Below, piece by piece: positions 1 to 32,242 of a DNA stretch of 32,242 nucleotides. The stretch comes from a virus. A program made the translations under genes and the position numbers. Within the stretch, counting starts at the first letter, position 1; each line of letters opens with the position of its first letter. Below the pieces are notes generated by a model that did not search any database, was not told the DNA's origin, and saw only the letters and a program-made list of their open reading frames with translations. The stretch spans positions 1 through 32,242 of IMG/VR virus record IMGVR_UViG_3300018080_000423, one strand, 5' to 3'.

Positions 1-896
1 AGCCGTGCAATCGCATCCCTTACGAATTGTGCAATAGTCTCTCTGTTCTTCTTGAACCAATCCCGAAACGATATAGCCAACTCTGTCACATAAGGCTTTA
101 GGTCGTTGCCGATCCAGACGGCAAACTCTTTGAGCAAAGACCAGATAGACCGAAACACGTTGGTTGTGCTATCCAACGTCCGCTCCATGTCACCGTGGAC
201 GTTTTCCATCAACTCCATCATCAAGCCATACCGAGCCTGCACCTTTTGTTGCATGGTCATTTCCTCCCCTAATGCCGCAATGCCTTCTTTTAGTGCATAG
301 GCTTTAGTCGTCGTCTCATTGACTAAGTAGCCTATGCGTTTTAACGGCTCACTTTCGCCCGTTATGCCAGAAACCAGCTTTGTAAACGCCTCCTCCGGCT
401 TCAAGTTTCGATAAGAAGCCAAATTATACGACAACAGCGTCAGCTCCCGGCTCATCTCATACGCGGCTTGCTCCGTTAGCCCCATAGCTCTCGTTATCTC
501 AAACAACGTAGCTATATTCTTACGGACTTCGTAAGCGTTCATGCCCAAAGCGGAGGATACCTCCTCCGACCACTTTCTTGCGGCGTCACCCATCCTACCC
601 ATAGATTCCCGAAACAGGTTTTCGCTTTCCTCCGCATCCATAGCCATCTTGACCGATGCAATCCCGATTCCCGTCAACGCAACCGCCACATACTTCAGCG
701 TTCGCTTTGCGAAATTAAGCAACCTCGTCGCCGCGTTCTTGACAAACCGCAGAATCGCCGCCCCCGCCCGCCTCATCCAGCTTTCTACCGATCTGCCGAA
801 GCTACGTATTGCGCTGCCGGCCTTTTTCAGACCGTCGCTCAGCTTCTTCATATCCGCCGCAAGACGTACTCTGATTTCACCTAAATCGTTATCCAT
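1..896 (-). CDS. Tape measure protein, N-terminal part (cut by window edge)
   Basis: The frame is open from an ATG at 894-896 to the window edge, giving about 298 residues without a stop. It begins MDNDLGEIRVRLAADMKKLS and continues with a basic, amphipathic stretch, then a short hydrophobic helix (YVAVALTGIGIASV, about residues 62-75). The KMAMDAEESENLFRESMG and YNLASYRNLKPEEAFTKLVSG-type segments, and the RIGYLVNE block, are typical of phage tail tape measure N-termini. The gene sits directly after the tail chaperone pair and overlaps its stop by 8 nt, which is the standard siphovirus order. The protein would set tail length and line the tail tube. The C-terminus, including any peptidase or lysozyme domain, lies outside the window. 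Confidence 0.88.
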   Translation of the reverse strand, partial: MDNDLGEIRVRLAADMKKLSDGLKKAGSAIRSFGRSVESWMRRAGAAILRFVKNAATRLLNFAKRTLKYVAVALTGIGIASVKMAMDAEESENLFRESMGRMGDAARKWSEEVSSALGMNAYEVRKNIATLFEITRAMGLTEQAAYEMSRELTLLSYNLASYRNLKPEEAFTKLVSGITGESEPLKRIGYLVNETTTKAYALKEGIAALGEEMTMQQKVQARYGLMMELMENVHGDMERTLDSTTNVFRSIWSLLKEFAVWIGNDLKPYVTELAISFRDWFKKNRETIAQFVRDAIAR

Positions 897-1209
897 GATT
901 TGCCTTGTACTTTTTGAAAAACGCACGCGGTTCCGGCCTGCCCGCCCTCTCCCAAGCCTCGATAGCTCCTGAAGGCACGCTTGCGGTCGGAATTTTACCG
1001 CTCATCTTCGCAACCGGATCCTCGTCCGGCTCCTGTTCTTTCGCACCGAAAAACGCCATGAGGATCATCCGTATCTCATTTATCGCTATATCAGTTCTCT
1101 TGACCTTTTCACGCCACTCGCCCAACCTGTCAAGATAATGCACAAGCTCCTGCAACGTCAGCCGCCTGATCTGCCCCGGCGTCCAGTTGAACTCGGCACT
1201 CAGACTCAC
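889..1209 (-). CDS. Tail assembly chaperone, -1 frame segment (GT-like C-terminus)
   Basis: This 106-residue frame lies between the upstream chaperone gene and the tape measure gene. The first possible start in the annotated frame is a GTG at 1207-1209, but the same frame is open back to the slippery heptamer at 1275-1281 in the upstream gene. A -1 shift there would add 22 residues (ending ISWPDIF) before this segment and make a fusion of about 240 residues. In lambda-like tails the shifted product, GT, binds the tape measure protein and recruits tail tube subunits. The SAEFNWTPGQIRRLTLQELV segment fits the T part of such proteins. Independent initiation at the GTG has not been excluded, but the frameshift reading explains the arrangement better. 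Confidence 0.72.
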   Translation of the reverse strand: MSLSAEFNWTPGQIRRLTLQELVHYLDRLGEWREKVKRTDIAINEIRMILMAFFGAKEQEPDEDPVAKMSGKIPTASVPSGAIEAWERAGRPEPRAFFKKYKANHG

Positions 1210-1219
1210 AAAAATATCC

Positions 1220-1281
1220 GGCCAGCTTATTCCGCCAGGTTCCCCGTCACCGGCTTTTTCGCTGGCCTTTTCGAGTTTTTT
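1220..1281 (-). promoter_or_regulatory. Programmed -1 ribosomal frameshift signal
   Basis: The minus strand carries the heptamer A AAA AAC at 1275-1281, phased with the zero frame codons GTA AAA AAC. Seven nucleotides downstream begins a perfect 7-bp stem, GGCCAGC (1261-1267) with GCTGGCC (1220-1226), enclosing a 33-nt loop. A slippery heptamer, a short spacer and a stem-loop form the classic -1 frameshift signal. The -1 frame is open from here to the stop at 889. Efficiency cannot be judged from sequence. Confidence 0.75.
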
Positions 1282-1610
1282 ACCGAAACCTGAAACAGCC
1301 CGGCCACTTCGCTCGTAATATCGCTCAGCCCTGCAAGCTCAAGCTGGCCGATTCGCCTCTGCAAATCTTCAACCGGCTCATCGGGGTACGTCCCGATTGC
1401 CAACGCCGTCAGCAGGTTCGCAAAGTCCTGCAAGCCCCCGGCCCCGATCTTCTCGGAAAGCTGCTCGAGCGAGAGGTCGTATTTCTCCTCAAGCCACAGA
1501 ATCCCGCAGAGCCTCAGCTTCGTCTCGATAACCAAATCCTCACTGAGGCGGATTTTGCCTTGCATCAAATCCCGGCCCTTACGCTTCGTCACTTTCTTCT
1601 TCTTTGCCAT
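1227..1610 (-). CDS. Tail assembly chaperone, zero-frame product (G-like)
   Basis: This 127-residue protein starts with a lysine-rich MAKKKKVTKRKGRDLMQGK tail. It continues as a helical domain (LRLCGILWLEEKYDLSLEQL, then a leucine-rich stretch), consistent with the gpG class of tail chaperones. It follows the second tail tube gene by 2 nt and precedes the tape measure gene, which is the conserved location for G/GT pairs. The slippery A AAA AAC falls at codons 110-112, so most ribosomes would finish this short form and a minority would enter the -1 frame. Assignment rests on position, size, helical character and the frameshift signal rather than on a diagnostic motif. Confidence 0.75.
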   Translation of the reverse strand: MAKKKKVTKRKGRDLMQGKIRLSEDLVIETKLRLCGILWLEEKYDLSLEQLSEKIGAGGLQDFANLLTALAIGTYPDEPVEDLQRRIGQLELAGLSDITSEVAGLFQVSVKNSKRPAKKPVTGNLAE

Positions 1611-1612
1611 AG

Positions 1613-2158
1613 CTACACTTCCTCGATTAGAATTCCGATCTGGTCGCCCCGGCTCCTCGATTCGTCCGGCACGCCCACAAATTCAACGTCATAGACAGTC
1701 ACGTTCCTGTCCGCAAACGGCAGGACCAGCTTCGACGGCGTAACCGCCTGATACAGCATTACCGCCACCTTCTTACCGTCCGTTTTCGTATGCTCGAACA
1801 GCAATGGTACGGTACTTGTGTCCAGACTATCCCTGCCGAATTTTAGACCTTCCCAACTGGTGGAGCTGGTCCACGAAAAACTGGCAGGGTTATAGCTTGC
1901 CGCCCCGGTGCTGGTGGAAATACTGCCGCCAAGACCCAACGCAAGTCGCAAATGCTCCATTGACAACTCGGCCAGTGCCGCCTTCAGACTCGCCTTGCCA
2001 ATAGCAACGAGATTTTGAGAAGCCGACCCAGCCGGGCTTAACGTGAACCCCGACCGCTCGTAAGCAAGGAGCACGTCACCGCTGAGAAACCCGACGCGCA
2101 CCCCGTTGAGGTACAAATCGCCGCTTCCCAACCTAATATCGCCAACCGTTCCAGACAT
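1613..2158 (-). CDS. Tail tube protein-like, second of two paralogues
   Basis: The 181-residue protein opens with GDIRLGSGDLYLNGVRVGFL and closes with SRSRGDQIGILIEEV. It is built of short beta-rich segments separated by Ser/Thr/Gly loops, as expected for a tail tube monomer. It is clearly related to the gene just upstream, sharing the openings LGSGDLYLNG/LGNGTLYLDG, the LRLALGL/LRLAMGI block, the P..LFEHT/PLRFVHT block and the SRS.GDQIG ending. A GGAGG lies six bases before the ATG. It probably contributes to the tail tube ring stack. Having two copies raises the possibility that one is a terminator, a decoration domain or a minor tube component. Confidence 0.72.
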   Translation of the reverse strand: MSGTVGDIRLGSGDLYLNGVRVGFLSGDVLLAYERSGFTLSPAGSASQNLVAIGKASLKAALAELSMEHLRLALGLGGSISTSTGAASYNPASFSWTSSTSWEGLKFGRDSLDTSTVPLLFEHTKTDGKKVAVMLYQAVTPSKLVLPFADRNVTVYDVEFVGVPDESRSRGDQIGILIEEV

Positions 2159-2184
2159 ACTAAGCCTCCGAAAACTCTAAACAG

Positions 2185-2202
2185 TTCTCGTCCAGTCGAA
2201 AA
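2185..2202 (-). repeat. Intercistronic hairpin element, copy 2
   Basis: The minus strand reads TTTTCG, six variable bases, CGAGAA, a 6-bp stem with one G-T wobble. The conserved block spans about 2175-2210 and matches another at 15355-15389 at nearly every position outside the six-base loop. Both copies overlap the stop codon of an upstream structural gene (first tail tube gene here, decoration-like gene there). Function unknown: it could be a promoter, an RNA-processing site or a translational operator. Confidence 0.45.
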
Positions 2203-2206
2203 AAAC

Positions 2207-2773
2207 TTAGCTGCCCTGAACCTGCTCGGCGATAAAGCCAATCTGGTCGCCCTCGCTTCTACTGGTCACATGCAAAGCCTTGAACGCAATCTCGTGCACC
2301 GTTACATCCTCATCGTTGAAGGGGATGCTGATTTCCGGCGTTGCAACCGCATTATACATACAGACCACAACATCCTTGCCGTTGGGCCTCGTATGCACGA
2401 ACCGCAAGGGCATTTCATCGGTGGATTTCGACCCGCCGAATTTGAGGACGTCATAGCTCGCCGAATCCGGTGGAGAGTAACTGCCGCCAGTAGGCGAATT
2501 CTCGAAGCCCGGATAACTCGTGCTGGCACTCACCGCCTCGGCGATACCCATAGCAAGCCTCAAATTAGACGCTTCCAACTGAGCCACTTCCGCCCTGAGA
2601 ATCATTGACTCGCCCCGGACAAACTGCTTCACCGGCCCCATCTCGTTGCTCGGCTTGAACTCGATAATATCCCTGCCGTACTCAAGCGTCACGGCCCCGG
2701 ACAGATACCCCACTTCCGTACCGTCCAGATACAGCGTCCCGTTTCCAAGTGTCACTTTGTTTACGTCACTCAT
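2207..2773 (-). CDS. Tail tube protein-like, first of two paralogues
   Basis: This is a 188-residue, beta-rich protein starting MSDVNKVTLGNGTLYLDGTE and ending TSRSEGDQIGFIAEQVQGS. It shares its opening, a central LRLAMGI helix-like block and its closing motif with the next gene, so the two are tandem paralogues. AAGGAG precedes the ATG by nine bases. It stands immediately downstream of the glycosyltransferase cassette (6-nt gap) and upstream of the second paralogue, chaperones and tape measure gene, which supports a major tail (tube) protein role. Between the paralogues is a 48-nt spacer carrying the hairpin element. Confidence 0.75.
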   Translation of the reverse strand: MSDVNKVTLGNGTLYLDGTEVGYLSGAVTLEYGRDIIEFKPSNEMGPVKQFVRGESMILRAEVAQLEASNLRLAMGIAEAVSASTSYPGFENSPTGGSYSPPDSASYDVLKFGGSKSTDEMPLRFVHTRPNGKDVVVCMYNAVATPEISIPFNDEDVTVHEIAFKALHVTSRSEGDQIGFIAEQVQGS

Positions 2774-2779
2774 TTCGAA

Positions 2780-3715
2780 TTACTCCTTTTGAATTATGGT
2801 CTTAAATACCCGCTCGTATTCTTTCGCAACCTCATGCACGTTCTGGTGCTCCAATACGAAAGCCCGTCCGTTCTCACTCAGCCGCTTTCTTAATTCCGGG
2901 TCGTCTCTTACCATTCTGACCTTTTCGGCAATGTCCGTCATATCGCGCTCGATGAACAGCGCATTAACCCCGTCCTCCAACATTTCACCGTGATACCCCA
3001 CCTTCGTTATCAGAACCGGAACACCGCAAGCCATCGCCTCACCCGTCACGTTGCTGCATCCTTCCCCCTTACTCGGGAGAATCAGTGCGTCAATCTTCCA
3101 ATAAAAGTTTTCAATCATATCCTCATGGCTAACCTGCTCTTGATGCGTTCCCTTAATGCCCCCGTGAAGCCTCTCGATATGCCCCACGCTCCCGTCCGCT
3201 TCCAGCTGCATACACGCCTGAACGTAGTATTGCCAACCTTTGTAATTGCCTCCCATCCCCGTAATGTTCCCGGCAAAGCCAACCGTAAACTTACGCACCG
3301 GCCTATGCGGATTCGGCCTGAACAAATCGCAATCGACGCCGTTCGGTATCAGGTGCGTATTGCCGTTCACCCTTGCCGCGATCTCGTAAAGCTCTTGATT
3401 CGTTGCAATCACCGCCCCTACCTGTGCCAGTTCGTTATCGTATCGCCCCTTCGGAGCCGTCTTTTTATCTATAACCAAGCCGCCCATTCTACAAGCCACC
3501 TTCCTTTTATGGTTCTTAATCAAGTTCATATTGTCCACATTTTGCAGCAGACTGACCGGAAAATAGTCGATCAAATCATCGTCAATCGGATGCTTTAGCC
3601 GCCTTACGATTCTCACGAATCGCCACGCCTTCATCGCCCCGATCAAGTCGCGTATCGCCATCCCCCAACTCCAATTCAAAGCGTTCTCGATGCTCAACAC
3701 CGCCGTCTGCCTCAT
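2780..3715 (-). CDS. Glycosyltransferase, GT4-like (GT-B fold)
   Basis: The 311-residue protein has the C-terminal half of a GT-B enzyme. It shows IPNGVDCDLFRP at about 123-134, a glycine-rich VGFAGNITGMGG at 145-156, and LPSKGEGCSNVTGEAMACG at 213-231. The last contains the E-x7-E pair (E218, E226) that in GT4 enzymes contacts the nucleotide sugar. The N-terminal acceptor domain is shorter than in many GT4 enzymes. Donor and acceptor cannot be read from sequence. Its ATG overlaps the preceding deacetylase stop as ATGA, and it is the last gene of the carbohydrate cassette, directly before the tail tube gene. It may modify a virion protein or a cell-surface glycan. Confidence 0.88.
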   Translation of the reverse strand: MRQTAVLSIENALNWSWGMAIRDLIGAMKAWRFVRIVRRLKHPIDDDLIDYFPVSLLQNVDNMNLIKNHKRKVACRMGGLVIDKKTAPKGRYDNELAQVGAVIATNQELYEIAARVNGNTHLIPNGVDCDLFRPNPHRPVRKFTVGFAGNITGMGGNYKGWQYYVQACMQLEADGSVGHIERLHGGIKGTHQEQVSHEDMIENFYWKIDALILPSKGEGCSNVTGEAMACGVPVLITKVGYHGEMLEDGVNALFIERDMTDIAEKVRMVRDDPELRKRLSENGRAFVLEHQNVHEVAKEYERVFKTIIQKE

Positions 3716-4587
3716 ACGCTTCTCCTTCCGCTGATTCTCGTCACCACGTTCTCTCTTTGCGGTATATACTTCAAGGCTGCCGGTGTCATAGCAATAATCA
3801 CGTCCGCCCGCTCCGCGTCCGCCGTGTCTTTGGGCCTCAAGTAGTAAGTCCGCCCCTGCCCGTCGAATTCCAAATACATCACTCTGTGAGCGTAACCGCT
3901 CATTTCCCTCGCCAACGCCGTCGCCTGATTATAGAACGCCCAGCCCGCCTGGTCGCACAGCCACACCGCCATATTCCGTATCAATTTCACCGGCCCCTCA
4001 TCCGGCCCGGCCTCGTACACCACCGCCGTTCGACCGCTTCCGTTGTTGATGAAGTGGTTTGTAGTCCAATGGCGCCCGTATATCGCCTTTGCAGTATGCC
4101 AAAAATCCGTGTTCTTATCTATCCCGGTGATCTTCTCGATAATGTCCACCTCTCGTACCCGCCGCTTGAGCCACACCAAGCTCGGAATGTCCAAGCTCGT
4201 GCAAAGCACCGGCGTCCCCGTCGTGTAATTCCTCACGATCTGGCTCAGCAATACATGGTCGGGATGTCCATACTCACCCCACTGGTTATGCGTAACCACC
4301 GCATCGGGCTTAATCTCCTTCACCGCCTCCGCCACAAGGCGGGCGATAGTCACCGTTTCGGCCCCGCTCCTGTCCAGGGAAAATCGAGGCTTGAAATCGC
4401 ACTCATGCTCGACGTGCCGAATCCCGGCACGCTCGCAAACCTTTTTCAGAGCTTCACCGCGTTCGCCCTTATCGCAGACAGTCAGCAGGTGCAACTCTGC
4501 ATCTTCCCGCTGCATAACAGGCCAGCCGCAGACAATCTCATCGTCGCAGTGCGCAAACACCCCTAAGATTTTTTCTTTCGTACCCAT
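3712..4587 (-). CDS. PIG-L/LmbE-family N-deacetylase
   Basis: This 291-residue protein carries the family's zinc-binding signature near the N-terminus as AHCDDE (residues 12-17), where Cys replaces the usual Pro of AHPDDE. The second signature, GEYGHPDH, is at 104-111. These provide the metal-binding His and Asp residues and the catalytic Asp of PIG-L enzymes, which remove acetyl groups from N-acetylhexosamines and related compounds. An amino-sugar substrate is therefore likely. The gene overlaps the upstream methyltransferase-like gene by 25 nt and the downstream glycosyltransferase by ATGA, so all are probably made together. The C-terminal 100 residues are not assigned. Confidence 0.88.
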   Translation of the reverse strand: MGTKEKILGVFAHCDDEIVCGWPVMQREDAELHLLTVCDKGERGEALKKVCERAGIRHVEHECDFKPRFSLDRSGAETVTIARLVAEAVKEIKPDAVVTHNQWGEYGHPDHVLLSQIVRNYTTGTPVLCTSLDIPSLVWLKRRVREVDIIEKITGIDKNTDFWHTAKAIYGRHWTTNHFINNGSGRTAVVYEAGPDEGPVKLIRNMAVWLCDQAGWAFYNQATALAREMSGYAHRVMYLEFDGQGRTYYLRPKDTADAERADVIIAMTPAALKYIPQRENVVTRISGRRSV

Positions 4588-5060
4588 AGCTTCAAACAGT
4601 TCCTTCCGTTGATGTTCACTTCCCTTACAAACAGCTTTTCACAATCCTGGACCGCCAAGAAAATCTCACCCGTCCTTTTCGCCGTATATCCCCCGAACAG
4701 CAGCGTCCCGCCCGGCTTCAACAGGTGCAACGCCCACTCGATCATCTTGACCGACCAGACCAACCAATTCGGCTCATTCTTAGGCGTGTACATCGGGTCT
4801 AATCCGTACAACCCGATATGGTCGTATTCCCTGATAGTCTCGAACTCCAAGAAATCGCCGACGTGGTGATTATTCGGAGCGCCCCATTTCTCTCGCATCG
4901 GAGCCACGTCGATAGTCTCGAACTTCTCCGGCTCCTGCACGAGCGTATGATAGTGCTTCGTGCGCTCCGCAACACCTACCCACAACACCCTCCCGGCAAG
5001 CTGAGGAAGATAACCCTTCTCAATCCAGTCGCGTCCCGTCAAATGTTCGCATTTATTCAT
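4563..5060 (-). CDS. Methyltransferase-like Rossmann protein
   Basis: The start is taken at the ATG of 5058-5060, which forms ATGA with the preceding stop; an upstream in-frame extension would lie inside the previous gene and looks artificial. The 165-residue product has a beta-strand followed by a degenerate glycine loop, GRVLWVGVAERTKHY (23-37). It also has an acidic strand end, FETIDVAP (47-54), HVGDF (66-70) and LKPGGTLLFGG (114-124), the last typical of class I SAM-dependent methyltransferases. The glycine loop is weaker than usual, so it may be a divergent or non-catalytic relative. In this cassette a sugar or glycan methylation role is possible. Confidence 0.62.
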   Translation of the reverse strand: MNKCEHLTGRDWIEKGYLPQLAGRVLWVGVAERTKHYHTLVQEPEKFETIDVAPMREKWGAPNNHHVGDFLEFETIREYDHIGLYGLDPMYTPKNEPNWLVWSVKMIEWALHLLKPGGTLLFGGYTAKRTGEIFLAVQDCEKLFVREVNINGRNCLKLWVRKKKS

Positions 5061-5560
5061 CGCCGCACCTCCGCTACAAACAGGCCGTCCTTGACAATCG
5101 CCTTGGCGTTCTCTCGCCATCCGTCTATGACCCTGAATGTGTAATCCGGGTTCACGCCCCTCAAGATTTCCTCTATTCCGTCCCTGTTTCGGCTGTAGTC
5201 CGGCCAATCATCAATGATGATCGTGTGGTTCCTAACCGGCCACTCGGCGATAACCGCAAGCTCGGCCATCAAGGGATTGCCCTTGTCCCCCTTCCCGTGT
5301 GCATCCAGATAGATCGTCGCCGGTTCGTCTAAAGATAAGTCCTTCAGCAATTCGGCACTGTCCCCGCAAAGCAGCACCACGTTATCTAGATCTTTGCAGC
5401 GTTCACAAGCGGCTTCAAAATACTCCTCGTTGATCTCACAGCTCCACACCAATCCGAACAGTTCCGCTGCCATCTCAGCACAGCGCCCGATATGCGTACC
5501 CGTTTCAACGAAAACGTCATTGTAGGCAAACCGCTCCAAGGTCTCTCGGCTTATACTCAT
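5057..5560 (-). CDS. Class I SAM-dependent methyltransferase-like protein
   Basis: The 167-residue protein has the core of a small SAM methyltransferase. It shows VFVETGTHIG (16-25) as motif I, CEINEEYF (41-48) with an acidic residue suited to bind the ribose, CGDSAELL (65-72), YLDAHGKGDKG (84-94) and IIIDDWPD (114-121). Related phage and bacterial proteins sit in sugar or cell-surface loci, some grouped near the FkbM type. It is joined to both neighbours by ATGA overlaps (5057-5060 and 5557-5560). The substrate is unknown; a sugar hydroxyl is inferred only from the neighbouring glycosyltransferases and deacetylase. Confidence 0.7.
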   Translation of the reverse strand: MSISRETLERFAYNDVFVETGTHIGRCAEMAAELFGLVWSCEINEEYFEAACERCKDLDNVVLLCGDSAELLKDLSLDEPATIYLDAHGKGDKGNPLMAELAVIAEWPVRNHTIIIDDWPDYSRNRDGIEEILRGVNPDYTFRVIDGWRENAKAIVKDGLFVAEVRR

Positions 5561-6447
5561 ACCGCCACCTCCTCTATCGCTCTGAGCAACTTGGCAATTT
5601 GGGCTTCGTTTTCGTACTGCGTCATAACTACTTGTCTGCCTTTACGGGCTATCGCTCTCCAACGCGGATTATCGGGGTCCGCGACGTACTCAGCGATTTT
5701 CGATTTATAGTTGGATTCGTTTATGAACACCGCACTTTTACCGTCAACGAAGCCCAAATTATCACACCCGTTTCTCTCGTTCACTTCCATGAAGCTCAGA
5801 CACCCGCACGCCGGCACTTCGAAATACTTATACACACTCGACACCGTGCAAGCCGCAATGCCCGCCTTGTACTGGCTCAGCAATGCCGGGTATCTATCGC
5901 CGGTGTAACCGAACGATTTCGTTACGTGCTCCACGCCCTGTAACGCACAGCACTTCTTTCTCAGCCGATAGAATTGGTCCCGCCCGATCTCTCCGGCCTG
6001 CACGATTGCGTTGAGCCTCTTGTCAAACGGCGGATTGGTGTGAAGCTCTTTGGTTATGCCGAATATGATCTGCTCGTAATTCAAGCATGTCGGTAAATAG
6101 CTGTACATATACTCCGGCGTGTGGTGATTGATAATCAGGTCAACCTTGCCTCTGCCCACCGTTTGCACCCATTCCAGCGTGATAGCGTGCGGGTCCGGCG
6201 CCCTCACCACCTTAATCGCATTCAGTTTATCCAACCCAATCGGGCACAGGTTCTCCAAGCTGTAGAATATCACCGCATCAAACCCTGCGAACCGCTTGCA
6301 ATCTACCTCTTGCCGCACGGCAAATGTCTCGTGTTCTATCCCTGCAAATCTGGTCAGCCCCTTAATAAAAAACCGATAGGCGTTGTTCGTCCAGTGCGTA
6401 CCGCTCATCCCCACGTCATCTATGTTATAGACAAACGCCAATTTCAT
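5557..6447 (-). CDS. Glycosyltransferase, CgeB/GT1_2-like
   Basis: The start is the ATG at 6445-6447, which overlaps the previous stop as ATGA, giving 296 residues starting MKLAFVYNIDDVGMSG. The C-terminal half contains YKYFEVPACGCLSFMEVNE (196-214), close to the conserved KxFEilaCGc block of CgeB-like and group 1_2 glycosyltransferases. After it come a loop region and a terminal helix, as in those families. The N-terminal domain has FDAVIFYSLENLCP and VDLIINHHTPEYM strands consistent with a GT-B acceptor domain. The sugar donor and acceptor are not evident. Together with the GT4-like enzyme at 2780-3715 it makes a two-transferase cassette. Confidence 0.75.
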   Translation of the reverse strand: MKLAFVYNIDDVGMSGTHWTNNAYRFFIKGLTRFAGIEHETFAVRQEVDCKRFAGFDAVIFYSLENLCPIGLDKLNAIKVVRAPDPHAITLEWVQTVGRGKVDLIINHHTPEYMYSYLPTCLNYEQIIFGITKELHTNPPFDKRLNAIVQAGEIGRDQFYRLRKKCCALQGVEHVTKSFGYTGDRYPALLSQYKAGIAACTVSSVYKYFEVPACGCLSFMEVNERNGCDNLGFVDGKSAVFINESNYKSKIAEYVADPDNPRWRAIARKGRQVVMTQYENEAQIAKLLRAIEEVAV

Positions 6448-7586
6448 ACCGCCACCTCCTCCGCAAACATCGGCACATCCCTCTCGCTGCACGCCTCGAT
6501 CACCATGCACCTATCACACAACTGCTCCCAACGCTCTCGGCTAAGCGTACTGGTATATACAACATCCCCCCTGCTCGGTTTGATACTATCCAGGCCGCCC
6601 CAATGATACCAAATCCGGTCACTGAGCAGCCTTTTCCGCACGTTGCGGTAGTTCTGCCGCCAATGCCCGATCTTGACGATATTCCGCCACGTCATATCCT
6701 TATCAGGACGCGGTATGTAATTTTCGGAATCCCTCAGCCATTGCAGCAGGAGGTCAGTGTCAACAAACGTACCGACCTTGCTCAGATTCGCCCTCGGCAT
6801 CGCTCCCATCAATACCCCCTCGAACCAAGCATTGTCCGGCTCCTCTTTGATAATCTCCACCACCATCATCGCATAAAGCAGCTGCGGCAAGCTCAAATCG
6901 AGCAGCACAATATCCCGCTCCGTTTTCGTCTCGGCCAACAGGTCAAGAAACATCATGCCGCCCACAACCATATACAGGCTCTTATCTGCCGGGATTGTGT
7001 CAAGAACGTCCGCCGTATATTCGGACAACAGCCGGTCACTGTTCGGCTGCTTCTCGCTGCTCTGGCAAAAGATATTTCTATCCTTCTCCGGCAGCCCGTT
7101 CTCATATTGGAAATTCAGAGCATCCACAAGCTCCGGCTGTGATATGCTCCAAAGCGATTCGTCAACGTGCTTTATGGTAGTGACTACAAACAGCATATTC
7201 CGCTTATCGAATTTCACCCACTCCCCCCAATAACCATCGACAAAAACCGTCCGCTGTATATCGTTGATCTTGCCGGTCTTGACGTTGTTGTCCCCGTGAA
7301 AGTCCTTGCTGTCCGGGTTATGCTCAAGCACCAAAACCCGCGTTCCCACTCTGCACGCCTTCTGGACAACGGCAAGCACCTTGTCCATCTCGACCCCCTC
7401 CCCCGCCAAGATATGCAACAGCACATTATTGACCGGCTTCCGCCAATCGCTCAGAAATCGCTCCACTACCATCTGGCTTATTCCAAGCTCGGCAAACCCC
7501 CAATCACTTCTACTCGTAACCTCTACCGTATCGCCCGGCAACAGATACTGTTTCACCGCCTCTAATGCTCTTTCGTGTGGCGTCAT
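6444..7586 (-). CDS. Unidentified two-part protein at head of sugar cassette
   Basis: This 380-residue protein is not recognised with confidence. The first part (about 1-130) has LLPGDTVEV and a TRVLVLEHNPDSKDF strand, reminiscent of a methyltransferase domain lacking a clear glycine loop. The middle (about 195-250) has KSLYMVVGGMMFLDLL followed by RDIVLLDLSLPQLLYAMM, resembling another Rossmann unit with an acidic ligand-binding position. The C-terminal part is rich in Trp and Arg and may bind nucleic acid or glycan. It is coupled by ATGA to the tail completion gene before it and to the CgeB-like transferase after it. A sugar-modifying or SAM-using role is inferred from context only. Confidence 0.6.
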   Translation of the reverse strand: MTPHERALEAVKQYLLPGDTVEVTSRSDWGFAELGISQMVVERFLSDWRKPVNNVLLHILAGEGVEMDKVLAVVQKACRVGTRVLVLEHNPDSKDFHGDNNVKTGKINDIQRTVFVDGYWGEWVKFDKRNMLFVVTTIKHVDESLWSISQPELVDALNFQYENGLPEKDRNIFCQSSEKQPNSDRLLSEYTADVLDTIPADKSLYMVVGGMMFLDLLAETKTERDIVLLDLSLPQLLYAMMVVEIIKEEPDNAWFEGVLMGAMPRANLSKVGTFVDTDLLLQWLRDSENYIPRPDKDMTWRNIVKIGHWRQNYRNVRKRLLSDRIWYHWGGLDSIKPSRGDVVYTSTLSRERWEQLCDRCMVIEACSERDVPMFAEEVAV

Positions 7587-8008
7587 AATTTGAGTCCCTT
7601 CAAAAGATACCTATGCTGCTGATAATAAATCCGCAACTCGTTATCATACAACTCCGGCCCCGCCCAATCCCAAACGACCAGCAACGGCTTATAATCCGTC
7701 ACTCCGGTCAAGGTCGTTTGGTGCAACAGCTCGTACACCCTCTCAAGAATATCCTCGTAATTATCACCCCACGCCGTGATATTGACGTAAATGTTCCGCA
7801 GTCCTGCCGGTTTCCGCCCGGCCATCGAGTTTATGAAATAGGTGATTATCGAATTGCTGCCGAAGTTGATTTCTTCAGGCGGATTCCTGAAATACACGCC
7901 ATAGGGAGCAGTGGCGGACAGCCCGATCATGCCGCCGAGATTCGCGGCGTTGTTTATCTTGGCGTCCGTTTCGAGCACCGTATATAATGCTTCTTTCAGC
8001 GTAGCCAT
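7583..8008 (-). CDS. Tail completion/terminator protein (DUF3168 or gp17-like)
   Basis: The 141-residue protein starts MATLKEALYTVLETDAKINN. It has the order of a tail completion protein: an N-terminal helix, a strand with YGVYFRNPPEE, ITYFINSM, then NIYVNITAWGDNYEDILERVYELLHQ, where alternate hydrophobics and the D-x-x-D-x-x-L-E-R-V-Y helix fit DUF3168-type proteins. It abuts the gp10-like gene without a gap (8008/8009) and follows the head closure gene, matching the connector to tail order in HK97-like phages. Its stop overlaps the start of the sugar cassette as ATGA, tying the cassette to tail gene expression. Confidence 0.78.
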   Translation of the reverse strand: MATLKEALYTVLETDAKINNAANLGGMIGLSATAPYGVYFRNPPEEINFGSNSIITYFINSMAGRKPAGLRNIYVNITAWGDNYEDILERVYELLHQTTLTGVTDYKPLLVVWDWAGPELYDNELRIYYQQHRYLLKGLKL

Positions 8009-8374
8009 TTATTTCAAAGCCTCCGCCAAGAATTCCTTAAACGTCCGCTTATTCCCCACCGCCGCAGGCCACAGATACGGGTATATCGCCTCGACATGCA
8101 TGGCATACTCCACGTTGGAGCCGACCGAGAAAATCACTTCGTCCTTTTCCACCTTGACCGCTTTAGGAGCCTGCAACAAGCTCCGCGTCAGCGTCGTTGT
8201 CTGATTCTCGTACCGCCCCACTGCATGAGCAAAGCCCCGCGTATGGTCGCTTGCCGCGTCGATACCGACCTGCACACAGGCTTTCTCCGTAGCCTCAGCC
8301 ACCTTCTCCACAACCTTGCTCTGCCTCTTGACAAGGTTAGCCAGGACCTCACTCATTCCCGCAATATGCTTCAT
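8009..8374 (-). CDS. HK97 gp10-like tail-connector protein
   Basis: The 121-residue protein begins with a helical segment (MSEVLANLVKRQSKVVEKVAEATEKACVQVGIDA). It then has a strand block, LTRSLLQAPKAVKVEKDEVIFSVGSNVEYAMHVEAIYPYL, which matches the V-G-S-N-x-x-Y-A-x-x-x-E pattern of HK97 gp10-like proteins. It then ends in a short helix, FKEFLAEALK. Members of this family sit between head closure and tail terminator genes, as here. The start overlaps the head closure gene's stop by ATGA (8371-8374). The family's exact role at the neck-tail interface is not settled. Confidence 0.85.
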   Translation of the reverse strand: MKHIAGMSEVLANLVKRQSKVVEKVAEATEKACVQVGIDAASDHTRGFAHAVGRYENQTTTLTRSLLQAPKAVKVEKDEVIFSVGSNVEYAMHVEAIYPYLWPAAVGNKRTFKEFLAEALK

Positions 8375-8844
8375 CGCATCCCTCCCGCCCTTGTGAGATA
8401 CACGGTTTTGTGAGTTATGAATTCCTTGACGTAATTCACGCGAAACTCATCGCTTCCACCTACCTTCTTAACCTTATCGTTTTCCTCGATGTCGGTCGTC
8501 TTAGCCACCTGCACCATTGCGACGCTCTTAATAGTCATGCCCCGCTCTTGTATCACGGTCTTACCGTCAACGGGTTGCCATACCCCCGACACGCTGCGAT
8601 AGACATAGCTCCAGCTTGTTGACGTTACCCTGCCTCCGCTCCATGTGTCCGTCTTTCGCTGCACGAGTATATTGCACCCCAACTCAGTGAGTATCATCGT
8701 CAGGTCGGAAATCATATTGCTAACAAGGTCGCTTGGCGTCGATGCTACAGCGTCGCCGACCTCGTCGATAACCCCGCCCGTTGCAACCGTAACCGGCACA
8801 CCGGACATTGCCCCGCCCGTTGCAATGTTGTCTTTTACACCCAT
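8371..8844 (-). CDS. Head closure/head-tail adaptor-like protein
   Basis: The 157-residue protein has a low-complexity N-terminus, rich in Gly, Val and Ala (residues 1-45), then a beta-barrel-like part. That part contains LTELGCNILVQRKTDTWSGGRVTSTSWSYV, then RGMTIKSVAMVQVAKTTDIEENDKVKKVG and FRVNYVKEFITHKTVYLTRAGG. The pattern of an oxidised-epitope-free strand, a ligand loop and D-x-V-x-x-x-G is that of SPP1 gp16-type head closure proteins. It lies between the fibre-like gene and the gp10-like gene. The N-terminal 45 residues are an unusual extension. Confidence 0.65.
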   Translation of the reverse strand: MGVKDNIATGGAMSGVPVTVATGGVIDEVGDAVASTPSDLVSNMISDLTMILTELGCNILVQRKTDTWSGGRVTSTSWSYVYRSVSGVWQPVDGKTVIQERGMTIKSVAMVQVAKTTDIEENDKVKKVGGSDEFRVNYVKEFITHKTVYLTRAGGMR

Positions 8845-8852
8845 ATCAGTCC

Positions 8853-10889
8853 TTACGGAGAGGTGTTTATCTGCTTATATGGCGAGGTGTCGCTCGCCTG
8901 AATCTCAAGGATAACCGTCGCACCGTCATCCGGGTCTAATATCTGTTGGGTCGTGCTATCACCAACCTTGTCATACCAGTCCCCGATTAGCCATGCCGCC
9001 GTGAATTTGAGCAGTTCTTCAAACGTCATAGTCCCACCGGCAGTGAATCCGGTGTCACCCATCAACGCCGCGACTATTTCTGTTTCGCTTGGGTCGTTAA
9101 GCCCAGCAAGGCCGCTGTCAAACTCCGTTTTTGTCGGAGCATCGTAATCACTCAACGCCGTATCGACTTCCGCGTTCACATCTGCTTTCGCCTGCGTTGC
9201 CAAGCTGCCTACGCTTCCCGTCACGTTCCCGCCCACGTTGCCCGTCACGGAGCCAACGGCCCCCTCAACAGAACCGACCGCCGTATTATTTATATCAATA
9301 GTAGTCGTGTCCTCATCCAACGCCGTCAACTGCCGATCTGCGTACTCCCACACCTGCTGAGCCGTAGCACCGGCACCACCAGCTCCTTGAGCGGCAGTAT
9401 TTGCATCAATAGCCGCGTTGTTTGCATCAATGCCAACGGCAGCAATATCAGCCGCAATCGAAGCGCCTGCCGGTTCTCCGACTCTCGCGTAAACATCCCC
9501 TGTAATATAACCCGCCTTCGCATCCGTCCAAGTGGTGTTTGACAACGCCGTTGCAGCCAAAGCCGCATTGTCCGTACCTCTCATGGCTTCACCATCTATG
9601 TTCTCAACCTCAGCCTGTATGTTTGCCAACTGCCCGTCTATATCGCTATCGTCTGCCGGGTCAGTAGGCAGGTTGTCAGTCTTTGCTTGAATAGCATCAA
9701 CTATTGCTTTTGTGTTATCATTTGCGTCTTGCACAATCGTTTGCAAAGCAGCAATAGCGGCATCAATGTCCGAATCGTCTGCCGGGTCAGTAGGCAGGTT
9801 GTCAGTCTTTGTTTCTATGCCATCGACAAGCGTCTCTATCGCTGAGAAGCCATAAGTCTCGTTATTTGCCAGGCTGTAGGTGTCGCCCGTCTGTGCCGTA
9901 TGACCCGTCAGCGTATCGACCGTTCCGATGGTAGTGCCGTTCATGTCGATGGTCGTGTCATCCTCATCCAAAGCTGTGAGAGTCCGCGTTCCGTTTGTCC
10001 ACACGTCAGCCGCGCCGTGAGTGGAAAACCCGGTAGCTTTATAGGTAGAGGCCGCGTCGGAATGAGCCAATGTCCCGCTTACGTTGAGCTTATCAAGATA
10101 CCCGCCCCGCGTAGCGGTAAAAGCATCGTCCATCGTCTTGATTCGCTCGGCTATACTGCCAGCATTCGGGTCACCGTCAACCGCCTTCTCTAGTTCATAC
10201 CGCAATCTGTTACCGACCTCAGCAACCGACCCTCCGTCATTCACCAGCTCAGCTGTAGGAACCGGCACATCCGTGCCGCCCACCTGGTTAACGTCCGTGC
10301 GAACAAGATCGTCGGTGCTGTTGTACCAGCTTGCGAAATCCGTAGCGTCAAACATTATTTCCAAGTTAGGCGGAGAAGCATCGTCATCGTCTATCTTTTC
10401 GACGTTGACCTCGAGCATCCCGTCCCCGTTGTCGGTAATTGCATCATTCGCCACCTGATTTATATCCACCTGGAGTTTGTCGGTGCTGAAATAACTGTCC
10501 CAAATATTTGCAGGAACTACCATGAAATGTTCCCACACAGGCCCGGCCCCGCTCTCGTGTACGAACACCTTGAGCCGCCCCAACGTCCCGGTATCCGTAG
10601 TGCTTAGATTACAGTCGTAAACCCCGAGTTCGTCGTGGCCGAGGGCGTCTGCATTGTCCTTCTGAATTATGTTCCCTCCGTTCTTGCTGATTCGTACTTC
10701 GGCCTGGGTAATAGTAAGCCCGGTCTCGGCCGTCTTACCGTCGTCTTCGTCGATGAACGGTCCGAGTTTAACGGTTACCGCCGTGCTCTGCTTAAGCCAT
10801 ATCTCGCCCGCCGCTCGGTTACACAAGAGCCCGATTATCAGAGTTACGATCACTATAAAGGGAATCCACCATTGTGCTTTGAGTTGCAT
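8853..10889 (-). CDS. Exported fibre-like protein with coiled coil and short repeats
   Basis: The start is the ATG at 10887-10889, with GAAGGAG seven bases upstream, giving 678 residues. The N-terminus MQLKAQWWIPFIVIVTLIIGLLC is a signal or membrane anchor. The next 100 residues are a beta domain (LKQSTAVTVKLGPFIDEDDG, then TGLTITQAEVRISKNGG and VWEHFMVVPANIWDS), a type seen in phage structural proteins. The centre is helical and Asp/Ala-rich with two copies of TKTDNLPTDPADDSDID. Further on are two LTALDEDxTTIDxN blocks and a Gly-Ser-Val repeat (VGSVTGNVGGNVTGSVGSL). A receptor-binding or surface fibre is plausible. The export signal is odd for a virion component assembled in the cytoplasm. 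Confidence 0.7.
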   Translation of the reverse strand: MQLKAQWWIPFIVIVTLIIGLLCNRAAGEIWLKQSTAVTVKLGPFIDEDDGKTAETGLTITQAEVRISKNGGNIIQKDNADALGHDELGVYDCNLSTTDTGTLGRLKVFVHESGAGPVWEHFMVVPANIWDSYFSTDKLQVDINQVANDAITDNGDGMLEVNVEKIDDDDASPPNLEIMFDATDFASWYNSTDDLVRTDVNQVGGTDVPVPTAELVNDGGSVAEVGNRLRYELEKAVDGDPNAGSIAERIKTMDDAFTATRGGYLDKLNVSGTLAHSDAASTYKATGFSTHGAADVWTNGTRTLTALDEDDTTIDMNGTTIGTVDTLTGHTAQTGDTYSLANNETYGFSAIETLVDGIETKTDNLPTDPADDSDIDAAIAALQTIVQDANDNTKAIVDAIQAKTDNLPTDPADDSDIDGQLANIQAEVENIDGEAMRGTDNAALAATALSNTTWTDAKAGYITGDVYARVGEPAGASIAADIAAVGIDANNAAIDANTAAQGAGGAGATAQQVWEYADRQLTALDEDTTTIDINNTAVGSVEGAVGSVTGNVGGNVTGSVGSLATQAKADVNAEVDTALSDYDAPTKTEFDSGLAGLNDPSETEIVAALMGDTGFTAGGTMTFEELLKFTAAWLIGDWYDKVGDSTTQQILDPDDGATVILEIQASDTSPYKQINTSP
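9648..9811. repeat. 38-bp direct repeat pair within fibre-like gene
   Basis: An identical 38-nt sequence occurs at 9648-9685 and 9774-9811, 126 nt (42 codons) apart and in phase. It encodes TKTDNLPTDPADDSD in both copies. Because codon choice is also identical, the duplication is recent or kept identical by recombination. Confidence 0.85.
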
Positions 10890-10890
10890 G

Positions 10891-12003
10891 TTATTGTCTC
10901 CTTCGTCTGTAATTGTTGAAGATTGCCGAAATCGGAGTGCTTCCACTCTGGTCGTACTCATCCGCCCCGATATCCCAGGTCCCCCCGCCTACGGTGTCGC
11001 GGTCGTCTCCGTCGATATCGACCTCTACGTTATAGAATCCGCTGCCGTCCGGATCGAGGTCCGCCCCGGCATCCTTGGCGTTCGTATCGTTCGAGGCGAG
11101 GTGAAAATTATAGTTCGCCTTATCGACAAACGTCGGCTCGACGCTGTGCACGCTAGCATCGCCGGGGGCGGTCGTATCGTCCGAGAGATTATTGCATGAG
11201 TTAGCATCCCATGAACCGCCCGTATAATAACAACTATACGCCGCATCGATGCAGATGTTGTTTTTTACAACGGTGCCTCTATCAGAGGGAGAACCATCAC
11301 TGATCCCCACGAAACATCTATGTATCGTATTATTATGGATAAACACTTCGTCCCCGTCCGCGCATATTCCACGGCTCTGAGGCGACCCGTCAAAGTCATA
11401 TATGATGTTGTTGCTTATATAGACTTTCCCGTCCGCGTCGGCCGTGTTGATGCCGTTCTGTGCAGTGTCAACGTCGTTTGCCCCGCGAATAATACACTTC
11501 TCGATGTAGATTGTCGCGTCGGCAGACTGATAATTACAATGAAGCACGTGGTCCCCCCCGTCGATTGCCGGTGTCCGTATCTGGAGGCCGCGAACCGTCA
11601 CATGGTCGTCGCGAATATACAGGGGATAGGCGTTGCTGACTTCCAGCCGATACAGATTAGCATCCCAAACTCCTGAATGTTGGTCGCTGCCGTTCTCACC
11701 GTCCATGAGCAGATAAATCCCGTGCGTAGCGTCGGTAGTCCAGTCCGAATCTATAAACATCTGAGACGTATCCGCCGTGCCACTGCTCGCACGAAAATAC
11801 ACATAGTGATTACCAACCCCGGTAATGTCTGTAGCCTCGTTCGCATCCCAAGCCGCCCCGCTATCGTAGGCCAGGTCCCATGTAGTGCCGTCCTGGTCCC
11901 CCTTCGCTGCAGGCGTGTCGGTATCAACATATCTCGTAACATCAGCCGCAAACGCGCCTGCAATAAAAGTCAATTCCAACAGAATTATGATTAGTCGTTT
12001 CAT
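10891..12003 (-). CDS. Secreted right-handed beta-helix protein
   Basis: The start is the ATG at 12001-12003, which overlaps the previous stop as ATGA, giving 370 residues. The N-terminus MKRLIIILLELTFIAGAFAA is a clear signal peptide with an A-x-A cleavage site. After it comes a series of short strands with recurrent turns, including YIRDDHVTVRGLQIRTP, IYIEKCIIRGAN, KVYISNNIIYDF and VFIHNNTIHRC. These are the hallmark of parallel beta-helix (PbH1) proteins. The ending GTWDIGADEYDQSG is common in secreted beta-helix proteins of environmental bacteria such as Planctomycetota. It could bind or cut a polysaccharide; no catalytic triad is assigned. It lies between two other exported proteins. Confidence 0.75.
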   Translation of the reverse strand: MKRLIIILLELTFIAGAFAADVTRYVDTDTPAAKGDQDGTTWDLAYDSGAAWDANEATDITGVGNHYVYFRASSGTADTSQMFIDSDWTTDATHGIYLLMDGENGSDQHSGVWDANLYRLEVSNAYPLYIRDDHVTVRGLQIRTPAIDGGDHVLHCNYQSADATIYIEKCIIRGANDVDTAQNGINTADADGKVYISNNIIYDFDGSPQSRGICADGDEVFIHNNTIHRCFVGISDGSPSDRGTVVKNNICIDAAYSCYYTGGSWDANSCNNLSDDTTAPGDASVHSVEPTFVDKANYNFHLASNDTNAKDAGADLDPDGSGFYNVEVDIDGDDRDTVGGGTWDIGADEYDQSGSTPISAIFNNYRRRRQ

Positions 12004-13877
12004 TGATATATCCCCAAAACGTAAGTTGTTGACTCGCCTTCTTCGCTCGGCTCCGTCCACAGATCCCCGTAATCCCCCCGATACTCCTCCCACATATCTT
12101 CTTCGTAAGTCCCCGCAAAAGCGCTTCCGCCCTGCGTTGGGGCCTCTATAGTCACCCACCTGTCCGCAAAATCGAAAAATGCGTCGTTGTTCCACTCTGT
12201 CTTGAGCCCCATAATCAGCACAACCAGGGCCTGCCCGCCGAAATACGCCCCATTATTGCCGTAGTACCCGCCGTAATCGTTGCATCCGTCGTACTGCGTA
12301 TCCAGTTTCCAGGGCGACGGGTCGTAGCCCGCCCCGCCCAGGTACTGAAGACCAAGCACCGGCCAGTTGTGCAGGTCGCTCGTCGGCTCGTTATAGTCGA
12401 TGGCACGATAGCAGTTGGGCCAGTTGGAATTTCGTTTCGCCCCGTGGCCGTAGAAGGCGCTGCGGCAGAGCTTGTAAGTCGCCGCATCGTTGCTGTCCCC
12501 TTCGTATGCCCGATCCAGAGTCAGGAACGTGGTGCTATTGAAATCCGCAACGGCGTAGGGCGTAAACTCCGTATCGGTAACGACCTCATCATCGACAACG
12601 AACCATGTCCCCAATTGATGGCGGTATCCCTCCGAATTACAATTCTGATTATCGCAGTCACCCGCGTCAGTCCATGCCTCGAACCCCGCTTGTTTCGCAT
12701 CGAAGAAATTGCAGTCCGTCCCGATAACATATTGATTGCCGTCCTCTACCTTGACCGTCCCCGCCGCCTCCCAGACATCGTAAGTGTAATAGACCGTGTA
12801 AGGGGTATCGAGCGTGTCCCAGTCGGCTAAATAAAATACACCGTCGTCTTCGTTGTTATGAATATAATCGCTCGGCACTGTCAGAGTAGGCCACGTATCG
12901 TCCCCCTTGTTCGAGTAGCCGTATTCGCCCATCTTCGTCTGGATCGTGTTCATCATCGTAGTGTCGCCGAGTATCTGCGCGGTCGCGATTACGCAGAGTT
13001 TCTTGCCCAAATTGAAGGCCCCGAACTGAAAGAACTGCCCACGCCCGCCCGCGTTCTCGTTCATTATGCCCCAAATATCTATGCCATTCTGGCATACGTG
13101 GATTAAGGCGTCACGCTTCTGGGCATCGGTGTAGTCCGAATTGCACTTTAAGAGCACCTTATAAAGCCGCCACGCGAAGTCGTCGTGAACGGAGTGCCTG
13201 TCCCCGGCAATGGCAGCGCCCGGATTACTGGTCGATATGCAGATATTGGGGTATTGGAACCACGAGTTCGCATCGTCCCACGATGGCTCCGTCCCGCACG
13301 GATCGAGGTCCGCTAAGGCGTCGTAATTCACATCGGCAATCGTGTATTGAATGGTCTTGTCGGGGTGTTCGGCGTATGCGGGCCGGAAGCTGTTCGCAGC
13401 CGGCGCTTTGTCCAGGACCGTCAGAATCATGTAGTCGGTCATGTTTTCGGTGCTATCGCTCTTGCCGATGACTAAGGAGGCGTTAGGGTCGATGACAAGG
13501 GGGTTCTCGCTCGTGATATTGGCGTCACCCGGCAAAGCAACATTGAGCGTCGCATCCCATCCGCTTATCCGGCTGTCGAAGCCATGGGCAGTTGTCGCCA
13601 CGTTCTCGCTCCCGTCGCCGCCCGCGTTCGGGTCTATCATGGCCCCGTTGCGAATCTGCTCGTCGTCTCGCGTAGAAGAGCAGCATGGGTCCACATTCAC
13701 AATACTCACCTGCCCGACAACGTAATAATCCCCGTTGACGAACTGCCCCACCGTCTCATCGTCCGCGAACTTAACGGTGATGCCCCATTGCGAGACCTCA
13801 GTATCACCCAGACATAACCCGTTAAGCAACGTCATAAGCAGAATGAAATATGGCCGTCTCACTTTCCTAATTCTCAA
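12000..13877 (-). CDS. Large secreted protein, possible glycan-active enzyme
   Basis: This 625-residue protein begins at a TTG (13875-13877) that overlaps the preceding stop as TTGA; a GTG at codon 6 is an alternative. The N-terminus has a basic RIRKVRR segment and a hydrophobic FILLMTLLNGLCLG core, so it is probably exported. The first third is beta-rich with Asn/Gly/Asp turns. The later part is helical with many Trp, Tyr and Cys, including FAWRLYKVLLKCNSDYTDAQ, FQFGAFNLGKKLCVIATAQIL and GYYGNNGAYFGGQALVVLIM. That mix recalls alpha/alpha-toroid polysaccharide lyases or hydrolases, but no catalytic motif is identified. Function is therefore unassigned. Confidence 0.65.
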   Translation of the reverse strand: MRIRKVRRPYFILLMTLLNGLCLGDTEVSQWGITVKFADDETVGQFVNGDYYVVGQVSIVNVDPCCSSTRDDEQIRNGAMIDPNAGGDGSENVATTAHGFDSRISGWDATLNVALPGDANITSENPLVIDPNASLVIGKSDSTENMTDYMILTVLDKAPAANSFRPAYAEHPDKTIQYTIADVNYDALADLDPCGTEPSWDDANSWFQYPNICISTSNPGAAIAGDRHSVHDDFAWRLYKVLLKCNSDYTDAQKRDALIHVCQNGIDIWGIMNENAGGRGQFFQFGAFNLGKKLCVIATAQILGDTTMMNTIQTKMGEYGYSNKGDDTWPTLTVPSDYIHNNEDDGVFYLADWDTLDTPYTVYYTYDVWEAAGTVKVEDGNQYVIGTDCNFFDAKQAGFEAWTDAGDCDNQNCNSEGYRHQLGTWFVVDDEVVTDTEFTPYAVADFNSTTFLTLDRAYEGDSNDAATYKLCRSAFYGHGAKRNSNWPNCYRAIDYNEPTSDLHNWPVLGLQYLGGAGYDPSPWKLDTQYDGCNDYGGYYGNNGAYFGGQALVVLIMGLKTEWNNDAFFDFADRWVTIEAPTQGGSAFAGTYEEDMWEEYRGDYGDLWTEPSEEGESTTYVLGIYQ

Positions 13878-14104
13878 TCTTCGAACTCGCCCGTTTCAAT
13901 GCCGAATTCATTCGTGCCCAAATCCATAGACACAAACGCTTGGCTCGCCGCCGGATGCTTCAACAGGTGCTCCCGGTATGCCAACAACTGCTTTAGCTTT
14001 TGGCTCGCACTAACCTGTAGATCGCCGCTGCGATAATCGACCTGCGGGCTTTCCAGCAGGGCATTTATTTTCGTCTCAACTTGTGCAAGCGTCATCGCCG
14101 CCAT
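13874..14104 (-). CDS. Small head-tail joining protein (DUF6148/gpW-like)
   Basis: The start is placed at the ATG of 14102-14104, preceded by GAGG six bases upstream; an earlier GTG would run through the hairpin at 14121-14152. The 76-residue product starts MAAMTLAQVETKINALLESP. It then has SGDLQVSASQKLKQLLAYREHLLKH, a helix-turn-helix layout seen in gpW- and DUF6148-type proteins located just after the capsid gene. A longer acidic tail ends FGIETGEFED. It is likely a connector component between portal and neck. The following gene starts by TTGA overlap. Confidence 0.65.
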   Translation of the reverse strand: MAAMTLAQVETKINALLESPQVDYRSGDLQVSASQKLKQLLAYREHLLKHPAASQAFVSMDLGTNEFGIETGEFED

Positions 14105-14120
14105 ATACAGCCTCAATACT

Positions 14121-14152
14121 GGTGGGCCGGTCTGCCACCACACCGGCCCACC
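14121..14152 (-). repeat. Perfect 10-bp hairpin after the capsid gene
   Basis: The arms at 14121-14130 and 14143-14152 are fully complementary (GGTGGGCCGG with CCGGCCCACC) around a 12-nt loop. It lies in the 88-nt gap between the major capsid gene and the next gene. No T-tract follows on either strand, so a simple terminator is unlikely. It may stabilise the capsid message 3' end. Confidence 0.7.
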
Positions 14153-14192
14153 TTGAAGGAACACCGAATCGCCGCCCGACGATCAAATCCTA

Positions 14193-15320
14193 TTAGCTTC
14201 CGCCCGTCGATTTGACGACGTAGCGGTTGTCAACCGCACCGACCTGGGAGAAGCGCCTAACCTTGTAAGACGCTACAACATCCCGCTCCCACGCATCCGG
14301 ATTCTTCTCGTCTTTACGAGTAAGAACCTGCAACGGGAAAACGACTTTCTCGATAAACTGCTCCTTGAAGTCGCCGTAATACCAATCGTTACTGGATACC
14401 TTGTCAATCCACGGACTGAACAGGTGCGTTGTCCCGGCATACGGATTCTTCTGGTGGTAGCCGACGCTGGTACCACTGTTGTTGGGCAGATATTCCTCGC
14501 CCACAATTCTCCGGCCCGTCTGCTTCAACGTCCTCGACGTAAGCAAAATCATATTCTCGCCCACGTCAATAGGGTCGCCGTTCTCGTCCATCATAAGCGC
14601 AAACAGGGCGTCCGCCGCGTCGATGTCCGTATAGTCCGCCAAAGCGTCCGTGATCTGGTTGGCATACACCGTGCCGTCCACATACGCAGACGTTCTATCG
14701 CTCGCGTAGTACAGGGCAAGCCGGGAACCGCTCGGATACCAAGCATAGTAATTCTTGCCGGACACCGTAGCGTCTTGAACGGTGAACAGCACCGCCTTCT
14801 CGCGGTCTTTCGCAGCCCGTCGCCCGAATTTTGCGGCACGCATAAGGATAATCCCGGTCTGATCGAACTTGATCATCTCCATCGTAATATCCAGAATCTC
14901 GCCCCGCTTGCTACCGGCAACGGTAACGTACTTCTCCGCCATATCTGCGGAATGCGGATACGGTTTGCCCTCCGGAATATCCTCAAGGTCGCCCTTCAGG
15001 AAACCGCCCGGAATGGTATCGAGCTTCAGGCTTGAGGTGAATTTCGTAACGAGCCTATCCGCAATGCCCGGATACTCGTTATATCCCGCAAGAATCTTCT
15101 TGCTCAGCAGCGTTCCCGTTATAATCGGGAACTGGCTCGTGTTGACCGCTTCGAAGATTTCTTTTATCGAGAAATCTTCCGGCTCCATGAGAGGCGCCTT
15201 TTTGCCTTCCTGCACCTCGGTCAACCGCTCGAACAGTCCGCCCGGCTTCATAAACTCATCGAAACCGCCTTCAGCCCCGATAACCTCTTTGAGCTTTCTT
15301 ACTTTATTCTCAAAACTCAT
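14193..15320 (-). CDS. Major capsid protein (HK97-fold candidate)
   Basis: The start is the ATG at 15318-15320, with GGAG seven bases before it, giving 375 residues; an upstream in-frame extension runs into the previous gene. The N-terminus MSFENKVRKLKEVIGAEGGF is helical and could be a scaffold-like delta region. Central segments (LVTKFTSSLKLDTIPGGFLKGDL, VTVAGSKRGEILDITMEMI and RAAKFGRRAAKDREKAVLF) resemble the spine helix and P-domain pattern of HK97-type capsid proteins. The C-terminal ends LQVLTRKDEKNPDAWERDVVASYKVRRFS resemble their final strands. Location after protease and decoration genes supports the call. No single motif proves the fold. Confidence 0.85.
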   Translation of the reverse strand: MSFENKVRKLKEVIGAEGGFDEFMKPGGLFERLTEVQEGKKAPLMEPEDFSIKEIFEAVNTSQFPIITGTLLSKKILAGYNEYPGIADRLVTKFTSSLKLDTIPGGFLKGDLEDIPEGKPYPHSADMAEKYVTVAGSKRGEILDITMEMIKFDQTGIILMRAAKFGRRAAKDREKAVLFTVQDATVSGKNYYAWYPSGSRLALYYASDRTSAYVDGTVYANQITDALADYTDIDAADALFALMMDENGDPIDVGENMILLTSRTLKQTGRRIVGEEYLPNNSGTSVGYHQKNPYAGTTHLFSPWIDKVSSNDWYYGDFKEQFIEKVVFPLQVLTRKDEKNPDAWERDVVASYKVRRFSQVGAVDNRYVVKSTGGS

Positions 15321-15364
15321 TGTCTTTCTCCAAATGGTTTGGACTTCTTTTCGGCTCTTAAAAG

Positions 15365-15382
15365 TTCTCGCTATTGCGAAAA
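15365..15382 (-). repeat. Intercistronic hairpin element, copy 1
   Basis: This is TTTTCG, six bases (CAATAG), CGAGAA on the minus strand, extended by one C-G pair. It lies just beyond the stop of the decoration-like gene and 45 nt before the capsid start. It matches the copy at 2185-2202 within a conserved block that includes the poly-T run and the following AACT...AGAG. The six loop bases differ, while the stem is identical. Confidence 0.45.
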
Positions 15383-15385
15383 AAA

Positions 15386-15883
15386 TTAGTTCCAGCTTGC
15401 GTTTGTCAGCAGCTTTTGCGGAAGCAGTCGGCACATAATCCCCGTGCCTTCAGCCGAATCGTGGTTTTTCACACACACCGCAAACGGGTTATCCGTTCCC
15501 GCACCAACCGAATCGTCCGCCAACGTCCAGCTTGCCGATGCCGTGCTATTGGCCGTGATCTCCAGGCGGTCGCCGATACTTATATCCGCCGCCGTCGCCT
15601 GTACAAATTCGTAAATAGCCTGCTGGCTAATGTCCACGAGGATATTGTCGGTGTCGCCGCTCGCCGATGCGTCCTCGGCAATCCCGCCAAAAAGCTGCAT
15701 TCCCACGTTTCGGCAGTTTTTCGCCGAGCTACCCTCGGAGCCTTGCGGAAACTTAAGGCTCGGAGTAGTCGCATAGCCGCCTTCAATAAAAACGAAGTCG
15801 CCTTTCTCGACTACCGTCGCACTGGCAATCGGCACTTCGATAAGCATCCGGCAACCTTTACGGTATCTGTTCGCATTACCCAT
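15386..15883 (-). CDS. Capsid decoration/stabilisation-like protein
   Basis: The start is the ATG at 15881-15883, preceded by AAGGGAG seven bases upstream; a TTG two codons earlier is less well placed. The 165-residue product starts MGNANRYRKGCRMLIEVPIAS. It has strands VEKGDFVFIEGGY, ILVDISQQAIYEFVQ and ISIGDRLEITANSTAS, with EGTGIMCRLLPQ at the end. The order of G-D-x-V/F, then a hydrophobic barrel, then a G-x-x-x-x-R-L ending recalls small beta-barrel capsid proteins such as DUF2190. It lies directly upstream of the major capsid gene. A cement protein role is likely but not proven. Confidence 0.65.
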   Translation of the reverse strand: MGNANRYRKGCRMLIEVPIASATVVEKGDFVFIEGGYATTPSLKFPQGSEGSSAKNCRNVGMQLFGGIAEDASASGDTDNILVDISQQAIYEFVQATAADISIGDRLEITANSTASASWTLADDSVGAGTDNPFAVCVKNHDSAEGTGIMCRLLPQKLLTNASWN

Positions 15884-15961
15884 CTTCAAACTCCCTTCAG
15901 AAGTTCACAAAAAATTGTCAATTACGTCTATCGCTATAGCCTTGCTCGGCTTATGCTTCTA

Positions 15962-16408
15962 TCAGAGTAGGCTTCCGCCCTTCAGCCCGCGTGCAACCGT
16001 CGCCGCGTCCTGTTTGCCCTCTTTCACTTCCCGCTTCTTCTCGACGTTGTTCTTAACGCCCTTCTCACCGCTCAGAACCGTCATGCGGTCTGCGATAAGC
16101 TCGTCGATCTTCTCCTCCAGCTTCTCGCCGTCCTTGACCTCGATCTTGAGCAACTGCTCGCGGAAAATGTCCGTCTTGGCTTCCTTGGGCAACTCGCTAT
16201 CGTCCAAAGCCTTATCGACAATGGCCTCTTTCGCCCGCAGAGCCTCGGAAACCTGCATCTCGTCCACTTTGGCCTTCAGGGCGTCGTTTTCCTCAGTGAG
16301 CTTCTTAATCTCATCGTCCCGAGACGCCTTGCCCTCGTAAATCAACTTTTCAACCAAATCAGTCCGGCTTTCTTTCAACCCGACCATTGTGACATCTTTG
16401 TAATCCAT
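15962..16408 (-). CDS. Nested in-frame scaffolding protein
   Basis: An in-frame ATG at 16406-16408 (codon 169 of the protease gene) is preceded by GAAGGAGA with seven bases to the start, a far better ribosome site than chance would give inside a gene. It would yield a 148-residue protein MDYKDVTMVGLKESRTDLVE containing only the coiled-coil scaffold region. Phage lambda makes its scaffold Nu3 in the same way from inside gene C. Internal initiation is inferred from sequence and needs expression data. Confidence 0.6.
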   Translation of the reverse strand: MDYKDVTMVGLKESRTDLVEKLIYEGKASRDDEIKKLTEENDALKAKVDEMQVSEALRAKEAIVDKALDDSELPKEAKTDIFREQLLKIEVKDGEKLEEKIDELIADRMTVLSGEKGVKNNVEKKREVKEGKQDAATVARGLKGGSLL

Positions 16409-16912
16409 GCTTTGTTCTCCTTCTTCTGGATTTTCATTCTCAAACATTCCGTTCGTTGTGGCCGGATTCGCCACCAAATCGACCGAATACACCTCGTCGA
16501 TGTTCTCGACTATTTCAACCTTGCCCTCTTTTCTTATCTGTCCGCTTGCACAGTGGCTCAGCCCCGCGATCTCCGGCATACTCTCGGCCACCGCCACAAA
16601 TTTCTTCGCAACCACATCACCGCCCAAGCCGTGAAAATCGCCCCGCACCTTCCCCCCTTCGTACCGGACATTGACGTATTTCCCCGCCAACTTCATCACG
16701 TCCCTTATGCCCTCTTTTTCCTCCGCCTTAGTCGGATGGTTCACGAACGCCTGCACATTCTCGTACAGCCCCACCGCCTTCTTCATGCACTCAGGCGTGT
16801 ATATGCGGTTGTTCCTGCTCTCCGCCCCCAACAGCACAACACCGCGAATCACCGGCTTATCGTCCTCGAAAACAGCTTCCTTGAAACTGATCTTGCACGT
16901 TATCCTATTCAT
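15962..16912 (-). CDS. Prohead protease fused to scaffold domain
   Basis: The 316-residue protein starts at an ATG with GGAG five bases upstream. The N-terminal half has ESRNNRIYTPECMKKAV (31-47), AFVNHPTKAEEKEG (55-68), EIAGLSHCASGQIR (114-127) and VYSVDLVANPATTNGMF (141-157). The His of VNHP and the Ser of GLSH are the likely active pair, and SVDLVANPATTNG is a strong family feature of head maturation proteases. Residues 169-316 are charged coiled coil (KKLTEENDALKAKVDEMQ), typical of an internal scaffold. The gene follows directly after the terminator at 16924-16978 and starts the head gene block. Confidence 0.85.
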   Translation of the reverse strand: MNRITCKISFKEAVFEDDKPVIRGVVLLGAESRNNRIYTPECMKKAVGLYENVQAFVNHPTKAEEKEGIRDVMKLAGKYVNVRYEGGKVRGDFHGLGGDVVAKKFVAVAESMPEIAGLSHCASGQIRKEGKVEIVENIDEVYSVDLVANPATTNGMFENENPEEGEQSMDYKDVTMVGLKESRTDLVEKLIYEGKASRDDEIKKLTEENDALKAKVDEMQVSEALRAKEAIVDKALDDSELPKEAKTDIFREQLLKIEVKDGEKLEEKIDELIADRMTVLSGEKGVKNNVEKKREVKEGKQDAATVARGLKGGSLL

Positions 16913-16923
16913 TTTGGCTCCAC

Positions 16924-16978
16924 AAAAAAAGGCGGCGGATTATCTGGCAGAAACTCAACTGCCGAATAACCAACCGCC
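16924..16978 (-). terminator. Strong intrinsic terminator before head genes
   Basis: On the minus strand a 20-nt arm (16959-16978) pairs with 16931-16950 through 18 of 20 positions, including wobble pairs, around an 8-nt loop AAACTCAA (plus strand). Seven T follow (16924-16930). This is a textbook rho-independent terminator. The protease start codon is only about 11 nt further, so readthrough or a promoter between would decide head gene expression. Confidence 0.88.
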
Positions 16979-17001
16979 TCAATAGGTCACTGGTTTCTAT
17001 G

Positions 17002-17142
17002 CTAGAAGGGTGTCAAAACTTCCTCCCGACTAACAAGACGGGCCTGCTTGACCACGCCCTGCGATACTGTAAATCGGATTTCTAAAGAGCCATACTGTAA
17101 CTCCATAGCACGCTGTTTTATTTGGCGTGCGAACACGTCCAT
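17002..17142 (-). CDS. Small DUF2292-like protein
   Basis: The start is set at the ATG of 17140-17142. A GAAGGAG lies upstream in the 28-nt gap after the MuF gene; a TTG one codon earlier would have even better spacing. A longer reading would overlap the MuF gene by 68 nt. The 46-residue product MDVFARQIKQRAMELQYGSL then has EIRFTVSQGVVKQARLVSRE. The Y-G-S-l-x-I-x-f-x-V-x-x-G-x-V pattern is that of DUF2292, a small family of unknown function found in bacteria and phages. It is the last gene before the terminator. Confidence 0.55.
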   Translation of the reverse strand: MDVFARQIKQRAMELQYGSLEIRFTVSQGVVKQARLVSREEVLTPF

Positions 17143-17173
17143 CAAATCAACTTTCTCCTTCTGTGTCAAATCG

Positions 17174-18217
17174 TCAGGCAACTGCTGCTCCTGTGTCCTT
17201 GTAAAATTCCTCTTGGCTTGGCGCAAACTCAAGCTGCTCATCCGGCACGGTCACGAACACCGGCGTCGCATAGCACATACAATTCGGGTGATAGGGTATC
17301 ATCGGGGGACTATCTTTCGGGAAAAACTTCCCATCGACCGAAGCATCGTACTCAGCCGGATTGTCGCTGCCAACGTGACTGATAAAGCCTTTGAGCCATT
17401 TCTTCCGCTTAACATACCGCACCGTGCCCTCGTTGTACGCCCTCGCCATTTCTGTACGGGCAACTCTCCGGGCGTTCTGATACGCCGACCGATAGACACC
17501 CCGGCCCGGATGATAAGCTCTGGCCGGTTTGCTCAAAACGAGCCTGCCGTCCTTGCGCACCCGGTGAAATCTCGCGTATGGATTGCGTAGAAACAGCTTT
17601 GTGTCGGAAGCCAGCTTATTCGGGCTTTCGCCCAACAGCACCGCAGTATTGACCCTATTGCGTATCCGTTTCTCAGCGTCCCACGATATATCCCACACCC
17701 TCTGACTGAGCGTTATCTGCCCGTACTGCGTTCTCATCAAGGCGTCCATAGCGTCCGTGTTCACCCTTGCCCACGTTGAATTCTTGTACAGTTCGCGCTT
17801 CACGTCATACGTCCTGATCTTGCCGTCCGCCCCGATAAAGCTGCTGCCGATAGCCAACTGAGCATGGGGCGGCAAACTCACAGAAGCGTTACTCAGCCCG
17901 TAGATTTGGGTCTGCATGCCGAAGTTTACGCTCTGTGTCATAGCCCCCTTAATCTGGCTCTGAAGTCTGGGCCTAAGCTCTCGTAGCACCCCTCGAATAC
18001 TATCTGGATGCGGATTATTCATTACCCCAAGAAGGGTAACCAATCTAGAGGGCGGTATCTTGCCTTTTCGCGCATACTTCTGGATTCTGTCCTGAATCCT
18101 GTTAGCCGCATCTTCGAACAGGGCGTATATCTGACGCTCCTGCTTTACCGTGTAATGCAGCCAATCTTTCCGAGCGGCAAGCACCGCCTTCTGGATTGTC
18201 CTTTGTGCATCGGTCAT
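17174..18217 (-). CDS. MuF/SPP1 gp7-like minor head protein
   Basis: The 347-residue protein has a helical N-terminal half. The MuF domain follows in the C-terminal third: ARRVARTEMARAYNEGTVRY (about 247-266), then FISHVGSDNPAEYDASVDGKFF, and YHPNCMCYATPVFVT (about 309-323) with the family's conserved H-P-N-C-x-C. Proteins of this type sit next to the portal and act in head assembly or early DNA delivery, inside the capsid. Its ATG overlaps the acidic protein's stop as ATGA (18214-18217). No added toxin domain is seen after the MuF block. Confidence 0.9.
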   Translation of the reverse strand: MTDAQRTIQKAVLAARKDWLHYTVKQERQIYALFEDAANRIQDRIQKYARKGKIPPSRLVTLLGVMNNPHPDSIRGVLRELRPRLQSQIKGAMTQSVNFGMQTQIYGLSNASVSLPPHAQLAIGSSFIGADGKIRTYDVKRELYKNSTWARVNTDAMDALMRTQYGQITLSQRVWDISWDAEKRIRNRVNTAVLLGESPNKLASDTKLFLRNPYARFHRVRKDGRLVLSKPARAYHPGRGVYRSAYQNARRVARTEMARAYNEGTVRYVKRKKWLKGFISHVGSDNPAEYDASVDGKFFPKDSPPMIPYHPNCMCYATPVFVTVPDEQLEFAPSQEEFYKDTGAAVA

Positions 18218-18684
18218 TTTTTCAGGCTTGCAAGATACTCCTCCGGCAATCCGTCGCCGAGAAGGTCAAGCTGTATCCCGTCACTGGCTATCCGGTGATA
18301 GCCGATCTCGTTGTGGAGAATGTGATTGCCCTCAGCGTCCACCCCGTGATAGACGCAACCGGCTTTGACGTGACGGTGTGCAATGCCGGGAATACCCGTA
18401 AGGTCCATTTCCGGCTCCGGCTTCGGGCCTTCTTCTGGCTCAGTTCCGTTAGAGTCATCGTTTGGCGTCTCTGTGTCGCCCTCTGAGCCTTCGTTTTCTT
18501 CGAGCGGGGTGTTTGGGTTAGGCTGTTCGGGGTTTTCGCCTTGCTGCCCGTCAGCCTCAGCCTTACCCTGCAATACAGCCAACTCCGTTAGCTCATCTTC
18601 GTTGGCGTTGCTTCTCGGTTGCCCGTCTTGCTTCAGGCACTTCTTCGTCAGTTCTTCAAGTCTGCTCTTTTCTTCGTCTGTCAT
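18214..18684 (-). CDS. Acidic linker-containing protein next to portal
   Basis: The start is set at the ATG of 18682-18684, with AAGGAG ten bases upstream. It overlaps the end of the portal gene by 29 nt. The 156-residue product has a helical N-terminus (MTDEEKSRLEELTKKCLKQD) and a disordered acidic, Pro-rich region from about 45 to 95 (ENPEQPNPNTPLEENEGSEG and similar). A compact C-terminus follows, with GIAHRHVKAGCVYHGVDAEG, then HILHNEIGYHRI. The C-terminal His/Cys cluster could bind a metal. The family is not recognised; a portal-associated internal protein is a guess from position. Confidence 0.6.
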   Translation of the reverse strand: MTDEEKSRLEELTKKCLKQDGQPRSNANEDELTELAVLQGKAEADGQQGENPEQPNPNTPLEENEGSEGDTETPNDDSNGTEPEEGPKPEPEMDLTGIPGIAHRHVKAGCVYHGVDAEGNHILHNEIGYHRIASDGIQLDLLGDGLPEEYLASLKK

Positions 18685-20140
18685 TGTCTTCAGGCTCCTT
18701 ATTCTTAGGATTCTCATTCGGATTGGGATTCTCGCCGGGCATACCGTACCCGTCCATTTTCTTTATACGTTCATCTTCTTCCTCGTCCTCTTTCTTGATC
18801 TGCGCCTGCTCGTCCTCGTAATCGTAACCGAGCTTAGTGCTCAACGTCTTATTGCTTGCCCACCGATTCTCTTTGTGAATTTGATACGCTTCGGTGTCCG
18901 CCTTGACGTCTCGATGCACCATAGTCGCGAAGTTAGCAACCGCTTTCAGGCTCGTGCCTTCCGGCAGCTTACCCGCCGATATTGCAAGCTCGAATATCTT
19001 TTTCAGCACCTCTTGAAACATCCCCTCGACTTCATCCTGCCAACTCTCGATAGTCTTGACCATCGGCGATTCGGCAACCAGGCTCGATGCGAAGCTCTGG
19101 TTGGAATAGTCACCCGTCACCACACCCTCAACCAACCCCGTACCCTTGCAAATCATCCTCTCGATAGCCCGGCCATCCGCAGCCGTATCGGTTGCGTTCA
19201 GGTCCAGGCTCTTAAAGTCATAATCCACTCCCTGAGCGATCACGGCAGACCCCGGTTTCGGGATTTTCGTATTGGGCGTCTTGCCGCTCGGCGTTGTTGT
19301 TTCGTCGCTGAAATTGCTGCTCTTGAACGTGGCCGGCGTTACGCCCTCCGGCTTGATTATCAGGTTGAACAGATTCCGCAGCCGATTCAGCCTCACCCTG
19401 TCGCCCAACCACCGCTCGTATTGCTTGATATACTTGGCAACTCCGATCAGAAACGGCACACCCCGCTTTTCATTCGAATCGCAGAGAATCTTCCAATGGA
19501 CGATCTCCTCAGCCGGTATCGTTTCATGGTACTCCACCTGCCCCCTGAAGAACGTCCGGCGATAGCTGATAACCTTCTCCACGTCGTTAGGGTCAACCTC
19601 AATCCCGTAACTGTGCTTGTTCTGGTAGTCGGTGATTTCGTCCGGCTCAATAAACCGTATCTCCCCGCCGTCCTGCGCCTCAAAGAATCGAATAAACACC
19701 TCTCCGTCCCGGAATATCCTACGCACCGCCTCTTTCGCCCGCTTATCCCACTTGTTCTTATCGACCCAACCCTCGTCACCTGTCGGCTTTCCGCCTTGTG
19801 ATTTCTTCCCCGCCCAATACTCTAACGCCTTCTCGTCCTCCGGGACCATCGTTGCATGACGCCCCACCACAAACAGCACCATATCCTCAATAATCCCCCT
19901 GGCGGACGGATTCGTGTAATAGAGCTTTTTGACGTTCTCCCTGAGCGTCTGCAAATCTTCTTCGGTATATGTCTCGTACTTTTCGCCGAGATTATACCAC
20001 TCGTTCTCATCGTCATCCTGAGCCCACTCCGGCACGCTCTCCAACAGCTTAACTATAGCCCGTGTCTTGTACAGCTCCGCAAGCTGTTTCGCCCTCTTTG
20101 CCGCAAGCCCCGGCATGATAAATTCAAGCATCTTACCCAT
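18656..20140 (-). CDS. Portal protein (lambda/HK97-type candidate)
   Basis: The start is the ATG at 20138-20140 with GAGG eight bases before. The 494-residue protein has YYTNPSARGIIEDMVLFVVG near residue 75-95 and an arm with RIFRDGEVFIRFFEAQDGGE, RFIEPDEI and IPAEEIVHWKI. It also has a stem region ERWLGDRVRLNRLRNLFNLI and a crown region with FASSLVAESPMVKTIESWQD. The D-G-E-x-F block, the E-P-D-x-I and the I-x-A-E-x-I-x-H-W series are hallmarks of portal proteins. The C-terminus (from 440) is very charged and disordered. It follows the large terminase gene, as usual. Confidence 0.9.
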   Translation of the reverse strand: MGKMLEFIMPGLAAKRAKQLAELYKTRAIVKLLESVPEWAQDDDENEWYNLGEKYETYTEEDLQTLRENVKKLYYTNPSARGIIEDMVLFVVGRHATMVPEDEKALEYWAGKKSQGGKPTGDEGWVDKNKWDKRAKEAVRRIFRDGEVFIRFFEAQDGGEIRFIEPDEITDYQNKHSYGIEVDPNDVEKVISYRRTFFRGQVEYHETIPAEEIVHWKILCDSNEKRGVPFLIGVAKYIKQYERWLGDRVRLNRLRNLFNLIIKPEGVTPATFKSSNFSDETTTPSGKTPNTKIPKPGSAVIAQGVDYDFKSLDLNATDTAADGRAIERMICKGTGLVEGVVTGDYSNQSFASSLVAESPMVKTIESWQDEVEGMFQEVLKKIFELAISAGKLPEGTSLKAVANFATMVHRDVKADTEAYQIHKENRWASNKTLSTKLGYDYEDEQAQIKKEDEEEDERIKKMDGYGMPGENPNPNENPKNKEPEDNDRRRKEQT

Positions 20141-20166
20141 TGTGTTTGCCTCTGAAATAACCAATC

Positions 20167-20184
20167 AGCACCTTACTCGGTGCT
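20167..20184 (-). repeat. Short hairpin before portal gene
   Basis: AGCACC at 20167-20172 and GGTGCT at 20179-20184 are perfectly complementary, with a six-base loop. It falls in the 80-nt gap upstream of the portal start, 27 nt from the ATG. No T-tract follows. It may be a translational control or chance. Confidence 0.35.
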
Positions 20185-20220
20185 ATGCGGGCGACTCAGT
20201 TAGACCGCCACAACGGGCAG

Positions 20221-20589
20221 TTACCTATCTTCTCCCACCACGAAATTCGCCTCCTCCAGGTCTTTTCTCAAAGCCTCGCTGAATTTGCAGCGGGTAATTT
20301 CAAACGTAACCTCAACGCTGCCGTCATAGAAGTCCGGGCAGTGGCTGGTCTCGGTAACCCCCTGGTCGAAGTTCCGAAAAAACGTCTCAACGATAACCGG
20401 ATTCGTAATGCCGTGCATTTTGAAATGGATTTTGCCCCGCGTCTCCTGCTGTGCCGGTTGCTTTTTTGGCGCCTTGGCATCGTTCGCTTGCCGCAACTCC
20501 TTCAGCATTGCCGTAACGAAAGCCTTCCCTGCACCATAAGCGTAGGCCCCAATGACCACCAAAAAACAAATTCCAAGAACCTCAAGCAT
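20221..20589 (-). CDS. Small membrane-anchored protein between terminase and portal
   Basis: The 122-residue protein has an N-terminal hydrophobic helix, MLEVLGICFLVVIGAYAYGA, followed by a basic linker (LRQANDAKAPKKQPAQQET). A soluble beta-containing domain then has KIHFKMHGITNPVIVETFF and SVEVTFEITRCKFSEAL. It begins inside the last 8 nt of the terminase gene, so translational coupling is likely. No family is recognised. The anchor suggests action at the membrane, for example a superinfection-related or packaging-adjacent role, but that is a guess. Confidence 0.6.
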   Translation of the reverse strand: MLEVLGICFLVVIGAYAYGAGKAFVTAMLKELRQANDAKAPKKQPAQQETRGKIHFKMHGITNPVIVETFFRNFDQGVTETSHCPDFYDGSVEVTFEITRCKFSEALRKDLEEANFVVGEDR

Positions 20590-22057
20590 ATTGACCCAGT
20601 TCCAATAACTTCGGCTCTACATACTCGCCTAACATGCGATACGCCCCGGAGGTCCAATCGACCTGGTCATCGTGCGAATCGCCTTGACCCGTAAATTCTA
20701 CCAATTCGTCTATGTAGTTGTCAACCCCCTTGCCCCGGACGATGAAAAACTTACCCGCCTCGCATCGAGCTACCCAGGGCAACGCCCTTGTCAGCTTGTC
20801 GGTGTCCTCATTGTAGGCGAACAGCGGTATTCGAGACGCTTCCGCCGTTGCTATCAAGTCCTGAAAAAAGCCTTTTTGTGTGCCGCACGTCTCGATTCCA
20901 ACGGGTATTTTCTCGGATTTTCCTACGTTGATAATCGCTTTTCGAGCTTCCGGCCACTCCATACGCTCACGGATGAAGCTGCGAACGTAGATATTGCCAA
21001 ACTGATCTTGAGCCATTTTTCCGCTCGCCGTATAGTCGGCACTCGTCTTTTTCGATACGGCCAGATCGTAATACCGCACCCAAAACAGACTGCCCGGCAC
21101 TTGGTCCGGCTCAATCACCTTCAGCCATTCCCGCTTGATAACCGCTCCGCCTGCAGGAGTAGGCCGCTGCTGATACAGGCCCGCCCACTCGTACTTTGTC
21201 AAGGTCGCCCGAATCCGCCGCAACTCCTTCAAGTCCACCTTGCCCGGCCATAGCGGATCTCCCGGCTTTCGCGGGTCTTTCGGGTGTGTGTACTCGGTTT
21301 GCTCGAACACCCCCGGAAAGACGATGATTTTCCATTTATCCGCCTCCGGGTCGTCTTGCATTTTCTTGATAGCCCAACCCGCCAAATCATCTGTGTGCCA
21401 TCGCGTCATAAGGAGCAGAATCCGACCGCCTTTTTCCATACGGGTACGGAAAACGCTCGTGTACCACTCGATGCACGTCTGCCTCACCGTCTCGCTCTCG
21501 GCGTCTTTGCGGTCTTTTACCGGGTCGTCAATAATCCCGTAATGACCGCCCCGGCCCGTCAAGCCGCCGCCGATGCCCGCCGCTCGATAGTGCCCCTTGT
21601 AGTGCATTACCGTAAATTCCTCCGCCCGCCTGATCGCCGTTTCGTCCTGCCGGTTGCCCCTTGTACTCAAAGCCGTCTCGGGGAAAATCTGCCGGTACTC
21701 CGGGCTAATCATAATCCTCTGGCAATCCCGACTCATGGCGTTTATGAGGTCGCCGGAATAGGACGCGGCGATGATATGTGCATCCGGGTTTTGCCCGAAA
21801 ATATACGCAGGCAAGTGTCTCGAACAAATCTCCGATTTCCCGTGTCTTGGCGGCATGGACAGCATGAGATTGTACGATTCTGCGGACTTTAGCCACTGGT
21901 CGATCTCATCACAGACCAGCACGTGATGCCAATTAGTCTCATACCCCCCCGGAAAAGTCGCCTGTATAAACGGCAGCAGCCCCCGGCGTGCCAATTCGAT
22001 CTCAGCAGCTTTTTCTCTCGCCCTCAATTCGGCCTTAATCGCCTCAACCGTTATCAT
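20582..22057 (-). CDS. terL: Terminase large subunit
   Basis: The 491-residue protein has all the parts of a packaging motor. Walker A is PPRHGKSE (69-76), Walker B is YGIIDDP (173-179) and the coupling motif is MTRW (217-220). The C-terminal nuclease has YYDLAVSKKTSADYT (329-343), with its first acidic residue at D331, a central E389 in GIETCG and SHDDQVD (461-467). A TerL of about 490 residues is in the usual range. The start overlaps the small subunit gene by 14 nt. It cuts and pumps the genome into proheads using ATP. Confidence 0.95.
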   Translation of the reverse strand: MITVEAIKAELRAREKAAEIELARRGLLPFIQATFPGGYETNWHHVLVCDEIDQWLKSAESYNLMLSMPPRHGKSEICSRHLPAYIFGQNPDAHIIAASYSGDLINAMSRDCQRIMISPEYRQIFPETALSTRGNRQDETAIRRAEEFTVMHYKGHYRAAGIGGGLTGRGGHYGIIDDPVKDRKDAESETVRQTCIEWYTSVFRTRMEKGGRILLLMTRWHTDDLAGWAIKKMQDDPEADKWKIIVFPGVFEQTEYTHPKDPRKPGDPLWPGKVDLKELRRIRATLTKYEWAGLYQQRPTPAGGAVIKREWLKVIEPDQVPGSLFWVRYYDLAVSKKTSADYTASGKMAQDQFGNIYVRSFIRERMEWPEARKAIINVGKSEKIPVGIETCGTQKGFFQDLIATAEASRIPLFAYNEDTDKLTRALPWVARCEAGKFFIVRGKGVDNYIDELVEFTGQGDSHDDQVDWTSGAYRMLGEYVEPKLLELGQYA

Positions 22058-22511
22058 TGGCCGGTAACGCTCCCCGTATCTCTTTTAGCATCGCCATAAG
22101 CTCCTCAGTAGTCTTATCTCTCAGGCTCTCGCCCTCTGCCGTGATCTCTGTATGGCTGTCCGGCCTGCCCATGAGCAGTAATTCAAGCCTTATCAGCTTC
22201 TCCAAGGCGGCCACAGGAGCCTTTGTCTTGACGCCCTTTTTCTGCTTATTGATTTCTTCCAGCACGCGGCCTTTTGCCCAACGAACTATTTGCAAGTTCT
22301 TCGCAAGCTCCGTAGCCGCCTTAGAATCCGCCTTTGCCTCTGCTTTCTTGCGGATTTCCTTCAGCCGCTCATCCCATTTTTCACGCAGCCGGTACTTTCG
22401 CACCGTAGTATGCGAAACCCCGCATTTCCTGGAAACATGGCGGACAGTCTGCTTCTCCTGAAAAGCACGAAACAGAGCGGCCCTTTTTTTTGTCGATAAC
22501 GGCTCAGCCAT
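22044..22511 (-). CDS. terS: Terminase small subunit
   Basis: The start is the ATG at 22509-22511, giving 155 residues, MAEPLSTKKRAALFRAFQEK. It begins with a helix-turn-helix region (VRHVSRKCGVSHTTVRKYRL, about 24-43), the DNA recognition part of many small terminases. A lysine-rich helical middle and an oligomerisation-like segment (APVAALEKLIRLELLLMGRP) follow. An upstream in-frame extension would overlap the previous gene. It lies directly before terL with a 14-nt overlap, and it should select the packaging site. Confidence 0.82.
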   Translation of the reverse strand: MAEPLSTKKRAALFRAFQEKQTVRHVSRKCGVSHTTVRKYRLREKWDERLKEIRKKAEAKADSKAATELAKNLQIVRWAKGRVLEEINKQKKGVKTKAPVAALEKLIRLELLLMGRPDSHTEITAEGESLRDKTTEELMAMLKEIRGALPANDNG

Positions 22512-22518
22512 TGCTATC

Positions 22519-22854
22519 TCAAACGTACTTAAACTCAATTCTGTTGATCTTGGCAAGCGGCCCCACGTTGTAGTGCCTGCATATCATTACTGCAAACTCA
22601 AACGGCGTCATTTTCGGGAAACCTTCACGCCGACAATCATCCTCGGTGATGTCTCGTACACGTTCGGCTCTTGTCGAAACCACTTCAATTACACACAACC
22701 TTTTGAGCTTTTCACCTTTTTTCAGCCCTCTCGCCTTCTCGACCGCCTGTATTCTATCGCCGGGCCTCAGAAACCACCAGCCAAGCCGCCGCGTTACAGT
22801 CTTTGAACGATTCTTGATTTGCTCTGTCGTCATTGAAAAAGACATATTTCTCAT
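22519..22854 (-). CDS. ASCH-domain protein
   Basis: The start is the ATG at 22852-22854; an adjacent GTG at 22855-22857 is also possible, and the stop of the preceding gene overlaps as TGATG. The 111-residue product has MSFSMTTEQIKNRSKTVTRR, then WWFLRPGDRIQAVEKARGLKKG and VRDITEDDCRREGFPKMTPF. The T-x-T-R-R, L-x-P-G-D, and I-T-x-x-D-x-x-x-E-G-F blocks are typical of the ASCH beta-barrel, an RNA- or modified-nucleotide-binding fold. It directly follows the ABC/GNAT fusion gene and leads to the terminase genes. Specific substrate unknown. Confidence 0.85.
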   Translation of the reverse strand: MRNMSFSMTTEQIKNRSKTVTRRLGWWFLRPGDRIQAVEKARGLKKGEKLKRLCVIEVVSTRAERVRDITEDDCRREGFPKMTPFEFAVMICRHYNVGPLAKINRIEFKYV

Positions 22855-23930
22855 CACTGCCCCCTGTACGCATACGTTGCAAGAATAACATTAGACCTCC
22901 CGGCTAAACCGGGTGTATTGCGACTTTTAGTGTGTTCTCGCGTGCCTCTCTTATAAAATTGCGTGCATTTCCAATTGGAGTCACGTTTCAACCCGAGAAT
23001 CATCGCCGGATGACTGCTCGTCAGAGTCAACTTTAGCTCAAGCGACCTGTAATAATCGCCAAGCATCTGCAAAAATGCCCTACCGATGCCGATACCCTGA
23101 AAATCCGGCAGCGTCACTATCCTATGCACTCGGCGAAACCCTTTGTGGCCCATAGATGGCAATATCGCAGCAAAGGCCACCATTCTATCGCCCCAAAAAC
23201 AACCGTATGTTTTCGCGCATCTGTTCAACGCACTGCTCAAATAGTGGTGTTTCTTAAAAGCTGCCCACGTTTTACGCTCAACGCTTGCCATTTCCAACTC
23301 GATTTTGGGTCGCCGAAGCCGCCTCCTTCTGAAGGTCAAATCCTTCATGTCCAACACCCAATCAGGCTGAAGCCATTGTAGTATATCGTAATGACATGAG
23401 ATAGCGACCATTTTGGCGTCTCGCATACGCACAGTCTTTGCCATTGCCGAAGACCCCACCTTTGCCACCGTTCTGTCAACCACGCTGGTAAACTCGTCTA
23501 TGACAAACAATTTCTGCCCTTCATACTCAAGAATCGCTCTCGCTATCTCGGCCCGAAACTTCTCCCCGTTGCTCAGCACGTCATAAGGCTTACACCATGA
23601 AGGCGGGCTTGAAAAGCCAACCATTGTCAACATGCCAACAATATCACTCGTTTTCGCACCCTTCGGGAAGCCGTCCACGATAGCTTTGTTGCTCGGCCAC
23701 GTAAATCGATCGTGAACATATCCCTCAAAAACCTCATTAGCTATCACGGTCTTACCTGAACCGCTCGGCCCCACAATTAGGCCAATAGCCCACGGCTTGC
23801 TATCGTATGGAAAGTCAAATTTCCAAGTATGACGAGTCTTTTCGGCTGCTTCTACATCGTATATCGAGGCAACTTGGCTAACCCGAAAACTTCTCGGCAC
23901 GTCACTTTTTACTGCAATCTCTACGCTCAT
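22854..23930 (-). CDS. ABC-type ATPase fused to GNAT acetyltransferase-like domain
   Basis: The start is the ATG at 23928-23930 (ATGA overlap with the ParB-like gene). The 358-residue product has Walker A GPSGSGKT (54-61), an ABC signature LSNGEK (119-124), Walker B LFVIDE (141-146) and an H-loop His in ISCHYD (about 180). Residues from about 215 form a GNAT-like domain with KHHYLSSALNRCAKTYG and DFQGIGIGRAFL, where QGIGIG (278-283) is the acyl-CoA pyrophosphate loop. No membrane segments are present, so it is not a transporter. The architecture and ParB/ASCH neighbours suggest nucleic acid modification, possibly Mom-like. That function is inferred. Confidence 0.85.
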   Translation of the reverse strand: MSVEIAVKSDVPRSFRVSQVASIYDVEAAEKTRHTWKFDFPYDSKPWAIGLIVGPSGSGKTVIANEVFEGYVHDRFTWPSNKAIVDGFPKGAKTSDIVGMLTMVGFSSPPSWCKPYDVLSNGEKFRAEIARAILEYEGQKLFVIDEFTSVVDRTVAKVGSSAMAKTVRMRDAKMVAISCHYDILQWLQPDWVLDMKDLTFRRRRLRRPKIELEMASVERKTWAAFKKHHYLSSALNRCAKTYGCFWGDRMVAFAAILPSMGHKGFRRVHRIVTLPDFQGIGIGRAFLQMLGDYYRSLELKLTLTSSHPAMILGLKRDSNWKCTQFYKRGTREHTKSRNTPGLAGRSNVILATYAYRGQ

Positions 23931-24526
23931 ATCGGAGCGTCCAAAGTCATTACCCGACATTCATAGCCCTTTTTCTTCAGCAGATTAAAAACTTCCTCTT
24001 GCTGTGACTCATCTTTGCAGTCACAAACTACCGTATATTGAGATTCAATTTGAGCTTCGGCCCCGCCCTCATCTTCGTCCGGCTCCGGCTCCCCCAACTC
24101 AAACGCAACCATATCAAAGTCCGGCAGATCTAGCGTCTCAAGGTCGATGTCGGGCAAATCTTCCAAGAAGGCCCGCAACCCTTCCGCGTCAACTTTGCCG
24201 TATTGCGAGACGTAGCCGAGAAGCCGATCTTTCGCCTCATCCAAATTCGCCGCCTCAATATCACACACCGGCACTTTGCCGTCCGGCAGCACCCAACCCT
24301 CAGCAATCATCGTTTCCAGCACTCGCTTCCTCTGCGTACCGTCAAGAATCTTGTTCTCCCATACGAAAAACGGTGCATCGAAGCCTTTGGTTTCTATCCG
24401 GGTCTTGAGCTTTGCCGCGTTCTTGACACTGAGGCTTTTCAGGTCGCCCTGTACGCTTTCCAGTTTTTTAAGGCTCTCAAGCCTCGCCCCGGCACACTTG
24501 ATCTGAATTACGTTCTCTTGCTTCAT
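23927..24526 (-). CDS. ParB/Srx-like domain protein
   Basis: The start is the ATG at 24524-24526 with AAGGA five bases before it, giving 199 residues. The N-terminal part has LKSLSVKNAAKLKTRIETKGFD followed by PFFVWENKILDGTQRKRVLE. The D-G-T-Q-R block (62-66) corresponds to the G-x-x-R nucleotide-binding box of the ParB/sulfiredoxin fold. A C-terminal piece, YTVVCDCKDESQQEEVFNLL, resembles a segment often found after ParB-linked DNA methylases, but no methylase domain is present here. It is coupled to the ABC/GNAT gene by ATGA. A CTPase or nuclease activity is possible but not shown. Confidence 0.8.
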   Translation of the reverse strand: MKQENVIQIKCAGARLESLKKLESVQGDLKSLSVKNAAKLKTRIETKGFDAPFFVWENKILDGTQRKRVLETMIAEGWVLPDGKVPVCDIEAANLDEAKDRLLGYVSQYGKVDAEGLRAFLEDLPDIDLETLDLPDFDMVAFELGEPEPDEDEGGAEAQIESQYTVVCDCKDESQQEEVFNLLKKKGYECRVMTLDAPI

Positions 24527-24576
24527 TGCCGTCCTTTTATTATACACACGTACTCCATAATTGCAAGGAAAAAGTC

Positions 24577-24810
24577 TTATCGTATTTCGTCGAATAATCC
24601 CGGTTGTTCGACTTTAACCTCGCCCCGCATCCAGCCAAGAACTAACTTTACATCCTCTCTGCTCATTTCCAACGGGGCCGTGCGTCTATAGTCGTCACAA
24701 AACGTCGAGACAAACGCTTTATCCACGCGGGGATCGCCGGAACTCTCAATAAAAATTTTCCGGCCACAAAATTTCACCCCAGTGTATGTCATTTCAACCA
24801 TAATCTTCAT
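24577..24810 (-). CDS. Small unknown protein
   Basis: The 77-residue protein starts MKIMVEMTYTGVKFCGRKIF and ends EQPGLFDEIR. It has no known motif that can be seen. Internal ATGs at codons 4 and 7 are alternative starts, and no strong ribosome site decides between them. It stands alone between the hairpin at 24902-24943 and the ParB-like gene, with gaps of 142 and 50 nt. The QPGLFDE ending is frequent in small phage proteins that accompany DNA-modifying genes, possibly a clamp-binding-like tail, but this is speculative. Confidence 0.5.
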   Translation of the reverse strand: MKIMVEMTYTGVKFCGRKIFIESSGDPRVDKAFVSTFCDDYRRTAPLEMSREDVKLVLGWMRGEVKVEQPGLFDEIR

Positions 24811-24901
24811 TCCGACACTTCAACGTTCTCAGCCTTTTATTTGGGTATTCTTCTTCGATTTTGGTCATGTTTTTTACTTTCTTTCCCCATTCTCAGACAA
24901 A

Positions 24902-24943
24902 GCCGGGCCTGCCTGAGACGCCCGCTCGTTACGCAGGCCCGGC
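24902..24943 (-). terminator. Possible weak terminator hairpin
   Basis: A perfect 11-bp stem pairs GCCGGGCCTGC (24902-24912) with GCAGGCCCGGC (24933-24943) around a 20-nt loop. It lies just downstream of the lipoprotein-like gene's stop. On the minus strand only TTT follows before a G, so termination may be inefficient or Rho-assisted. The remaining gap to 24811 shows nothing further. Confidence 0.55.
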
Positions 24944-24952
24944 GTTTCAAAT

Positions 24953-25396
24953 TCACTTCTTTTCAGGTAGTCCACGCAAAGCCCGTATCACGTTTTCGGC
25001 TTCCGGGCCAATGGCCTTTTTCAATCGAATCTTCAGTTTGGCCCACTGCTGAGGATTCGCGTTACGATAGTCACCAATAGCAGCAACCAAAGAAGCCGCC
25101 GCCGAATGATACATTTCCGTTTCGCTTTGCTGGATAATCAATTTCCCTTTTTGTTTACGCCACGCCGCCAACGCCGCCGCCAAGCCTACAGCCAAGCCCG
25201 CCGCCGGCGGCCAGAAAGGAGCAAGGGCTTGCATGATCGACACGCCCGCCTCAGCCCCCTTCTCAAACTGCTCTACCTTGTCCGCGTCAAGTCTTACCGT
25301 CTTGACCCCGTTCGGGTCAACCTCGGTAAGGCAACCGCAAACGGCAATTCCGATATAGATAATTGCCGCCAACCACATAATTCGCTTAGTCGTCAT
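24953..25396 (-). CDS. Lipoprotein-like membrane protein, possible lysis role
   Basis: The 147-residue protein has MTTKRIMWLAAIIYIGIAVCGCLTEVDPNG, a hydrophobic segment ending in a lipobox-like V-C-G-C. A second hydrophobic helix follows (PPAAGLAVGLAAALAAW, about 64-80), then a basic linker and a soluble C-terminus with ARLRLKKAI-type helices. It is translated by ATGA overlap with the LuxR-type regulator. A small phage protein with a lipid anchor plus a helix could be a holin or spanin-like protein. No endolysin is visible in this window to support that. Function is left open. Confidence 0.55.
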   Translation of the reverse strand: MTTKRIMWLAAIIYIGIAVCGCLTEVDPNGVKTVRLDADKVEQFEKGAEAGVSIMQALAPFWPPAAGLAVGLAAALAAWRKQKGKLIIQQSETEMYHSAAASLVAAIGDYRNANPQQWAKLKIRLKKAIGPEAENVIRALRGLPEKK

Positions 25397-25737
25397 AGTG
25401 GGTCCTTTCGTTGGAAAATGTCAATTTCTTCTTCTTCGGTCAACAGACCCGTCGCCAAGATCATCTTGACGACCGCCTGCACTTTACCACTCACGCCAAG
25501 CCGCCGCATGAGGTTCTTTCGATGAGTTCGGACCGTCCCAATCTGGATGGACAGCTTCTGCGCAATAGCCTCCAAGTCTAATCCCTTAGCCATCATCAAA
25601 CCCACCTGCAACTCTCGGTCACTCAAACCAAGCCGCCTCTTGACGGTAAGCCAAGGAGCCGGTCGGAACAAGCGATTATATGCCAACCGCAGGTATTGTG
25701 AGTCAAGCCTGTGTTGTAACAAGGGATTATCTTCCAT
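25393..25737 (-). CDS. LuxR-type helix-turn-helix regulator
   Basis: The 114-residue protein has the C-terminal LuxR/FixJ DNA-binding domain nearly alone. It shows LSDRELQVGLMMAKGLDLEA (38-57), then IAQKLSIQIGTVRTHRKNLM (58-77), where TVRTHRKNLMRRLGV is the recognition helix region. No receiver or autoinducer domain precedes it (only 37 residues, LLQHRLDSQYLRLAY and similar). It sits just after the dyad-rich 195-nt region and before a membrane protein, terminase and late genes, so a late gene activator role is plausible. Its target site is not known. Confidence 0.85.
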   Translation of the reverse strand: MEDNPLLQHRLDSQYLRLAYNRLFRPAPWLTVKRRLGLSDRELQVGLMMAKGLDLEAIAQKLSIQIGTVRTHRKNLMRRLGVSGKVQAVVKMILATGLLTEEEEIDIFQRKDPL

Positions 25738-25761
25738 TTTGCTGCCGTCCTTTCAGATAAA

Positions 25762-25803
25762 GCGGTGACGGGCCGTTCATGGGCTCATTTCACCCGCCAC
25801 CGC
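25762..25803 (-). terminator. Candidate terminator or attenuator before regulator gene
   Basis: The minus-strand arms GCGGTGGCGGG (25793-25803) and CCCGTCACCGC (25762-25772) pair over 11 bp, one of them a G-U wobble. TTTAT follows. The same site on the plus strand would have an A-C mismatch, so it is designed for the minus-strand transcript. It lies 24 nt before the LuxR-type start codon. Confidence 0.6.
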
Positions 25804-25815
25804 TTCTTTGTTGTC

Positions 25816-25838
25816 GGATAGGCCAACACAGCCTATCC
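25816..25838. promoter_or_regulatory. 8-bp perfect dyad, candidate operator
   Basis: GGATAGGC and GCCTATCC are separated by CAACACA. It sits in the 195-nt gap upstream of the LuxR-type gene. No T-tract follows on either strand. A regulator binding site or a transcript hairpin are the main options. Confidence 0.4.
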
Positions 25839-25932
25839 TTACACTACAGACTTAATATGTCGCGTGGATGATAAGGCATTCTCCTTTCTGCCGACGTTGT
25901 CGGCGGTGCATGGTTTATGGTTAAGGTTTATT

Positions 25933-26538
25933 TCACCATGTAAGTCTCCAGCCGTCGTGTGATATAATGATACGCCCGTACCCACGCCTTACCAACCAAT
26001 AAGCAAATTGCATCACACTCTTGCCGTATTTCTGTCTTGTCGCCTTACCAAGCACACCTTCGCGTACCATGCTATCCAGCACCGGCTCTATCACACCACT
26101 TCGCAATTCATCAATACGGGCAATGTTAGCCGCCCTTAGCACTTTCCTAACACGGTTACGGATGTGCCGTGCATACAACGGTTGCGTGTTACTAAGCAAA
26201 TCCGCGTAGAATTCTCCAACGTACTCGCTAAAACATTCCTCTGTCGTTGACATAGCTGGCGTAATCAGGCCCCACCTTCCCAGCCTGTTCACAATTCTGC
26301 TTGGTTGGCGGCTGAGCCATTCACACGTTTCGTTACTAAGCGGTGCATTGTTGTACAGATGGTCCCTCAACTGTAATATGTGGAATTCAACAAGCTCGGT
26401 CTCAGTCCTGCTTTCATAGGCACAAATGCGTAATTCGGGTTTGTCCAGCATAGACATAGACACGGCAACATACCATTTTCTGCACGGTTTGTACTCGCCG
26501 GTTTTCTTGTTCTTGTACTTTGGTTTGAAAATGCTCAT
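25933..26538 (-). CDS. Integrase-like core-binding protein lacking catalytic domain
   Basis: The 201-residue protein starts MSIFKPKYKNKKTGEYKPCRKWYVAVSMS, like the arm-type DNA-binding part of many tyrosine recombinases. Residues about 105-195 form a helical SAM-like core-binding region (ECFSEYVGEFYADLL, then ARHIRNRVRKVLRAANIARI and KATRQKYGKSVMQFAYWLVR). The catalytic R...HxxR...Y part is absent, and the frame stops at 25933-25935 (ending HDGWRLTW). The following 195 nt do not contain it in any frame. It is either a degraded integrase or a standalone DNA-binding protein. ATGA overlaps the next gene upstream. Confidence 0.65.
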   Translation of the reverse strand: MSIFKPKYKNKKTGEYKPCRKWYVAVSMSMLDKPELRICAYESRTETELVEFHILQLRDHLYNNAPLSNETCEWLSRQPSRIVNRLGRWGLITPAMSTTEECFSEYVGEFYADLLSNTQPLYARHIRNRVRKVLRAANIARIDELRSGVIEPVLDSMVREGVLGKATRQKYGKSVMQFAYWLVRRGYGRIIISHDGWRLTW

Positions 26539-26846
26539 GTAACTCGCCCCGTAATCAGGTCAAGGTCAAGTGCACGCCTCCCGGCTCGACCTGCGTATTT
26601 ATACCGCATATCTACTATACGCAACATTAAACGCACCCCGCTTATGGTGACATTCGCACGATTTGGTGTAATGTGCCCTTCAATGGTGTCGGCTATGACC
26701 GCCTCGATCAAGGTTGAGAATTCCGTAGCTGTTCTAACTCCTCCATGTACGATTGAAGCTGCCGCTGATTTTGCTGGACCAACGCCTTGGATATCTTGGC
26801 TAACAGCTTTTTTATTCGATGCAGTTTTATTCTTTCGTTTTGCCAT
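26535..26846 (-). CDS. Small phage protein of unknown function
   Basis: The start is the ATG at 26844-26846 with AAGGA seven bases before it, giving 103 residues. It begins with a Lys/Asn-rich tail (MAKRKNKTASNKKAVSQD). A helical core follows with FSTLIEAVIADTIEGHITPN, then RANVTISGVRLMLRIVDMRY. The I-x-G-x-I-x-P-x-x-A-N core recalls a small phage family placed between early genes. It overlaps the zinc-finger gene by 139 nt in a different frame, which is unusual. The stop is coupled to the integrase-like gene by ATGA. Confidence 0.6.
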   Translation of the reverse strand: MAKRKNKTASNKKAVSQDIQGVGPAKSAAASIVHGGVRTATEFSTLIEAVIADTIEGHITPNRANVTISGVRLMLRIVDMRYKYAGRAGRRALDLDLITGRVT

Positions 26847-27013
26847 GTTTTTATCCTTTGTTCATTCTGATTCATACACTTGCGGCTGCACGCCATAACA
26901 GCCGTATTCTGCGTATCATTAAACGGTTGTTTAACTTGCGTTCCACACACAACACAGGTATATTCTGTATTCGTGTCACAATACATGCGATACATGGCGT
27001 TGAATCGCTTCAT
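26708..27013 (-). CDS. Small four-cysteine zinc-finger-like protein
   Basis: The start is the ATG at 27011-27013, which overlaps the previous stop by one base (TAATG). The 101-residue product has YTCVVCG (C20, C23) and MACSRKC (C42, C46), a C-x2-C ... C-x3-C arrangement suited to bind one zinc. A long helical tail with IKLHRIKKLLAKISKALVQQ follows from about residue 52. From about residue 56 on the gene overlaps the next one in a different frame. Nucleic acid or protein binding is likely. The metal binding is inferred. Confidence 0.6.
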   Translation of the reverse strand: MKRFNAMYRMYCDTNTEYTCVVCGTQVKQPFNDTQNTAVMACSRKCMNQNEQRIKTWQNERIKLHRIKKLLAKISKALVQQNQRQLQSYMEELEQLRNSQP

Positions 27014-27387
27014 TACCTGATTGCTTCTCCTTTCCCGTCGGTCATAACGGTCTGCTCTGCCGGATTCTCGGACGAGCCGGTCTGCTGCACCCACAAGGCC
27101 AACTGTTCGTCCTGCGTATCGCCACCCATTGCGTGCGACACTTTCGGGGGTGGTGACGGCAGCGTTTTCTTAATCTGCGTTTGCACGGTGAAGTGCAACG
27201 TTTTAGGCTCTTGGCATTGCAGCGTGATCTCTACCGTCATTTTCGTCTTGCTGTTTTTCGCCGAATCACCGTGTTTCTTGACATACTCCAATGCAGCTTG
27301 CTGGATGTGTGCCAACGTCCTTTCGCAACGCTCGACAAAATCTCCTTGCTCAATCAGGCCAAGCGCCAAAGGTGACATCTGCATCAT
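27013..27387 (-). CDS. Small unknown early protein
   Basis: The start is the ATG at 27385-27387 with AAAGGAG seven bases before it; a TTG two codons earlier is an alternative. The 124-residue protein has an N-terminal helix (FVERCERTLAHIQQAALEYV). Then it has a strand region TKMTVEITLQCQEPKTLHFT and QTQIKKTLPSPPPKVS, and a disordered end. The T-V-E-I-T-L block, followed by K-x-x-x-P, is recurrent in phage proteins of unknown function in early regions. It is part of a run of small genes after the DUF2303-like gene. Confidence 0.65.
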   Translation of the reverse strand: MMQMSPLALGLIEQGDFVERCERTLAHIQQAALEYVKKHGDSAKNSKTKMTVEITLQCQEPKTLHFTVQTQIKKTLPSPPPKVSHAMGGDTQDEQLALWVQQTGSSENPAEQTVMTDGKGEAIR

Positions 27388-27449
27388 GTTCAAACTCCTT
27401 TAGTTTTAAGTTAAGGTTAAAAATGTGACGTGCTCGGTCGCTATTCTCG

Positions 27450-28289
27450 TTACCTCACATAACGCCAATCGCCGTAACACACCCTACCCAAGCCGACAAC
27501 GCACGTCTCGGACAGTATGAATTTGAGACTTTCCAGCATCTCCATAAATTCCTTGTGCATCACCTCAACCAAGTCAGGCGAGGACACCTGCACAAGCACA
27601 TCTTCTTTCGGTGCGGACAGCAGCAGGTCAACGTCGAACTTCACCGGACGTCGGCCCACAAACAACGGCACTTGTACTGTAAGGATTTCCGGCACTTGGA
27701 CGAATTCCGCGTTATCCTGGCCCGTGATCTCCGTGCTAATCATGAGGCCGTTCAAGCACTTTGCACCCTTCCCCGTCTGCATTTCCATATGCTTACTCAC
27801 CTTCACCTGGCTTAGTATCAAAGCCAACGCCTTGCCTTCCGGCTCAATTACCGACCTGCGGTTGGCCAGCAGGAAATCGACGATGTCCGTCAGCGTCCTC
27901 TTTTCAGCCGCAGCAGAACACAGAAACTCATTCCACGGAACAAAGAGCGGGTGCAACTGCGCTTGGAGGCGTATGACCTCAAAGCCCTGTGCCGCCTTAT
28001 CGTCAAGCACGGCTTCAATAGACCGCTCTGCCACATCCGCCAACACCACTGTATTGTCCGTCTTGTTCGCGGAGATGTACCCGGCAAACGTGTCCGCGTC
28101 GTGGCAAATATGCCGTCTTGGCGGGCTTTCCAGCCTCTCCGGCGTCACCGGCTTTCGGTCAAGTGAGATAGACACCGCCTCTTTCTTGCCATCGTCCAGA
28201 ATCTTTCGGGCAAACGCAATGGTGCTCTCACGAGCCTCCGGCGTGTCCCTTAGAAACTTACTCATTGAATCATTTTGCGATTCGCTCAT
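27450..28289 (-). CDS. DUF2303-like phage protein
   Basis: The start is the ATG at 28287-28289 with AAGGAG seven bases upstream. The 279-residue protein has a helix-rich N-terminus, a central domain with TVVLADVAERSIEAVLDDKA and LHPLFVPWNEFL, then a beta-rich C-terminus (ILTVQVPLFVGRRPVKFDVDLLL). The F-x-x-Y-I, H-x-L-x-P-W-x-x-F and F-V-G-R-x-P-V/Y blocks fit the DUF2303 family of phage proteins, often near recombination or replication genes. Its molecular role is unknown. It follows the replication gene by 14 nt. Confidence 0.8.
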   Translation of the reverse strand: MSESQNDSMSKFLRDTPEARESTIAFARKILDDGKKEAVSISLDRKPVTPERLESPPRRHICHDADTFAGYISANKTDNTVVLADVAERSIEAVLDDKAAQGFEVIRLQAQLHPLFVPWNEFLCSAAAEKRTLTDIVDFLLANRRSVIEPEGKALALILSQVKVSKHMEMQTGKGAKCLNGLMISTEITGQDNAEFVQVPEILTVQVPLFVGRRPVKFDVDLLLSAPKEDVLVQVSSPDLVEVMHKEFMEMLESLKFILSETCVVGLGRVCYGDWRYVR

Positions 28290-28303
28290 ACAAAGACTCC
28301 TTT

Positions 28304-29086
28304 CTACAAAACACTTTCCTTTTGCTTCACAACGCTCGGCCTGTAGCCAAGCTCTTTATCTAACCGGCTGAAAAACACAGCTATCGGGTTACGCCCCTTG
28401 CTGTCAGCCGCAATCTTCAGAACTTTCTCGCTGTGCCCGTTGCCGCTCTCAATAAGCCACTTGGACAGATTGCGGTAAGCGACCTTGTCGGAGTCCGTCT
28501 TTGGCGGTAGCGCCTTCCGCAACGCATCATCGAAAACGAGACGAGCCGAGAGCGAATCAGATTTGGAAAACCCGCCCGAATCACTTCGTTTCGTTTTGTT
28601 TAGCTTAGTTTCGCTTCGTTTCGTTTCGCTTCGTTTAGGGCGGATTTCCGCGATTTTCGCGGATTCCGCTGAATCTGGCGGATTACAGCTAAAACCCTCA
28701 AAATCAGCCTGAAAAAGCCATCCGACTCGGCAAAGACAATCCAACGCAAATTCCACCTGCTTCTGGTCAAATTCGAACATATCGGCAATCTGCTCAGCCG
28801 TCGCCGGTTCGTCTCGCTCGTTCAGCAGCATTCCCCGCTGCTCCGGCCCCCGCATCGCAGCCAATTCCGTAACCTTCAGCCACACGCCGATCACCGACGC
28901 GAGACGCCTCTTGGTGGCGAGCTTCCTCAGTTTACGGTACGCCATGCCCAAATTGTGACCGCGTGCTTTGTGGCGGACGTGCTTTAGCGGTGTCGCCCGC
29001 AGCTTATCGCCCGGACTCGCCGACCGATTGCTGCTGTTGACCTCAAACCGGTCAAACCAATCTGCAATCGCATAGACTCGTGACAT
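28304..29086 (-). CDS. Replisome organiser/replication protein O-like
   Basis: The start is the ATG at 29084-29086 with GGGAG five bases before it, giving 260 residues. It has a basic N-terminus and a winged-helix-like region (EQIADMFEFDQKQVEFALDCLCRVGWLF, about 98-125). A low-complexity RSETK RSETK LNKTK linker follows (151-165), then a C-terminal helical part (LSKWLIESGNGHSEKVLK). This layout (wHTH, linker, C-terminal part) is that of phage replication initiators that load helicase. The linker DNA is itself a pentamer repeat array (28584-28638), as lambda's origin lies in gene O. No separate helicase loader is visible. Confidence 0.6.
   Translation of the reverse strand: MSRVYAIADWFDRFEVNSSNRSASPGDKLRATPLKHVRHKARGHNLGMAYRKLRKLATKRRLASVIGVWLKVTELAAMRGPEQRGMLLNERDEPATAEQIADMFEFDQKQVEFALDCLCRVGWLFQADFEGFSCNPPDSAESAKIAEIRPKRSETKRSETKLNKTKRSDSGGFSKSDSLSARLVFDDALRKALPPKTDSDKVAYRNLSKWLIESGNGHSEKVLKIAADSKGRNPIAVFFSRLDKELGYRPSVVKQKESVL
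28584..28638. repeat. Eleven tandem pentamers, possible replication origin iterons
   Basis: On the plus strand, 11 consecutive five-base units all fit YTTHG or TTTWG, mostly CTTCG, TTTCG or TTTAG. They are in perfect phase from 28584 to 28638. They encode 5-residue repeats in the replication protein's linker. Right beside them is a perfect 7-bp dyad, TCCGCGA-TTT-TCGCGGA (28647-28663). Together these are the kind of elements used as phage origins inside the initiator gene. Confidence 0.6.
28647..28663. repeat. 7-bp palindrome next to pentamer repeats
   Basis: TCCGCGA (28647-28653) and TCGCGGA (28657-28663) are perfectly complementary around TTT. It follows the pentamer array by nine bases inside the same gene. 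GCGGATT also recurs close by (about 28640, 28659, 28678). A candidate origin element. Confidence 0.5.
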
Positions 29087-29104
29087 ATTCACTCCCTTCT
29101 CTTA

Positions 29105-29836
29105 TCATTGCGGCCTCCTTGCCTTCGCAACCGTAACCGTTGGAACAAAAAACCGATCTTCGCACTCCGCCCTCACCCGTTCCCTGTCCATATTGTCGCC
29201 GCTCATGTGCAACAGGTGTATCTCCCGGCACGCTGAGAGGTCGCAAAACTCATCGAGATACCGGAAGCAGTTGTCTTTTTCCATGTGACTGGTCAGCAGC
29301 CGCTTCGCAACCGCTTCGTGTATATCACCGCTCTCAACCCTGCGTTTGAGCACTTCGGCCTCATAACTGCACTCTATAGCCACGATGTTGAAGCGATACT
29401 TAAACCGCTGAGATAAGTGGCTCGTATCGGTAGCGAAGAGCAAAAACTCTTTCGTGGCTTTCTCGCGCACCACAAACCCAAGAGGCTCCGCCGCGTCGTG
29501 ATTCACGTCAAAGCACAGAACCTCAAAGCTCGGCAAGCGGATAAGCGTCGTGTTATCGACAACGGTTGTCTTACGGCTGTTCGTTCTAATACAGTCGATA
29601 GTCCCTTGACTCGCGTAAACCTCTATACCCGCTTTCGTGACATTCCAAGTAGCCTTGCTATGGTCTTGATGCTCATGGCTGAGCAAGCACCCCTCTATAC
29701 CTTCGAGGCGATAATCCATAGCATCCAACAGCTTAGCCCACGTAACTCCGCACTCGATCATCAGCCGCTTGCCATTACGGGCCTTGACCGTGTAAAGGTT
29801 CCCGCTGCTGCCGGAATATAACTGTTCAAATCTCAA
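29105..29836 (-). CDS. MBL-fold metal hydrolase (YycJ-like)
   Basis: The start is taken as the TTG at 29834-29836, which overlaps the recT stop as TTGA. It gives a protein beginning (M)RFEQLYSGSSGNLYTV, matching family N-termini; a TTG four codons earlier is possible. The 243-residue protein has the MBL signature SHEHQDHS (53-60), an upstream S-G-S-S-G-N loop and later FATDTSH and LLHMSGDN metal-binding regions. YycJ-like enzymes act on nucleic acid or phosphodiester substrates. Between recT and the replication gene a nuclease role in recombination or repair is plausible. Confidence 0.82.
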   Translation of the reverse strand: MRFEQLYSGSSGNLYTVKARNGKRLMIECGVTWAKLLDAMDYRLEGIEGCLLSHEHQDHSKATWNVTKAGIEVYASQGTIDCIRTNSRKTTVVDNTTLIRLPSFEVLCFDVNHDAAEPLGFVVREKATKEFLLFATDTSHLSQRFKYRFNIVAIECSYEAEVLKRRVESGDIHEAVAKRLLTSHMEKDNCFRYLDEFCDLSACREIHLLHMSGDNMDRERVRAECEDRFFVPTVTVAKARRPQ

Positions 29837-30696
29837 TCGTTCATCCAATCGTCACAAGCTGGCTGAGCCAGCTTGTCTTTTTCGGCTTGCACTTTCGCCG
29901 CCGTCTCGCGGTCCTGATCTTCAAATTCCGCTTCGATAAACTCCCCGCCCGTTTCACCCTCGATAGCCTTCTGAGCGGACACCTGTGCTTCGACAAACGT
30001 CTCTTTCTCGTCAATAGCAGCGGCCCGCGAGAAATCTTCCAAGATTGATTTCGGGAGAAACTTTGCAAGCTGCCGGATCGCGGTCTTTTTCGCCATAGCC
30101 TCATAATGATTCTCCCACGCCGGGCTATCTGGTGCTTTCGACAGACCCCGGAACCGCTCAACTTCATCTTCCCGCAGCACGATAGTCTGCGTCCCGAGTC
30201 CGTCGATTTCAGCACAAGCATAGACCGCAACCATGGCGCCCGTTGGAGGCTTGTACGAAAACGGATGCTCCACAACGAACCGGCCATCGACGCGGGTCAC
30301 GGTCACGCTGTCCTTCTCGCTGTCGTATATGCAGTGAGCAGATATACCCTTGACCTTGCCGCTACGGTACGCAAGCTCGATAAGCCCCATGTAGCCGATT
30401 TGAAATTGAGCCTCCATCATGCCCATGCCCTTGTCCTTGTACGGGACAAGGTAGGCAAGTCCACGCGGGTCAATATCGAGGTCAAGACTTGCTGATATAC
30501 TCGCCGCCTTGATTATGCTCGGTATGCTGCACGCTTGGAGCGTCCGATTCTGGCTGATAGTCGTATAGACCATCTTGGCAAACCGTTTAGCCGCGTCTTC
30601 GGCGTGCTTGCCCTGAGCGTTGGGCAAATTATCGCGGAACATAGCCAACGCCCCCGGTCCCATCAACTGCTTTTTGATTGTCGCCAAGTTAGACAT
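29833..30696 (-). CDS. recT: RecT-family single-strand annealing protein
   Basis: The start is the ATG at 30694-30696, with a full AAGGAGGTG ribosome site four bases upstream, giving 287 residues. RecT hallmarks are clear: KMVYTTISQNRTLQACSIPS, IIKAASISASLDLDIDPRG, AYLVPYKDKGMG, QIGYMGLIELAYRSGKVKGI and MAKKTAIRQLAKFLPKS. The C-terminus (from 225) is acidic and disordered. RecT anneals complementary strands during phage recombination or replication. The preceding SMC-like ATPase gene, which overlaps by 8 nt, would be the nuclease-linked partner in this system. Confidence 0.93.
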   Translation of the reverse strand: MSNLATIKKQLMGPGALAMFRDNLPNAQGKHAEDAAKRFAKMVYTTISQNRTLQACSIPSIIKAASISASLDLDIDPRGLAYLVPYKDKGMGMMEAQFQIGYMGLIELAYRSGKVKGISAHCIYDSEKDSVTVTRVDGRFVVEHPFSYKPPTGAMVAVYACAEIDGLGTQTIVLREDEVERFRGLSKAPDSPAWENHYEAMAKKTAIRQLAKFLPKSILEDFSRAAAIDEKETFVEAQVSAQKAIEGETGGEFIEAEFEDQDRETAAKVQAEKDKLAQPACDDWMND

Positions 30697-32242
30697 TTGC
30701 CACCTCCTTAATCTCCACGTCAAGTTCGGTAACGCCCTGAACCGCCCACAATTCGATAGTCTGGCTATTTGCTGCTTCAAGCGACATCGTGACCGATTCG
30801 GCGTGATCTACAAACAGCGGCACGCTCAGCCCGTAATGCTCGGACAGCGTATTGACAATATCGACGCCGCAAATAATCTTCTGTCCCGTGCTCATATCCC
30901 TGTATGGCACACCATGATAGGTAGCTTCGCAGCACTCATCAAATCCGCCGTTTAACAGCCGCTCAAACAGCTTCCACTCCGTCACTCGAAATCTGCCGTT
31001 CACGGCCTGTTCAATCAGACCGCTTTCGGTCGCCTTGTACTGGTCGATGTCCGCCAACTGCCCCTCGATCTCGGCCAACTTCTGAGCAAGGTCTTTTTCT
31101 TTCTGCTCAAGCTCTTTGATTCGGGCCGCGTCCTGCTTCATCCGGTCACTCTGCCCCAACGCCGCATTGATTTCAGATAGCTCGCTGTTCTTGGCAATCC
31201 GGTCATTCTCAAGGGCGTCAAGCCGCTCCGATACCGGCTCTCCGATTTCCACCTCAAGGTCCTCGATACTCTTAGAGAGTCTTTTCCACTTCGGATCTTT
31301 GTCCGGTGGCGTGCTCGGACAGGCCGCTATCTGCTTCTCGATATTGGCAAGCTCGGCGTCTTTGGCCTTATCCGCTTCGATAAGAGCATCTTCCGCCGCC
31401 GCAAGCGCCTCCCCGGCCTCTTTCAATTCGGCCTCAAACTTCTCAATCGTTTTCTTCTGTGCAACCACGCTGCATTTGAGGTCTTTCCCCCGTGCCGATA
31501 TTTCATCCAGTTTCGCCTTCCGTTGCTGCTGCATTTCTGCAATCTTCTCAGCAGGTAAACCCTGCCCGCAAGCGTAGCAGGTCGCCGGGTCTTTGTCGGC
31601 CTCGACCGCCTTGAATTGCGCACGCACTTCCTGTAGCTCTTTCGTCGAGCCAGCCAGCCGTGCATTAGCAGACTTCAGCACCGAATCCGCTGCACCGTAA
31701 GCCGTCTGAGCCGTAGTCACCGCCGCTTTCTTCTCAGCAACCCCAGTTTCCAACGCCGCCTTCTGATCGAGCAGTCCGACAATGGCACTCGTATCGTTCT
31801 TCAACTCGACTTCGCGTTCCGACCGTCGGGCTTTCAGGTTATTCAGCCGCTCGATTTTGACCTGCCTAATGTTTTCCTCGGCGAGTATGGATTTACGGCC
31901 CTTCTCAATCTCCTTGATTTCCATATCGAGATTATGCCGCTTAACTTCGAGGTCTTTCGTATCGCCCCCTGCGTAACTGTCAAGCCCACGCTGCAATTCG
32001 TCAATTCTCGGATTGATTTCGTCACGCTCTTTGACATACCGCTTCTTCTGCTCGACAAGCACCTTTTTGTACTCGTCCATTGACCGGCCATTTAGAGCCG
32101 CAAGCAATTCCTCGAAGCCCCCCGGCGTTCCGATGTCGCCTGCAATGTCCAGCAGCACCCCCCGGCGTTCCGTCCAGTGCATCTTCTCGTTGAAATAGCT
32201 CAAATCGGTCAGCAACTTAAATGTGTCCTCGTCAATAAGCTC
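30689..32242 (-). CDS. SMC/Rad50-like AAA ATPase, N-terminus beyond window
   Basis: The frame is open through the window end, so the start and Walker A lie outside. The visible 517 residues have long coiled coils flanking a zinc-hook-like C-Y-A-C (codons at 31568-31579, PATCYACGQGLPAEK). The C-terminal lobe has DMSTGQKIICGVDIVN as an ABC signature and VPLFVDHAESV as Walker B. The D-loop follows, and the protein closes with a strand-rich tail. Such proteins partner with RecT or an exonuclease in phage recombination. The translated end overlaps recT by 8 nt. Confidence 0.85.
   Translation of the reverse strand, partial: ELIDEDTFKLLTDLSYFNEKMHWTERRGVLLDIAGDIGTPGGFEELLAALNGRSMDEYKKVLVEQKKRYVKERDEINPRIDELQRGLDSYAGGDTKDLEVKRHNLDMEIKEIEKGRKSILAEENIRQVKIERLNNLKARRSEREVELKNDTSAIVGLLDQKAALETGVAEKKAAVTTAQTAYGAADSVLKSANARLAGSTKELQEVRAQFKAVEADKDPATCYACGQGLPAEKIAEMQQQRKAKLDEISARGKDLKCSVVAQKKTIEKFEAELKEAGEALAAAEDALIEADKAKDAELANIEKQIAACPSTPPDKDPKWKRLSKSIEDLEVEIGEPVSERLDALENDRIAKNSELSEINAALGQSDRMKQDAARIKELEQKEKDLAQKLAEIEGQLADIDQYKATESGLIEQAVNGRFRVTEWKLFERLLNGGFDECCEATYHGVPYRDMSTGQKIICGVDIVNTLSEHYGLSVPLFVDHAESVTMSLEAANSQTIELWAVQGVTELDVEIKEVANV

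Follow-up and report, generated by a model that had tools for sequence, protein, structure and literature searches.

An ABC-ATPase/GNAT fusion coupled to a ParB-like protein: a candidate phage system for DNA base acylation

Introduction

In the viral record IMGVR_UViG_3300018080_000423, analysed over its whole length of 32,242 bases and referred to here as the window, a protein that joins an ABC-type ATPase to an acetyltransferase-like (GNAT) domain is encoded between a gene for a ParB-like protein and the packaging genes. The question raised by this locus is what such a fusion does at this place in a phage genome. An initial annotation had read three coupled genes, for the ParB-like protein, the fusion and an ASCH-domain protein, as a unit suited to genome modification before packaging or to defence evasion. 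It had pointed to a GNAT-fold precedent, Mom of phage Mu (PF25680), which forms N6-carbamoylmethyl-adenine.

A GNAT domain coupled with an ABC ATPase has been predicted to acylate a DNA base, a modification not further characterised, with pT24 and QAX98348.1 named as examples; this prediction is attributed to Iyer and colleagues (2013) and restated in a survey of jumbo phages (PMC7824862). Both examples belong to the family described here, and QAX98348.1, the product of a gene of Aeromonas phage AsFcp_2 (L014:3983-5161), is 36% identical to the window protein over its full length. The window protein thus has the domain pair, family and predicted reaction of the system outlined in the survey, and the core idea of base acylation is prior art. 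In the part of the survey that treats this system, ParB, the tail peptide, exchange with Mom, PanD with CoA-transferase, and formyltransferase are not mentioned. In the literature, no experimental test of any family member was found, and the paper on phages LE3 and LE4 is silent on phage DNA restriction or modification.

The analysis presented here favours, with reasonable though incomplete confidence, the reading that the ParB-like protein and the fusion (ABC-GNAT) together form a phage system for acylating DNA bases, resembling Mom with an ATPase added. Gene anatomy, intact motifs, family membership, gene linkage and the exchange with Mom were established computationally.

Organisation of the locus

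The genes run along the minus strand in the order ParB/Srx-fold protein, ABC-GNAT, ASCH-like protein, terminase small subunit (TerS), terminase large subunit (TerL), a small membrane-type ORF and portal. The ParB gene (23927..24526) has its best start at ATG 24526, preceded by the SD-like AAGGACGG, with GTG 24547 as an alternative, and stops at 23927. The ABC-GNAT reading frame is open from ATG 23960, although the later ATG at 23930 lies close to the start of the family alignment and overlaps the ParB stop by 4 nt (ATGA); the gene (22854..23930) stops at 22854. There, the ATG of the ASCH-like gene (22519..22854, about 111–112 amino acids) overlaps this stop, GTG 22857 being another possible start. 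Only 7 nt separate its end at 22519 from TerS (22044..22511, ATG at 22511), an HTH protein matched by Pfam Phage_terminase at 8.6e-4 and by PHROG terS families, which is followed by TerL (20582..22057; Pfam Terminase_6N 1.6e-15, phrog_38 1e-99). The three-gene module of the initial annotation is thus real and intact, with genes that overlap or touch and lead into the packaging genes. As a description of the window, "three coupled genes" holds; as a conserved unit it reduces to ParB and ABC-GNAT.

The third gene is the loose member. The window protein itself has no match to Pfam ASCH (PF04266), but it belongs to a viral family in whose alignment 17 of 69 sequences do match (best 1.7e-4). A scan with this alignment gave 80 viral loci, of which only three have an ABC-GNAT gene within 3 kb, and ASCH-like genes occur in only a few of 178 ABC-GNAT loci. 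One locus (L087) repeats the arrangement and coupling of the window, and the same place is taken in two Streptococcus phages, MismyG and Javan523, by a distinct protein that is clearly ASCH. Membership of ASCH in the core module, as annotated, was rejected on these counts; the protein is an accessory and an occasional partner, possibly, as a guess, a reader of the modified base.

Two other regions of the window, both on the minus strand, were noted. Between 2780 and 7586, glycosyltransferases (PF00534, PF13524), a PIG-L deacetylase and sugar-type ORFs lie amid tail genes and perhaps serve virion decoration. At 29105-29848, next to RecT (29833-30780), a metallo-beta-lactamase-fold protein shows a weak match to the Anti-Pycsar protein Apyc1 (6e-5, under the cut-off).

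The ABC-GNAT protein

The fusion matches phrog_11143, a PHROG family of unknown function, with 333 bits (3e-99) over residues 14–346, and its full-length AlphaFold2 model is confidently folded (pLDDT 92.3, pTM 0.87). Family features were counted in alignment A5, which contains 133 sequences, the window protein and 132 relatives. The amino-terminal ABC-type ATPase domain (23349..23930, minus strand, as are all features of this protein) is matched by Pfam ABC_tran at 5e-5 in the window protein and in 133 of 133 members, and its PDB matches are MalK, FtsE and other nucleotide-binding domains. It contains the Walker A motif GPSGSGKT (23748..23771; pattern in 132 members), the ABC signature LSNGE (23562..23576; pattern LSxGE/Q in all 133) and the Walker B motif with its catalytic glutamate, LFVIDE (23493..23510), in which D155 and E156 are invariant. 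With Walker A and B, H-loop, signature and a MalK/FtsE-like fold, the domain resembles the ATPases of ABC transporters and of the SMC-RecF group; unlike these, it carries a GNAT domain and has no nearby membrane subunit, and SMC_N matches are weak and confined to 30 of 133 members. No transmembrane partner was found among the coupled genes.

The GNAT domain follows (22857..23345). Pfam Acetyltransf_1 matches it at 2.1e-5 and is found in 121 of 133 members; modelled alone with AlphaFold2 it reaches a pLDDT of 89.3. The family motif HHYLS (23235..23249) contains the invariant residues H239 and Y240, HY being present in all 133 members; in the alignment with Mom, HYS stands at this position. The motif A, QGIGIG (23082..23099), forms the acyl-CoA pyrophosphate loop, and its pattern is kept in 127 members. 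Invariant throughout the alignment are D155, E156, H190, H239, Y240 and R280. The ATPase and CoA-binding motifs of the window protein are intact, and Pfam, AlphaFold2 and Foldseek agree on the annotated architecture of an ABC ATPase without membrane part fused to an acetyltransferase-like domain.

Compared with the PDB, the GNAT half finds generic GNATs as its best matches (1y9k and RimI), with TM-scores of about 0.55–0.65, which places it in no defined family of protein or small-molecule acetyltransferases. Its matches among viral models are family members (LE4, 9184) and a number of long GNAT proteins labelled restriction-endonuclease-like. As an alternative to base acylation, the GNAT domain might serve host takeover by acylating a host protein (RNA polymerase, a nucleoid protein or a ribosomal protein), as proposed for phage Rac-like GNATs; the ABC domain would then act as a conformational switch. 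RimI is a protein acetyltransferase, and the jumbo-phage survey (PMC7824862) describes phage GNATs with host proteins as targets. The TM-scores are nevertheless generic, and such a role would leave unexplained the ParB coupling, the exchange with Mom, the CoA-transferase, PanD and formyltransferase genes and the place before the terminase, all presented below; it is considered unlikely, though it fares best among the alternatives to base acylation.

Family and distribution

Searches with tblastn found ABC-GNAT in 63 phage records, with hosts that include Gordonia, Pseudomonas, Streptococcus, Aeromonas, Porphyromonas and Leptospira. Confirmed relatives comprise at least 596 candidate stretches from viral contigs and 451 from genomes; used singly as query, the window protein had no match in the viral contigs, but an alignment query did retrieve relatives. 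The locus sets analysed are the best 80 by similarity for each query and hence not random, ORFs in contigs were called mechanically, and several contigs are near-duplicates. The best 80 genome relatives of the window protein (L100-L179) are mostly from Planctomycetota and often adjoin terminase-sized genes. They may be prophages, which weakly suggests that the window phage infects planctomycetes; the inference is weak because the cassette moves.

The ParB protein and its carboxy-terminal tail

The annotated ParB/Srx fold of the first gene product agrees with its PHROG matches (phrog_498 7e-9, phrog_723 0.0012) and with homologues annotated as ParB in phages Jace, LE4, Pmp13 and MismyG. The Jace homologue matches Pfam ParB_N at 1.4e-5, slightly under the curated cut-off. 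The G-x-x-R-type box is present in the window protein as DGTQR, and a strict regular expression for it finds 40 of 141 ParB-type upstream genes. Of the 80 viral and 80 genome loci ranked closest to the window, 69 and 60, respectively, have a ParB gene immediately upstream of ABC-GNAT.

A strongly conserved part of ParB is its carboxy-terminal tail, YTVVCDCKDESQQEEVFNLLKKKGYECRVMTL (23948..24043, minus strand), which probably folds as beta-alpha-beta and is matched by phrog_28816 on residues 169–200. It is conserved in the 141 ParB-type upstream genes, with the pattern xVxVECxxExxQxxLxxRLxxEGxxCRxL over the last 35 or so residues. In the clade of Pseudomonas phage Komp_PAO1_1, the tail occurs alone in 36 of 79 loci, as a peptide of at most 75 amino acids just ahead of ABC-GNAT; in four cultured or sequenced phages the stand-alone peptide has 40–49 residues. 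Survival of the tail in loci without ParB indicates that it is probably the part that binds ABC-GNAT: the tail is likely the dock for the enzyme, and the ParB domain is probably optional for the cassette. In Porphyromonas phages, the stand-alone peptide is annotated as 'acr candidate'.

Exchange with Mom

When phages were searched with Mu Mom, a match was found at the right genome end of Porphyromonas phage 012a. In Porphyromonas phage 011a, the same slot contains a 42-residue ORF, an ABC-GNAT gene and a formyltransferase gene. Identity between the two genomes is 87% across 3.7 kb of the tail genes and 81% in the final 91 bp, and the stretch between these regions shows no similarity; phage 013a, which also carries Mom, is 92% identical to 011a across 3.1 kb of tail genes and 80% identical over the same last 91 bp. 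The Porphyromonas Mom genes are matched by the Pfam Mom family at 5.9e-56 and by Mu Mom at 1e-19. ABC-GNAT and Mom cassettes have therefore been exchanged in one phage genome background, that of the Porphyromonas relatives and not of the window phage itself. Judged from these sequences, the exchange is the strongest sign found that both cassettes do the same kind of job, and it makes DNA the likely substrate, with the caveat that other cargo genes can occupy this slot at the genome end of transposable phages. A second exchange was sought among Pseudomonas phages, but the collection contained no close relative of Komp_PAO1_1, and none of 310 ABC-GNAT loci had Mom within the stretch examined.

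The likeness to Mom of phage Mu extends to a GNAT fold, a late phage gene, an HY motif at the aligned place and a small coupled upstream gene, which is Com in Mu and the tail peptide or ParB for ABC-GNAT. Com is a zinc finger, whereas a zinc motif is missing from the tail peptide, and Mom lacks an ABC domain. The annotated comparison with Mom did not extend to sequence membership. Pfam Mom (PF25680) has no match in the window protein at E <= 1, where true Moms score 159–253 bits, and a profile comparison (hhalign) of the GNAT domain with Mom is weak and not significant, with a probability of 1.7%, P = 0.03 and one of 60 column shuffles scoring as high, although the HY motifs are aligned. On sequence, the GNAT domain cannot be shown to be a Mom, and filing it as a member was rejected. 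Aeromonas phage PX29 (NC_023688) carries a Mom-like gene (36309-36881) and an ABC-GNAT gene (53335-54300) far apart in one genome, so the two need not be equivalent. In Microbacterium phage Appa (L181:2469-3621), a ParB gene overlaps a Mom gene; this ParB was checked for the ABC-GNAT-type tail and has a CPSC-containing tail instead.

ParB and the exchange with Mom also bear on the idea that RNA is acylated, by an N4-acetylcytidine-like tRNA modification following the logic of TmcA/NAT10, with ASCH as reader or eraser. Like the fusion, TmcA/NAT10 combines an ATPase and a GNAT domain in one protein and acylates a nucleobase amine, and E. coli YqfB is an ASCH-fold amidohydrolase that acts on acetylcytidine. 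The GNAT similarity is marginal, comprising weak matches to Pfam GNAT_acetyltr_2 (0.03) and, in PDB sequences, to an RNA cytidine acetyltransferase (0.6). The TmcA ATPase is of the helicase type and not ABC, domain order and size differ, ASCH is rarely linked to ABC-GNAT, and ParB and the Mom slot point to DNA; RNA acylation is accordingly given little weight.

Acyl-donor and formyltransferase genes

Acylation of DNA bases would require an acyl donor, and candidate genes for its synthesis follow ABC-GNAT in some relatives. In Gordonia phage Jace, the next genes encode aspartate decarboxylase PanD (PF02261, 2e-33) and a family-III CoA-transferase (PF02515, 2.2e-8), and the same pair follows with short overlaps in three further loci (L033, L094, L373). 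Across the relatives, PanD is matched at about 1e-30 and the CoA-transferase at 4e-10 to 8e-5. The self-cleavage motif YxGS is intact in the PanD sequences examined, and the CoA-transferases, at about 230 amino acids, are shorter than the 366-position Pfam model. A reverse search for this CoA-transferase found 37 viral contigs, some of them of putative phage origin, with ABC-GNAT within about 2 kb in 35, of which 29 also contain PanD; in the remaining two, the contig edge truncates the locus. At 90% identity the 37 contigs form 25 clusters, so this is not one phage copied many times. Among 50,697 phage records, the CoA-transferase was found only in two Jace entries. The short CoA-transferase thus seems exclusive to the ABC-GNAT setting.

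The recurrent operon of ParB, ABC-GNAT, PanD and short CoA-transferase was observed in L503-L538, L033, L094, L373 and L003, and in L508 and L515 two ABC-GNAT genes, 72% identical, flank the PanD/CoA-transferase pair. When phage PanD genes unlinked to ABC-GNAT were sought, matches beyond Jace and Achromobacter phage 2-1 were judged to resemble host DNA in lysate records; in phage 2-1, PanD adjoins a DNA polymerase gene (L502:3989-4384) and no ABC-GNAT accompanies it. The near-constant association of the CoA-transferase with ABC-GNAT, together with PanD, predicts a dedicated beta-alanyl-CoA donor. In the simplest reading, PanD would convert aspartate to beta-alanine, the CoA-transferase would form beta-alanyl-CoA, and the GNAT domain would use it. 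No literature report was found that ties these operons to base modification, and they look new, the window being a further member of a known, uncharacterised family.

A formyltransferase gene (PF00551, to 2e-19) follows ABC-GNAT in 55 of 79 loci of the Komp_PAO1_1 clade and in 0 of 231 elsewhere. Loci of this type include L006, L012, L013, L017, L018 and L423-L501, many with the stand-alone tail peptide in place of ParB. In a tree of 308 ABC-GNAT sequences, all 50 formyltransferase loci group within a single clade with 67 members (support 1.0); likewise, all six PanD/CoA-transferase loci group within a clade of 27 (support 0.93): the donor genes track the ABC-GNAT tree. Neither PanD with CoA-transferase nor formyltransferase is present in the window; host acyl-CoA is therefore the expected, and probable, source there, while relatives would make their own donor and the formyltransferase may act as a follow-up enzyme.

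Position before the terminase

The gene after ABC-GNAT is often TerS; among large ORFs, TerL comes first downstream in at least 32 of 57 viral loci. In phage P335, where ABC and GNAT are split, the cassette stands at the start of the late region, flanked by the late activator ALT and TerS. Phages TP901-1 and ul36 are 94% identical to P335 across the terminase region and have no cassette, so packaging does not need it; other occupants of the slot in P335-type phages were looked for and not found, TP901-1 and ul36 simply being without one. In transposable and T4-like phages, ABC-GNAT is located away from the terminase. An accessory role in packaging or DNA processing, in which ATPase and ParB would prepare ends or concatemers for the terminase under regulation by the GNAT domain, would suit the frequent place of the pair directly before TerS and TerL. 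It is improbable given near-identical terminase genes without the cassette in TP901-1 and ul36 and the separate location in other phages. From its genomic setting, the cassette appears to be cargo positioned for late expression and not a packaging part.

Least probable of all is a toxin-antitoxin or superinfection-exclusion unit with a GNAT toxin held by ParB, for although GNAT toxins exist, the ParB tail resembles a neutralising peptide and many loci are in prophage-like contigs, the partner is a ParB/Srx protein with no RHH or HTH antitoxin beside the GNAT and no matching Pfam family, PADLOC has no match except weak ATPase-type mad3/mad8, ABC-GNAT also occurs in lytic T4-like phages, and donor-synthesis genes would make no sense for a toxin.

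Proposed mechanism and implications

In base acylation by the ParB/ABC-GNAT pair, ATP binding would close the ABC domains as a dimer on phage DNA, and, with a CoA thioester as donor, the GNAT domain would place an acyl or aminoacyl group on the exocyclic amine of a base, N6 of adenine or N4 of cytosine being the likeliest targets. ParB would dock through its conserved tail and may have a part in site selection or loading. Modification would take place late in infection, ahead of packaging, so that the packaged genome would resist host nucleases. In this scheme we infer the DNA substrate, the base, the acyl group, the timing and the roles of ParB and ASCH. Of the annotated proposal of genome modification before packaging, the part concerning the ParB/ABC-GNAT pair is kept, in line with the prediction restated in the portion of the survey compared here (PMC7824862), the Mom slot exchange and the donor genes; ASCH is dropped as a member.

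The ABC-GNAT family is common and its activity has been predicted in print, but no product was found in the literature. Candidate acyl groups are suggested by the operons with PanD/CoA-transferase and with formyltransferase, and substrate and acyl group are testable by mass spectrometry on the cultured phages Jace, P335, LE4 and Komp_PAO1_1. There is perhaps an even chance that ABC-coupled GNATs are, more generally, widespread phage base writers, exchangeable with Mom, in which the accessory genes of each clade set the acyl group: beta-alanyl, formylated, or derived from host acyl-CoA. If this is true, their products would make up a hitherto undescribed family of base modifications. A beta-alanyl base, derived from a common metabolite, would give DNA a positively charged modification, with a bearing on restriction evasion.
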